A stretch of DNA of 64,000 bases, from positions 355,001-419,000 of the forward strand of contig JACEFZ010005531.1 in NCBI GenBank assembly GCA_014155875.1. The letters are read 5' to 3'. The notes under the pieces were generated by a model. It saw only the letters and a list, made by a program, of their open reading frames with translations, was not told the DNA's origin and searched no databases. A program made the position numbers and the translations under genes. Positions 1-64,000 of the stretch are shown in pieces. The DNA comes from Cepaea nemoralis (taxonomy: Eukaryota; Mollusca; Gastropoda; Stylommatophora; Helicidae). Within the stretch, counting starts at the first letter, position 1, and each line of letters opens with the position of its first letter.

Positions 1-235
1 AGTCGTGTTTTAGCAAAGCTCACAATCTACTTCTCGTTTATTTGGGTGATTCATTCATTGTCCAATTATGGACAATGCATGATATCAATGTTGTTGCCCA
101 AGAAGACAAAATACCTAAAGCATCGAGCACAAAGGAAGCAATAAAGATATGGCTCCGAATGGAAAACATACCATTTCCAGAAACGTATTTCTAGCTAGAA
201 TTGTTGTCCCTTGTAAAACAGGGAATAATAATATA

Positions 236-515
236 ATTTCGTATGGATGTGAAGCGTGGATAATGAGCAGACAAGCTGAAAAACGTCTAATGTGTGTGGA
301 AATGCGGTTTCTGAGGAAAATGCAAAGAATACCAGGGACAGACAGAAAAATCAATGACCAAGTTCTACAAGAAACAAATGAAAATCGTACACTGATTTGA
401 GAATTTAGACGGAGACAGTCACAGTTTTTAGGAAACGTTAAGAGAAGAAATAAATTGGAGACTTTGGTGACAACTGGCAAGACTGAGGGGGAAAGAACAC
501 GGGGAAGGCAGATAA
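236..515 (+). pseudogene. LINE 3' coding fragment (post-RT C-terminal region)
   Basis: The frame reads YGCEAWIMSRQAEKRLM, then RFLRKMQRIP and NDQVLQETNENR, a signature of the region behind the reverse transcriptase palm in non-LTR retrotransposons. It closely matches the fragment at 22.64-22.9 kb. An in-frame TGA near 398 interrupts it; the frame then resumes through LETLVTTGKTEGERTRG, matching the ends at 23.5 and 37.8 kb. The coding end breaks off directly into tetranucleotide repeat at about 520. No RT catalytic motif is present, so this is a 5'-truncated dead copy. Family assignment rests on the repeated internal homology; the clade name is not determined. Confidence 0.8.
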
Positions 516-520
516 ATAAA

Positions 521-574
521 TACATGTATCCTTTAACCAACCAACCAACCAACCAACCAACCACCCAACCACCC

Positions 575-614
<40 letters not shown>

Positions 615-618
615 GACT

Positions 619-661
<43 letters not shown>

Positions 662-1298
662 AAACTACCTACCTACCTACCTACCTACCTACCTAACTTT
701 CTTATGATCTAACTAGCTAATCAACCAACCAACCAACCAAACAACCAACCAACCAACCAACTAAATAACCAGTCAACTAACTAAGTAACTAACTAACCAA
801 CCAACCAACCAACCAAACAACCAACCAACCCACCCACCCACACACCAACCAACCAACCAACTAACGAACGAACTAACTGACTAACTAACTAACTAACGAA
901 CGAACGAACGACCGAACAAACGAACGAACTGACTAACTGACTAACTAACTAACTAACTAACTACTTAGCTAATTAACTAACTAACTAAGTAATTAACTAA
1001 ATAGCTAGCTAGCTAACTAACTAACTAACTAAATAACTAACTAGCTACCTATCTTACTAACTGCCTACCTACCTACCCACCTATTTTACTTATTAACTAA
1101 CTTATTAAACAACCAACCAACCAACCAACCAACTAAATAACCAATCAACTAACTAAGTAACTAACTAACCAACCAACCAAACAACCAACCAACCCACCCA
1201 CCCACACACCAACCAACCAACCAACCAACCAACTAACGAACGAACTAACTGACTAACTAACTAACGAACGAACGAACGACCGAACAAACGAACGAACG

Positions 1299-1344
<46 letters not shown>

Positions 1345-1563
1345 GAACTAACTACTTCGCTAATTAACTAACTAACTAAGTAATTAACTAAATAGCTAGC
1401 TAGCTAACTAACTAACTAACTAAATAACTAACTAGCTACCTATCTTACTAACTGCCTACCTACCTACCCACCTATTTTACTTATTAACTAACTACCCACA
1501 CACCTCTCATACTAACTAACTAGCTAACTAACAAACGAAAGAACTAACTGACTAACTAACTAG

Positions 1564-1594
<31 letters not shown>

Positions 1595-1965
1595 GCTAAC
1601 TAACTAACTAACTAACTCACTCACTAACTAGCTAACTAGCAAACGAACGAACTGACTAACTAACTAACTAACTAAATAACTAACTAGCTACCTATCTTAC
1701 TAACTGCCTACCTGCCTACCAATCTATCTTTCTTATTAACTAACTACCCACACACCTCTCATACTAACTAACTAGCTAACTAACAAACGAACGAACTAAC
1801 TGACTAACTAACTAACTAACTATCTTACTAACTGCCTACCTACCTACCAACCTATCTTACTTATTAACTAACTACCCACAAACCTCACATACTAACTAAC
1901 TAGCTAACTAACAAACGAACGAACGAACTAACGAGCTAACTAAACTGGCCGACTGACTGGTTCAT
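521..1965. repeat. Tetranucleotide repeat field (CCAA/ACTA/GACT/CGAA/CCTA)n with higher-order structure
   Basis: About 1.45 kb is built from interchanging tetramers in the same phase family (AACC, ACTA, GACT, CGAA, ACCT). Larger blocks recur: the stretch with ACCGAACAAA occurs at 911 and 1279, CTAAATAACC at 761 and about 1133, and the ATCTTACTAACTGCC stretch near 1050, 1441, 1693 and 1822. So it is not a simple slipped run but a set of roughly 250-390 bp block duplications of mixed tetramers. It begins exactly where a LINE fragment ends. Confidence 0.9.
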
Positions 1966-2554
1966 TGACTGGATGATTAAGTGACTGACTGCCAGACCGA
2001 CTAATTAATTAATCCATCGCTGATAATCCGCACACGTTCCCTCCCTTGAATTAGCCAGCTAACCGGATATATCGTCCTCGTTGCGTCGACGTTTGGGATC
2101 GATATCATATTGGCAGTATGTACACGCGTTATGTCTCTTCACACCCCCGTCCTCAATTCTTACCCCTCAATAGTAATAGCCCCAAGAGCTGATTAACACC
2201 AGGCCTGGTTGTCCTGAATACAAAATTAGCACACTAGTTGTCTCAGCCAGAAGATGGCGTCAAGGTAGTAGATTAGGAATGACCAGGCCACTTTTTGAGA
2301 TGTGACATTTATTTCCAGATTGGCCATAATGACATACAATTACAAACATTCTGTTGATCTAAAGATCTATCACTCAATCAGTTTACATATTTGCCAGTTT
2401 ACATATTCATGTATCTATAGTCTCATTTATTTTTCTTTCTAAGTTCTTAGCCATACCTGTGTGTCTGATTACATATTTACCAATCAACTCATCTATATCC
2501 TTTCTCGTACATGTATTAATTTAAATGTACTTTTACATGTTTTATAAAATTACC
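1966..2554. other. Unassigned sequence
   Basis: Non-repetitive sequence between two simple-repeat arrays. I see no coding signal, RNA gene or recognisable element. Confidence 0.5.
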
Positions 2555-3434
<880 letters not shown>

Positions 3435-3461
3435 ATAAGAAAAGAAGGTGAATATGACGAC

Positions 3462-3596
3462 AATGAGAATGATGATGGTTATAATGATAATGATGATGAT
3501 GGTTATAATGAGAATGATGATGGTTATAATGATAATGATGATGATGGTTATAATGAGAATGATGATGGTTATAATGATAATGATGATGATTATAAC
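3462..3596. repeat. 45-bp tandem repeat, three copies
   Basis: Units start at 3462, 3507 and 3552 and each consist of a 21-bp plus a 24-bp GAT/TTATAAT-rich half. The array sits about 30 bp after the (TAG)n block and probably arose by slippage of an adjacent GAT-rich patch. Confidence 0.9.
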
Positions 3597-3696
3597 GACG
3601 AAAGCTATCAAACAAAGGGTTAGTTTGTTCTGCATTTTTGTTGAGCTCAATTGTGTGTAATTTATTTAGCTTCTGTTTAGCACAGACACACAGAGA

Positions 3697-3772
3697 AAGT
3701 AAACTTGCCCAGGAATCACGAACAGTAAAAAATGCTGGGGTTGACTGCTACGCCATGTAAAGGATATGCAGC
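3697..3772 (+). repeat. SINE family 1, 3' fragment
   Basis: The stretch from AGTAAACTTGCC through AATGCTGGGGTTGACTGC and AAAGGATATGCAGCT matches the 3' third of the tRNA-derived SINE seen complete at 22.07-22.31 kb. The tRNA-like head is missing, so this copy is 5'-truncated. Confidence 0.75.
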
Positions 3773-4119
3773 TAACTTAACCGGTTTGAAGTCGCTGAAG
3801 GAGCTCAGTGTCCAGCATGTTTGCCTATCGACCCTGTGGACATATGTGTAAATCCTCATAGAGGCATATAGTAAAACAAATTGATTTGGGGGTCCGTTTC
3901 GACCCAGCATAAACAGGACACCAGGAAATGCTACGGAAATAAAGGCACACTGAAGTATGTGTGATATTGACCATAGGAACAATCGGTATGTATATGACCA
4001 ATAATTATATAGAACTAGCACCATATACATGTATATTCAAGAAAGAGACAAACAGCTTTCTTTTGTCAAGAACATTATATACAACAATAAGAAAGAGACA
4101 AATAGCTCCACGAAGTGTG

Positions 4120-4318
4120 GTGAGACAATAGAGAGGCATCGGAGAACATCGTGACGACTGAAAAGATCGAGGGGAAGAGAGGAAGAGGTCGACCAAGAGA
4201 AATGGATGGATTGAGACGGTGGCATGGAGGGATATCAGCAGCAGAGTTGATCCAGAACACCAAAGACCGAGATCTGTGGAGAGACATGAACGCCTACGCC
4301 AGCTGGCATGGCACTTGA
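4120..4318 (+). pseudogene. LINE 3' coding end
   Basis: The frame reads SENIVTTEKIEGKRGRGRPRE, then LRRWHGGISAAELIQNTKDR and ends ASWHGT-stop. This is the terminal basic segment of the same LINE family as 23.4-23.65 kb (GKIEGNRPRGRPRG ... FRHGT-stop). It is followed at once by a short GATGAT tail, the usual microsatellite 3' end of such elements. Only the last ~65 codons remain, consistent with a strongly 5'-truncated insertion. Confidence 0.8.
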
Positions 4319-4319
4319 T

Positions 4320-4926
4320 GATGACCACCATATGCCCACTACATCCCAAGGAGTAAAAACTACTCCGTTTGATCACTTTGAAAGGAATGAACCAAACTTT
4401 CCGCCGCAGATGGAAATCGAAAACTTCGCAGAGAATTGTTAGAGAAACGGAGTCTACACCATACGAGCGCGTCCGTGCGCACACGTTAGAAACTTTAGCG
4501 TCGTTCCAACGATTGGGCGTTCTTTGAGCAAGCTACATTTGCCAGTGTGAAGTGTTGTGAGACATATCGGTTCTTTAGTATAGGGGTGCCAGCTGGGCAT
4601 TCATAAAGTGAGAATACAAACATGTGTATGCAAATGTGTATTTGTTTTTGCTGCTGACGAAATATTTAAAGTATTAATTTTAATTTGAGGTATACGGGTA
4701 TTGTTGTGATGGACGCTGTCTTAGTTATGTGGCTCTGCTATATAAATAGGGTACCCGTTACCTTACTCAATGTGTGTAGTTTTTGTGTAAGTAGTTACTA
4801 CATGTTGTAATCGTCGTAGTTACGTGGTGACATAATGAAACCATGTTATTGATATGGGTGTATGTAGTTTATTTCTGGGATGTTTCATAATGGATATTAA
4901 TGTTAATATCGAGGCGTTTACTTTTA
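4320..4926. other. Unassigned sequence
   Basis: No coding signal, RNA gene or known repeat seen. Composition is ordinary. Confidence 0.4.
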
Positions 4927-5345
4927 CAAAGGAATATTCTTTACTATATAATGAGCCAGGGTGGATCCGAGCCACCCTGATGGGACACAAGGTTTCTCGA
5001 ATGTTTGTTTTCACAAAAGAATAACTTCCGTGGCGAAGTGGTAACGCCGGCTACCTCGTGTGCCGAAGGTTGTGGGTTCGATTCTCGCCTACGTCCTTAG
5101 GTTCAGGAGTGCAAGTTTGGGAACTTATGTTAGTCGTCGCTGGAGCAACGGAGTTTTGTGTGAAGTTCTGGGCAGGCCGCCCTCGGAAAGACACCGAACC
5201 AAATGGGATAAAACCCAGTGCAATCAAGTCGATCTTCTCACTGTTTTAAACCTCTTTATAAACAAAGGAATAACTTTGACTATTTAATGAGGCTGGGTCC
5301 ATCTCAAAGCCGCACTGACAGGTCACAACATTTCTCAATCACAAT
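4927..5345 (+). repeat. Direct ~90-bp repeat pair flanking a SINE
   Basis: Sequences at 4927-5010 and 5255-5345 (both starting ACAAAGGAATA and containing ACTAT.TAATGAG and CACAA..TTTCTC) are similar, at roughly 70 percent. They bracket the SINE at 5022-5250. This is far too long and too diverged for a target-site duplication. It looks like a tandem pair of a composite unit, or two copies of an unnamed repeat. Confidence 0.55.
5022..5250 (+). repeat. SINE family 2, full-length tRNA-derived copy
   Basis: The head looks tRNA-like, with an A-box-type GTGGCGAAGTGGTAACGCC and, 33 bases on, a B-box-type GTGGGTTCGATTC, the internal RNA polymerase III promoter pattern. Then comes a body with GTCGTCGCTGGAGCAACGGAG and a 3' part GACACCGAACCAAATGGGAT. 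The copy at 26.64 kb has the same order. It has no protein-coding role. Confidence 0.85.
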
Positions 5346-5439
5346 TCCTTCTGTGGTCACCTTTAAAAATGTACTTACCTCATCTCATATTTGTTTCAAT
5401 TATACCTTGCGGTGTCGAGGTGAAGCATAAACAATAAGA

Positions 5440-5785
5440 GAGTGCCCGCTTACGGTAATATAACTGGTACCATGAACCATGAAGTTCTCCCCTTTGTCCA
5501 TCGCTTACATGGTTGGCTTCTTCTTCTGGTTCCATCTGGTCAGCACATCATTGCGTGTTGTGATATACTGTCAGTTGGTAGCCTAATTATGTGACCGAAC
5601 CATTTCACTTGCTTTTTTCTAATGAAATCTAGCGCTGCTATTAGCCCCACTTTAGTCCTGATTTCGTCACTTTCGATTTGTTCTCTTCCTGATACATTGA
5701 GTATTATTCTCGGAATGTCATTTGCTATGTTGTAATTTTTCTTATCTCTTTTTCTGCCATTGTCCAGGTTTGGCATTGGTAGCAT
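5440..5785 (-). pseudogene. LINE 3' coding end (KWFGHIIRLP family)
   Basis: The minus strand reads MPNLDNGRKRDKKNYNIAND, then QVKWFGHIIRLPTDS, the conserved segment downstream of RT in many LINEs. After one frameshift and one stop the frame continues to VYASPRHRKV-stop. The homologous copy at 44.08-44.47 kb ends the same way (VYASPPHHKV). It is a 5'-truncated dead copy. Confidence 0.75.
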
Positions 5786-6348
5786 AGATTTAGTAGAAAG
5801 ATAGGGTTGCAGAATGTAAAGGTCTATCCTTTACTATGTGATTAATCATTGGTCGATACCAAAGCCGTACAATAATTCGCCCCAAAATGGCATTTGACCC
5901 AGGGTCGATGAAATTGGTGTGGCAGTTGATCGCCTGCACTGAAGCCAAAGCTGAGCGACTGGGAGTTAAGAATGTCCTGGATTGATACGAATGATAACAA
6001 ACAGGTGAACTACTGCAGGCTCACGATGAAGGAAAGCACGATCGATGAAAGACGATAAAAGCACGATGAAAGCACGATGAAAGTCAGTCAGTAGAAGATG
6101 CTGTCACACGCCTGAAGCCCCCCCGGGCGTGTGGTGCTGCATCCATATTTGTATAGACCAGTAATCACTGGGTGGGTTGTGTGGTCGGTATCGCGCCGGC
6201 CGTCTTTACTTCCCAAGAGGTGTCATGGTGACCATTTTAGGCTAGGTCGATCTGGACACTTACGACAGTTAAACAAAAATCGATCCCGTCCCGTTGCGGT
6301 TCTAATCCACGGGCACCGATCCGGCAGGCGAGCGTATATATACTAGCG
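5786..6348. other. Unassigned sequence with a short AAAGCACGATG repeat
   Basis: Around 6030-6080 a short motif, AAAGCACGATG, recurs about four times. The rest, including a GC-richer patch at 6115-6340, has no feature I can name. Confidence 0.4.
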
Positions 6349-6754
6349 CAGTGGTTCTCAACCTGTTTTTGGCCCATGCCCCCCTTTACCATATGTTCAG
6401 AACGTCACCTCCCCCCCCCCCCCCGCCCTTTTTTTCAAATTCCTTCACTATAAATCCCCCACCCTTACACTTTATACATAAAAATGGAAGCTAAATTTAA
6501 TATCACATACTAGAACAAGTGTAGACATCTACATAAAACGTGATTTGCGGGTCTACTTACGTTATAAAGCGAATTTCATTAGGGCGAGAAGTACAGAACC
6601 GTAAAATTTAGATGGAAAAACAATATCAAGTAACTGTTTCTTGTATTAATGAGATCTTGAAATAATCTTAATTCCCCCCCCCCCCTCCCTGGAAACTCTA
6701 AAATTACCCCTGGGGGTGGGGGGGGGGGAATTCCCCACCGGTTGAGAACCACTG
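6349..6754. mobile_element. hAT-type MITE, complete, with 8-bp target duplication
   Basis: The element starts CAGTGGTTCTCAACC and ends with its exact inverse, GGTTGAGAACCACTG, a 15-bp terminal inverted repeat of the well-known hAT (Charlie-like) type. It is flanked on both sides by the perfect 8-bp duplication TACTAGCG (6341-6348 and 6755-6762), the length expected for hAT transposases. At 406 bp it has no coding capacity. Long poly-C and poly-G tracts lie inside each end and could form a G/C hairpin. Confidence 0.95.
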
Positions 6755-6797
6755 TACTAGCGTATGTTGTTAAGACCTGTAGTCTGTTATAATAAAT

Positions 6798-7037
6798 GTT
6801 TTGCATATCCTTTACAGGACATCGCGGTCAACATCAGTATCTTTCAGCTGTATGTTGATTTCTTGGCAAGATTACGCTCAGTAGTTTGCCATTGTTTTCT
6901 GAGCAGGCCGGCTCATTATCCCGCAAGTCACGAGCGCGGGTCGAACCGCTTCCAGTTCTCGCCTCGCTGCGAGACCCTGCGTGGATAAACGGGATTACGG
7001 AGAAAGTGGTGTAACCCCTCAGCCAGAGAGACCGGCC
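6798..7037 (-). repeat. SINE family 1, near full length
   Basis: Reading the plus strand, TTGCATATCCTTTACAGGAC, GATTTCTTGGCAAG and CAGTAGTTTGCCATTG match the reverse complement of the 22.07 kb copy. The tRNA-like head lies at 6960-7037, with a degenerate B box (GGTCGAACCGC on the plus strand). Confidence 0.8.
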
Positions 7038-7161
7038 CTGTAGTCTGTACTCATGTAATATTCAAGTAAGGTGCAATTGTATATATAAGGACCGGTGGTA
7101 TCTTTGATTTTTTTGTGTGTGGAAGATTGTTCCACTGCTGAGCTGCGGAGGAAGCAAAAAT

Positions 7162-7162
7162 T

Positions 7163-7251
<89 letters not shown>

Positions 7252-7281
7252 AGAGACAGACAGACAGACAGGCAGACAGGC

Positions 7282-7364
<83 letters not shown>

Positions 7365-7365
7365 T
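7162..7365. repeat. (GACA)n microsatellite with (GGCA)n core
   Basis: A tetranucleotide array with a central block of GGCA units around 7218-7250. The open frames here (RQTD or SVCL repeats) are repeat artefacts. Confidence 0.97.
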
Positions 7366-7529
7366 CACAGTCGAACTCATGTGTGCAGTATTAGAATAAT
7401 TTCAGTGAATTACTTATTATTTCCACGTCCAGTTCACATAGAAAGGTTCTGAAAGTCAACATTTCTGCAAGTTAATAAAACAATGCGTAAAATTTATAAT
7501 TCATTCTTAAGGAATTAAAATTTAGACTT

Positions 7530-8150
7530 CCGTCTGGCTTCTTATTCTTCTTCTTCAGCGTTCCGAGCCATTTAGGTTCTTTGCTGCAGATACAATCCGT
7601 CTCCATTCGTCTCTCTGGTTGACCTTCCCTTGCCAGTCATTGATTCCAAGTGCATATATATATCTCCACCGTCTTTTTGGTCTACCTCGGGGTCTTCGGT
7701 CATTTATTTCCTGAGGGTAAGCGAGTTTTGTTTCCCTATTGTCTTCCATTCTTTCTATATGCCCCAGCCATTGTAGTCTATTAGCCTTCATGATACCAGT
7801 GATTATCGGGGACTTAAACAGATCATACATTTCTTTGTTATTTCTTCTTTTCCACTCTCCATTTTGTGTATCCCTAATTGGTCCAAAGATGCGTCTTAAA
7901 ACTTTGTTCTCAAAGGTTTGTAGCAAGGCTTCGTCTTCTTTCGTTGTACTCCAGGTTTCGGAGCCATACAGTAGAACAGGTCTGATCAGTGTTTTGTATA
8001 ATTTGATTTTGGTGTTACGAGATGGCGCATTTGATTTTAGTAGATGTTGTAGTGCATAGTATATCTTATTTCCAGAATTGATTGTAGTTTGTATTTCTTC
8101 CCTTATGATGTTGGAGCAGTTGAAGATTGTACTCAGGTATTTTTCGGCCT
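7530..8150 (-). pseudogene. LINE C-terminal fragment with (GAA)n tail
   Basis: The minus strand is open from about 8148, reading EKYLSTIFNCSNIIREEIQ, then LYKTLIRPVLLYGSETWST, FENKVLRRIFGP, NRLQWLGHIERM and RPRGRPKRRW to a stop at 7555. This is the typical region between the RT palm and the 3' end of a LINE ORF, about 197 codons without a stop. The first Met is internal (7926), so the copy is 5'-truncated. Immediately after the stop lies GAAGAAGAAGAATAAGAAG, a microsatellite 3' tail. Upstream, RT catalytic motifs are missing. Confidence 0.85.
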
Positions 8151-8383
8151 GGCTGCAACTATAAATGGTATGCTAATTTGATAAAAAGTCGACTCAATTC
8201 ATCAGTGATGGTTCGGCAAGCTTAATGTAGCGGATAATTTAAGACTTGACTGCATCGACTCAGTATAGCCAGAGCAGAGACATATTACGTCAAATGTTGA
8301 TGTGATGAAATATATAATTTCCGAGGAATACCAGAGAATACGAAACTGTAAGTATGTGTGTTTTTTTAAAATCTGAATGGTCA

Positions 8384-8566
8384 TCAAGTGCCGTGCCGAT
8401 TGGCGTCTTTCGTCTTTGTCTTCTTCGTTTTCGTCTTTGATTTCTTCGTAATCTTCTTCATCGTGTTTTTCGTCGTCTTCTTTGTCGTCGTGGTTTTCTT
8501 CTGTCTCCTTTCCCACTGCTGCTGCTGCCACTCCTCCATCTTATCTTCAGCATGTTCTCCTTCATT
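8384..8566 (-). repeat. LINE 3' terminal tag preceded by GAA/GAC-rich low complexity
   Basis: Minus-strand ANRHGT-stop at 8385-8408 matches the ends ASWHGT-stop (4.3 kb), FRHGT-stop (23.6 kb) and SRQGT-stop (39.3 kb). The adjacent 150 bp codes only for Glu/Asp/Lys and is a degenerate GAAGAY repeat. I read it as a LINE end whose coding part was replaced by purine repeat. The acidic frame is not a credible gene. Confidence 0.5.
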
Positions 8567-8689
8567 CTCCCACTCCTCTTCTGTTCAACATATGTAGCTG
8601 CCTATAGCATACAAGTAGATTACTGCGAGGTTCAACTCTCAGTTCTGTGAGCAGCTTCTCAGGAACTTGCTGAGGGCCTCCGTTGCTGA

Positions 8690-8872
8690 GAGGTTGTGTG
8701 TCTACCTCGTGCTCAGACGGTCGTAGAATTATGTTTGGGCTCCCTCATTTCGTTCTCGGGTGTAGTCTTCTCAGAGACTCCTGTGGGGGAGGGGGGAGGG
8801 GAAGGTCGTCGCCGGAGATACGGAGTGGTGCTCTGTGCGACGATTTTGGCAGGTGTTGTTTGGAGGGAGTCC
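8690..8872 (+). repeat. SINE family 2 body fused to minisatellite
   Basis: CTCATTTCGTTCTCGGGTG, then CTCAGAGACTCCTG, GGTCGTCGCCGGAG and GTGCTCTGTGCGACGATT follow the order and spacing of the SINE 2 body at 26.70-26.80 kb. A purine tract is inserted near 8790. The SINE sequence leads without a break into the first unit of the 30-bp minisatellite. Confidence 0.7.
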
Positions 8873-9750
8873 CAGCTATGTAGGATTAACGCCAGAGAGA
8901 CCCAGCTATATAGGATTAACGCCAGAGAGACCCAGCTATGTAGGATAAACACCAGAGAGAATTAACGCCAGAGAGACCCAGCGATGTAGGATTAACGCCA
9001 GAGAGACCCAGCTATGTAAGATTAACGCTAGAGAGACCCAGATATGTAGGATTAACGCGAGAGAAACCCAGCTATGTAGGATAAACACCAGAGAGACCCA
9101 GCTATGTAGAATTAACGACAGAGAGTCCCAGCTATGTAGGATAAACACCAGAGAGACCCAGCTATGTAGGATTAACGCCAGAGAGACCCAGCTATGTAGG
9201 ATTAACGCCAGAGAGACCCAGCTATGTAGAATTAACGACAGAGAGTCCCAGCTATGTAGGATAAACACCAGAGAGACCCAGCTATGTAGGATTAACGCCA
9301 GAGAGACCCAGCTATGTAGGATTAACGCCAGAGAGACCCAGCTATGTAGGATTAACGCGAGTGAAACCCAGCTATGTAGGATAAACACCAGAGAGACCCA
9401 GCTATGTAGAATTAACGACAGAGAGTCCCAGCTATGTAGGATAAACACCAGAGAGACCCAGCTATGTAGGATTAACGCCAGAGAGACCCAGCTATGTAGG
9501 ATTAACGCCAGAGAGACCCAACTATGCAGGATAAACACCAGAGAGACCCAGCTATGTAGGATTAACACCAGAGAGACCCAGCTATGTAGAATTAACACCA
9601 GAGAGACCCAGCTATGTAGGATTAACACCAGAGAGACCCAGCTATATAGGATTAACACCAGAGAGACCCAGCTATATAGGATTAACACCAGAGAGACCCA
9701 GCTATGTAGGATAAACACCAAAGAGGCCCAGCTATGTAGGATAAACACCA
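8873..9750. repeat. 30-bp minisatellite, about 29 units (left block)
   Basis: Each unit carries CAGCTATGTAGGAT, then AACGCC or AACACC, then AGAGAGACC. Unit starts fall at 30-bp steps apart from one 14-bp deletion near 8950. Variant units (GAATTAACGACA) at 9109, 9229 and 9409 show 120 and 180 bp higher-order spacing. Because 30 is divisible by 3, the minus strand stays open as a decapeptide repeat (ILHSWVSLVL); I treat this as an artefact of the unit length. The unit resembles the SINE 2 segment GAGCCATGTGGGATAAAACC. Confidence 0.95.
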
Positions 9751-9800
9751 AATCAAATCAAATCAAATCAAAGTTATTTTTAAAAGGTCACAAATTGGGC
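9746..9800 (-). repeat. (ATCAA)n tail of a retroelement
   Basis: Five AAATC units at 9748-9770 run into AAAGTTATTTTTAAAAGG. In the minus orientation this is a (TTTGA)n 3' tail on a non-coding segment. It probably marks a truncated retroelement inserted at the right edge of the minisatellite. The 150 bp beyond it are unassigned. Confidence 0.45.
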
Positions 9801-9949
9801 ACGCAGGCCCGTCTTACATTCGATCCTTCCAATCACTCATCTTTCGTTTATCTAGAGCATTATATATTCACATAGGAAGAAAGAAATCATTGTGAAATGA
9901 ATATTGTAAACATAAACAATGCAACTTACAATGTTATGAGGCACATCTC

Positions 9950-11363
9950 CCACCTACCCACACATCACCCCACCCACACATCACCCCACCCACAAATACA
10001 CCATCACCCACACACACCCAGGGACACATACATACCCCACCAACCGACCCATCCCCCACCCACACACACTGCTCTCACCCGTACCCCCAACCCACACATA
10101 CTCACCACCCACACAAACATCCCCCACCAACCCACACATCCCGCGCCCACCCACATACACATCCTAACCCACACATCCATCCCCCATCCTCACATCCTCT
10201 ACCCACCCACCCACACCCCAACCACCCATCCCCCAACCACAGCTCCATAGACCACATATTCCCCACCCACACCCCCCCCCCACCAACCCACACATCGCGC
10301 ACCCACTCACACATCACAAAACTGTACACACACATCCCCACCAACTAACATCTCGCTACCCACACACATACACACATCCTCCTAACCACCTATACATCGC
10401 CAATCCACTCACACACACTCCACCATCCACACATACATTCTCCACCCACCCACAGATGCCCTAACCCATATCCCCCACCACACACATATCCCCCACCTAC
10501 ACACCATACACACCCCCACCCACACAATATTCCTAACCCACACACCACACACACATGTCCCCCACCCCACATCCCACACCCACATACCAGCACATATGCC
10601 CCACCTACACACCACACACATATCCCCCACGCACATACCACACAATATCTCCACCCACACCGCACATACCCCACCCACACAATACACAAATCGCCCACCC
10701 ACACACACATCCACAACCCACAAACATATCCCAACCAACACACCACACACATCTCCCCATCCACACACACATTTCCCACCCATCCACCAATACACACACA
10801 CACTTACTCACCCAAACATCCTCCACTACTCACCCATATACCCCCAACCACCCATCCCGTAACCAAAGATCTCTCGATCACACATACCCACACACATCCT
10901 CCACCCACTCACGCATCCAACTCCGACACACACACACATCCCTCACCCACCTACACATCCCTCCGCCACTCACATAACTCAACCCACACATACCCCATCC
11001 ACACACACATCACCCACTCACACACCCCACCACCCACACATACTTCCCCCAACCACCCACACAAACACTACTCACTCACACATATCCCCCATCCATACAC
11101 ACACATTCCCCGCACCTATCACACACATCCCCAATCGACCCACACACACATCCCCCACCCATACACCATACACATATCCCCAACCCACACACCATACACT
11201 TCTCCCCGCCAACCCTTAGATCCCCATTTCACCCACACACATTTCCACCCACACACACCCACCAGCCATATACTTCCCCAACCATTCACATATCCCCACC
11301 ACCCACACATATCCCCCACCCATACACACATCCCGCGCACCCGTCCCATACACACATTCTCCA
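9950..11363. repeat. C/A-rich degenerate repeat (CCCACACAT-like), 1.4 kb
   Basis: Continuous CCCACA, CACACAT and CATCCCCCAC words without a strict period. All long frames (Pro/Thr/His on plus, Gly/Val/Cys on minus) are compositional. It separates the two blocks of the 30-bp minisatellite. Confidence 0.9.
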
Positions 11364-11607
11364 CCAGGGAGACCCAGCTATGTAGGATAAACACCAAAGA
11401 GACCCAGCTATGTACGATAAACTCCAGAGAGACCCAGCTATGTAGGATTAACACCAGAGAGACCCAGCTTTGTAGGATTAACACCAGAAAGACCCAGCTA
11501 TGTAGGATAAACATCAGAGAGACCCATAAATGTAGGATAAACACCAGAGAGACCCGGCTATGTAGGATAAGTACCAGAGAGACCCAGCTATGTAGGATAA
11601 AAGCCCG
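11364..11607. repeat. 30-bp minisatellite, about 8 units (right block)
   Basis: Same unit and phase as 8873-9750, mostly the AGGATAAACACC variant. The last unit passes into GGATAAAAGCCCGTGG, which resembles the SINE 2 sequence GGATAAAACCCGGTG that follows the unit-equivalent stretch in intact SINEs. So the right edge looks like the SINE resuming. Confidence 0.95.
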
Positions 11608-12374
11608 TGGAAAGAATAGACCCTTTCGCCTGTTTACCCTTGTTTTCATAAACAATCTACCACCAACATTATTTATCAACTTGCATGTAAGCACCATGAT
11701 ACCAGGCTGTGAAGAATCTGCTCTCGTTGCCTTCTTCGGTCTCTCTTTCCATACATCTTTGCAGTTGTCACATGTTTTTGTATTTTTAGAAATTCTCTTA
11801 AAATAATACGACCAAAATAAAACTGACTCTTTCTGGAAAAAAAACAAAAAGTAAAACTAAAAGACTGCAAATCCCACGTAAAATCAAGTTAGATCCAGCA
11901 CTACTGACAACACGCAGAGCAATAATGAACAGGGGCAATATTACTGCAGTGGGCGCGTTGGCGTAACGGTTGGGAATTTGTGGCGACAATGGCATGAGCA
12001 CCATGAAACGAGGTTAAATGCCAGGACTGGTCGTTTGCTACGGGAGGGAAACAATGACGACACCCCCTCCCCAATTTCTTTGTGAACTCCTGAGTGAATA
12101 ATGTGCTGGTCCTAACACTAGCAGTCTGATGATGTGTCCGTCTGGCGTGTCCTCGAAGTGGATATCGGCCGGATCCTCCTGTCACTCCCTGCAGGTCAAT
12201 GCCTGGTCGGGACACACAGGGATCGTGTGTATAGTGCAGAAAAACAGATGGATCTTCACAGCATGGAGAGAATGGTGCTGCAAGGGGTCATGTCAGGATT
12301 TGATCGATGCGCAGGACACTGAGGATAGGCCTGACGGAGACATAATCAGACTGCTACCGGTAACATCAGTATTT
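11608..12374 (+). other. Mostly unassigned; possible tRNA-like SINE head near 11.95 kb
   Basis: At about 11955-12025, GTTGGCGTAACGGTTGGGA and GAGGTTAAATGCC stand at A-box/B-box-like spacing, suggesting a degenerate tRNA-derived head. Nothing else here is recognisable; the short open frames show no family features. Confidence 0.35.
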
Positions 12375-12485
12375 GACATCTTCGCTGGCTGTTGAAGATG
12401 AGGACGGAGAACATCTGGGAATGCCCCGGGTGCTGTGATGTCGGTTTTTGGCTCTACTCAGCTCAACTCGCACCATGTCCCATGT
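12375..12485 (+). repeat. LINE 3' end (same family as 27.2 kb)
   Basis: TCTTCGCTGGCTGTTGAA, GAGGACGG, GGGAATG and GATGTCGGTTTTTGG, followed by CTCAGCTCAACTC, match in order the reverse complement of 27.19-27.30 kb. There they follow the RNase H domain of a LINE. Here only the non-coding 3' end is kept. Confidence 0.7.
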
Positions 12486-12790
12486 AATGAAAGATTCATC
12501 AAATCATTAACTTTTGACTATGACCTTTGTTGTGAATTGGACTAAAGGTAAAGGAAGATACACGATTTATTGACACTAGACAGGGCATTGGCACTACACA
12601 TTACCGTGTCTTACCGGGGAATCAAGGGGCAGTAAAGAATAGTAAGTAGCATTGAAATCTACTGCGCAGGTAGTACACCTCGACTAAGTGAGGTTGGTGT
12701 AGACATATTCAGCCAACTTCCAAAATCTGTGAAATGAATTGCAAAAGGTTTAGTATGCCTGGTTGTGGGCTATATTCCACTGAGAGATTT
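12486..12790. other. Unassigned sequence
   Basis: No coding, RNA or repeat signal seen. Confidence 0.4.
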
Positions 12791-12794
12791 AATT

Positions 12795-12925
12795 TTTAAA
12801 AAAAAAGAAGCAGAAGAAGTAGAAAGAGAAGGATAAAGAGGAGAATGGCGGAGGAGGAGGAGAATAATAATAATAATAAGAAGAAGAAGAAGCAGAAGAA
12901 GTAGAAGGAGGAGGAGGAGGAGGAG

Positions 12926-12957
<32 letters not shown>

Positions 12958-13412
12958 GGAGGAGGAGGAGAAGTAGGAGAAGAAGAAGAAGAAGAAGAAG
13001 AAGAAGAAGAAGAAGAAGAAGAAGAAGAAGAAGAAGAAGAAGAAGAAGAAGAAGAAGAAGAAGAAGAAGAAGAAGAAGAAGAAGAAGAAGAAGAAGAAGA
13101 AGAAGAAGAAGAAGAAGAAGAAGAAGAAGAAGAAGAAGAAGAAGAAGAAGAAGGAGGAGGAGGAGGTGGAGGAGGAGGTGGAGGAGGAGGAGGAGGAGCA
13201 GCAGCAGCAGCAGCAGAAGAAGAAGAAGAAGAAGAAGAAGAAGAAGAAGAAGAAGAAGAAGAAGAAGAAGAAGAAGAAGAAGAAGAAGAAGAAGAAGAAG
13301 AAGAAGAAGAAGAAGAAGAAGAAGAAGAAGAAGAAGAAGAAGAAGGAGGAGGAGGAGGAGGAGGAGGAGGAGGAGGAGGAGGAGGAGGAGGAGGAGGAGG
13401 AGGAGGAGGAGG
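12795..13412. repeat. (GAA)n/(GGA)n purine microsatellite
   Basis: About 620 bp of GAA and GGA trinucleotides with short CAG and GTA interruptions, almost pure purine on the plus strand. It is long enough to form triplex DNA. Poly-Lys, poly-Glu and poly-Leu frames are artefacts. Confidence 0.97.
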
Positions 13413-14299
13413 TAGATATGTCGAAGATTAGCAGAAAAACAGACGAGTAGTCTTGAATTATACTCGCTCAGGTTATATAATCTACTATTAAGGGAAAATA
13501 AAGAATGCAATGCCCTTCTAACATAAAAAGATACCTATACAAAATTCATGCCACTGGAATGCAATTTCTTTAATGGCCAAATAATTTTAACTTCCAAAGA
13601 GATTAGCTTCTGCAGCACCATGTCCCAAGGGATATTGCACTAATCCACTTTCTGCCCACGGAGAATGCATAAACGGGGTGGAAAATGCTCAGAGACATTT
13701 TGGACTTGCTGTTACCGAAAATTGACAAGAAGCAACTAGATTCAAACACTGACAACAATGAACACGCTCTTAACATAATTCAAAAAGAAAACGCTTTCAT
13801 GGCTTGGTCACAGGCTGAAAAATGAAAAACACAAAATTCAGAACTGTAAAAGAATGTATTCCTTTAGTAAACACAGGAGCCGCAAACTACAGGTTGCACG
13901 ATTTCGCTGGAACTCTTAAGGTGCATGCTAAAGAGTTAAATGTCATACGAAATTAATAAATGAAGTATACTTTAGCTGAAATAATTAAAAGACATTTTCT
14001 TTGATATTGTTGGACTTTGGAGCATTACTTATCCCAACGGTAATCGGAAATTTTAAAACAAAGTCTTTCTTTCTGCACACAATTGGTTGGAACCGCCTAA
14101 TTTTAACGCCTTGGTACATTTGAGCTATCATTTATTGTTCGTCGAATATATAGGAAACTCCTTTTCTTTGTTAACTTTATGCCAGCACTTTAGCAGCTGC
14201 TGAGAGATGGATAAGTAAGTAAAGGACCAATTTTCACACAACGAGGCGTATTGGGAATATGTTGCTAGCCTCATATTTTAGACCAATGAGCACTTAATG
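13413..14299. other. Unassigned sequence before a LINE
   Basis: No convincing coding or repeat signal. Part could be 5' LINE sequence too decayed to align by eye. Confidence 0.4.
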
Positions 14300-15937
14300 G
14301 GTGATTTGGCCGAAATCTCGCCAAGGAGGTCACCTCAGATAGGTGCAATGCCCAGAACATTTCGGATGAAGACGCAGTGACAGTGACAGAAATCAAGGCT
14401 GTGCGTCGATGATAAAAAAAAAAAAAAAAACAGCGATCCAGGGCGAGATGGCATAAGATATGACGACATCAATAGGTGTACCGACAACGAGTTAGAGAAA
14501 TTAGCAGAGATGTACAACACCAGTATAGGGAGTGCTAGCATCAAAGAGGAGTGGTTACATAGCTATCTGATTCCCTTGCCGAAGCCTGGCAAAGACCACA
14601 CAAAAATGCAGGGATATCGAGTAATAACCATACAGCATACAATAGGCAAGCTGCTGGAGAAGTTAATTGCCAGAAAAATATCAAGCCAACTAGAGAGGCA
14701 AGGTGTTTTCCCACCTACCCTGGGTGGGTACCGTCCAAAATGAGAAACCTGGACCAATGCAACAGTCTTTGCCCATGATGTTTATGAAGGTTTCCACTCA
14801 GGCATTGAAACATTTGCTGCAGCGACTGATCTTGAGGATGCACACAACAGAGTACCTTTGAATTTTTTAATGCATCAGCTTCTTGAACTCAAGATAAGTC
14901 CGTTCCTCCTTAGTTGGGTCGCTGCAGCCATCTTCCAACGGAAAGTAGTCTTTAGATGTGGCAGTTGGACTTCAGAACCAACAACAATATATCCTGGCCT
15001 ACCACAGGGATCACCATTATCTCCGGTGATGTTCAACGCCTACACTGTGAGAATCACCAGTGAGCAAATGATAGAGCCGGGGAGGACATTGTCGTATGCA
15101 GATGATGTTTTAGTGTATCGTCAAGGCAAGGATATAGATTAGGTTGCTCTGGAACTACAAACCAAACTCAATCGCATAAGCACTTGGTGTGTTGAAGCTG
15201 GGGCAATGGTCAACCCAATAAAGGCAACAGTAACATGGTTCTCTTTAAAAAACCATATTGTCAACACCCCAACACCAACTGTAAATCTGGGTTGAGAGAC
15301 TGTGGAAAGAACGCAGGCAATGAATTGCCTGGGGATACGATTTGATCGAAGCCTAGCTTATACTGAGCGTGTAGACCAGGTGATAACAAAGGCCAAGCGA
15401 TGTTTGGCTGCGATGCGGGCAGATGATGCCGGCGGCAAACTATGAGCAGTGCCATCTTTGTCTTCTATACGAGGGTCTGGTCATATCTGTTTTGAGCATG
15501 CGATGGCGATCCTGACTCTCAGCTATAAGCCGATTGAAAGGGTGGAAAGGATACAGAACGAAGCTATGCACATTATTCTTGGATGTACAAGAGATACAGC
15601 ATGCAGGGCGATGCGCTACCTTCTTGATTTTCCAACCATAGGGACAGAACACATTTTTGGCTATCTCAGAGTCAACGCAAACATACAACATCCACTGCAC
15701 AGCGAGATTAAGAAGGTAAAGAGCAGCAGGTTAAAAAGAGGAACGTCGTGGATGGGTCAAGCCGAAGACATTCTTCAGCAGGTATGTTCACTTGAGGACT
15801 TAGAACCTGGCGAGGAGTGGGTACAAGTGCCAACAGAGTTCTGTACTTCCGTTTCAATTTGCATCCAGCTAGACAAAAAACGGAGACAAGAAAATCCAGC
15901 TGCTGTGCAGGCGGAAGTACAGGCTCTGATCTTCCTT
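14300..15937 (+). pseudogene. RT/RNase H-type LINE, copy 1, first part
   Basis: This is a non-LTR retrotransposon ORF. It has a linker (GRDGIRYDD-like, around 14.45 kb), then RT: EEWLHSYLIPLPKPGK, VFPPTLGGYRPK, FAAATDLEDAHNRVP (motif A), TIYPGLPQGSPLSPVMFNAY (motif B) and SYADDVLVYR (YADD catalytic box, ~15.1 kb). Then follow the thumb-side segments ILGCTRDTACRAMRYLLDFP and SWMGQAEDILQQVCSLEDLE. Stops at about 14742, 15140, 15295 and 15444, a frame change near 14420 at a poly-A run, and further substitutions show it is dead. At 15923-15937 it is cut by an inverted copy of the same family and resumes at 18687. Confidence 0.9.
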
Positions 15938-18671
15938 AGTTAGTTAGTTAGTTAGTCGACAGATCATCCTCGTTGCACATCGAACCATTCAGTCCATAAG
16001 TGCTCGGATCCCCTCCTCAGCAAATCCCGCAGCGTGTAGCGGCTAACGACGCCAGTTCTGTGTTGGTTTATCAATCTTCTTTGGCTTCCTGCGTAGTGTT
16101 CTTGTTTGGCCACCCCTCTTTTAATTTGCTGCTCCCGCAGTCTGGCCATTGTTGTAGATTCCCAGTCATCACTTGGTTCTCGCAAAAGTCTCACTTCTCG
16201 TAGAGCATTCAGAATGTCAGCCTGGTCCATGGCGCGTCCGCCCTCCACAGTAGCCTCACCTGCGAGCTTGTCAGCCCGCTCATTTCCTTGTACTCCCGCA
16301 TGACCTGGCACGAAGATGAAACTAATCTTTGCCAGCCTAGACCGCTTCAGAGGCAGCAACCACTCTCTTCGGATCGACCCCTCCTCTATCCTCTTGATCA
16401 TGTTCATTGAGTCGCTAAGGAAACAAGCCCTAGTGAATGTCTGTGTCTCGAGCCATGTTATTGCTTTACTTACTGCCATGACTTCCATGGTCAGGCTACT
16501 TGTGGTTTCAGTGAAAGCAGAAGAGTCCTCCTTCACAATTCTCCCTCCGGCCCGAGCTGTAAAGGCCCATGAGCTTCTCACATGTCGGACGACTGACCCA
16601 TCTGTGTAGATGACCGCGTCACCGTCTAGCGAATTCTCGAAAATCAACGCTTGTACTTCAGCCTCAACAGCAGCCGGACTTTCTTGTCTGCATTTTCTAT
16701 CTAGTTGGATGCAACCTGAAAAGGATGTGCAGAAGTCTGTTGGCACTTGCACCCACTCCTCGCCAGGTTCTAAGTCCTCAAGTGAACACACCTGTTGAAG
16801 AATGTCTTCGGCTTGACCCATCCACGACCGTCCTCTTTTTAACCTGCTGCCCTTCACCGTCCTAATTTCACTATGCAGTGGATGTTGTGTGTTTGCGTTA
16901 ATTCTGAGGTAGGCGCGTGCCCTGCAAACTTGTATTCTCTCTTCAATGGTTGGAAAATCAAGAAGGTAGCGCATCGCCCTGCATGCTGTATCTCTTGTAC
17001 ATCCAAGAATAATGCGCATTGCTTCATTCTGTATCCTTTCCATCCTTTCTATCTGCGTATGGCTGAGAGTCAGGATTGCCATTGCATACTCCAAAACAGA
17101 CATGACCAGCCCCTCGTACAGAAGACATAGATGGCGCTGCTCACAGTTTGCTGCCGCCATCACCCGCATCGCTGCCAAACCCCGCTTGGCCTATGTTATC
17201 ACCTGGTCTATGTGCACATTATAAGCAAGGCTTCGATCAAACCGTATTCCCAGGTAATTCATTGCCTGCGTTCTTTCCACCGTCTCTGAACACAGCATTA
17301 CAGTTGGTGTTGGATTGTTGACAATATGATTATTCAAAGAGAACCAAGTCACTGTTGCCTTTGTTGGGTTGACCATTGCCCCAGCTTCATCACACCAAGT
17401 ACTTATGCGATTGAGTTCGGTTTGTAGTTCCACAGCAGCCTCCTCTCTATCCTTACCCTGACGATACACTAAAATATCATCGGCATACGACAATGTCCTG
17501 CCAGGTCCAGTGATCTGCTCACTGGTGATTCTCACTGTGTAGGCGTTGAACAGTACCGGAGATAATGGCGATCCCTGTGGTAGGCCAGGATATATTGTTG
17601 TTGGTTCCGAAGTCCAACTGCCACATCTAAAAACTACTTTCCGTTGGTAGAGGGCTGCAGCGATCCAACTAAGGAGGAATGGACTTACGTTTAGTTCAAG
17701 AAGCTGAAACATTAAAAAATCCAGTGGTACTCTGTTGTATGCGTCCTCAAGATCAATCGCTGCAGCAACGGTTTCAGTGCCTGCGTGGAAACCTTCATAG
17801 ACATCCTGGGCAAAGACTGCTGCATTGGTCCAGGTTTCTCTTTTTGGACGGTACCCACCCAGGGTAGGTGGGAAAACACCTTGCCTCTCTAGTTGGCTTG
17901 ATATTTTCCTGGCAATTACCTTCTCCAGCAGCTTGCCTATTGTATTCTGCATGGTTATAATTCGATATCCCTGAATTTTTTTGTGGTCTTTGTCAGGCTT
18001 CGGCAAGGGAATCAGATAGCTGTGTAACCATTCCTCCTTGATGCTAGCACTCCCTATACTGTTGTTGTACATGTCTGCTAATTTCTCTAGCTCATTGTCG
18101 GTACACCTATTTATGTCGTCGTATCTTATGCCATCAGGACCTGGAGCACTGTTTTTTTGATCGTCGAAGCACAGCCTTGATTTCTTTCACTGTCACTGTG
18201 TCTTCCTCCGAAGTGTTCTGGGCCTTGCATCTGTCTGAGGTGACCTCCTTGGCCAGATTTCGGCCTCCCATGTCTGTCTGGTTGCCCTGCTCAAGGTAGC
18301 GTTCAAAGAGGGCTTTGCCCTTGTCCTCGTCAGTCCTCTGCCAGGTGAGGTCAGCACCTTGGAAGTCTGAAATGCTCTTATTCTTGACTACACCACTCAT
18401 GCTTTTATGTAGTCGCCAGAACAATTTCAGTGACTTGTCTGTGCTTACTCTTTGACACACCTCTGCCCATTTTTCGCTTTTAACCACCTTGACCAGTTTT
18501 TTGAAATAGCTTACTTTTGTGTGCATCTCTCTTTCTAAGTGCAAGCAGGGACTAGGATGACCAGCTCTGTTCTTCTTGGCATTTTGCCATCTCCTTACAG
18601 CACTACGCTTATCCACCCAAGCCTTCTCCACCTCGAAACTCCACCACGGTGGATAACGTCAGGGATAACGT
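15938..18671 (-). pseudogene. RT/RNase H-type LINE, copy 2, inserted inverted into copy 1
   Basis: Minus-strand order: linker PWWSFEVEKAWVDKR (18.63 kb) to KAVLRRSKK; a frameshift in an A-run near 18.13 kb; RT with AAAIDLEDAYNRVP, TIYPGLPQGSPLSPVLF and SYADDILVYR (17.5 kb); an in-frame TAG at 17188-17190; thumb region; then RNase H with AVIYTDGSV, TMEVMAVSKA, CFLSDSMNM and PGHAGVQGNERADKLAG, holding the expected D-E-D-H/D residues. The ORF ends at 15964 with FDVQRG-stop, followed by a (ACTA)n tail at 15938-15957 (minus sense). Lacking the endonuclease, it is 5'-truncated at 18671. A 15-bp target duplication, GCTCTGATCTTCCTT, flanks it. RNase H plus YADD suggests the I-like group of LINEs (inference). 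Confidence 0.93.
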
Positions 18672-18686
18672 GCTCTGATCTTCCTT

Positions 18687-19320
18687 TACGGCTCAAGCCG
18701 GAAGTAAAAGTGTGAAGGAAGAGTCTGGCGGTTTTGCTTTGACCACAAGCAGCCTGACTATGGAAGTCATGGCAGTAAGTAAGCAATAACATGGCTCGAG
18801 ACACAGACATTAAATCGGGCACGTGTCCTTAGTGACTGAATGAGTATGCTCAGGATGATAGAGATGGGGTGGGTCCGAAGAGAGTGTCCCCTGTCTCTAG
18901 AGCGTTCTCGGCTGGCGAAGATTAGTTTCATCTTCGTGCCAGAGCGTGCGATGTACAAGATAATGGGCAGGCTGACAGGCTTGCAGGTAAGGCTACCGTG
19001 GAAGACGGACGAGTCGTGGACCAGGCAGACAGACATTCTGAATGCTCTGCGAGAAGTAAGTCGTTTACGAGAACCAAGCGGTGACTGAGAATCTACAACC
19101 ATGGTCAGGCTGCAAGAACAGTAACTTAAAAGATGTGTGGCCAAACAAGAATACTACGCAGGGAGCCAAAGAAGAGTAATAAATCAACACAGAACTGGTG
19201 TTGTGAGCCGCAACACGCTGCGAGATTTGAGATTTACTGAGGAGGGGATCCGAGCACTTAAGGACTGAATGGTTCGATGTACAATGAGGATGAACTGTTG
19301 ACTAACTAACTAACTAACTA
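18687..19320 (+). pseudogene. RT/RNase H-type LINE, copy 1, second part
   Basis: This continues copy 1 after the inverted insert. TTSSLTMEVMAVSK (RNase H) appears at about 18.75 kb, then AKISFIFVP, ILNALREVSRLREPSGD and degraded QRRVINQHRTGVV, ending near a GAATGGTTCGATGTAC stop region and a (ACTA)n tail at about 19295-19315. About 80-90 bp present in copy 2, including the first RNase H Asp (YTDGS), are missing at the junction, so copy 1 already had an internal deletion before the insertion. Several stops are present. Confidence 0.88.
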
Positions 19321-19539
19321 ACTTGGTAAATAGCATGCCACCGCCTTCACTCAGAGGGGTCAAGATTCAATATTCGTTTCATGAATTCTGACACAAACGG
19401 AAGCAACACCGCCAGAGAAATAAGAATACGTGTCAGCTATCATGTTTCAGTGTTGGACATACCGGACAAAGACAACATACATTCGCCAGACAGAGCAAGC
19501 TTTCAGCCGTCAGGGATAACGTGCTTGAGTGGTCGTGTA

Positions 19540-20090
19540 TGGGTGTTTGGGGCGTGGTAGACGGGGCGTTCGTTTTATCAGTGGGTATATAGTTTTTGAG
19601 TGATTGAGGTTGAGAGATTGTAGTTGAATGATTGTGTTTGTGTGATTGTGTGTGAGTGATCATGTATGAGTGTTCAGAACACGGTAGACAGCGAATTTGT
19701 TCAACAGCGAGTACATCGTGTATGAGTGATTGTGTTTGTGTGATTGTGTGTGAGTGATCATGTATGAGTGTTCAGGACACGGTAGACAGCGAATTTGTTC
19801 AACAGCGAGTACATCGTGTATGAGTGATTGTGTTTGTGTGATTGTGTGTGAGTGATCATGTATGAGTGTTCAGGACACGGTAGACAGCGAATTTGTTCAA
19901 CAGCGAGTACATCGTGTATGAGTGATTGTGTTTGTGTGATTGTGTGTGAGTGATCATGTATGAGTGTTCAGGACACGGTAGACAGCGAATTTGTTCAACA
20001 GCGAGTACATCGTGTATGAGTGATTGTGTTTGTGTGATTGTGTGTGATTGATCGTGTATGGGTGCTTGGGGCATGGTGTTTGTGTGATTG
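19540..20090. repeat. 98-bp satellite, about 4 full units
   Basis: ACGGTAGACAGCGAATTTGT recurs at 19681, 19779, 19877 and 19975, exactly 98 bp apart. Units consist of a unique half (TTGTTCAACAGCGAGTACATC) and a TGAGTGATTGTGTTTG half. A diverged unit lies at 19.52-19.64 kb. On the minus strand this gives spurious HDHSYTI-like peptides. Confidence 0.95.
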
Positions 20091-20109
20091 TGTTTGAGTA
20101 ATCACCCAC

Positions 20110-20673
20110 TATGAGGAAGCATTACAATGTCTACTATCTGCATTCTCCAATGCTTGTTCTGAATTTGGTTTAACAATTAGCAAAAAGAAGACACATGAAT
20201 ATGTCACAAGGTGCACATGGGGTACCATCAATCTTTATTGACGACGCCGAACTAGAGATAGTAAACCATTCTACATATTTAGGATCAGAGGTAAATAGCA
20301 AATTGTCCCTAGATCAGGAAATCAACATCAGGATTGGTAAGGCAGCAATAACACTGAACAGGTTAACAAAAAGAGTCTGGGAGAACAGGAAGCTTACTGC
20401 CAGAACAAAAGTCCTTGTCTATCAAGCCTGTGTCCTTAGTACTCTTCTTTATGGCAGTGAAACCTGGATCACTTACTCACACCAAGAGAAACGTTTAAAT
20501 AGCTTTCATATGCGGTGTCTGCGAAGAATTCTTGGTATTAAGCGGCAAGACAAAATCACAAATACTGAAGTACTGTAAAGATCAGGTTGTGTGACGGTTT
20601 ATTTCATGCTCAGTCTTCGTAGACTTAGATGGATAGGACATCTTAGGAGGGTGGATGATGGTAGAATACCAAA
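20110..20673 (+). pseudogene. LINE with C-terminal zinc finger, first part
   Basis: Codes for the post-palm part of a LINE ORF: ISKKKTHEYV, then IFIDDAELEIVNHSTYLGS, RIGKAAITLNRLTKRVWEN, VLVYQACVLSTLLYGSETWI, FHMRCLRRILGI and RLRWIGHLRRVDDGRIPK. A stop at 20576 and missing upstream RT catalytic motifs mark a 5'-truncated dead copy. It continues after a short retroinsert, from 20831. It lies inside satellite of the 98-bp family. Confidence 0.88.
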
Positions 20674-20819
20674 GCCCCGGGAAGGTTAACCAGGTCAACA
20701 AATGCCCGCGGAAGTCTGATGTGTCGGCCTAACGGCGTAAGAACGCAGCTCTGCTGTAAACAGGCACAATGCAATCACATCCGAAAAAAAAAAACATTCC
20801 GGATGAACGAAGAAGAAGA
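20674..20819 (+). mobile_element. Short AAG-tailed retroinsert with 11-bp target duplication
   Basis: A 146-bp segment ending GCAATCACATCCGAAAAA, ACATTCCGGATGA and (GAA)n interrupts the LINE frame. Its flanks carry AGAATACCAAA at 20663-20673 and 20820-20830. Removing insert plus one duplicate restores the codons RIPKDI. The same sequence precedes the (AAG)n array at 41.04 kb, so this is a 5'-truncated copy of a dispersed retroelement whose 3' tail is (GAA)n. Confidence 0.88.
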
Positions 20820-20830
20820 AGAATACCAAA

Positions 20831-21190
20831 AGACATCTGTTTTGATGAATAACAGATGGGTAAGAGATCTCACGGTCGGCCTCTACTACGATACAAAGAT
20901 GTGTGTAAGCGGGACATGATTGATACAGGCATTGATAATGCACATTGGGAGTAAGTCGCGGCGGAAAGTGTCGCATGGTGGGCAAACATCAGAAATGGAA
21001 TAAAGACAAAGGAGAAAATGATTGCAGATAAGTCACAAACCGAGCGTGTGAGACGTAAGATGGTTCACGATGGTGGAAATGACCACGCGTTCACATGCAC
21101 CCACTGTGGACGAACATTTACAGCGCGAAAATTGGCCTTCTCAGTCACATTCGCACCGCCATGGCTAATAGTTATTATGGCTTTTTGAAG
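20831..21190 (+). pseudogene. LINE with C-terminal zinc finger, second part
   Basis: The frame resumes with GRPLLRYKDVCKRDMIDTG, then WWANIRNGIKTKEK and a C2H2 finger HAFTCTHCGRTFTAR at 21.09-21.13 kb. A one-base change at about 21130 shifts the His part of the finger out of frame (the expected SHIRTAM is in another frame). A terminal C2H2 finger is a known feature of several LINE ORFs and likely binds nucleic acid. A second copy of this end is at 31.58-31.74 kb, minus strand. Confidence 0.87.
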
Positions 21191-21234
21191 CACAGACTAT
21201 CGTCTGTCAAGACGGCAATCTGCCAATGAGTGAT

Positions 21235-21960
21235 GAGCAATGAGTTTGAGTAATCGTGTGTGTGTTTTCGGAGCATGGTTTACAGGCGAAAACTGTCTCC
21301 CAGCTGGTATAATGTGTGTGAGTGAGTCGGTGTCTAACTGATCGTACTTGAATGATCGTGATTGTGTGATCGTATTTAATATTTTGGAACGTTGTAGATA
21401 CCGGAAGCTTACAACCAACGGGTACAATGTATGAGTTATTTTATTTGAGTGATTGTGTTTGTATCAGTTTGTTAGAGTTTTCCTGTTTGAGTGCTTGTAT
21501 TCGAATAATTGTGCTGGTGTGATTATGTTTGAGTGATCGTGTTTGAGTGATCGTGTTTGAGTGATCGTGTATGTATGATTGTGTTTGAATGATTGTGTTT
21601 GTGTGATTGTGTTTGAGTGATCGTGTTTGTATTATTGTATTTGAGTGATCATGTTTGTATTATTGTGTTTGAGTGATCATGTTTGTATTATTGTGTTTGA
21701 GTGATAGTGTTTGAGTGATCGTGTTTGTATTACTTGTTTGAGTGCTCGTGTTTGAATGATTGTGCTTGTGTGATTGTGTTTGAGTGATCGTGTTTGTATG
21801 ATTGTGTATGAGTGATCGTGAATTAATGATCTATTTTGAATAATCGTGTTTGAGTGATCGTGCTTGGGTAACTGTGTTTGAGTGATCGTGCTTGAGTGAA
21901 AGTGTTTGAATGATGGCTTTTGAATGATCGAACGTGAGTGTTCGTACATGGTAGATACCA
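21235..21960. repeat. Degenerate satellite related to the 98-bp unit
   Basis: Short words GAGTGATCGTGTTTG and TGTATGATTGTGTTTGA repeat from about 21.45 to 21.92 kb. Longer marks such as GAGCATGGTTTACAGGCGA (21.27 kb), GTTGTAGATACCGGAAG (21.38 kb) and CATGGTAGATACCAACC (21.95 kb) correspond to the unique half of the 98-bp satellite. So this is an older, diverged part of the array at 19.5-20.1 kb. Confidence 0.75.
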
Positions 21961-22065
21961 ACCAGCGGAAGAGATACACAGAAATGTGCAGCTCTATCAC
22001 CCACAAACTTCACAACGGATCACATGTGAAGTGTTTGACAAATATCCCGTACCTACTCAATACAC

Positions 22066-22312
22066 GTGGGCCCGTGGCGAAGAGTTTACGGACACCGTCC
22101 GTAATTCCGCATACCGCTTTCGAAACACAACTGCGGGCAATCTGGCATCAGCCCGCATTGCGCTGGTTTTTACGAAATGGTATGAGTGCCGGTCGCTCAG
22201 AAAACAATAGCAAACTACTGAACGTAAATTTGCTAAGAGATCACGAACAACGTAAAATGCTGGGGTTTACTGCGACATCCTGTACACGGATATGCAAATT
22301 TTAACTCAGCAC
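22066..22312 (+). repeat. SINE family 1, full-length reference copy
   Basis: The tRNA-like head CCGTGGCGAAGAGTTTACGG with a B-box-like GCTTTCGAAACAC 50 bases on is followed by a body with CGCATTGCGCTGG, GGTATGAGTGCC and CAAACTACTGAACGTAAA. The 3' end has CTGCGACATCCTGTA and GGATATGCAAATTTT. The order is conserved in copies at 6.8, 23.7, 29.6 and 50.2 kb. A polymerase III transcript is inferred from the box pattern. Confidence 0.87.
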
Positions 22313-22442
22313 ATGAAGAATAATATGTAGATTCCTTAAAAACAAAGTAATATTGATTAATTATATATTGCACAGGCAGCAGGATATTGTAACTCATGAT
22401 TGTAAGCAGCATGTTGATGACTAGAATACAAATAACAAAATA

Positions 22443-22600
<158 letters not shown>

Positions 22601-22612
22601 AATAAAATATTT

Positions 22613-22636
22613 TTTTGCATATCCTATTTACATGAC
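22613..22636 (-). repeat. SINE family 1, 3' end split off by a LINE
   Basis: TTTTGCATATCCTATTTACATGA is the 3' end of the SINE whose remainder starts at 23664. The two parts join across the LINE target duplication (ATTTACATGAC). Confidence 0.85.
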
Positions 22637-23663
22637 TGTCTACGTTTAATTTCTCTAATCAGTTTACGATGTTCATTTGTCTCCTGTAGTACTTGGTCAT
22701 TGGTTTTTCTGTCTGTCCATGGTATTCTTTGCATTTTCCTCAGAAACCACATTTCTGCAGCCATCAGATGCTTTTCAGCTTGACTGCTCATTGTCCAAGT
22801 TTCACATCCATACAAAAGAACAGGCTCTATGTATCCCCTCAACACTCTTTTTCTCGTTTCAATTGACATCTTTTTATTGGTCAGAATGTTTTTCATCTTG
22901 CTAAATAAAGGCTACTTTCGCCATGGCGATTCTTGTTCTAATCTCTTCAAGGCATCTCCCATCAGATGTTATGACTGTTCCAAGATAATTGTACCGATTC
23001 ACTTGTTGAAGAATATTTCCATTTACTTGTATATTACATTGTGGCACTTCTTCCTTCCTCTTGACGACCATAACCTGAGTCTTTTTACAATTTAATTCTA
23101 ACCCCAGTTGCTCACTGTGTACAACCGCATCTTTTAATTGTTGCATGTCCTGCGCATTGTCTGCAATTAATACTGTATCATCTGCATATCTAATGCTATT
23201 GATGTTTCGTCCTCCAATGCTGATTCCATTTATATCCTCTACATTTCTGAAAATAGTTTCACTGTATAGGGAAAAAAGATCTGGAGACATCACACATCCC
23301 TGCCTAACACCTCTCTTAATTGGCTGATACTGTCCCACTTCATTATCAATCATTATTGCAGCTTGTTGTTTCCAATATATGTTTTTTATAAGTCTAATGT
23401 CTTTCCCATCATGATTGATGACGTAGACAGTGACAATTCTTTGGACATGTTATGAGAAGAAATGGATTGGAGAACTTAGTGACAACTGGCAAGATCGAGG
23501 GGAACAGACCAAGAGGAAGACCGAGAGGAAAATACCTGGATGGCTTGGCCACATGGCATGGACGAGACAGGAACACTGAGCTGATCCACGACACTGGTGA
23601 TCGAGTGAAATGGCGAGTCATGAGCGCCCACGCTTTCCGGCATGGCACATGATTGATTGATTG
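22637..23663. pseudogene. Twin-primed (5'-inverted) LINE insertion
   Basis: Two parts of one LINE lie head to head. Minus strand 23419-22637: DGKDIRLIKNIYWKQQAAIM, IKRGVRQGCVMSPDLFSLY (RT motif B), SIRYADDTVLIAD (YADD), RYNYLGTVITSDG; one frameshift near 22900; then LLYGCETWTMS up to REIKRRQS. Plus strand 23420-23652: RRQ, FFGHVMRRNGLENLVTTGKI to FRHGT-stop with an (ATTG)n tail. The second part starts exactly where the first ends, sharing GTAGACAGT at the breakpoint. The target duplication ATTTACATGAC is at 22626 and 23664. Segment order, inversion and microhomology are the signature of twin priming. Confidence 0.93.
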
Positions 23664-23893
23664 ATTTACATGACATCGCTGTCAACATCAGCATTTTACT
23701 GCTGTTGTTGATGTCTTGGCAAGTGTACAATCAGTAGTTTGCCATAGCTTTCTGAACGACCGGCTTCCATACCAACACGTTAAAACCCAGCGCAACACGG
23801 TCTGCTGCCAAATCGGTCGCAGCCGTGTTTCGACCGCAGGTAAGCGGGATTACGAACAGCGTCCGTAACGCCTTCGCCACGGAGACCGACAAT
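23664..23893 (-). repeat. SINE family 1, main part of the split copy
   Basis: Continues from 22636. CATCGCTGTCAACATCAGCA, TGTCTTGGCAAGT, CAGTAGTTTGCCATAGC and, at the head, GTTTCGACCGCAGG and CCTTCGCCACGGAGACC (reverse of the tRNA-like boxes). A (GA)n run follows at 23926-23942. Confidence 0.87.
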
Positions 23894-24069
23894 AAAACAA
23901 TTAACAATAATAATAAACTTTTAAAAGAGAGAGAGAGAGAGAACGATTCCAAAAAGAAACATAGAATGGGAGGATGTGAAAATGTCTGCGTTAACGAACC
24001 TTAATACGGCAACAATTCTAGAGAACGAGTTGATAGAAAGGACCTTGTAACAATTGTATAGTACAACAG

Positions 24070-24351
24070 AGGTGACAGTCACACACAAACACACACACAC
24101 ACACACACACGCGCGCTCACTCACACGCTCACACAGACACACACGCACACACAGACACAGACACACAGACACACACACAGACACACACACACACGCTCAC
24201 ACACACACACGCTCACACACACGCTCACATATACACGCTCTCACACACACACGCTCAATCACACGCTCTCACACATACACAGCAACACACACATGCTCAC
24301 ACACACGCTCGCACGCACACACGCGCACACACGCGAGCGTACACATGCTCC

Positions 24352-24395
<44 letters not shown>

Positions 24396-24396
24396 C
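24070..24396. repeat. (CA)n with GCTCACACA variants, then (ATT)n
   Basis: Dinucleotide-type repeat at 24085-24350 with interspersed GCTCACACAC units, followed by 40 bp of ATT at 24353-24394. Open frames in it are not genes. Confidence 0.95.
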
Positions 24397-24525
24397 TCTC
24401 TTTCCGGGCATACACACCTCTACGATTGTTCTTTCCAAACTTTCATGGAGTTTCAAGTGACTACAATCGATTATTAACATTTTCTTTGTTTTATTGTCTT
24501 TAGTAGCCAACCTTCTTCAATATTC
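24397..24525 (-). pseudogene. LINE fragment (same family as 34-37.7 kb)
   Basis: The minus strand reads IEEGWLLKTIKQRK, then a frame change and HESLERTIVEVCMPGKR, matching SIEEGWLLKTIKQRK and HESLESTIVEGYMPGKGG of the LINE at 37.5 kb. Both sides are cut; the 3' side ends in (ATT)n. Confidence 0.85.
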
Positions 24526-25019
24526 AGCACTTGTCGCATGGATGCATTTGTTAGTTAATATCAACAATAAAATATCAAAATAATCAGTTCCGCAGAAACT
24601 TAAAGTACAAGACATAGGATTAGAAGCTGATAACGTCAGAAGCAGTGTCTGTCAAAGAAAATATTACTGAAATAGCGTGGTTAATGATGTGGATGTGGGA
24701 AATAATTGGAAAATGCAGTCTATGAAAATTACGATTACAATCAAACACAAAATAAGCTTACTTTTAGGCGATACGCCTTTATCAGCTAACAATAAGAAAG
24801 CACGACACACAAACAAGTGAAATAACAAAACATTGACTACACTAAGGCATAATGTTGGGAGATGATGTGAAATAGTTATAGGCGTTCCCAACGGGATAAT
24901 GTTGTACTGAACTCAGGGGCTCCGTCTAATTATCATCCTCTTCCACTTTTGCCGTCAAGCGACGTGGGGAGAAACAGTTGACGTTCCGGCGCTATATAAG
25001 TGGCACTGAATAGTGTCAT
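24526..25019. other. Unassigned sequence
   Basis: No family features or RNA gene seen. Confidence 0.4.
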
Positions 25020-25330
25020 TCAGGGTGAGTACATAATGTCTTTGATGTCGTCAGTCCATTGTCTTCTCGGGCGTCCTCATGCTCTCGTATCAAATCTTTT
25101 TTTGATGTAGCGCCAATGCTGATAGTTGATGGTTTTGCATTCCAACGAAATGGCCGAACCATTTCATCTTCTGCCTTTCAATATGCACAAGTTATCGGTC
25201 CCACTGTCTGTCTCTTAACATCATTTCTTACCCGGTCTGAGTTAATTACTTTGGCAGCTCTTCTCAAGCATCTCATCTCACAAGTGTTGATTTTTCATAA
25301 GAGTGATTTGGATAATGTTCAAGTTTGACA
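25020..25330 (-). pseudogene. LINE C-terminal fragment
   Basis: The minus strand reads MRCLRRAAKVINSDRVRNDV, then RQTVGPIT, ERQKMKWFGHFVGMQNHQ and, after a frame change, GRPRRQWTDDIKDIMY. This is the usual LINE tail of basic GRPRRQW plus KWFGH segments. It may belong to the same group as the 5.4 and 44.1 kb copies. Frame changes and a stop show decay. Confidence 0.75.
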
Positions 25331-25499
25331 TTGATAGCTTAGGGTTGGTGTGAATTATTGGTTCGTATACAGTTGGTATACATATTTATTGTCTGTCTTT
25401 TTGCGGTATTAATCTGGATAGACATCATGTTACATAGCAGGCAGACAGAATGTAAGAATGCGAATGACGCTTCACTGAACACGACAAACGACGCAAGAG

Positions 25500-25985
25500 A
25501 AAGTCAATGAGTTTGCCTTTCTGGTTCACGAGTGCATTTTTTCTCGAAGAGTCGTGGGGGTCGTCGCTGCAGCTACATAATTCATGCTTTGTGCGGCGTT
25601 TTCGGAGGATCGCCCTGCAGAAAGAGACCTAGCCATACGGGATAACAGCCGGGTTAATGAAGTCTTTCTGGTGACTGGCGATTCCATCAACGATTAACTG
25701 TATTTTTCATGGAGGACTTTTGTGTTGAAATTCTTGCAGCGGCATTATGCACAGTGTATCTTTGCGGGCTGTTTGCTTGCCGAAACTCCTGTCTTTTCCA
25801 TTTTTCACATTGGGCCGTGAGGAGCATTTTGTGTGATATTCACTGGTACAGGAACGGAGCATAATGGAGACGACCCGTTGCTGTAAAGTTGGAACCGCGA
25901 CCAACCAACCAACCAATCAACCAAGCCAACCAACCAACAAACAAACCTACTAACTAACTAACTAACTACCTAACTAACTAAGTAA
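25500..25985 (+). repeat. SINE family 2b with long 3' region and (CCAA)/(ACTA)n tail
   Basis: TTCACGAGTGCATTTTTTCTC, GGTCGTCGCTGCAGCTAC and GCAGAAAGAGACCTAGCC share the central domain of SINE 2. The 3' half (GGTGACTGGCGATTCC to CGTTGCTGTAAAGTTGG) differs from the 5.0 and 26.6 kb copies. The same long version is inverted at 49.58-49.98 kb. The tail is AACCGCGACCAACCAACC passing into ACTA units. No tRNA head is visible, so it is 5'-truncated or uses another head. Confidence 0.82.
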
Positions 25986-26639
25986 CTAAGGAGGTGTTGA
26001 CGGAATCTGTCTGCTAAACGAAGGCCTAGTTTCTCCGATATATCGCATGGCACCGTTCGCAAATGACGGTATAGATTTGTGTGTGTGCTTTCTATTGCTT
26101 TGAACACAACGCAGCCCATATAAATGTTACTACCTCTAGTACACTGGAAATATTTGTGTGCATAGATTAGCGTTTCCCTGTTAGCAGTGTCCCTCGGTAT
26201 CAGACGACTTCTAAGGTACATGTAATTTACATCTCCAAGTCAAGGACGAGAAGTCGACACTTTAATCCAACTGAGCGGTGTAGGGGTTGAACCCTTTACC
26301 CCGGCACGGTTCATTAAGATGCGATTCTCCTAGGTAATTATTCTCAGAAATATTAACTGACAGAACGCGAGCTTCCATAAGTTAGATTCGATGAGATAAA
26401 AAATCACAGAGATTGGTGGTCATTTATAATGAGGAAACGAAAGAAGAAATGATCAGAGGACTAACTAGACAATATTACCATTGCAAACTGTAGCTCCATC
26501 AAACTTACAGTATTAGCCAGTGCTTGTCCAAGCGAACACATGTCATTATTTCAACCCCTGGTAGACGATTTCCTACCATACCAGTGTGACACAAATGAGG
26601 TCATAATGGTGATAGAGTTCTTTGGTTTCAACCTGGAAG
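25986..26639. other. Unassigned sequence
   Basis: No gene or named element found. Confidence 0.4.
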
Positions 26640-26644
26640 TCTAC

Positions 26645-26880
26645 ATGGCGAAGTGGTTAAACCGGCTGCCTTGCTCTACAAAGGTTGTGGGCTCGATTCC
26701 GGCTCATGTCGTTCGACTCACTAGTGCAATTTTCTCGGAGACTACTGGTGGTCGTCGCTGGAACTACGAATTTCGTGTTTTGTACGATGATGTCGTCATG
26801 CCGCACTGCGGAAAGAGACCGATCCATATGGAATAAAACCCGGTGCAATACAACTGATCCTCTTGCACTGTGAACATGTA
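26645..26880 (+). repeat. SINE family 2, full-length copy
   Basis: The head ATGGCGAAGTGGTTAAACC and B-box-like GTGGGCTCGATTCCGG are followed by the central GTCGTCGCTGGAACTACGAA and by GAAAGAGACCGATCCATATG then AATAAAACCCGGTG. This is the clearest view of the stretch that resembles the 30-bp minisatellite unit at 8.9-11.6 kb. Confidence 0.87.
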
Positions 26881-27189
26881 TTTTTTTTTTAACTTTTACC
26901 TCAGGTGACCAATATCATGTCTTCACGTTGGATGTGGCCTCCATGTACAGCTCCGCCCACCACAGTTGTAGACTCTCAGATTTGTAGTTCTTCATTGATA
27001 GACACTGTAACCCTAAAATGGCTACTGAACCATTTTACTTCTGTCAGAACTTGTTCTGGCTTTCAATTCTCCTTAATTTACTGGCTAATATGATGATCAA
27101 ATAAACGGTTTTGCCACTTTAACCAAATGAACCCTAGCTATTCATCTTCTTTCTTACGCCACTTATCCGTCATTGAGGCTTAAGCTCTC
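26881..27189. other. Unassigned, possibly LINE 3' sequence
   Basis: Lies downstream (minus sense) of the LINE at 27.2-28.0 kb. I see no homology within the window to prove it belongs to it. Confidence 0.35.
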
Positions 27190-28015
27190 AACCAGTTGAG
27201 TTGTTGAGTTCAGTTGAACTAAAAACCGACATCATTCCACTCAGGTCATTCCCATAGCGCCCCGTCCCCTTGTTCAACAGCCAGCGAAGAGTCACACTAC
27301 TAATCGGTGCCAGCGTTATGTGATTGAAATTCTCCTGATCTTCCATCTCAGGTTTGAGATTCTACCAGAACCCATGCCAATCCCCAGCAATCTCATCCTT
27401 TCAACATACGGGTTCTCAGTATGTTCCTCTACTTTCTCCACCTGGTCCCACAGGCGTACGACCATCTCTCTCTTATCCATAGATAATCTACCAACAAGAG
27501 ATGCATTCCCTGCCAGCCTATAAGCCTGTTCATTCTCCCGCACTCCCGCATGGTCAGGGCAAAAAAATCCGTACAATTCTTACAACCTGTGACCTCTGAG
27601 GCGGGGTGTGCCATTCTACACGAATCATTCCTTTCTCCACTTTACTTATCATACTCCTTGAGTCCATGATGAAGACATTGTGGGTTGCGGTGGTCTCCAC
27701 TAACTGTGACTGCTTCCACCTTCATTTTTATATTGGAGGTCGTAGTCTCATATGCCATAGTCTCCATTTTCTAGAATCGTCCATTAGCGTTAGCAAAGAA
27801 ACCCCAACCACTCCGTCTGTTTCTCACCACTGACCATCAGTATACATCACAATGTTACCTTGACGTGTATTACTTTGGATCAGTTGTTGCACCTCAAACT
27901 CTGTGCAGCCCGCTGCAAATTCTCTGTACTCACGACCAAATGTTACTATTACCTTGTGCCAGTCCGTCATGTCTTCTGGAACTTCAACCCACTCACTTCA
28001 AGCCAACCTATCCAT
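27190..28015 (-). pseudogene. LINE RNase H domain and 3' end
   Basis: The minus strand reads DWHKVIVTFGREYREFAAGC, then VQQLIQSNTRQGNIVMYTDG (first RNase H Asp), a shifted MKVEAVT (Glu), NVFIMDSRSMISKVEKGMI (second Asp) and, in another frame, CPDHAGVRENEQAYRLAGNA (His and final Asp region; an RADRLAG-type site is AYRLAG here). It ends ISNLRWKIRR ... near 27.32 kb, followed by a 3' end shared with 12.38-12.48 kb. Stops and frame changes show it is dead. This is a different family from 14-19 kb: the sequence around the RNase H is not alike beyond catalytic motifs. Confidence 0.82.
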
Positions 28016-28109
28016 ATATATCTCGTGCAGCTCGGTCCGTATCTTCCCCGTATTATTTATATCAGTCTGTGCTTCTCTTATTATCCACGTCTTTTAAGTT
28101 CAACTCTTT

Positions 28110-28550
28110 CCCTTTTGCATTGTGGATTCCAAACACAAGTCTGTCTAGTCTCGCTATCATCAGGATTTCTCAATACATCTACTATCACCCTGTATCGTCT
28201 ATACTTCACTCATTGTTTCACTGGCAGCTGTTTAGTTCTCTCCATGAGCTCCCGATTGGTGACCGTGTCATTTTATTTTAGTCTTGCTGTTTTGCACAGG
28301 CAATTTATCCTCATCGCACAATTTATGAATGTTTGTAGTTTATTAGCCATCGTTGTGGTCGTTATCCATATTTCTGAGTTACGAAGTAATACCTATTTAA
28401 CGGTAGAATTAAATATTCTAAGTTATGTAGAAGATTTAATTTATGTCTACTTCACACAATTTCTCAGTGCTATACAATTTCTTGCGTTTTGTATTCTTGT
28501 GTTGATATTTTTATCTGTTTACCCCATCTTTACCCACATTGCTACCTAGC
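28110..28550 (-). pseudogene. LINE C-terminal fragment (TKQLPV family)
   Basis: The minus strand reads RIQNAKNCIALRNCVK, then LLRNSEIWITTTMANKLQTF, TNRELMERTKQLPV, VIVDVLRNPDDSETRQTCVW and NPQCKRERVELKRR. These correspond to the well-known LINE segment with ERTKQLPVE, LRKP, TRQ.LTWNPQGKRKRGRP. Several stops are present. It abuts the RNase H LINE fragment in the same orientation. Confidence 0.8.
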
Positions 28551-28584
28551 AATGACCTTGGCTATGCCTGTCTCTTTAGCTTAA

Positions 28585-28655
28585 ACTTGCCAAGATAATC
28601 ACAAGCAGCCAACACATTCTAGGGTTGACTGCGACGTCCTGTAAGGGATATGCAA
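28585..28655 (+). repeat. SINE family 1, 3' fragment
   Basis: AACTTGCCAAGATAATCAC, GGTTGACTGCGACGTCCTG and GGGATATGCAACT match the 3' third of the 22.07 kb copy. Confidence 0.75.
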
Positions 28656-28924
28656 CTAACTATAACACCAGACATGGCAACTATGCTGACGGAATCCTGG
28701 AACCACGCAGAAGGTACACAGACGACGGTGTTTTGTCATCACTAGAAGTCATAGACTGCTTTCCCAATGTCAATGTTGGTATTAAACTTACTCACCATAT
28801 TTCCACGTGCTCTGTCAACTTTTAAAAAAAATGTACAGTCTCCTAGAGGAAGTGACACGTTGAGGAGAAAGCATCAGAAGTTTGGACCCCCGGTTCAACT
28901 TCTTGGAAAATCTCCAGAATTGAT

Positions 28925-29205
28925 ACCTGTGACGCTAGAACTATGTATGAATTGGAAAATGCAGCACAAGTAGTCAAATATTATATTAGTATTTTGGGAT
29001 TATCTGAAACAAGATGGAATGGAGCAGAAAAAAGGCGTCCATGCAGAATGAGAATAAAGGGATGGCCCTAATGCCATCTAAAGAGACAGAGAAAGCAGTA
29101 ATATATGGGAAGCAGGGAATTCTAGAGTAATAACATCAACATTTAAAAACAAACCAAGTTGCGTAGTAGAAACATGCTGTGGTTATGTGAAGTGTTAGAG
29201 CCATC
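28925..29205 (+). pseudogene. LINE endonuclease N-terminal fragment
   Basis: The frame reads ARTMYELENAAQVVKYYISI, then LGLSETRWNGAEK (the conserved SETRW box of apurinic-type LINE endonucleases) and, after a stop, shifted remnants of KGMALMPSKE and TFKNKPSCVVETCCGYV. This is the 5' part of a LINE ORF; the downstream RT is absent. It is the only clear SETRW box in the window. Confidence 0.82.
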
Positions 29206-29339
29206 TCCCGAGAAGGTTAACCCAGGATAGGGCCCTTGTCAGGAACGTAAGTGCGTTGTATTTATTGTTTCTTAGCAGTAAAGAGCTTTGTGTTTCATTA
29301 TACGTTACAGAAACACAGATGCAAGTTCAGTCAGCACGG

Positions 29340-29490
29340 TGTTGATGTAGGTTAAAGGCCGTGTTCTGGAAGCGTCTGGTCACGTGTTCATGTTTGGAGG
29401 CGGCGAGTTCGAATCCTAGTACGGTAACTATATCTGTCAATGTGTATGTTGTCCAGTGTGTCCTCTAGTCTTTATTATTTCCTTATAGTT
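29340..29490 (+). repeat. tRNA-derived SINE family 4, degenerate
   Basis: GGCGAGTTCGAATCCTAG resembles a B box, preceded by GTTCTGGAAGCGTCTGG. The downstream body GTTGTCCAGTGTGTCCTC..TCTTTATTATT resembles the copy at 29.95-30.09 kb. Confidence 0.5.
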
Positions 29491-29582
29491 CTATGAGCAC
29501 CAAGTAATACATGTGAATGTGTTTATTTTCTGTCGCAGTGGCCTTAATGGCGTCCCGACAATTGATATTTATGTGTACTACG

Positions 29583-29735
29583 TTGCATATCCTTTACAGG
29601 ACGTCGCAGTCAACGCCAGCATTTATGGCTGTTTGTGATTTCTTGGCAAGTTTACATTCAGTAGTTTGTCATTGCTATCTGAACAACCGACACTCATGCC
29701 ACTGTATGTTAATCAGCGCAAATTATGACTCTTCT
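29583..29735 (-). repeat. SINE family 1, partial
   Basis: TTGCATATCCTTTACAGGAC, GTCGCAGTCAACGCCAGC, TTTCTTGGCAAGTTTAC and CAGTAGTTTGTCATTGC match the family. The tRNA-like head is missing beyond about 29735. Confidence 0.8.
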
Positions 29736-29949
29736 TTAAATATTCGTCCTATACTGGACACAGCATTACAGTTTGGTGTGTTTGTGTGTTTGTGTGTTTG
29801 TTATTTGACATATAATGGTTTAATATACACTTCTGAGACATATGGTGCTATGTCGAAGGTCAGGAACAAATTCTATCCGTATGCAATAAATGTGGGTTCA
29901 GATTTAAGTTACACCTTGCTAAAGATGACACTTTTTTTTCGGGGTACAA

Positions 29950-30095
29950 AAATGTGCATGCGTCGAATTGTTCCATCGGTGGGCTGATGTCGTCATTTGG
30001 AGGCCACGGGTTCCAATCCGGACGGATGTGGTAAGTATAGGTTAACATGTTGTCAATTGTGCCCGCTGATCTCTCTACTTCTTTATTCAACATTT
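29950..30095 (+). repeat. tRNA-derived SINE family 4, degenerate
   Basis: GGCCACGGGTTCCAATCCGG is B-box-like; downstream GTTGTCAATTGTGCCCGCTG..CTTCTTTATTC parallels the copy at 29.34 kb. Confidence 0.5.
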
Positions 30096-30640
30096 ACGAG
30101 AATAGAGAGCGAAAATTAAAACTTGTGACTTTGATTATGTGCTCAGTTGCTTCAAGATTTACCCAAAAACTGATGTTTCTGTGTATCACGTTTTAATGCG
30201 AGAGACTCGTCATATGGATTGCACGATTTATTGCCTGACATATTTCGTTGCATCTCGTCAGGTGCATACTGCAGAATTTACACAACATAAAATAATTAGA
30301 TACATTCTTGAAGCTGAAATTTACACATATTCGCACAGTAATTTCATGTGTGTACCATGTTAATTTTAAACTGACAATCGGCGTCTTTCTGTTTGCACAA
30401 AACTGGACTATGCAGATAACCATGATGGTCGCAGAAGTTAAAGGTGGCAGAAGCCATCAATGTCATTTTTATGTCTTTGTTATTGAAATTCACTACGGGA
30501 AAACATTGTTTTGCCTCGTCATTTGGTCCCTGTGTATGAAGTATTCATGGGAGAGACTCGTCCATATGGTCTTTGTGTATCAAGTGTGCATGGGAGAGAC
30601 TCATCATATAGTCTCTGAGTTCTAGTACTTGTGCAGGTCG
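30096..30640. other. Unassigned, with a short 43-bp repeat
   Basis: GGGAGAGACTCGTC/ATCATAT recurs at 30549 and 30592, 43 bp apart, and a related word, GCGAGAGACTCGTCATATGG, is at 30199. Otherwise nothing is recognised. Confidence 0.4.
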
Positions 30641-30654
30641 CTTATTTCTCTAAA

Positions 30655-30800
30655 GGGTATCAATGGTGTAGTGGCTAGAGCACTTGGTAGTGCCTAAGTC
30701 AATTTAAAGAAACACTCCCGTCGTGAAGGGGATTTGAATCCGTAACTTTTGGGCGGGTAGGTAAGCCATGTTCGAATCACCTCTCGCTTTTTCATTAAAG
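30655..30800 (+). repeat. Possible tRNA-like SINE
   Basis: AATGGTGTAGTGGCTAGAGC resembles a tRNA 5' half with A box, and ATGTTCGAATCACC further on resembles a B box. The spacing (about 100 bases) is long, so at most this is a degenerate or interrupted head. Confidence 0.35.
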
Positions 30801-31335
30801 TGCTTTGGGACATTTTTTGCCTCACAGAACTCTGCTGAAATGAGTCTATCAATTGCCGAATTCCCTTGAAATTAAAGCGTCTGTAATACATTTCATTATA
30901 TTCTGTGTCCTTCACTCGTTGAACTGTTGACTAAAGCTCGAGGGAACTATCGAGAGTATTTTAGCAACCCAAGGGCTATATTGTGTTTCTGGCAAAGTTA
31001 ATACGTTCGAGGTCAAAAGCCCGCCACATCAGCGCCTGTATAGAAGATTTAGTTAGTGAATCCAAAAGAAGACATTGCTGGACACAAGCAAAGGGATAGT
31101 TCTGTACGTCGATATCTAGAGTGGAAGAGAAATGACGCCTTAATTATATTCTCTCATCTGTCATACAGTGTTGTTGTGATGGTCTCCCACTGTCAGTAGT
31201 GTAACTGTTTTCTTGGAGACGCCAACGGGAGATAAATGGAATTTTCCTACATTGCTGCCTCGGTAAAAGGAGGCGGAACAATACACGAACGAATAATATA
31301 TACTCTTCCTTCTATCTGGGGTGGAGGGGGGGGGG
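30801..31335. other. Unassigned sequence
   Basis: No feature seen other than a poly-G run at 31326-31339. Confidence 0.4.
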
Positions 31336-31339
31336 GGGG

Positions 31340-31562
31340 AGCATAGTGGCTAAACGCCCAAATTCCGGCTCGGTGGTCTGGGTTCGAAGCCGCATCGTAG
31401 TAGGTTTTACAAAATAAAATTGACACGAGCTATCAAGTCGAACCAACCTAACATGGGTACGCGGAAATATCTCGGCATGTGAAGGCGGATAGCCTGATAG
31501 TAAGGTCATAACCCACCGAGTGCCGACCTACTTACTTACCTACTTACTTACCTACTTAACTA
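31340..31562 (+). repeat. tRNA-derived SINE family 5 with (CTTA)n tail
   Basis: AGCATAGTGGCTAAACGCCC (A-box region) and CTGGGTTCGAAGCCGC (B box) are 38 bases apart, a normal tRNA-like spacing. The body runs to CCCACCGAGTGCCG and then a (CTACTTAC)n tail. Confidence 0.72.
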
Positions 31563-31574
31563 TAGAAATATTGG

Positions 31575-31742
31575 CACCTTTCCGTCTTGACAGATGATAG
31601 TTTGGTACATTGTGCTTCAAAAAGGCTTATTAATAACTACGACCATGGCGTGGTGAGTGTGGCTTATAAGGCCTATTCGTGTTGTAAATGTTTGTCCACA
31701 GTGGCTGCATGTGAAAACATGGTCATTTCCACCATCATGCAA
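31575..31742 (-). pseudogene. LINE C-terminal C2H2 finger fragment
   Basis: The minus strand reads HDGGNDHVFTCSHCGQTFTT, then RIGLISHTHHAM: a C2H2-type finger with CSHC and H..HH. This matches the end of the LINE at 21.05-21.17 kb, and the 3' sequence (AAGCACA...CATCTGTCAAGACGG) is also shared. Only ~55 codons remain. The upstream side is cut at (CTTA)n repeat. Confidence 0.85.
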
Positions 31743-31985
31743 ACCTACATACTTAACTACCTAGTTACTTACCTACTTACTTACCTACTTACTTACTTAC
31801 CTACGTACTTACTTACCTACGTACTTACCTACATACTTACCTACTTACTACCTACTTACTTACCTACTTATTTACCTGCTTACTTACCTACTTACTTACC
31901 TACTTACTTACTTGCTTACCTACCTGCCTACCTACTTATTTTCCTACTTACTTACCTGCTAATGTACCTAATTACTTACTGTAAT
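31743..31985. repeat. (CTTACCTA)n microsatellite
   Basis: About 240 bp of CTTA/CTAC tetramers with GTAC and TGCT variants. The poly-Tyr/Leu/Thr frame is an artefact. Confidence 0.95.
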
Positions 31986-32774
31986 GATATTCTAGGAGAT
32001 ATAATTTCTGTTACAACCCGAGTTCTTGAGTAAAAATCTGTTAATTAACTTCCACTCTTTCAATATAAACATTCAGACAAAGACCACACCTAGGCGTGAT
32101 AAACATAATATTTTCAGTAACCAACCACATATAGTTAAGATCCAGACCTTTACAAATTGATAATATGACACATTCTCATTTACTCTGAGAATGACGACAA
32201 ACTTAATTAAAAGTGTAACAAACTATTTAATTAAGAAAATAACCTAGCTTGGATGAGTAATGTGAGAAATGTGTTTCGAGAAAAGTTCTTGGCACGATCG
32301 TTCAAATGTATATGGGTGGTGAGTTAGATCACCATTAGGAGTTCATAATGAGATTGCGAGTGTATATTGTGTATGTGTTAAACAAACTGGAAACCAAGCA
32401 AAATGTTATCACCCGGCATTGCGATGTCACTCCTTGAATAGTAATGATCAAAGTTCAGACAATTGCTTTGTCTCTGCATACACCAACTTATCAATGAACA
32501 TTGATGTACTGAATACTTCAATTGGTGAGTATCGGAGATGCCATCTTCCCACCACACACAGCATTCATAGGATCAATCAGAGGTGTAAACCACATATCCT
32601 CCGCTACAACTCCAGATAACGCCAGGCAGGGCACGTTAAGTCAACATCATGTCCGGTAATACATAATAAAAAGGGGAAATCTGAAAAAAAATATCCAAAC
32701 AATCATCCGGTGAGTAATCCATGCTATGCCCCACCATTTATTCACATCCCAACAATCAACACCCTCCTCATCTT
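31986..32774. other. Unassigned sequence
   Basis: A/T-rich, no supported coding or RNA signal. Confidence 0.4.
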
Positions 32775-32905
32775 ATTTTGATATCGTCCCCGCTATGCTC
32801 TGTTCCTGTGCCAGTGAAAATCACACAAAACGCTCCTCACTGCCATATGTGAACAATGGAATAGACAGGAGTAGCGGCAAGCCAATAGCCCGCACGGAAC
32901 AAACG
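32775..32905 (-). repeat. SINE family 2b, 3' fragment
   Basis: TCTGTTCCTGTGCCAGTGAA, AATCACACAAAACGCTCCTC, GAACAATGGAATAGACAGG and GCCAATAGCCCGCAC match 49.64-49.73 kb. Both ends are missing. Confidence 0.8.
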
Positions 32906-32939
32906 GAAGAACATTAAATTCATAATGTACTGTGTACTA

Positions 32940-34025
32940 AATGCCAATTATGGTCTCTCTTTTGGTTTTACCGGAATCTGATAGTATCCTACTTCTCAGA
33001 TCAACTTTGGAGAAAAATTTTGCCTTGCTCGATTTAGCGAAAAGTTGTGTCTGGTCAGGCAAAGGCTTCTACCTGAAATTCTATGTAACTGTTCATCTGT
33101 CGGTAATCAATACACAGGCGGTGTTCCCCACTCGGTTTCCTGAGTATTACCACTCCAGCATTATATGGAGAGGAATATGGAGAAATAATTCCGTCCTGTA
33201 ACAATTTCTGAATCCCCTCCTCTAGTGCCTTTTCTTTAAAAAAAGGGCACTGGATAAACCTTTTGGCCAATTGGCGTCTGACAAGTTAGAGTCATGTTAA
33301 ACTCTTCCAGGGACGTCCGTCCTTGCATGTCGTTAGCATACTACTACGGGATTCTAACAACTTGATGAATCCTATCCCTATGCGAGTCTGATAAGGTGGA
33401 GTTCACGACAACATCATTGTATGACTCCCAATGATGTAATGGATACTCCTCACCGATATGTTCCTTCCCGTCTACTTCAGTTGCTATTGCCAGCATCATC
33501 AGGTGCATGGGGCTATCGTCAGATCTTTCCTCATACTAGCGCAGAAGATTTACATGATAGAGTTTTGACTTCCCATGGCTTTTTATCTGGTAATTGGTGC
33601 GAGACAGTTTCTTTTCTACCATAAACGATCCTTCCCACCCAATTTCCAGTTTGTTATTTCCAATAGGTAATAACAACAACACATTGTCTCCGATCTCTAA
33701 AGATAGATCTTTCGCTCTCATATTGTAGTAGTAAGCGTGTTGTCTCCTGGCCTTCTGCAGGTTCTCAGTAGCCAAAGACCACCCCGTTTTAAATTTCTCT
33801 TTCAACTCCTCCACATATGACAAAGCGGATACCATTGTTTCGGTGGCTTTCTCATCCGTCCAACATCTCAACAAGGCCTCCAGAGACCCTTTAGTAGGTC
33901 TCCCAAACAGCAACGTTGCTGGTGGTTGACCGGTGGAACCATGAGGTACCTCCATATACGGGGCTATGGCTCGCCAGAGGGGACGAACTTCCCCCTGGTC
34001 ACATTTTTTGGTCCTAAACCTACGA
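32940..34025 (-). pseudogene. Ty3/gypsy fragment, integrase then RT (Gmr1-like order)
   Basis: Minus-strand order: integrase C-terminal half from 34.01 kb (LWRAIAPYMEVPHGSTGQPP, ATLLFGRPTKGS, LQKARRQHAYYYNMRAKDL, GDNVLLLLPIGNNKLEIGWE, a GPY/F-like module, KLYHVNLLR); a linker with EYPLHHWESYNDVVVNSTLS and RIHQVVRIP; then RT N-terminal (FFKEKALEEGIQKLLQDGII, SPYSSPYNAGVVILRKPSGE, LCIDYRQMNS) and, after a frameshift, KFFSKVDLRS (motif A Asp), to 32.94 kb. Normal gypsy order puts integrase last; here it precedes RT, as in the long element at 58-64 kb. Stops in the linker and truncation at both ends mark it as dead. Confidence 0.88.
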
Positions 34026-34139
34026 TTGGCCTAGCAAGCCGGCAGGGATTCTTTACCTGCTCGAAGAAAACACAATAAGCATAAACGGACAGATCCAAAC
34101 GTTAACGGACCCGGCAATGTTGAAGGAAAGCGAGACAGA

Positions 34140-34771
34140 CCAGCGATTATAAAAGTAGGCACTCTTAACATCTGCGGTTTTAATAATAAAGACGAAGAAC
34201 CGATAAAAAGACAATGGAAAAGAGGAAAATTGGACAGAACGGAATAGCTGACACCAGAATAAAAGGGAAGGGATGCAAGGAAATTCACCATAGTTATACG
34301 TTCGTCTACTCCAGAGTGAAACAACAAGAAAGGGCAAGGCACGGTGTAGGAATAGTCACTGAACCAGGGCTAGCAAGTAGAATATTAGAAATACAATATA
34401 TATCAGAAAGAATTATAACAGTGAGAATAAACTAACAGAAAATTACTACATATGCACAAATATGCACCATTTAACACAAACAACAATGATCAGGAGTGTG
34501 AGGAGTTCTTCGATGACATCCACGATACATTTCATAAAATAAAGAAGCAGGACAATATCATAGTTATGGGAAACTTCAACGCAAGATTAGGACATACAGA
34601 ACGGGCATAGAGAAACATCTTGGAGCATTTGAAGGCCAACACAATGATAAGAAATGATAATGGAAGTAGACTGATAGATATATGCACTCAACATGGCCTC
34701 TTATAACAAATACATTTTGTAAATACAAAGACTCACAAATATACATCTTGTATAAATGGAACGATCTAGAC
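34140..34771 (+). pseudogene. LINE (best copy), endonuclease part
   Basis: This fragment starts VGTLNICGFNNKDEEP, shifts frame, then continues EKRKIGQNGIADTRIKGKGC, YTFVYSRVKQQERARHGVGI, RILEIQYISERIITVRIN-stop, IYAPFN, FFDDIHDTFHKIKKQDNIIV, MGNFNARLGHTE and LIDICTQHGL..TNTFCKYKD. These are the endonuclease boxes of a LINE (a phosphatase-fold nuclease that nicks the target). Stops near 34434 and 34610 and frameshifts break it. A truncated MITE cuts it at 34772. Confidence 0.88.
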
Positions 34772-35025
34772 CAGTGGTTCTCAACCGGTGGGGAATTCCC
34801 CCTCCCCTCCCCCTCCAGGGGGACATTCCCAGGGGGAATTAAGACTATTTCAAGATCGCAGTTAATACAAGAACCGATTATTTGATACTATTTTTCCCTC
34901 CATACTTTACAGTTCTTTACTTCTCGCTCTTCTGGAATTCGTTTTATTATGTAAGTAGACCTGCAAATCATGTTTTATGTAGACATCTAGACTTGTTCTA
35001 GTATGTATTATTAAATTTAGCTTCA
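34772..35025. mobile_element. hAT-type MITE, truncated copy
   Basis: Starts with the same terminal repeat (CAGTGGTTCTCAACCGGTGG) and continues with GAATTAAGACTATTTCAAGA, CATGTTTTATGTAGACATC and TTAAATTTAGCTTC, the reverse of the 6.35 kb copy. Homology ends near 35022, so the second terminal repeat is lost and no target duplication can be checked. Confidence 0.85.
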
Positions 35026-35159
35026 ATCTGGTATTTCTGGAATGCCCTGTTACAAGCACACCTGACGTCAAAGTAGGCCACAGAGATGCCTACATTGTAG
35101 TTTCCAACGGTCTATTAAAATACAGTTTTCGTGTTTTTTTCGCGTGTACACGTTTATCA

Positions 35160-35607
35160 TTTTGTAGTAATAAAACAACGAAGGGAACTGAAACAGAAAG
35201 GAGGTGAATTCGATAATAGCAGGATGAAGTATAGATCTTTAACTCGAGAAATAAGAAAGAACACAAGAAAGGACAAAAATCACTATATACAAGATTGCTG
35301 TACCAGAATAGAGCAATATCATAAGACTGGAAGAGATTACGAAATGTTCAAAGAAATGAAGTTATTGACAAGAAATGTTCAACCTCAGTTGAATGTTATC
35401 TGTGACAACATGGGAAATATCTTAAGAGAATCTAGACAAATTCTAGAAAGATGGCAGGAGTACTGCAGTGGAATGTATGATATGAGTGACAGTGAGGATA
35501 TGAATGACATACATGAGCCAATGACAGCAGAGACAGAACCTGAAACCTCATTAGATGAAATTGCATGGGCAATAAAGAACCTGAAGAATGGTAAATCACC
35601 TGGATGT
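35160..35607 (+). pseudogene. LINE, linker part between endonuclease and RT
   Basis: The frame reads RRELKQKGGEFDNSRMKYRS, LTREIRKNTRKDKNHYIQD, RDYEMFKEMKLLTRNVQPQ, LERWQEYCSGMYDMSD and EIAWAIKNLKNGKSPG. The last phrase is the conserved entry to LINE RT. About 450 bp are open without a stop. It is interrupted after KSPGC by the 667-bp element; the following codons CDEIPAEL are at 36277. Confidence 0.88.
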
Positions 35608-36274
35608 TGCCACATAGCAAGTGCCCAGATCACGCCATATAGAGGATGGAAGGAAATCTCAAAGTAAACAGTGCACCAAAACTATGGGATACGAATATAC
35701 GTCACACCGACGCTAGCGTGACAACAAAGATATGCATTGTGCGACGACCAAAGTGAACGGGCGTGTATTCGATTTGGAGAACAACTTGGGTGGTTATTGG
35801 ATCGTCTGAAGGCTAACAGTGGACTCACTCCAAGCTAAGAACAGTTAGAAGCATATATGGAGAACGCCATGGATTTGAGAACGATGGGCAAACTCTAGAC
35901 AGACAAAATCGGAGGAAAATGACAGTAAAGACGCGGAGTGAACATATGAAGGACAAGTGATACTGAGGGACAGCCAGGCGAACGTTGGACAAGCTGGGTA
36001 AACCATCTGGTGTATGTTTAGATTAGATGCCCCTGTGGTCAGAACAGAGGCACTAATGATTACACTGTGAGATGTATCAGATTTGTCAACTGCCGGAATA
36101 AAACGGTATTAGTTTCTGGAACTCTCCTATTTTACGTTATCTTTCAAAGTTCGTCATAACGTTGTTGACTGTTGTCATCGCTCCAATTGTAAAGAGCCAG
36201 TTCCTTGCCGTGAGTTCAATTATATGATATTTTCCATGGCATGGCACAGAAAGGAGGACTTACGGTATTTGGCA
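35608..36274. mobile_element. 667-bp terminal-inverted-repeat element with 5-bp target duplication
   Basis: Starts TGCCACATAGC and ends with GTATTTGGCA, whose reverse complement is TGCCAAATAC: a short imperfect inverted repeat (TGCCA.ATA.C). GATGT flanks it at 35603-35607 and 36275-36279. Removing the insert plus one GATGT restores the LINE codons SPGCDEIPAEL exactly, so the boundaries are certain to a few bases. No open frame of note. The superfamily is not identified; a 5-bp duplication is uncommon among cut-and-paste families. Confidence 0.88.
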
Positions 36275-37710
36275 GATGTGATGAGATACCAGCTGAGCTA
36301 ATTAAAGCGGGAGGAGAAGAAAGGGGTGATACAAATCTATCACGCATTATGTAAAAAGATATGAAAATATAGTATGTGGCCAAAAGATTGGAAGAGAACT
36401 ATCTTCATTCCATTACCAAAAAATGGCAACCTGAAATTATGCCCCAACTATAGAACTGTTGCCCTGATCAGTCATGCAAGTAAAATTCTACTAAAAATCA
36501 TAATGGGAAGACTGTAAGAAAATGGAAGAAGAAATTAACGTGGTTCAAGCTGGATTTAGACAAGGAAGAGGAACAAGAGATCACATTCTCAACATGCGTT
36601 TAATAATAGAGAAGTGCAGAGAATTTAACGTAAACCTATTCTCAGGTTTTGTGGATTATTCAAAGAGGAAATGCATTTGACTGTGTACAACATCAGAAAC
36701 TTTGGGAAATCATGAGGAATATGGGCTTTCCATCACATGTAATACAACTCATAAGAATGCTCTATCTAGACCAACAAGCAGCGGTTAGAATAGATGGCGA
36801 GACATCAGATTGGTTTGACATCAAGCAAGGAGTCCGTCAGGGATGTGTGCTGTCCCCCTATTTGTTTAACCTGTACGCCGAAAATATAATGAGAAATGTA
36901 AGAGATGATATAAACAGGGAGCTATATGATGCCCTAAATATCGGTGGTCATGACATACCAGAGATTCAGTATGCTGATGATACAGTATTGCTATCCACAA
37001 CACAGAATGGTATAGAAAACCTAATAGCCTCAACCCAATTGAATAGTGAAAATCACAACTTATATCTTAACATAGCAAAAACAAAGATAATGCATACAGA
37101 TAAAACTACTATGGAGAAAGAAATATATGTTAATGAGGAAAAATTGGAGGTGGTGGACAATTTTGAATATCTTGGGTCATTGATTACCAACAACGGTGAC
37201 ACAATGAAAGAAATTAAACGACGACTATCAATTGCTCTTCAAAGACTAAAACAACTGAATAAATTATGGAATGGGACAGACAGAACTACAAAAATTAGAT
37301 TTTTAAGAGCATGCATCTTTCCCATTGCAACATACGCCTGTGAGACCTGGACACTTACTAAACAAGCTGAACAGCGCATAAATGCCTTTGAATATAAATG
37401 TTACAGACGAGTTCTAAGAATATCTTGGGTAAAGAAAAGAACAAATGCATCCATACTTAAAGAGCTGAGTATTGAAGAAGGTTGGCTATTAAAGACAATA
37501 AAACAAAGAAAATTGAAATATTTTGGTCACTTGAAACGTCATGAAAGTTTGGAGAGCACAATAGTGGAGGGGTATATGCCTGGGAAGGGAGGAAGAGGAA
37601 GGCCGAAGAGAAGATGGGTGCAGGATGTGGCGGATGATCTCCAGATGGGTGTATCGGGTGCGGGACATCTTGCTTATGATCGAGAGGTTTTCTGGAAGGT
37701 TGTTATGTGA
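36275..37710 (+). pseudogene. LINE (best copy), RT and C-terminal part
   Basis: RT begins DEIPAELIKAGGEERGDTNL, passes two short frame breaks (PKDWKRTIFIPLPKNGNL, CPNYRTVALISHASKILL, VQAGFRQGRGTRDHILNMRL), then FVDYSK with a frameshift inside motif A near 36660. From there 353 codons are open: AFDCVQHQKLWEIMRN, GVRQGCVLSPYLFNLYAENI (motif B), EIQYADDTVLLST (YADD), NFEYLGSLITNNGDTMKE, ACETWTLTKQAEQRINAFEY, KLKYFGHLKRHESLEST, GRGRPKRRWVQD to a stop at 37710. The ORF's first Met (36649) is internal and not a true start. Without the insertions this is one LINE ORF of about 1,000 codons. Confidence 0.93.
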
Positions 37711-37764
37711 GCGAGGTTCTGCAAAGGACATGCTACTGAATGAATGAATGAAAGAGCGGGTCCT

Positions 37765-37945
37765 AGAGAATAAACTAGAGAACTTTGTGACAACTGGCAA
37801 GATTGAGAGGAAACGAAAAAGGGGAAGGCAGAGAAGTAAATATCTGATGGCTTGGACGGGACGAGAACACAGAGTTTATCCACGGTTCTGGTGATCGTGT
37901 AGGATAACGAAACATTACCGCCCACGATTACCTTAACGTTACATG
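37765..37945 (+). pseudogene. LINE 3' coding end
   Basis: NKLENFVTTGKIERKRKRGR, then QRSKYL and, in other frames, GLDGTR and VTLHDE remnants. This is the same family end as 23.45-23.65 kb, followed by a (GAAT)n tail at 37943-37959. The neighbouring LINE also ends in a (GAAT)n stretch at 37737-37748. Confidence 0.75.
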
Positions 37946-37984
37946 ATGAATGAATGAATAGGTCCTTTGCAGGCTCCCATGCCT

Positions 37985-38215
37985 CTCTCAGTCACTTGCC
38001 ATCTCTCCTGTCTCACGCATCCTCATTCCCTTTCTTGGTCTCTGGCCATCTCTCCTGTCTCACGCATCCTCATCCCCTTCTTAGTCTCTGACCATTTCTT
38101 CTGCCTCACGCATCCTCATTCCCTTCTTGGTCTCTGGCCATATCTCCTGCCTCACACTTCCTCATGCCCTTCTTGGTCTCTGGCCATCTCTTCTGTCTCA
38201 TGCATCCACATGCCC
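37985..38215. repeat. 46-bp tandem repeat, about 5 units
   Basis: CTCACGCATCCTC (or CTCACACTTCCTC, CTCATGCATCCAC) recurs at about 38012, 38059, 38105, 38151 and 38195, with TTCTTGGTCTCTGGCCAT between. Spacing varies from 44 to 47 bp. Confidence 0.88.
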
Positions 38216-38305
38216 GAGCTGTCTGCAATGGCTTGTGTCCATCGTTGTCGTGGTTCACCTCTGCCTCTTCCTCGATGATATCCATCACTGCTATTCTCAA
38301 GCAAC
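38216..38305 (-). pseudogene. LINE C-terminal scrap
   Basis: Minus-strand SSDGYHRGRGRGEPRQRWTQ, followed by AIADSSG, resembles the terminal GRGRPRQRW.D.I.D segment of LINE ORFs. It directly adjoins the 46-bp repeat, which would lie just 3' of it. Confidence 0.55.
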
Positions 38306-38835
38306 TGTGGCGTTTAAAATAGCCAGAGTATTCTATATTCCGAGATGTGAAATAGCATATGAGCCAATTCTCTTGGATGTTCAGAGCAGAATTTCAGTGT
38401 TTTTTTCTTCTTGGTCCACTAAGAACTGTTCTTTAACACGTGAGCTCAATAGTCCCAAAATCCGTCTTTAGGTGATTTGCTCCATGACACACATCCCTGT
38501 GTACAAGCTTAAATAATTCAAAACGACATGATTCCGCGCACTGAATTATTACCCTTACATACTATCCGACGTCCACGTACTTGAATGTGCTGCTCGTGAT
38601 AAAGTGGGTTTTTGCCCTTACTCGAACAGACTAGGTGGCTGATTCAATACTTCAGAATTAAGTGATTCTTTATTTGTTCAAATTCCGTGACATGATTCGT
38701 GCCCGGTTTTCTCGAGCCAGAGGCGTACGCTAAGCTACTCATCCTCATACTCGTGTACGTTTCTTATCTTGTCATTACTTCTCATTGTCATTGTCCTTCT
38801 CATGTTTGTCCTTCTCATGTTTGTCCCATACATGC
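38306..38835. other. Unassigned sequence
   Basis: No coding or RNA signal seen. Confidence 0.4.
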
Positions 38836-38837
38836 AT

Positions 38838-38935
38838 AATAAACACACACACACACACAGACACACACACAACCACACACACACACATACACACACAAAC
38901 ATACATACACACATACACACATGCATACACAGATC
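38838..38935. repeat. (CA)n microsatellite
   Basis: ACACAC with CATACA and CAACCA interruptions. Confidence 0.93.
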
Positions 38936-39164
38936 CACGCCCCTAAACCGGTCAGTTGGACTAAAATGTTGACTTCTCGACCTTGACTTTGGGACGCAAA
39001 TTACAAGTACCTCAGAAGTCGGAGTGGGTTTGCCAGATCGCTAGGATTAATTTTAATAGGGAATGATAATACACAAGTAAAAATCAGTCCAGTTCACATG
39101 AAGTAATTGCCATTGAGTTCAAAACTAGTGAACCAAAACAAAAACAAACAAACAAAAAATAATC

Positions 39165-39355
39165 AGAAAGAGACAATTATTGCTTTTGGCCACATTATGA
39201 GAAGACAAATTACTAGAACAGAGTATGATAAATGGGAAGACCTGTGGAAAGTGAGACAGAGGGAGACAACGATGTCAGCACACGAACTGATACATGCAGC
39301 TGGACATCGCAAGATGTTAAGAAACACCCACACCAGTCGGCAAGGCACTTGATGA
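39165..39355 (+). pseudogene. LINE 3' coding end, decayed
   Basis: IIAFGHIMRRQITRTEYDKW, then VRQRETTMSAHELIHAAGHR and TSRQGT-stop. The FGHIMRR box and the R.GT-stop end match the LINE family at 23.4-23.65 kb, and a GATGAT tail follows. The middle part is too diverged to assign firmly. Confidence 0.6.
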
Positions 39356-39359
39356 TAAC

Positions 39360-39970
39360 CTTTACTTTCAGCATCACATGCAGATTAATCTCATTTAATA
39401 AATCGTTCAAGGTTCCTTGAAAATTCACGGAATTCTCACAATCAACAAAACTTGTCGCAGAACTGCATGAAATAAACAAAGCCTCAGGTTGCACTTAGAC
39501 GCTACTGGCAGCAAGAACAAAGACATTCTAGATCACCCAGATTACAGCTAATGGCGCACATTGCATAATCACAACAGATGAAATGGAGCAGAAGATCAAT
39601 GCTGTCTTAAGTGGCAAATCAGCTCTAAAATAGCTTGAGATAGTTTTTTTTTTTTTTTAAATTTATTTGTTTGGTTTCGAGCATGAATTTTTTTATTATC
39701 TCCCAGCATCCTGATATGTGCCATGCAAATAATCGAGGTCATAGTTCGCCATATCATACGATTACCAGAGCCTTGACGAGGTCTGTGTCAAAAACTGTCA
39801 TTTACTGCTAATATAGTACGCTTGCGGTGTAATGGCAGGGGGGTCTTGAGCCTGGGGAATTAAGGCCGCCTGGCTAGTGCTCGAACTGTGCAGGTTAGGG
39901 GTTTTCTATTTCTTCTCCATATTACATTAAACGTGGTTATGCCTTTTAATGTATGGATGGTTCTACAATA
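39360..39970. other. Unassigned sequence
   Basis: Contains poly-T at 39645-39658; no coding signal or RNA gene seen. Confidence 0.35.
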
Positions 39971-39974
39971 GAAG

Positions 39975-40170
39975 AATCATAAGTACTGGGAGAATTTGGA
40001 GTAGATATATTAACCAAAATGGTGAATGACATTTACAGCGATGGATATCCACCATGCGATATGCTGAAACCGGTATTTATATCTACACCAAAAAGACGAG
40101 GGGCAATTGAATGCGAAGATTTTCGTACAATTAATCTCACAAACCATGCCACTGAGCATCTACCATTGGC
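39975..40170 (+). pseudogene. LINE RT N-terminal fragment
   Basis: The frame reads LGEFGVDILTKMVNDIYSDG, then YPPCDMLKPVFISTPKRRGA, IECEDFRTINLTNHATEHL: the fingers region of a LINE RT (equivalent to FIPLPK ... YRTVALISHASKILL at 36.4 kb). Only ~65 codons are left, cut on both sides before motif A. Confidence 0.78.
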
Positions 40171-40919
40171 TTATATAATTAAGGTAATTAAGATATAATT
40201 AAGATAATTAAGATATAATTATGGAGCTAGCATATTCTCTACGCGCGCCACAGAGTGTAAATGGGGCTTTTCTGCATTTAAAGAATAAAATATCAAGGGA
40301 CATAAGAATAGTGTGATAAGCAAGGGAAATAATTATAATTAAAAATATTTATATGTTATCTCAAATTTATATTCTATTTGTTTAAGAACATATAATTAAT
40401 TTAATATTTTCAATTAGCATATATTTACAGAAATTTATTATTTCTGTATGCTGTTTGAAAGTTTTGTTGTTTTAAGAAAACAGCTCAAATAATTTAAAGT
40501 ATTTCATAATTGTAAATGAACCTGGTTCTCCAGGTTGGAGGATAAAGTGTGGGATTAACAATCTACCGTTCGTAAAACTTTGGTTTCTCTTCACAACGCA
40601 TATTCCCTCTTGCTCTGGTTGCTCTGCTGGTGGTCTTTGATTTTCAGGATCTTTGTCACTTGTGCGGGAACGGCGCGGGGCGAACAAAATGCCCAATATA
40701 TTAAAGTGATGAATTAAAGCAGCCATGAGCAGGACGTGACGATTCCCTCGGTAAGCCCAGGACCAGGGCGCTATGTGTCGGCCCTGCAAATATGGAAGCA
40801 ACCTTGGATGGCGGAAAATGCTATGGACTGTCCCTTCCTTCTCTTGAGGGATGACCGAAGTCCTTGACTGTTCCAACTTGACCAGCTGGGATGTGGCCGG
40901 TACCACAAAAGTGAGAGTC
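40171..40919. other. Unassigned sequence
   Basis: A/T-rich to 40.47 kb. A 144-codon minus frame at 40472-40906 lacks any family feature; part may belong to the retroelement ending at 41.04 kb. Confidence 0.35.
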
Positions 40920-41040
40920 TCCCAGGAATGCTAATCTGGTCAAAAATGCACGCAAAAGCCGGATGTATGACCTAAGCGTTTTCAACCCAAGGGTGCCTAA
41001 CGCACACCGCAATCACATCTGAAAAAACACTCCGGATGAT
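40920..41040 (+). repeat. 3' end of AAG-tailed retroelement
   Basis: AATCTGGTCAAAAATGC, GCCGGATGTATGACCTAAGC and GCAATCACATCTGAAAAAAC then ACTCCGGATGA match the retroinsert at 20.67-20.82 kb and, as there, run straight into AAG/GAA repeat. Confidence 0.8.
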
Positions 41041-41071
<31 letters not shown>

Positions 41072-41142
41072 AAGAAGAAGAAGAAGAAGAAGAAGAAGAA
41101 GAAGAAGAAGAAGAAGAAGAAGAAGAAGAAGAAGAAGAAGAA
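41041..41142. repeat. (AAG)n microsatellite
   Basis: About 100 bp of pure AAG, lying between the tail of a plus-strand element and the 3' end of a minus-strand SINE. Confidence 0.97.
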
Positions 41143-41505
41143 GATATTCCGTCTGGATTTGTCGCATTTTAATGGACAGATCAACATCACGGCACACGGG
41201 TGTAAGTGCTCCATTCTACTCCTAACTCAAAACCGAGTCCGAAGAATCTCAGCTCAGTGCACAAACTCTGTGGCGCCAGCGAGGATCCTTAAATACTTTG
41301 TTTCCAAATGCCAAGGGAATTTTTTACATGCGCAACAATACACATGGGCCAATACACACGATCTCACTACCCAGAGACCAGGGGGAAATTTTGTTACTAG
41401 AAGTCCATGTGAAAAAAATCTCGGCCCTCACTGGGAGTTAAACCTGGGACCCCCAGCACTCAAGGCAGACACCATACCTCGAGACCAACCAGCCCCCCAC
41501 CCCCC
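41143..41505 (-). repeat. tRNA-derived SINE family 3, sharing the SINE 2 central domain
   Basis: The minus-strand head GGTTGGTCTCGAGGTATGG and CCCAGGTTTAACTCCC (A- and B-box-like) lies at 41.43-41.50 kb. Further on, CTCGCTGGCGCCACAGAGTT then TGTGC (41.24-41.29 kb) matches the GTCGCTGGAGCTACAGAGTT core of SINE 2b. The 3' end meets (CTT)n. So a different tRNA head is joined to the same core. Confidence 0.7.
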
Positions 41506-41672
41506 CCCCCCCACCCCCCAACTGCCTCTTTTCTCTTTGATGATGCATTTGGGGGGGGGGGGAAGAACTATTAAAACATACCAACCTCCTCTTTCTTCTC
41601 TTCCCTCCCTCTCTCCCCCAATCAGCTGCATCCTCCTTCACAACCTGGCAGCTACACCCCCTTTCACAACAG

Positions 41673-43838
41673 TTATTTATGAGCTTTGAACATTCTTTCC
41701 TAATTTAATAACAAACTTAAGCTGTACCAGGGAAGGGGTTAGGCTTATTTATGAGCATTGAACATTCTTTCCTAATTTAATAACAAACTTAAACTGTACC
41801 AGGGAAGGGGATAGGCTTATTTATGAGCATTGAACATTCTTTCCTAATTTAATCACAAACTTAAACTGTACCAGGGAAGGGGATAGGCTTATCTATGAGC
41901 ATTGAACATTCTTTCCTAATTTAATAACAAACTTAAACTGTACCAGGGAAGGGGATAGGCTTATTTATGAGCATTGAACATTCTTTCCTAATTTAATCAC
42001 AAACTTAAACTGTACCAGGGAAGGGGATAGGCTTATTTATGAGCATTGAACATTCTTTCCTAATTTAATAACAAACTTAAACTGTACCAGGAAGGGGATA
42101 GGCTTATTTATGAGCATTGAACATTCTTTCCTAATTTAATAACAAACTTAAACTATACCAGGGAAGGGGATAGGCTTATTTATGAGCATTGAACATTCTT
42201 TCCTAATTTAATCACAAACTTAAACTGTACCAGGGAAGGGGATAGGCTTATTTATGAGCATTGAACATTCTTTCCTAATTTAATAACAAACTTAAACTGT
42301 ACCAGGGAAGGGGATAGGCTTATTTATGAGCATTGAACATTCTTTCCTAATTTAATAACAAACTTAAACTGTACCAGGGAAGGGGATAGGCTTATTTATG
42401 AGCATTGAACATTCTTTCCTAATTTAATAACAAACTTAAACTGTACCAGGGAAGGGGATAGGCTTATTTATGAGCATTGAACATTCTTTCCTAATTTAAT
42501 AACAAACTTAAACTGTACCAGGGAAGGGGATAGGCTTATTTATGAGCATTGAAACATTCTTTCCTAATTTAATAACAAACTTAAACTGTGCCAGGGAAGG
42601 GGGATAGGCTTATTTATGAGCATTGAACATTCTTTCCTAATTTAATAACAAACTTAAACTGTACCAGGGAAGAGGATAGGCTTATTTATGAGCATTGAAC
42701 ATTCTTTCCTAATTTAATAACAAACTTAAACTGTACCAGGGAAGGTGATAGGCTTATTTATGAGCATTGAACATTCTTTCCTAATTTAATAACAAACTTA
42801 AACTGTACCAGGGAAGGGGATAGGCTTATTTATGAGCATTGAACATTCTTTCCTAATTTAATAACAAACTTAAACTGTGCCAGGGAAGGGGATAGGCTTA
42901 TTTATGAGCATTGAACATTCTTTCCTAATTTAATCACAAACTTAAACTGTACCAGGGAAGGGGATAGGCTTATTTATGAGCATTGAACATTCTTTCCTAA
43001 TTTAGTAACAAACTTAAACTGTACCAGGGAAGGGGATAGGCTTATTTATGAGCATTGAACATTCTTTCCTAATTTAATCACAAACTTAAACTGTACTAGG
43101 GAAGGGGATAGGCTTATCTATGAGCATTGAACATTCTTTCCTAATTTAATAACAAACTTAAACTGTACCACGCAAGGGGATAGGCTTATTTATGAGCATT
43201 GAACATTCTTTCCTAATTTAATAACAAACTTAAACTGTGCCAGGGAAGGGGATAGGCTTATTTATGAGCATTGAACATTCTTTCCTAATTTAATCACAAA
43301 CTTAAACTGTACCAGGGAAGGGGATAGGCTTATTTATGAGCATTGAACATTCTTTCCTAATTTAATAACAAACTTAAACTGTACCAGGGAAGGGGATAGG
43401 CTTATTTATGAGCATTGAACATTCTTTCCTAATTTAATAACAAACTTAAACTGTACCAGGGAAGGGGATAGGCTTATTTATGATCATTGAACATTCTTTC
43501 CTAATTTAATAACAAACTTAAACTGTACCAGGGAAGGGGATAGGCTTATTTATGAGCATTGAACATTCTTTCCTAATTTAATCACAAACTTAAACTGTAC
43601 CAGGGAAGGGGATAGGCTTATTTATGAGCATTGAACATTCTTTCCTAATTTAATAACAAACTTAAACTGTACCAGGGAAGGGGATAGGCTTATTTATGAG
43701 CATTGAACATTCTTTCCTAATTTAATAACAAACTTAAACTGTACCAGGGAAGGGGATAGGCTTATTTATGAGCATTGAACATTCTTTCCTAATTTAATCA
43801 CAAACTTAAACTGTACCAGGGAAGGGGATAGGCTTATT
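41673..43838. repeat. 72-bp satellite, about 30 units
   Basis: Units hold TTATTTATGAGCATTGAACA, TTCTTTCCTAATTTAAT, AACAAACTTAAACTGTACC and AGGGAAGGGGATAGGC. Starts at 41673, 41745 and 41817 fix the period at 72. Units are about 97 percent alike, so the array is young or homogenised. Diagnostic variants (AATCACAAAC, TTATCTATG, ACTGTGCC) recur in matching order, e.g. near 41.85-41.89 and 43.08-43.12 kb, showing block duplications. Single-base indels exist at 42.09 and 42.55 kb. There is no coding frame and no RNA signal. Confidence 0.97.
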
Positions 43839-44075
43839 GGCATAGGGGCTAAGAGCCCTCCTCTAACACCCCCCCCCCCCCCCCCCAAAAAAAAAAAATA
43901 ATCCAGAAGAATTGTGGACTTGGACAATATCAGGACCAAACATTAAATGTCTACCCTTCTCAGATAAGGAACAAAATATACAATATTAGGAGGACTCCTG
44001 AGAACATAGCAAACATAAAAAATCCTTGGTGATTTGAAATTACCAAGAGAAAGCCAAGTAGGTTACTAATCTCAT
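43839..44075. other. Satellite edge, C- and A-runs and unassigned sequence
   Basis: TGGCATAGGGGCTAAGAGCCC is reminiscent of a tRNA 5' half (compare 31.34 kb) but is followed at once by poly-C and poly-A (43.87-43.90 kb). Nothing else recognised. Confidence 0.35.
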
Positions 44076-44079
44076 CTCA

Positions 44080-44475
44080 TCTGGTTCTTCTTGTACCTTG
44101 TGGTGTGGAGGTGAAGCATAAACAGCAGGAGAGATGCACATTTATGGGCTTCATGCATGGAGATTTCCATAGACTCTGTAATTCCCTCTGTTCATCGTTT
44201 ACGTGGCCAACCTCTTTCTCTGCTTCCATTTGCTCATCATTGCTTGTTTTGGTATACTGTTAGTTGGTTATCTAGTTATATCGCTAAACCATTCAACTTG
44301 CTGTTTTCTTATATAAATCTAGCTCTGCTATAACCCCCAATTTAGTCCTGATTTCTTCATTTCTGATTTTCTCTCTTCTTGATATATCGAGTATTCTTCA
44401 CAGGAATCTCATTTCTGTTGTGATTTTTCCTTTCCCTTTTTCTGCCCAGGTTTGGCATTGGTAGCATAGAGTTGC
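44080..44475 (-). pseudogene. LINE 3' coding end (same family as 5.4 kb)
   Basis: The minus strand starts LPMPNLGRKRERKNHNRNEI, and a shifted frame carries IKKQQVEWFSDI-like codons, ending VYASPPHHKV then a GATGA tail at 44.06-44.08 kb. The match to 5.44-5.79 kb continues into non-coding bases. Several stops and frame changes are present. Confidence 0.72.
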
Positions 44476-44479
44476 CCCT

Positions 44480-45040
44480 CTGCTGTGTGTCCACCGTGAC
44501 GAGGTAGAGGGGCTTGCGCGTTCCAATGACCCCAAGAGCTATGCCGACGGTAGCACAGCTACTGGTAGGGCCACCCATGTCGGATAGGTCAAGGGAGAGG
44601 GACCAGACCGAAGAGACACACAAACCTGCTGCCTTGTAGGTAGACTGGGGACAGTCAAAGGCTAGGGAAAGCATCCCTAAAAATGCTTGTCGAAATCGGA
44701 TGCACTGAGCCATAGGCTTGACAAAGCAGTGCAACGTAACTTGATTCATGATGTCACACTTTAAAATTAATCGTTATGGTGCTAATCCCGCGAAGTCCCA
44801 TCAGGCGGTGATAGTGCCGGGCCCCCTGCCTCGAGGGGGTCCACCCATGACTACTGGTGGTCACCTTCCCCTGTGCTGTGGAATCAAGGCACAGAGGAGT
44901 AGGATAAGAGCTATTGACCAAACACCCCGGACACTAAACATACTACAATGGAATGCCGAAGGAGTTTATAACAAGAAAGTCTCCCTAACACAGCGTCTTT
45001 GTCGGATAAATAGTTGATGGCTCAACCCCACAGAGATCAA
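44480..45040 (+). pseudogene. LINE 5' region and start of endonuclease
   Basis: A non-coding leader (CGACGGTAGCACAGCTACTG, then GGTAGGGCCACCCATGTCGG) precedes an open frame from 44748. It reads INRYGANPAKSHQAVIVPGP, then TPRTLNILQWNAEGVYNKKV, where LNILQWNAEG is the usual start of LINE endonucleases (Asn of the first catalytic box). The frame ends at 45017 and homology is lost by about 45040. It is the only LINE 5' end with leader in the window. Confidence 0.7.
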
Positions 45041-45659
45041 GGATCCAGAGTTCCTCTATCTCAATGTGATCCTGCCCATTACAATTAATTTAGCTGTTAC
45101 TGGCTCAATGATTTGAGACCATTTAATAGAGTTTGGAGAACCAAGGAATACCTCAAGGAAAAAATGAATTTTTTTATTGATTATCCCAAATGTCCTTATG
45201 GATGGTTCCTTGCCTCTCCTCTACCAACTAAATAATTAATCTAGGGTAATTGCTTACAACAATTTTAGTATGACAAGAGAATTCTCAAAAAAAAAAAAAA
45301 GACAATAACCTGTAATTTTTATCATTTATTGTAACTAAATGGACCTATTGATTATACATGTGATAACATACAACAACATTACAGTTCATTTACAACAACA
45401 ACAAAAAAAAAATCGTTATTGAAGTTGTTTTGTTGGTTTATTCCTAGCCCCTGTAGGTTAAGCCAAAAATTGGGGAGGAATTTATTACTTACGAAATTTA
45501 CCAATGTAATCATTGCTGTAAAAAGTAATTCTTTTAAATAATTTAGATGGCGCTATATCTAATAATTGATGTACCAGTTCTGCGGAATAATTCGGCACTC
45601 TTCCGAATAACGGTCCCAAATGAAAACTTAACTCTGTAGTGAAAAAGTATCCCATAGAG
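45041..45659. other. Unassigned A/T-rich sequence
   Basis: Short A-runs and AACAAC words; no coding or RNA signal. Confidence 0.4.
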
Positions 45660-46051
45660 CAGTGGTTCTCAACCTTTTTTGGCCCGTGCCCCCCTTCACC
45701 GTATTTTCAGAACGTCATTCCCCCCCCCCCCCCCCCTTTTCATATTTCCTATATAAAAATCCCCCCACCCCTATACAGTATACGTAAAAGTAGAAGGCAA
45801 ATGTAATAGCATATACTAACACAAGTCTAGACATCCACATAAAACATGATTTGTGGATCTACTTACTTTATAAAATGAATTTTAGAAGGATGAGACATAC
45901 ATAACTGTAAAGTGTGAAGGGAAAAACAATATCAAGTAATCGGTTCTTGTATTACTCCGATCTTGAAATGGTCTTCATCCCCCCCCCCTCTGGAAACCCT
46001 AAAATTCCCTCCTGGGGGGGGGGGGGATTCCCCACCGGTTGAGAACCACTG
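45660..46051. mobile_element. hAT-type MITE, complete second copy
   Basis: Same family as 6349-6754: starts CAGTGGTTCTCAACCTTTTT, ends CCACCGGTTGAGAACCACTG, 392 bp. Perfect 8-bp target duplication CCATAGAG at 45652-45659 and 46052-46059. The internal poly-C and poly-G tracts are kept. Confidence 0.95.
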
Positions 46052-49000
46052 CCATAGAGGGCAACATTGGGTCAAAGGCAAGTCACGTGACATACTGTGA
46101 CATGATGGATCAGACCCCCACATTCCCAGTCCAACACATTCATAAAAATACTTTAAGTCTGAACGAAGACCATCCAGATAGTAGGGTTACTCTTAGAATC
46201 GAAGGTTCCAGATCGTGGTGGGGTAGGGCAGCGGTATGCGCTTGTCTTTTCATTGGCTAATACGTGGCAGCCCACGCTATTCACTAGGCCATATTTCAAA
46301 TATCTGGTAGTTTGCGCCGAGATTCCACCAGGAGCAGTCGCTATTTTGTGATGTGGGGACCCCAACATGCCCTAAAGATTCCGTAATATATTGTTCTCTG
46401 GACAACAGGTACCACTTTAAAACATACTTTAATGTTGTGGTTATGCCTAGTGAACGAAAGAGAAGAATATAAGAGTATTTATGAATAAAATGTGACAGTG
46501 AAAACAGAACTTCTGTGCGCCAGTATTCTGAATATTGCTTCTTCAACCTTGACAGGTCTTCCACGCTGTATACTCCAAGTGCATATCATTCTCCTGTTGT
46601 GACTGGTTGCGTATGCTTGATGATTGTAAAGTACACTCAATGCAAATTCGCAAAACCCTTGGTGCATTCTAAGTGCCTAGCATGACTCATTCTTAAACCA
46701 ACTGTACACTGCTTCTTGCGAGTTAACATTTGGCAGTCTGGATTGGAATTCGTGATGTAAACATGTGCAAGTTTCTTTGTAAATGCTGAGAATATTGGAG
46801 GAGTGAGTTGGTGATTTGATAAGTAGCCTCTCACAGTTAGTAGAAGGAAAGATGCTTCAATATCCATATGTAAGCAGGACGTGTATGGCACGCCAGAATT
46901 GCAAAGTTCATGTGATGCCTGGTGGCTAAATTACGCTCAAGAGAATTAATACATTTCTCTCTGCAGTATTACACCGGTACCTCTACTGTTGGTTGGTTCA
47001 TATAAACTAGTTCCTAGAAGGACTATAGGTGTGTGAACCTGTGTCTTAGTTGGTTGAATATAATGTATGGCTCATGCAAATTTACAAGGGCTAAACATGT
47101 TTTTCCCCATATGTGCTTGGTGCATATGTGAACAATTGCTTCTGCAATTGAGCATCTGTTACCTACTGTAGTAGATATGGACATTACTCAGTGGGGAAAG
47201 AACACATGATGAAGATGATGTACCTGTGAGCCGAGTAAGGTCTGAAATGGGTGTCTGGCATTGCTGTGTGAGTGTATATGAAATAGGACATTCATGCACC
47301 AATATGACAACCATTGGAATGGATGTCTGGTCTGCTAATTTGGTAAATGCCATTAGTTAATACATATTGCTTAATGCAGTTGTAAATGCCTATTTTCCAT
47401 TTCCTCACAATGCCTGTCTCATGTTGCTATGTCACAATGCTTGCTCATGCTGCTTGCCTTAAAATGCTTGTAATTGTGTAGGCTACCCTGTTTCAGCATA
47501 TGGGCTTGTGATTACCACAGATAAAGGTGAATAATGAAAACATATCATCCACAGTACATCAGAGTGAAATACACTTCATTATCAACCAGGAGAGGTGTGT
47601 TTGGTCAACATCCTCCCTTTCCTCCCCATCTCCATCTGTGTATGTGATGTATGATAACATTATCTTTTAACAAATGTAAAGAGATGTTGTGCCATTTTGT
47701 ATATCGACAGAGAACAGAGAGGATGGTGGAGAGGCCTTCCATGTATCATCTGGGACAACTAACCAGTAGTCCCAGAATCCAGAACCAACTCCCTATAAGT
47801 AACCATGGGATAATCACAGGAGAATACAGGCTGAGTTGCCAGCTTCATTTTCATGACATACTATGGCCCAAGTCAACAGAAAGTAACTGGTTGTAACAGA
47901 TGACAGGATAGGTCGACATTGGTGAATCTGTCTTGATGCACAGTGAACCATGCTCTTTAATGAAGAAGACCCCTGTATGCATTTGTCTCGGTCAGATTAA
48001 TGGAAAGAAAACCTGTGCCCCAATGGAACACTTATTCTCCTAGAATCCCAAAGTGTAGGAATTTCTTGGAGGCTTTTATCTCAGCTCTCTAATCGCTGAA
48101 TGAAAATGGGGAGACTAACAGTTCTGAATGATCCATTAATGTGATTATAGTGATTTTATAGTGATCCAGACAGTGATAATAAATTATCAGTATCATCTGA
48201 GAAATTAAAATCAAGTCTCTTGTTAATAACTACATTTAAGGACCTGGTGAAGTAACTTGCAATGATTGTTTATCTAGGACTTATCTTAGTTAATCTCCAG
48301 CCTGGTGCTCACACAGTGTTTGTGAATGAAGACTTGAAGAGATTGATGATAGATACAGTGAATCAGTGGTGTAGTTAGAGAAGAGAGGAGGAGGAGAGTT
48401 ATTGATCAGTTGGTGGATTATTTAGGAGTGTGATATCATGTTTATCTGCATGCATGTTCGACATATTTGTACATTATGTATGTATGTGTTGAAGTGTTGA
48501 CATGGCAGAAGGATGAATTATTGGTCTTCACTCGACCCACCATCAGCTCAATAAAGTGTATTAATGAACCAGTGTTTTAAGTACATGTCTCAGGATAATA
48601 TCTTGTACAGTTGCTGTCAAGTATTGTCTCTGGTGAATGTCTTAAGTTGCTGTGGTTGGTTACAAATATTGTGAAAAGTCCTGTATAGATGTTGTCAAGT
48701 ATCTCTTATGATGTGTGTCTTGTGCAATGGTTGGTGTAAACATTTCCATGTGAATGTATGTCCCACTTTTGTCAAGAAACTGTCATGTAGATGTCATGTT
48801 CAACGGATGTTATGTACAGTTATTGTTGAGTTTGTCTACTAATATTGAATCCTAAAGTCCTAAGATATAAATGGACGACTGGTATAGGTCACACTGACAT
48901 AATAAATAAATAAGGGAAGATCTAATGTGACGGACGAACAGCACACTGACAGCAGTATAATGAGTGAATTGGATCCTCAGTTGTACAGGGGCTAATAGTT

Positions 49001-49326
49001 CAGATCTTCTTTGGCCTTGAGGGAACTTTTTTCTTCTTTTATAAATTTCTGTGTAGATACTTATAGTCTCACAGTGGGGGTTCAGAGCTAGAGGAAAAAT
49101 GGTTCTCCAAAAGGGCTATTGCGGGAATGATTATCTCATTTGAGAGACCTCTAGACAAAAACGTGCAAATTCATATCCTTTATCTCGTATATTTATTATT
49201 CAAGATTTATTTCCAGAGAACACTACTAACTAGGTCCTCTGTCTCAATCGAACATGTCACACATACGTGACGTCACCGGGACATGTGTTTGACTATATGA
49301 CACATTTTTGTTAAATTTTCAGCGTG
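46052..49326. other. 3.3 kb without a recognised gene or repeat
   Basis: The longest single-copy-looking stretch. The open frames found in it (at most 95 codons) lack family features. There is no tandem structure and no polymerase III box pattern until 49.33 kb. A very weak resemblance to a Tc1-type transposase at 47.7-48.05 kb was considered and not accepted. Confidence 0.5.
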
Positions 49327-49397
49327 TCCTCAGTAGCATAGCGGTAAGTATCTCTGCCTGTAAAGGAGGAGACCGTGGTTCGATTCCCCACCGGCGA
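49327..49397 (+). pseudogene. tRNA-Asp-like sequence, degenerate
   Basis: TCCTCAGTAGCATAGCGGTA, AGTATCTCTGCCTGTAAAGG and AGGAGACCGTGGTTCGATTC, then CCCACCGGCGA, follow the layout of animal tRNA-Asp, with A box and B box. The anticodon position reads GTA instead of GTC, one base away. The acceptor stem has about three mismatches and the anticodon and T stems one or two each, so a working tRNA is unlikely. Two T-runs follow at 49400-49412, as in polymerase III terminators. It could be a tRNA pseudogene or the head of a SINE. Confidence 0.6.
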
Positions 49398-49514
49398 AAT
49401 TTTTTATTTTTTCATAAATTAATTAAGTGAAAGCGACAAGATAATTATGTACAAAGACAGTTATTCGGCATTTTGATAAAATTAGCTAACAACAACACCA
49501 ACTTCTGGAATAAA

Positions 49515-49565
49515 TGCCGTGGTTGATTGTGATGTCCTGTAAAAGACATCCAACAAACTACCTTC
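49515..49565 (+). repeat. SINE family 1, 3' scrap
   Basis: ATGCCGTGGTTGATTGTGATG, then TCCTGTAAAAGACATCC, resembles the last 50 bases of the family. Confidence 0.5.
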
Positions 49566-49569
49566 TGAA

Positions 49570-49990
49570 GTTAGTTAGTTAGTTAGTCGTGGTTCCAACT
49601 TCACGGCAACGGGTCATCCCCATATTGCTCCGTTCCTGTGCCAGTGAATATCACACATAATGCTCCTCACTGCCCAATGTGAACAATGGAACAGACAGGA
49701 GTATCGGCAAGCCAACAGCCCGCACAGGTACACTGTGCATAATGCCGCCGCCAGAATGCCAACACAAAAGTCCTCCATGAAAACTACAGTTCATCGTCGA
49801 TGGACACAGCAGTCACCAGAAAGACTTCATTGACCCGGGTTTTATCCCACATGGCTCGATCTCTTTCCACAGGACGACCCGCCGAAAGCGCCGCACAAAG
49901 CACAAACTCTGTAGCTCCAGCAGCGACTCTCAGGAGTCTCCTGAAAAATGCACTCGTGAGCCGAAAAGGCAAACCAGTCAATCCAGCAAC
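49570..49990 (-). repeat. SINE family 2b, long copy with (ACTA)n tail
   Basis: Plus-strand TAGTTAGTTAGTTAGTCGTGG (tail in reverse), TTCACGGCAACGGGTCATCC, TCCTGTGCCAGTGAATATCA, GGTTTTATCCCACATGGCTC, CACAAACTCTGTAGCTCCAG and AAATGCACTCGTGAGCCG are the inverse of 25.50-25.93 kb. The stretch around 49.85 kb shows the minisatellite-like GAGCCATGTGGGATAAAACC clearly. Confidence 0.87.
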
Positions 49991-50234
49991 AGCCGGCTGC
50001 CATCGTTCCGAACATGCAGTTCACGCTACAAACAACCGCGGACAGATGTAAAAGCATTCCACACTAAACACACAGCTCAGTGTCGCGCCACACACTCACT
50101 CAGTAGCAGGGCGACGGAACCATATCCTCCTTAGTCGCCTCTTACGACATGCATGGTAGGCAACAGTATTACTATTCTTTGCTCCCCTGTAAGGGCCCCG
50201 GCAACACACGGTACCGAAACACACGGTTCTGAAA

Positions 50235-50435
50235 CAAACATGAATAGTCACCGGGTCTGTAGTGAAGGGGTTATGAATGCATTTCGTAATCCTGCATACC
50301 GTGTTCGAAACCTAGCTGCGGCGATTTGGAAGCAGACCGCATTGCGTTGGTTTTCATACAAAGGTATGAGTGCCGTTGGTTCAGAAAGAAATGGCAAATT
50401 ACTGAACATAAACTTGCCAAGAAATACATGCAGTC
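50235..50435 (+). repeat. SINE family 1, 3'-truncated copy
   Basis: GTAGTGAAGGGGTTATG (A-box region), CCGTGTTCGAAACCTAGC (B box), CGCATTGCGTTGGTTTTC, GGTATGAGTGCCG and CAAATTACTGAACATAAACTT follow the family order. The last third is replaced near 50.43 kb by other sequence and then (TA)n. Confidence 0.83.
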
Positions 50436-50491
50436 AAAATTGCAGTTTGCTTTTATTGCGCATGCGAAACAGTTCATTGAAGTCCCACCAC

Positions 50492-50494
<3 letters not shown>

Positions 50495-50562
<68 letters not shown>

Positions 50563-50575
50563 TATATATATATTA

Positions 50576-50612
<37 letters not shown>
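50495..50612. repeat. (TA)n microsatellite
   Basis: TATATA with TATTATATA interruptions. Confidence 0.97.
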
Positions 50613-50614
<2 letters not shown>

Positions 50615-53426
50615 TGTCAACAACTTAACTTTGCCAGGCATACAAGGATTCCGCTTTTGTACCACGAAATGAGAACGTACAAAAGAATACAAATATAATA
50701 CAAGTTTATTAGCTAGTTGTACAGTAGCTCTGCGAGCGGATAACCACATCGATAATACACATGATGGTATATCGTAATGATGTTATGTGAGAGGTGATAT
50801 CGATGAATAAGATTTATCGGAGCTAAGACTAAGTCACAACTATTGCTATTGTCCTTTCTAAACAACAAAGTATTCATAGGGAATACGTCCGTCTGTCCTC
50901 TACGCTGTCGAGTCGCGGTCTGACGATCTTCGTGGCGTGTCCAGCCACGATCAGTTAACTCTTCGTGCATCAGCTAGTTTGCGTGCTTGGAGTCCCAGCA
51001 CGCAGTTAGTAACTGGTCAACTGTTTCAAGTTACTGCTGTTTTGTTGACACTTCTCGTGAAGCGGGTTTCCCCACTCGATTGTGGGCAACTCCAGCTCAC
51101 GTATTACAGTGTCCCCTTTTTGGACACGAGTGTGTCCAGTGGGAGAACTATTTATAGTTCTCACTCGTGCTTCGGTCCATTCTGCCCCAATTTCCTAGAT
51201 AACTATGCTCTCCTGATCCCACTAGGTCTCTTTCTGTCAACGTCCTAGATACCTAGGGGAATGCAATTTGGGTTCATACAGGCAACAAACTCCGTTCTGA
51301 TACTATCTGACATAATTTATTTACAGTAAGCTGGCGAAGAATGGTTTTCGCAGCCAGCGACGTGGCGAACATGATCATAGTAGTTCACAACAAATCCATC
51401 ATACATAATCATTACAACAAACTCTATCATCTATCTATCGAGTGAGTAACACTCCTAAATACACTTGTGTTTAATCTATCAAGTCCCCCTTAAGTTAAGC
51501 CCTGTTGCTTATTCGATGTCCAGTCGGCGTCTGCCCTCTAACGTGTCTCGGACACGGGCTGTAACTCTCCTCAAGCTTCCCGTGGAACAGGTCGTGGCAC
51601 ACGGTCAGCGTGTCCACGGAGCTGTAGGCGAACTGACCTTCTCGAAGGCTCTAGATTGTTCAAGCATTCGAGTGTGTCTCCCTTGTATTGGGGTTATGTC
51701 CCTTCTCGAGTTCCCTTCTATCTTTATGTTCCTACCGACTCCATGTGAGACTCTGACAGGAGTCCCCTTCCCCCGCTTCTATGGGTTAGTATATGGTAAT
51801 TAGTCTGCACTAATTCTGTCATAGGATCACATGAAGTTGGTGTTTGGTAGTTTCGTGGATGGGAACCTGGCCATCTATATATTTGCACTATTAACTCATG
51901 TATTTCACCATACAACAATCCAGGGTGATAGCTGAAGAGCCCCTATCTCTTCCATATCCTTAAACATGCTTATCCGACCGAAGTTCCGTGACGCTTCCAG
52001 TTGTTTTTGCAACCGCGCCCTTCTCAAGTATCCATATGATACCAGATATTAAACTCTGTGTTAGAGAGGTTTTAACAAGACAAATTGTCTTGGCTTATTT
52101 AAGACACCTGCAATTCTTGTCCTGAATGTGTATTTTGATACACTTTTACTTCCGTATGTTTTATAGTGCTGAATATATATATGTACTCTTGTTTTGTCCC
52201 AAGTAACTACTAACGTTCATGTTTGCCTGTTAGTGTGTTTACTGCTTTGTTACTTGCTCTAATAAACTGTGTGTGATTTAATTGTTAGTGTTTAGTTTTA
52301 TGAGTATGTCCTACCCAATGTCTAAAGTGTGTGCTACCTGTGTGTATGTGGTGTGTAGTACATCTCTAAGTGTCACGAGCTGGAATATCCCTTGTCATGA
52401 ATTACATAATCTGTGTAACGCATGTACAGGGTATTCAAACAGTGATTCTTAGAGTGAACCTATTTTATCTAACACTAAACATGTATACACAATTTTAGAC
52501 AAGTGTTACATTTTACACTCAAAAACGCAGACAAATTAAAATAAATACTTTTTTGCGTACAATTTGTCCGCTCAGTATATCGTTCTCTCATTTAATTCAT
52601 TCACTCTCTGATTCGCACCCCTTTCATTCAATATAATAATTTGTTAGAATATACAAATTAAGTATTGTAAATTAAGTGATGTAAATGTTGTCGCCCTTGG
52701 AAAAAGGAAACTGGCGATATGCTATATTCAAAGCGTCAAGTACTATCTGTACTGGTGATAAGAAATGGTTTATAAGTTAAATTGCAACAATTGTATTGGG
52801 AGAAAGTTTTAACTATGAATGAAAATGTTTGTGACATATTATGATAGAAAATGTACAATTTACATGTTCACATATTTTATGTATATCACAAAGCACAAAT
52901 GTAATACATATTTAACTAATAACATTAAATTAATTAACTCCAACGACGATCTGTGTGTTGTCGTTCTTTCGTCCGTGTATTGTTCCAATAATGTTTACAG
53001 TTCGTAGGTAACGTTTTGGTGTCACATTCTTGTGTTGTCTCTCATATGTCGTAATAGTTATAGTATATCGCTGCTTGTATGTGCAATGTTCTATTCCGTT
53101 AGTTTGCAAAGTCAATTGAAATTACGCGTATGCACAGTTATTAATATTCGCATGGTAACTTTCAGTTCTGTGATTGATGAAATAACTTCACAAATGTTAA
53201 TATCCACAGTTCGGAATGTTTTTGATGTAGTGCTAATTGCCACTGTGGCTCAATATAGTTAACGGTTCTCAAAGTTGCATGTCTGTGATAGGTATAAGTA
53301 GAGTATTAAATCAGCTGTCGACACTTCCAACTTCAAGTTCTTCAGTAAGTGTAGAGGTACACTCTTTTATGCAACAGACTAAAATATCACAGCTTATCAT
53401 ATGGCCACTAATTATTGTAAATAGTG
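50613..53426. other. Unassigned; may include 3' part of the gypsy element
   Basis: The right end lies just 3' (minus sense) of the RNase H at 53.43 kb, so an untranslated region or LTR could be here. I could not find a matching direct repeat. 50.9-51.8 kb is GC-richer than its surroundings. No gene recognised. Confidence 0.4.
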
Positions 53427-54405
53427 TTAATCTGCTGGTGCATTGGTTAGTCGTGATAATATGTCAGTGATTATATTATCCGTACCTTTAATGTGACGGA
53501 TTTCAAAGTCGAAATCCTGAAGAAGAAGACACCATCTTGCTAATCGATGGTTCTTGGGGTTGCCTTCTTTCATCACCAGCAGTGGCGAATTATCTGTCAG
53601 GACAACGAAATGGGAACCTAAGAGGAACTTAGATAAACGACTAACACAAAAAACCAAACTTAATGCCTCCAATTCAGCTGTCGAATACTTGATTTCCGCT
53701 GTTTTCAGTTTACGGCTGACATACAGGATCGGGTATCTCACGTGTTCGTATTCCTGCATCAGACATCCTCCAATGGCGATCGCACTTGCATCTGTAGTTA
53801 ATATAAATGGTAAATCTATGTTTGGTAATCTCAATATGGGTGGATTCGAAAAAATGGTTTTTCAATTTGCAAATTGCATCCTCTAAACGGATACTCTTAC
53901 ATAATTTATCTGGTTGACTTTTGGTCAACAAATTTGAAAAAACTGATGTGAGTTCTGCCCAGTTTGGTATAAATTTGGCATAATAGTTTATGAGACCTAA
54001 AAGACTTCTGACCTGTTTGTTTTTTTGTTTTTTTTTTGGTAGTTGGTACTTGCAGGTTGAGAATTTTTGATACAATTCTATCATCCGTCAGTAGTTTACC
54101 TTCCGAAATCTTATGACCTAAGAAGTCTATTTGTTTAAAGCCTATTTCAACCTTGAAAGGTTTGGCAGTGAGTCCAAAAAGACGGATTTGATTAAAGACT
54201 TGTTGGAGTGTAACTAAGTGAGAAGTCATGGCTGAAGAATGGATACAAATATCACCTATATAGGATTGTACGTCCTTGATGCCGTGTAATAACAGTCTAG
54301 TTAATCTAACAAATGTGGCAGGTGCGTTTTTCAGGCCAAAAGGAAGATATTTCCATCCATATAAGCCAAGTGGTTCTGTGGTATCTATTAGTTTCATTGC
54401 AGTTC
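53427..54405 (-). pseudogene. Ty3/gypsy RT-RNase H fragment
   Basis: Minus-strand RT C-terminal half: MKLIDTTEPLGLYGWKYLPF, GLKNAPATFVRLTRLLLHGI, SYIGDICIHSS, IDFLGHKISEGKLLTDDRIV; a frameshift in an A-run near 54.03 kb; VRSLLGLINYYAKFIPNW; a second frame change near 53.83 kb; then RNase H LPFILTTDASAIAIGG, STAELEALSLVFCVSRL, VVLTDNSPLLVM and DNIITDILSRL, with all four acidic residues, ending at 53427. The RT catalytic box reads YIGD where YIDD is expected (codon 54254-54256), a lethal change. The 5' half is absent. It is a different element from 58-64 kb. Confidence 0.9.
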
Positions 54406-55225
54406 TTTGACAGGCTCTCCCTCCCTCTGTGTTGTGTTACAAACTTTTGAGTTGTGGGTGTAACACAAGTAGTAATCTCACCAAAAATTAGGGCTGTCTA
54501 ATTTTGTCAAAGACTGCAAGAGTTTTCTACTTCTGTTCTAGGCATAGGACAAGATCTCTCCTTTCCCTTGTCACACTGTTGTACTCCTTCACTTGGCTAA
54601 TTGACTAGCACATCACACTAGTACAGTTGGCTAGAGACTGTGCTCATACTAACATTATATTTCTTGGGAGTTTGTGTGAACCGGATCCAATGCCTTTTGG
54701 CCTGTCCTCAAATTGTTAAAAACTAACAACCCTTACAAAATTGCCCCTATTACGAGTACAATACATGAATAATATTCATGCTCCCATATAATATTTACTC
54801 CAACTAGTATACATGCTTTATGTGCTTTCGTTCACTTTTTTAGCTTCCGCTTGTGAAGAAATATTTTAGTGTTAAACTAAGGTTTTCAAGATTTTGTTAT
54901 GTCCCCTGTTTAAAGTAGTTATTCCTCATTGCAATTAATAGTGTCTGTATCTTTATGTGTTTGTTTTCCTGGTTGGTTGCGTGTTACTATAAAACTATAA
55001 TGTATTTACCTTACTAACATGTGACTGTGTCTATATCTACGTGTATGTAATCTTTTGAGCGCCGTAAAGCGGTTTATTGTAGTCACAAACGAGTGTGTAA
55101 GTCTGATGTATGACTACGCTACCGGTTTATGATGCTCAAAATATGTTTCCTATCTCTATCATCTAAGTATAGCAACTACACAGGTAAAAATAGAACAACA
55201 CATTGACACAAACGAATTACAACAT
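54406..55225. other. Unassigned sequence
   Basis: No coding match. A 5' continuation of the gypsy fragment is not visible. Confidence 0.4.
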
Positions 55226-56990
55226 CATCCTAGCAAATGGAATCACAATTTGTAAAAAGGTTATCATTTTCATAACTATACTATTATTACCATTGCTGGT
55301 TTTTAAATTAGCTGTTATAACCCTCAGTATGTCTCTTCTTGTCATTATTATTATTGTCATCATTAGTAAAAAAAAAAAAAAAAAACTTTTCCCCCATGTG
55401 CCCCCTTCCCCTCGCTCATGTTTCTTGTTGCCTTTGCTGATACCCACACCGGTTTGGTTCAAATAATTATCCTGCCTTTACCATCATTGCCCAGATAGTG
55501 GTGATGAAGGCATTGGTAGAATGGAACAAATTGGTGAGAGGATGGCAAGGGAAACAAAAATGTAAAGATTTCCCCCTTTCCTTGTTTAACCCCCATTCAC
55601 ATGTAAATGTGTTTTTAAAAAATGGAAAATGCAAATGGTTAAATTTCCTATGTTGTAAACACAAAATATCACAGATATCTCCAGAGTAAACACAAGTACT
55701 CTTCTTTCTGATTTTAAAATTTAGTACACATGAGTGCGAAGAAGAAACAAGAAGATGTGAGTGAATAATGAATGAATGAATACAAAACCACATATGTTTA
55801 CCAAACCAATGAGATTGAAAAAATTTGTGCAAATACAGATGCTTGTTTTAATTTTTTCCAAAAAAAAAAAAAAAAAAAACCATTAAGGGAAAAAAAGAAG
55901 ATACCCTTACAAATAAGACAAAATAATAAGCAAGGAGTAAAAGATAACCAACTCCCTTTACTTCTAGAACATTGCTTGCTGCAATTTATATGTACCTGCT
56001 ATGCTATGCTAACATCATTCCTAGGAAAATCATTCTAGCAAATGGAATCATTGCTGTTTATTATCATTGCTGTTATCACCCTTAGTGGGTTTGCTTTTTG
56101 TCATTATTATTATTGATGTATTTAGTGTTTATTTGCATTATTATTACTGTTATCATTATTAATATATAACCATCATCTCCCATGTTACCCCCCCTTTCAC
56201 ATGTAAATGTTTTCAAGAAATGAAACATGAAAATGGGTATTTTCCTATGCTATAAACACAAAATATCACAGATATATCTCCAGAGTAAACACAAGTACTC
56301 TTCTTTAAGATATCAAATTCAGTATACATGAGTGCGAGAAAGAAACAGGAAAAAGTGAGTGAATGTTGAATGAATAAATACAAAATCACAGATGGTTACC
56401 AAACCAATGAGATTGTAAATATTTATGTTGATACAAATGCTGGTTTTATTTTCTCCCTTTTTTTTTTAAAGGAAAGGGAAAAAATGAATGAACCCTCACA
56501 ATTAAGACCAAAAAATAAGCAAGGAGAAAAAAGATAACCAACTCCTTTTACACCTACTATATTATTGATCAGGGCAGGTTGCAATTGTATGTACCTGCCA
56601 TGTTTTAACACCATCCCCAAGAAAATCGTTTTAGCAAATAGAACCACATGTTTTGGAAAATGTGATCATTATCATAACTACTATTATCATTGCTGTTATT
56701 AGCACTGCTGTTATCACCCTTAGTAGTTTTTCATTCTTTTATTATAGATGTATTTCATGTAAACACCATTCCTAAGAAAATCATTTAGCAAATGGAATCA
56801 CATGTTTAACTATTATTATCATTGCTGTTATTATCATTGCTGTTATTGTTATCACCCTTAGCAGTTTTTATTCTTTGTCATTATTATTATTTATGTATTT
56901 GGTTTGTTATTTGCATTATTATCATTGTAATCATTATTAATATATATGGATTTGTAAACCCGTAAACTGTCACATCCCCCTTTCCCACCT
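55226..56990. repeat. Long-unit tandem repeat, four uneven units
   Basis: TAGCAAATGGAATCAC or a close variant starts units at about 55231, 56036, 56633 and 56788 (lengths near 805, 597, 155 and 200). Shared landmarks in units 1 and 2 are CACATGTAAATG, CACAAAATATCACAGATAT, CTCCAGAGTAAACACAAGTAC, ACCAAACCAATGAGATTG and ATAAGCAAGGAG. TTATTATCATTGCTGTTA is shared by units 2-4. Differences are indels and moderate divergence. No coding function. Confidence 0.85.
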
Positions 56991-58406
56991 TTTTGATACT
57001 GTGATTGTTGTTTTTCTGCTGCCGCCCTCACCTGTTGGTTCTTAACATTTTTGCACCGCCATGTTTCATCAACACCGAGGGGTATTGGTGGTATTTGGTA
57101 GGAGTTTTGGAGCTGACAGGAGAGCTAGGCAGCAGGGGAAATAACAACGGCGCACTACCATCACGCGTTTGTTTTAAAATATTTCCTTACTACAATGTCA
57201 ATGAAGAAATGTTCAAATGTATAAAATGTTGGAAATTTTGCGCATATGTCACCTACACGCCCACATGCAACGCTCTGTAAAAACACGAACAATACAATTT
57301 GCAACGATTTTAACACACAATAAAAGTTTTAAAAAAAAACGAATTACAACAACTCGCATTGTGCGGCGAAAAAGTTCCGCACCCTGTTTCACTCATCTGT
57401 ATTTTGGTTCATTCTGTCTCTCATTCACACATCTTTCATTTATCTTTCATTCTACACAGGTTTTTAAAATACATAATCTGTCATTAAAATATGGTTGTAG
57501 AAAAAAAGCATGGATGAACAATATATATGGACAATAAATAGTTGGCTGAATTTACACAGGTTTCCATGCTAAATGACTGTGCTCTAGTTTTACACTCGTC
57601 ATTTCTGTACAAAAATATATATATTTAAGAGGATTGTTTGCTACCAATCCTGTGGGTACTAACTAATCTAGCTAAACTTTTCTAAGTTGGTGTGCTGAGC
57701 TACGCTAACCTAAGGGAACTAATCTAACTAAATGATGAAAATGGGGAAAAATGTGTTTGTTACCTTATTATAAAATGGTATTAATTTCTAAATGATGGGA
57801 TTAATTTATGAATAATGTTCTAATTAACTAATTGTCTAAAAATGTGTTTATATGATGATAAACTAAAATATTGTTTCCTAAGTTGAAAAAAATATGATGT
57901 AGAAGTTAAACTAAATGAGTTTTTACCTAAATGTAAATGACTTTTAACTATCTCGGCTCCAATTCGGATCCTGCCTAATTTGCCCTTTTCTATTAAATGA
58001 TATAAATAAGGTTATAAGGGTGGTTGTACACTCTATTCTAACTACAAAAATTTGATGTTACATGCAACTGAAATAAAAACATAATATTATACATATCACA
58101 TACAATTGATTTAAATCTAAATTACCTAATTACATCCAGGTGTGTTGACGAAGTAGCGTCCTTAGTTGACTCTTGATGAAAAACAGAGTTTATTTAGACC
58201 AAGTCTGACAAATACGCTCTCATCCTGGGTAACGTTGGTAAATATCGTTCTGCTCATGGTTGCATCTAGGGTGGTGGCGTAGACAAATCATAACGTGTCT
58301 GTTCATTTTCACTAGCACTGACACAGTTATTACTTAGCAAGTTTAGGCGATTCACGATGGTACACGCACTACAGTGTCTGTCTTCATCACATAAGGCACT
58401 AGTTAA
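56991..58406. other. Unassigned; expected 3' region of the gypsy element
   Basis: In minus sense this follows the RNase H stop. I see no polypurine tract or sequence matching 63.7-64.0 kb that would prove an LTR. The 91- and 106-codon plus frames at 57.0-57.5 kb have no family features. Confidence 0.4.
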
Positions 58407-59202
58407 CTATAGTGTCACTGATTTTGGTGATATTGGATCGCTCTCTTCTCGTACTTCTGGTATATTGATCTGAGAAGGTTGGCTAAGCGTGTCCGCCAAA
58501 ACGTGCATGCTCCCCTTGATGTGATGTATCGTGAACGAATAATTTTGCAGGATCAAAGACCATCTGTAGATCCTGTTGTTACGATGGACTCCCGGCTGCA
58601 TCACTGTCAGCGGTGAATTGTCAGTTTCAATGACAAACTTGGTACCCGCTAAGAATCTATGAAGCTTCTGGACGCAATAGATGACGCTCAAAGCCTCTAA
58701 CTCAGAGACTGAGTATCTCGATTCAGCAGGGGTAATCTTCCGGCTTACATATGCAATCGGGTGAAAGATTCCCTCATAGAACTGTCCTAAAATTCCAGCG
58801 ATGGATATGGCATTTGCGTCTGTACGAAGAAAATACGTAAGATTGGGGTTAGGCAAGCGCAAGATAGGTACAACGCTGAACATACGTTTTAATTTTGATA
58901 ATGCACCAATTAACTCTGCATCCTGTACATTTAATTTCATAGATGCTTTCAAAACATTAGAAAAAAAAAACGCTGGTGATTTCAGCTAGATTGGGTATGA
59001 ACTTATTGTAATAATTCACTAGACCAAGCAAGCTTCTGACCTGCTTCTTGGTCGTCGGCATGGTTACGTTCAAAATTTTGCTGACAATTTTCTCATCTGT
59101 CTTAAGTTGGCCTCGGGTGATCGTATGGCCTAGAAAATCAATTTCTTCCATCCCCAACTCAACTTTGGTTGGCTTTACAGTAAGACCGAATAATCTCAAT
59201 CT
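58407..59202 (-). pseudogene. Ty3/gypsy (long copy): RT C-terminal and RNase H
   Basis: RT resumes after the foldback with LFGLTVKPTKVELGMEEIDF, LGHTITRGQLKTDEKIVSKI, KKQVRSLLGLVNYYNKFIPN; then a frame break at an A-run (58.96 kb); RNase H with LTYFLRTDANAISIAGILGQ (Asp), SVSELEALSVIYCVQKLHRF (Glu), FVIETDNSPLTVM (Asp) and HVLADTLSQ (Asp). The stop is at 58407. RNase H is the last recognisable domain: no integrase follows, because it lies upstream of RT. Confidence 0.92.
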
Positions 59203-59587
59203 AAATGCTGAGCACAACCCACTACTGGCAACGCCGATCGCATTATGGTATAAACCTAAGGCCTATCCACGTCAATATGGAAGCACTATACTCGAGTTTC
59301 GCCCTCATTTGAGCTCGTCAGTAGTGCATATCCCTGACCGGATCCGGAAACAGTCCCGGATCACGCGTGTGAAGCGGGTGTCGATTCACACGCGTGATCC
59401 GGTACTGTTTCCGGATCCGGTCAGGGATATGCACTACTGACGAGCTCAAATGAGGGCGAAACTCGAGTATAGTGCTTCCATATTGACGTGGATATGCCTT
59501 AGGTTCATACCAGAATGCGATCGGCGTTGCCAGTAGTGGGTTGTGCTCAGTATTTAAATTTCAAATCCCGAAACAACCACATAATTC
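59203..59587. mobile_element. Foldback (near-perfect palindrome) insert in gypsy RT
   Basis: Left arm 59204-59373 and right arm 59385-59554 are inverse complements over about 170 bp with only a handful of mismatches, separated by an 11-base spacer; about 33 unpaired bases follow the right arm. The insert is flanked by ATCTCAATCT at 59193-59202 and 59588-59597. Removing insert plus one duplicate joins RHVFDRLR to LFGLTVKP in frame. A 9-11 bp duplication is typical of Mutator-like elements, but no transposase or known end supports a class. Confidence 0.92.
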
Positions 59588-60457
59588 ATCTCAATCTATC
59601 GAAGACATGTCGCAATTTCTGTAAGTGTGATGTCCAGTCTGCGGTATGGACACAAATGTCATCAATGTACGTCGCTGTATTTGTCACTCCGTGAAGAAGG
59701 TCCCTGGTGAGTCGGACAAAAGTGGCTGGAGCATTACGAAGGCCAAAAGGAAGGAATCGCCACTCATAAAGACCTAGAGGTGTTGAGATTGCTGTTAAAT
59801 GGATAGACAGTGGGTGCATCAGGACTTGCCAGTATCTTTCGTAAGGTCAAGTTTAGAAAAAAAACGAGAGGTGGACATATCAAGAATGAGATCCTCACGT
59901 GATGGAATTGGCTCTGCATCTACCTTGGTGATATTATTTATCCTGCGAAAATCAACACAGAGGCGGACCGTAGAGTCCTTTTTCTTCACAAGGACGATAG
60001 GAAAAGAAAATTCTGACTGCGACTTTTGGATTATTCCACTCGACTCAAGATTTAGAAGTTCTTTGTCGAGATTTTCCCTATAACTCAATGGGATGGAATA
60101 CAGTCGGCATTTGATAGGGGTGTTATCAGTCAGAATGATGGAGTGTTGTATTCTGTCAGTCCTACCTCGAATGTCGGAAAAAATGTCTCTGTATTCTGTC
60201 ACTAACTCTATTGTCTGTCGTCTTTGCTCGTCTGTAAGTCTCGGTTCTATTCGTATACTTTCAATTGTCCCAGTTATGTCTACTGTCGAGACTGGTAGTT
60301 CTGTGTCATCGTCATCTATCTGATTGAGTACTGTGGTTGTACTACCTGTGTGTTCTGTTTCCTGACTAGGTGTGTATGCGCTGTCGTCTTCTGTCGCTCT
60401 AACTAGTGTAGTTGCGCTATGTACTGTCTGTCGTCGGGTTGCTTTGTGTGGGTGCAT
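59588..60457 (-). pseudogene. Ty3/gypsy (long copy): linker and RT N-terminal part
   Basis: An acidic, Thr-rich linker (TEHTGSTTTVLNQIDDDDTE) leads to IELVTEYRDIFSDIRGRTDR, IQHSIILTDNTPIKCRLYSI, ELLNLESSGIIQKSQSEFSF, PIVLVKKKDSTVRLCVDFRR and RFFSKLDLTK (motif A Asp). After a frameshift near 59.82 kb: LGLYEWRFLPFGLRNAPATF and TATYIDDICVHTADW, with an intact YIDD near 59.66 kb. The RT lies directly downstream of the integrase C-terminus, not of the protease. Confidence 0.92.
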
Positions 60458-60529
60458 TCTGTTCGTCTGTCGTCAGTTCTTGTCGTTAAAAGTAAGGCTT
60501 CAGCATGTTGATATGAAATATCTGTAATT

Positions 60530-61880
60530 TTTGGTTTATCGATATTTCATAATCGACATCTGATATCTTTCATACCACTCTGAATGGCCCTTGCCATGCA
60601 GTTAATAATAGATTACGTTTATCTGGTAGTAAAAGTAGAACCTCTTGATTGGGTTCAAGGTGTAGGGTTTTGGCACCCTTATTGGCATAATGGCGGTAGA
60701 TCTGGCCTTTTCTCTCCAAAGATGATTTGGCTATTACACACGACTTCATAATTTTATCGCGTGTTTCTGTTACCATCGCGTACGGTGTTACAGGGGTTGG
60801 ACTATCTAGTGTACTCGTGATTAACTGATGGTAAATCATTAGGATTTTCATCATCATTATCATTAGGTACACGAGGGTTCGCCCCATACACTAATTCAAA
60901 TGGCGAGAAACCCGTACTTGAGTGCGGAATCTCTCGATAGGCAAACAGCACAGTTGGTAACAGAGTATCCCAATCAGCTGGGTTCTCTGCTGTTACCTTT
61001 GCCAGCATGTGTTTCAGGTCCCCGTTAATCTTTTCTATGATTCCATTGCTGGCAGGGTGGTAGGCAGTAGTAAAATGTTGTTTAATCCCTAGTAATTTTG
61101 TATGGGCTTGCGTAGCAGCCGATATAAACTGGGTTCCCCGATATGATAAAATCGTTCGAGGGAATCCGAATCGAGAAAATAGATGTAAAAACACATTAGC
61201 TACATCTTTGGAGGTAATATATTTCAGGGCCACCGCCTCGACCCACCTCGTACAGAGATCCACGAGGGTTAGTATGAATCGGTTTCCTTTGTTCGACACC
61301 TGATTCAGGGGTCCAACAATATCCACCGCTACACTTTCAAACGGTCTAGAGGCCAACATTGAAGGTTGGACCTCAGCTGTTGCATGCTTTCCCTTTCTCA
61401 CTAAATGTTGACAAATGGTACATGACCGACAAAATAATTTTATATCGTTACAAAACTTAGGCCAGTAGAAACGTGCCAAAATTCTGGCTCTCGTTTTGTC
61501 ATAAGCCAAATGTCCAGCAAACTGTGAATCGTGTGCCATCTTTAACACGTTTTGTCGATGTTTCAAAGGTAGCACCGTACGGATGAACTTCATGGTTATT
61601 GGTGGTGTAATACCGCGTGAGAATTCCATTGTGGAGTCTAAAATACCAGGAGGCATTTTTGGTTAATTTGGCCTTCTCACCTAAACGTTTAAAATAAGGT
61701 GTGATGGTTGGATCGGCGCGTTGTGCCTCGATAAACTCTTGTCGAGTGGTATTGTCAATAGTACCGCTAGGTGTTAATAATTGTAGCTTTTCATCTTGTA
61801 GGTCATTTTGATGTGTTTGAGACTCTGGCCTAGTTACTGCATTAGCCGTGTTGGTGTGTTTCCAGGCTAATATCTCGTCA
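60530..61880 (-). pseudogene. Ty3/gypsy (long copy): integrase
   Basis: An N-terminal tether (EILAWKHTNTANAVTRPESQ ... SWYFRLHNGIL), one frame change, then the HHCC zinc domain (AHDSQFAGHL ... CRSCTICQ: H42, H49, C79, C82 from Met at 61656). The core has D112 (VAVDIVGPL), a D-to-Y change at position 172 (ILSYRGTQF, codon 61141-61143) and E208 (NGIIEKING). The spacing 172-208 fits D,D35E. The chromatin-side module follows after another frame change: PNQEVLLLLPDKRNLLLTAW, QGPFRVV (GPY/F-like) and FHINMLKPYF. It is catalytically dead by the D-to-Y change alone. It precedes RT. Confidence 0.93.
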
Positions 61881-62423
61881 TCAGTGCAGTGTTAGCACTC
61901 TTGGTAGGCATCCTAAAATAAGGTCAGTACAGGGATCTTGCAAAATAGCGCACGTAAATGTGCCGGAAAGAAAAGGGGTGTTTATACGGACTTTTGCTAG
62001 CGGATATTTCTCAATATTGCCAGAAAAAGTGCGGCATTTGACAAAATCGCCCGTATAATCCTCTGGGTTAACTAGTTCTTTCCTTACACCGATTAAAGTA
62101 CTCTCGCTATCCAGTAAACATTGGCATGGATATTCATTGACCAGTGCATCGTGGAACTTTAAATTGCCTCTGGAGGCTAAAGCTGAATTAGCATCTTCAT
62201 TAGAACATGGAACAATATGACCACATTTGAGCTTACCGTCCGTATGGAACTGGTGACAAGTATCACATTTATTGAAGTCTAAAATATCAGTAACAAAAGC
62301 AACACTTTCACACTCATTGAATGGTAATACATTTTCGTTCTCGCACTCAACTTCACTGTCATTATCAGAGGATGTATCAATCAGCACAGCATTGCTGGCT
62401 TCATTCTCTGTCTCCCCAAACAC
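61881..62423 (-). pseudogene. Ty3/gypsy (long copy): protease region
   Basis: The frame opens with an acidic segment and a Cys/His cluster (FNKCDTCHQFHTDGKLKCGH), then YPCQCLLDSESTLIGVRKEL (aspartic protease active site; DSE at 62103-62108 where DSG or DTG is the rule) and, near the end, CTDLILGCLPR, equivalent to the family's ILG box. It ends with a stop at 61881, beside the integrase. The Glu in place of Gly next to the catalytic Asp would probably impair activity. Confidence 0.82.
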
Positions 62424-63705
62424 TTAGAAGAATAGTGTCCATACGACGAACAAAAGAAGCACTTAACCGCTCGTTTATATGAATTCCGTTTGTTTTCCTG
62501 CTTCTTAATCATCATTTCAAGATGTGCTAGGGTATGAAGGATTTTTATCACACATCGAGAATCTTTGGTGATATAAATGGCAGTATCCACACTGGGGTGG
62601 TTTTTGGTATGGTTTATCTTTCTTCTCATAAGATTTCTGGTTGAAAGATCTGTTTGGTTGGTTCTTTGCAAACGCAGTAATTTCAGAATCATGTATTGAT
62701 GACTTAAATACATCTCGGTTGGAAGAGAAGTACGCCTAACCACGTTTCTCCAGCTGATCTAGCGATTCAGTGTCTGCTTGTTGAAGGAACTTAGCAAAAG
62801 GAATTGGCACTGTGGATATCACTTTATCCATAACCATTAACTTGTCAAAACTCTTTCCTACTTTCGCTGCCTTAAGCCATTTACTGAATGTACTTTGAAC
62901 GTTAGATACATAATCTAAGAAAGTTTCATTTGGTTTCGGTCTAATTTGTGAGTACTGGATCTGATATCCAGGAGCATCGAGTAGAAAATGCTGCATGATT
63001 CTGTCATGAATATATTGATAGTTGTTTCTTAATTCTGTTGGTATAGACTCAATAACTTCTAAGGGCTCCCCAGATAAATTTCTCATATAGATCATTGCCC
63101 AATCTTCTAATGGTATTTTCTTATATCTAAGCTGAAACTCGATATTCTCGGTCCAAGCTGAAATTGAATCTCCTTGACTATAGGGCTTGATAATCCCTTT
63201 ATATTTAGAAAATTTATTCTGCTCTTCCTGACTCTTCTGTTTAGTGGTAGCTATTTGAATGTTTGAGTCAATTTCCATTTCTTTCATCTTTATCTTTGTT
63301 TGAGTCTACATCTATTTGCTTTTGCTTTATCTCTAACTCATTCTGTTTGGTGGCGTCGTCTAATTCTAATTGCTTTTGTTTTATCTCTAATTCTTTCTGT
63401 TTGGCGGCGTCGTCTAATTCTAATTGCTTTTGTTTAATCTCTAATTCCTTCTGTTTGGCGGCGTCGTCTAATTCTAATTGCTTTTGTTTGGTTGTTTCCT
63501 CTAACTCTCTCATCTCTTTCTGATGCTGTCTTTCGAGTGCTCGTTCATCTCTCTCTATTGCAGCTTTTCTTTCTGTTTCTTCTTTGTATTTTTGTTCTGT
63601 TCTTTGTGTTTCTTCTTTGTATTTCTGTTCTGCCCATTTTTCTAATTTCTCCCCTGTATGGCCTAGGTTTTAGCCAGCTTGGATACACTCACTTAATGTT
63701 GACAT
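62381..63705 (-). pseudogene. Ty3/gypsy (long copy): Gag with coiled coil and zinc knuckles
   Basis: Starts MSTLSECIQAG, then a stop near 63670, then KLEKWAEQKYKEETQRTEQK and a charged coiled coil built of an 18-residue unit (KQKQLELDDAAKQKELEI) repeated three times plus a partial copy (63.29-63.48 kb, 54-bp DNA period). After a frame change near 63.28 kb: capsid-like FSKYKGIIKPYSQGDSISAW, FLDYVSNVQSTFSKWLKAAK. A further frame change leads to Cys/His knuckles CGYCHLYHQRFSMC and CFFCSSYGHYSSKC (CX2CX4HX4C). The protein would pack the element RNA; this copy is broken at several points. Confidence 0.85.
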
Positions 63706-64000
63706 TTTTTATCTTTATGTTCTTACCCCAATGGTATATCAATAATTTCACAATTAATAAGTTTCACACGTTCACAATCAATCACTGAAAAAAATAGGTT
63801 GCATGGTTAATCGTGCTTATCAAAATAGTGAAAAAAAAATACTCATCCAATCAGATGAAAATACGGCCCCTCGGGATGTTACACCGCTGTCTTGCACACA
63901 GACAATCGATAGGCTTGTTCGTTCGTGTGATGTCTCTGTTTTGTAGAGCATCAACAATTAGCACATAATATATGATTCAAAATACATGGTGGTAATAAAT
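63706..64000 (-). other. Leader or 5' LTR region of the gypsy element, cut by window end
   Basis: Minus sense, this is upstream of Gag. TGGGGTAAGAACATAAAG just before the Gag start could be a tRNA primer-binding site because it begins TGG, but neither LTR edge nor a second LTR copy is visible. Confidence 0.4.

What the first reader, a model, noticed from the sequence alone, without database searches (positions are those of the whole stretch)
58407..63705. Ty3/gypsy element with integrase upstream of RT (Gmr1-type domain order)
Seen: on the minus strand Gag, protease, integrase (HHCC, D-35-E core, GPY/F-like module), RT (YIDD) and RNase H follow in this order. Known: most Ty3/gypsy elements have RT-RNase H before integrase; copia has integrase first; Gmr1-type elements are gypsy by sequence but copia-like in order and were first noticed in deuterostomes. 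Inference: this genome, probably a protostome, holds a Gmr1-like lineage.
Basis: partly seen in the sequence, partly recalled or inferred. Interest (0 to 1): 0.82.

Follow-up and report, generated by a model that had tools for sequence, protein, structure and literature searches.

The report
Gmr1-type retrotransposon in a mollusc genome
A decayed copy of an abundant "jumping gene" in a mollusc genome carries its integrase ahead of its reverse transcriptase, the unusual order of the Gmr1-like group already reported in fish, frogs, crustaceans and a worm, and related copies encode a capsid protein that resembles the SCAN domain of vertebrate gene regulators.

Summary
On the minus strand, Gag, protease, integrase, RT and RNase H follow in that order. 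It is not a tandem artefact: 57 of 57 other loci examined, from at least two families, have integrase before RT. Of five copies whose ends were examined, two lie between full LTR pairs (683 and 675 bp) with 5-bp target duplications. The window copy is decayed: broken frames, protease DSG->DSE, second catalytic Asp of integrase changed to Tyr, and a 384-bp palindromic insert in RT. The host looks like a mollusc by haemocyanin type. RT and integrase are Ty3/gypsy; the order is that of the Gmr1-like group, reported in protostomes in 2013 (decapods, PMC3587641) and 2021 (annelid, PMC8220671). So: a new member of a known kind. The extra point is the capsid: Gag matches Pfam's SCAN model, above the curated cut-off in a sister family, which extends the published SCAN-Gmr1 link to a protostome. 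No named Gmr1 reference sequence was available for a tree.

The parts
62736..63513 (-). Gag: charged repeat region (54-bp DNA repeats) and capsid with SCAN-like C-terminal lobe
   Evidence: ORFs; repeats; SCAN match in 22 of 23 Gag pieces of the family, best E 5.7e-5, below cut-off; the window's own Gag alone did not match
62381..62743 (-). Gag C-terminus with CCHC zinc knuckle
   Evidence: Pfam zf-CCHC E 0.017, below cut-off
61881..62423 (-). Protease; active-site DSG reads DSE in this copy
   Evidence: Session PR profile E 5.2e-19; motif comparison
60802..61656 (-). Integrase: H2C2 zinc domain and rve core; second catalytic Asp is Tyr
   Evidence: Pfam H2C2 1.2e-18, rve 6.6e-12; Ty3 integrase 1.3e-31; motif
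60570..60887 (-). GPY/F-type integrase C-terminal domain
   Evidence: Session GPY/F profile E 2.4e-16
59588..60457 (-). Reverse transcriptase, first part, with YIDD
   Evidence: Session RT profile E 3.8e-51 and 1.3e-32
59204..59587 (.). Palindromic insert in RT, 384 bp, flanked by 11-bp duplications TAGATTGAGAT (59598-59588, 59203-59193)
   Evidence: Inverted repeat; duplications and length; uninterrupted site in 7 other copies
58957..59203 (-). Reverse transcriptase, last part
   Evidence: tblastn to other copies; ORF
58407..58952 (-). RNase H
   Evidence: Pfam RT_RNaseH 4.5e-27
57339..58406 (-). 3' non-coding tail, first part
   Evidence: Aligns to five other copies
55206..57338 (.). 2,133-bp insertion in the 3' tail, with low-complexity TTATTATC repeats
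   Evidence: Gap in alignment to other copies; repeats
54374..55205 (-). 3' tail, second part, and the first few tens of bases of the 3' LTR
51235..54373 (.). 3,139-bp insertion inside the 3' LTR, carrying an RT/RNase H remnant (54373-53430, minus) of a related element
50615..51234 (-). Rest of the 3' LTR, ending TTGACA
   Evidence: 84.7% and 91.5% identity to LTRs of two other copies

Best explanation
It is a decayed copy of a multi-copy LTR retrotransposon of the Ty3/gypsy kind with the Gmr1-type order (Gag, protease, integrase, RT, RNase H), in a mollusc genome. Shown: the domain order, LTRs of about 680 bp and 5-bp target duplications in two other copies, a purine-rich tract before the 3' LTR, and TGGTGTCAGAAG 14 bases after the 5' LTR. 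Inferred: the family moves as other LTR retrotransposons do. Its RNA is made from the LTR and packaged by Gag, a tRNA (Leu by recall) primes DNA synthesis at the TGGTGTCAGAAG stretch, protease frees integrase from between itself and RT, and integrase inserts the DNA copy. The order within the Gag-Pol chain is what sets it apart from ordinary gypsy elements. This copy, with the damage seen, should no longer do this by itself.
For: Domain order in the window. Same order in 29 of 29 other loci fetched, out of 136 other matches to its integrase, in 12 of 12 fetched out of 102 matches to a canonical-order query and in 16 of 16 fetched out of 150 listed H2C2 matches. Full LTR pairs in 2 of 5 copies whose ends were examined, 98.6% and 98.3% identical over their longer pieces, with 5-bp duplications. 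Ty3 is the nearest solved relative of integrase and of the RT of another copy. Among 120 listed RT relatives, 59 have readable order and all 59 have integrase first; among 120 listed integrase relatives, 15 have integrase first, 4 RT first and 101 are unreadable. On the integrase tree the order changes once over 23 order-known rows. SCAN-like Gag. Mollusc-type haemocyanin domains.
Against: No named Gmr1 sequence was at hand, so the clade itself was not tested. Support for the integrase fork that holds all integrase-first rows is 94 by SH-aLRT, not starred, from a quick tree. No RT-first rows were available for an RT tree. The SCAN match of the window family is below Pfam's cut-off, and the window's own Gag alone does not match. 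Of the five copies with end pieces, C4766 has only part of a 5' LTR, no 3' LTR was found for C8387, and the outer ends of C5725 were not fetched. The loci were chosen by similarity and are no random sample. P0087, a canonical-order query, met integrases of this kind at 34-40% identity, and its loci could not be cut out, so the share of canonical gypsy elements in this genome is unknown.
Confidence: 0.92

Rival explanations
1. A canonical gypsy element rearranged at this one locus, or two partial insertions in tandem, so that integrase only appears to lie first.
For: The locus is heavily rearranged: three insertions and broken frames.
Against: 57 of 57 other loci examined have the same order; two of them lie between matching LTRs with target duplications.
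Confidence: 0.01
2. An independent switch of order in a mollusc gypsy lineage, so the resemblance to Gmr1 is convergent and not by descent.
For: No named Gmr1 reference was in the trees; the fish and sea-cucumber RT rows lie further from this family than the mollusc rows named.
Against: One change of order explains all 23 order-known integrase rows. A SCAN-like Gag, described in print for Gmr1-like elements, is found here too.
Confidence: 0.06
3. A Ty1/copia element, in which integrase lies first by rule.
For: Domain order alone.
Against: RT and integrase are nearest to Ty3 among solved chains; RNase H matches Pfam RT_RNaseH, and no copia-type family appeared among the matches.
Confidence: 0.01

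Closest known systems
Gmr1-like Ty3/gypsy elements (Gmr1 of Atlantic cod; Goodwin and Poulter 2002, known here only from its title and citing passages)
   Same: Gypsy-type RT, RNase H and integrase; integrase upstream of RT; SCAN-related Gag capsid; open frames long enough for one Gag-Pol chain (up to 1,629 aa), as in fish Gmr elements (1,506-1,634 aa, PMC11117352 table)
   Different: 8.8 kb with LTRs of about 680 bp in two copies and about 1.85 kb of tail between RNase H and 3' LTR, against 6.06-6.47 kb and LTRs of 337-518 bp in fish; mollusc host
Decapod Gmr1-like elements GyRex4, Gychoro2, GyMaja1, GyLiva4 (PMC3587641, passages)
   Same: Protostome hosts; assigned to the Gmr1 clade by RT/RNase H; [quoted passage not shown]
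   Different: In the passages read, GyRex4 is an RT/RH piece and GyRex5 an INT piece that could possibly be one element, so the order itself was not shown there
LGF3 of the annelid Lamellibrachia luymesi (PMC8220671, passages)
   Same: Protostome member of the Gmr1 family in RH, RT and INT trees
   Different: Fewer than 25 elements there; here at least 137 integrase matches at 85% identity or more, the window included. A later annelid survey did not find that clade in its own analysis (PMC8556966)
Mollusc gypsy clades of PMC6238403 (21 clades, RT/RNase H tree; abstract and passages)
   Same: Mollusc hosts
   Different: The clade table seen names no Gmr1 clade; the one mention of Gmr1 found is in the background

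Membership tests
Gmr1-like Ty3/gypsy | RT, RNase H and integrase are Ty3/gypsy by sequence | tested here: met
   Best solved relatives Ty3 RT 5e-51 (RT piece of L006) and Ty3 integrase 1.3e-31; Pfam RT_RNaseH
Gmr1-like Ty3/gypsy | Integrase upstream of RT in one pol, between two LTRs | tested here: met
   57 of 57 other loci examined; two LTR-bounded copies
Gmr1-like Ty3/gypsy | One clade with named Gmr1 elements in RT and integrase trees | not testable with these tools
   No named Gmr1 sequence was available; the order label changes once over 23 integrase rows; the RT tree had no RT-first rows
Gmr1-like Ty3/gypsy | Gag capsid C-terminus related to the SCAN domain | tested here: met
   Sister family above Pfam cut-off (34.5 bits against 27, E 1.7e-8). 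Window family E 5.7e-5 at best, below cut-off, 22 of 23 closely similar members; window Gag alone no match. One reversed and two shuffled controls without SCAN. The predicted fold is a capsid but does not single out SCAN
Gmr1-like Ty3/gypsy | Single Gag-Pol reading frame | tested here: inconclusive
   Open frames up to 1,629 aa over the integrase match; their content from end to end was not read
Ty1/copia | Copia-type RT, RNase H and integrase | tested here: not met
Canonical Ty3/gypsy | RT and RNase H upstream of integrase | tested here: not met
   Window; 0 of 57 other loci examined

The most novel reading that the evidence does not exclude
Integrase-first gypsy elements with a SCAN-type capsid are old in animals and have been a major, repeatedly amplified group in molluscs, overlooked because surveys sort gypsy clades by RT alone. 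The SCAN fold of vertebrate regulators would then be one late borrowing from a capsid type already present before protostomes and deuterostomes parted.
Probability: 0.4. Interest if true: 0.5.

Novelty: new member of a known kind. Interest (0 to 1): 0.36.

Why it matters
It shows LTR-bounded, high-copy integrase-first gypsy elements in a mollusc, where the main published survey seen here lists no such clade in its table. It also ties them to the SCAN-type capsid that vertebrates later took over for transcription factors. This makes the age of that capsid type, and the number of times the pol order switched, directly testable with mollusc, annelid and crustacean genomes.

Tried and rejected
Tandem partial insertions and a copia assignment were rejected (see rivals). 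An LTR search with pieces close to the coding region found nothing in 5 of 5 copies, because homology among copies mostly ran on to the outer edge of the pieces; pieces further out found LTR matches in 3 of 4 copies (full pairs in 2, part of one in C4766, none in C8387). A third frame was sought between RNase H and the 3' LTR: the longest sense-strand stretch without a stop in the tail pieces listed is 91 aa, the longest antisense one 125 aa (pieces read apart, so a frame across a cut could be missed). The window's Gag piece found no relative in the protein collection or among solved chains; a profile of its family found only chance-level chains there (best E 0.61). A first Gag model was too poor to use (mean pLDDT 53.5). 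A second, of the sister family, had mean pLDDT 71.8. Foldseek gave no match at E 0.001 or better; best was Arc at E 0.03, with a SCAN chain second at E 0.058. VIA-align Z went up to 9.8, in the range that the tool calls common for helical models. So the fold fits a capsid but does not single out SCAN. Arthropod haemocyanin gave no match, but its control was silent. Genome searches for further copies of the palindromic insert and for SCAN did not complete. Rfam and tRNA scans of the window found nothing. The SCAN paper of 2011 is not held and the Gmr1 paper of 2002 was seen only as a reference.
Full report
What is there. On the minus strand of 63513-58407 lie, in order, a Gag with a charged repeat region and a capsid-like part, a CCHC knuckle (weak), a protease, an integrase with H2C2 and rve domains, a GPY/F-type integrase end, RT with YIDD, and RNase H. 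Pfam matches are above cut-off for H2C2, rve and RNase H. The nearest solved relatives of integrase and RT are those of Ty3, with E 1.3e-31 and 5e-51 (the RT query was the stop-free RT piece of another copy, L006).

This copy is decayed. Its frames are broken. The protease motif reads DSE; of the 29 other loci that were fetched, 21 read DSG, one (L009) DSE and 7 were not read by the pattern. The second catalytic Asp of integrase is Tyr; 27 of those 29 loci fit TIL[SP]DRG and two were not matched. RT is cut by a 384-bp insert, 59587-59204, most of it a palindrome (arms 179 nt, 96% complementary), flanked by the 11-bp repeat TAGATTGAGAT. Seven other copies show the site uninterrupted; the rest were not matched by the pattern used. 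A foldback element that makes duplications of about 9-11 bp is the likely source (inference; Mutator-like by recall).

The element is larger than reported. Comparing end pieces of other copies gave the LTRs: 683 bp at C14037 and about 675 bp at C12034, with 5' and 3' LTRs 98.6% and 98.3% identical over their longer pieces. They begin TGTCA and end TGACA, with the first base of the C14037 copy changed, and are flanked by 5-bp duplications AAGGG and ACCCT (read). These copies are 8,811 and 8,852 bp long. Of the three other copies with end pieces, C4766 has part of a 5' LTR and a 3' LTR, C8387 a 5' LTR but no 3' LTR found, and the outer ends of C5725 were not fetched. Fourteen bases after the 5' LTR stands TGGTGTCAGAAG, which by recall fits the end of a leucine tRNA; GAGGGAGGGAGAGCC stands before the 3' LTR. 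Between RNase H and the 3' LTR lie about 1.85 kb (my arithmetic) in which the longest sense stretch without a stop is 91 aa, so no envelope-like gene was seen. In the window the 3' tail is split by a 2,133-bp insertion (57338-55206) and the 3' LTR by a 3,139-bp one (54373-51235), and the LTR ends at 50615. A 5' LTR remnant of 125 bp lies just outside the window and differs from the 3' LTR end at 3 of 125 compared sites; that is too short to date the copy.

Is the order real? The integrase query gave 137 scored matches in the genome, the window included, all at 85% identity or more; counts are lower bounds. Of the 30 fetched loci one is the window itself; the other 29 all have integrase before RT on one strand, L014 with part of RT missing. 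A query of canonical order (P0039, RNase H then integrase) had 102 matches; the 12 loci fetched are all integrase first and about 90% identical to the window's integrase protein. Of 150 listed matches to Pfam H2C2, the 16 loci fetched are all integrase first; they show no DNA match to the window's integrase at the setting used, Gag of L069 is about 18-21% identical to the window family, and L063 differs from L069 (47% in Gag). In all, 57 of 57 other loci, none with RT first. These are chosen by similarity, not at random. P0087, another canonical-order query, met in part the same integrase loci, at 34-40% identity, and none of its 91 matches reached the RNase H part of the query; its loci could not be cut out. 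The share of canonical gypsy elements in this genome therefore stays open.

Relatives elsewhere. Integrase search: 179 proteins, 120 listed. RT search: 1,149 proteins, 120 listed. Some of these are partial, such as P0103, where RNase H and not RT follows integrase. Named hosts among integrase-first rows include Ruditapes, Plakobranchus, Littorina and Gasterosteus. The integrase tree (123 rows, quick method) has a fork with SH-aLRT 94 that holds the window, all 18 integrase-first rows and none of the 4 RT-first rows; over the 23 order-known rows, the window included, the order changes once. When unreadable rows were counted as a group of their own, labels were not clustered beyond shuffles, as expected since unreadable is not a trait. 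The RT tree had no RT-first rows and so says nothing on order. Nearest to this family by path are P0122 (Candidula), P0126 (unnamed, integrase first), P0125 (Bradybaena) and P0123 (unnamed); the smallest starred set that holds it has four rows, itself included. Both named genera are land snails (recalled).

Host. The genome has 81 matches to the haemocyanin domain PF14830 (mollusc-type by recall), clustered on eight contigs by my count, some with stops inside, and none to the arthropod type PF00372, where the control was silent. With the snail relatives this points to a mollusc.

The capsid. Print holds that the vertebrate SCAN domain derives from Gag of Gmr1-like elements (PMC3424704; PMC4592553; PMC7231272; passages only). 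Here 22 of 23 Gag pieces of the window family match SCAN, best E 5.7e-5, below Pfam's cut-off; they are closely similar and count as about one observation. The window's own Gag alone did not match. In the sister family the match is above cut-off: 32.3 and 32.4 bits for L069 and L077, and 34.5 bits, E 1.7e-8, for a trimmed piece of L069; L063 is just below at 26.4. One reversed and two shuffled versions did not match SCAN. No Gag of a canonical gypsy element was scanned, so specificity to this group is not shown. The predicted fold is a two-lobed capsid and does not single out SCAN.

Literature. Gmr1-like elements with integrase first were named for deuterostomes (title of Goodwin and Poulter 2002, seen). 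[quoted passage not shown] An annelid survey calls Gmr1 one of five clades present in several phyla but did not find it in its own analysis. Frogs and fish have them too. A survey of nine mollusc genomes mentions Gmr1 once, in its background; the clade table seen has none. Searches for Gmr1 with mollusc, crustacean, decapod and SCAN words and for the order itself showed me no paper on Gmr1-like elements in a mollusc or on a SCAN-type Gag in a protostome. I saw listings (20 of 27, 11 of 12) and passages, not full texts, and subscription journals are mostly missing.

Also in the window: a second, divergent integrase-then-RT remnant at about 34000-32900, and an RT/RNase H remnant inside the 3' LTR at 54373-53430, 63% and 53% identical to this family, with no integrase found by the session profile in the 2.2 kb after its RNase H.

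Verdict. A correct and careful observation, a well-supported interpretation, and a known kind of element. The modest new part is its abundance and LTR-bounded copies in a mollusc, and the SCAN-type capsid there.

Noticed in passing
window 34000-32900, minus strand: A second, divergent remnant in which an integrase C-terminus is followed by RT, about 23-38% identical to relatives in pieces: another integrase-first element in the same window.
   Followed up: partly
window 54373-53430, minus strand: RT/RNase H remnant of a related family lodged inside the 3' LTR of the main element.
   Followed up: partly
window 59587-59204: 384-bp palindromic insert with 11-bp target duplications, probably a foldback (Mutator-like by recall) element; the genome search for further copies did not complete.
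   Followed up: partly
window 57338-55206: 2,133-bp insertion in the 3' tail rich in TTATTATC-type repeats.
   Followed up: no
L038 about 1192 and window 57339: Two copies of the family lose homology at nearly the same place in the 3' tail, next to T-rich sequence; a shared insertion site or hot spot is possible.
   Followed up: partly
G000 contigs C3362, C25394, C21246, C26387, C6991 and three more: Clusters of haemocyanin domain matches, several with stops inside, which may be pseudogenes or haplotype copies.
   Followed up: no
L069:181-660 and L077: Gag of a sister family matches the Pfam SCAN model above its curated cut-off.
   Followed up: yes
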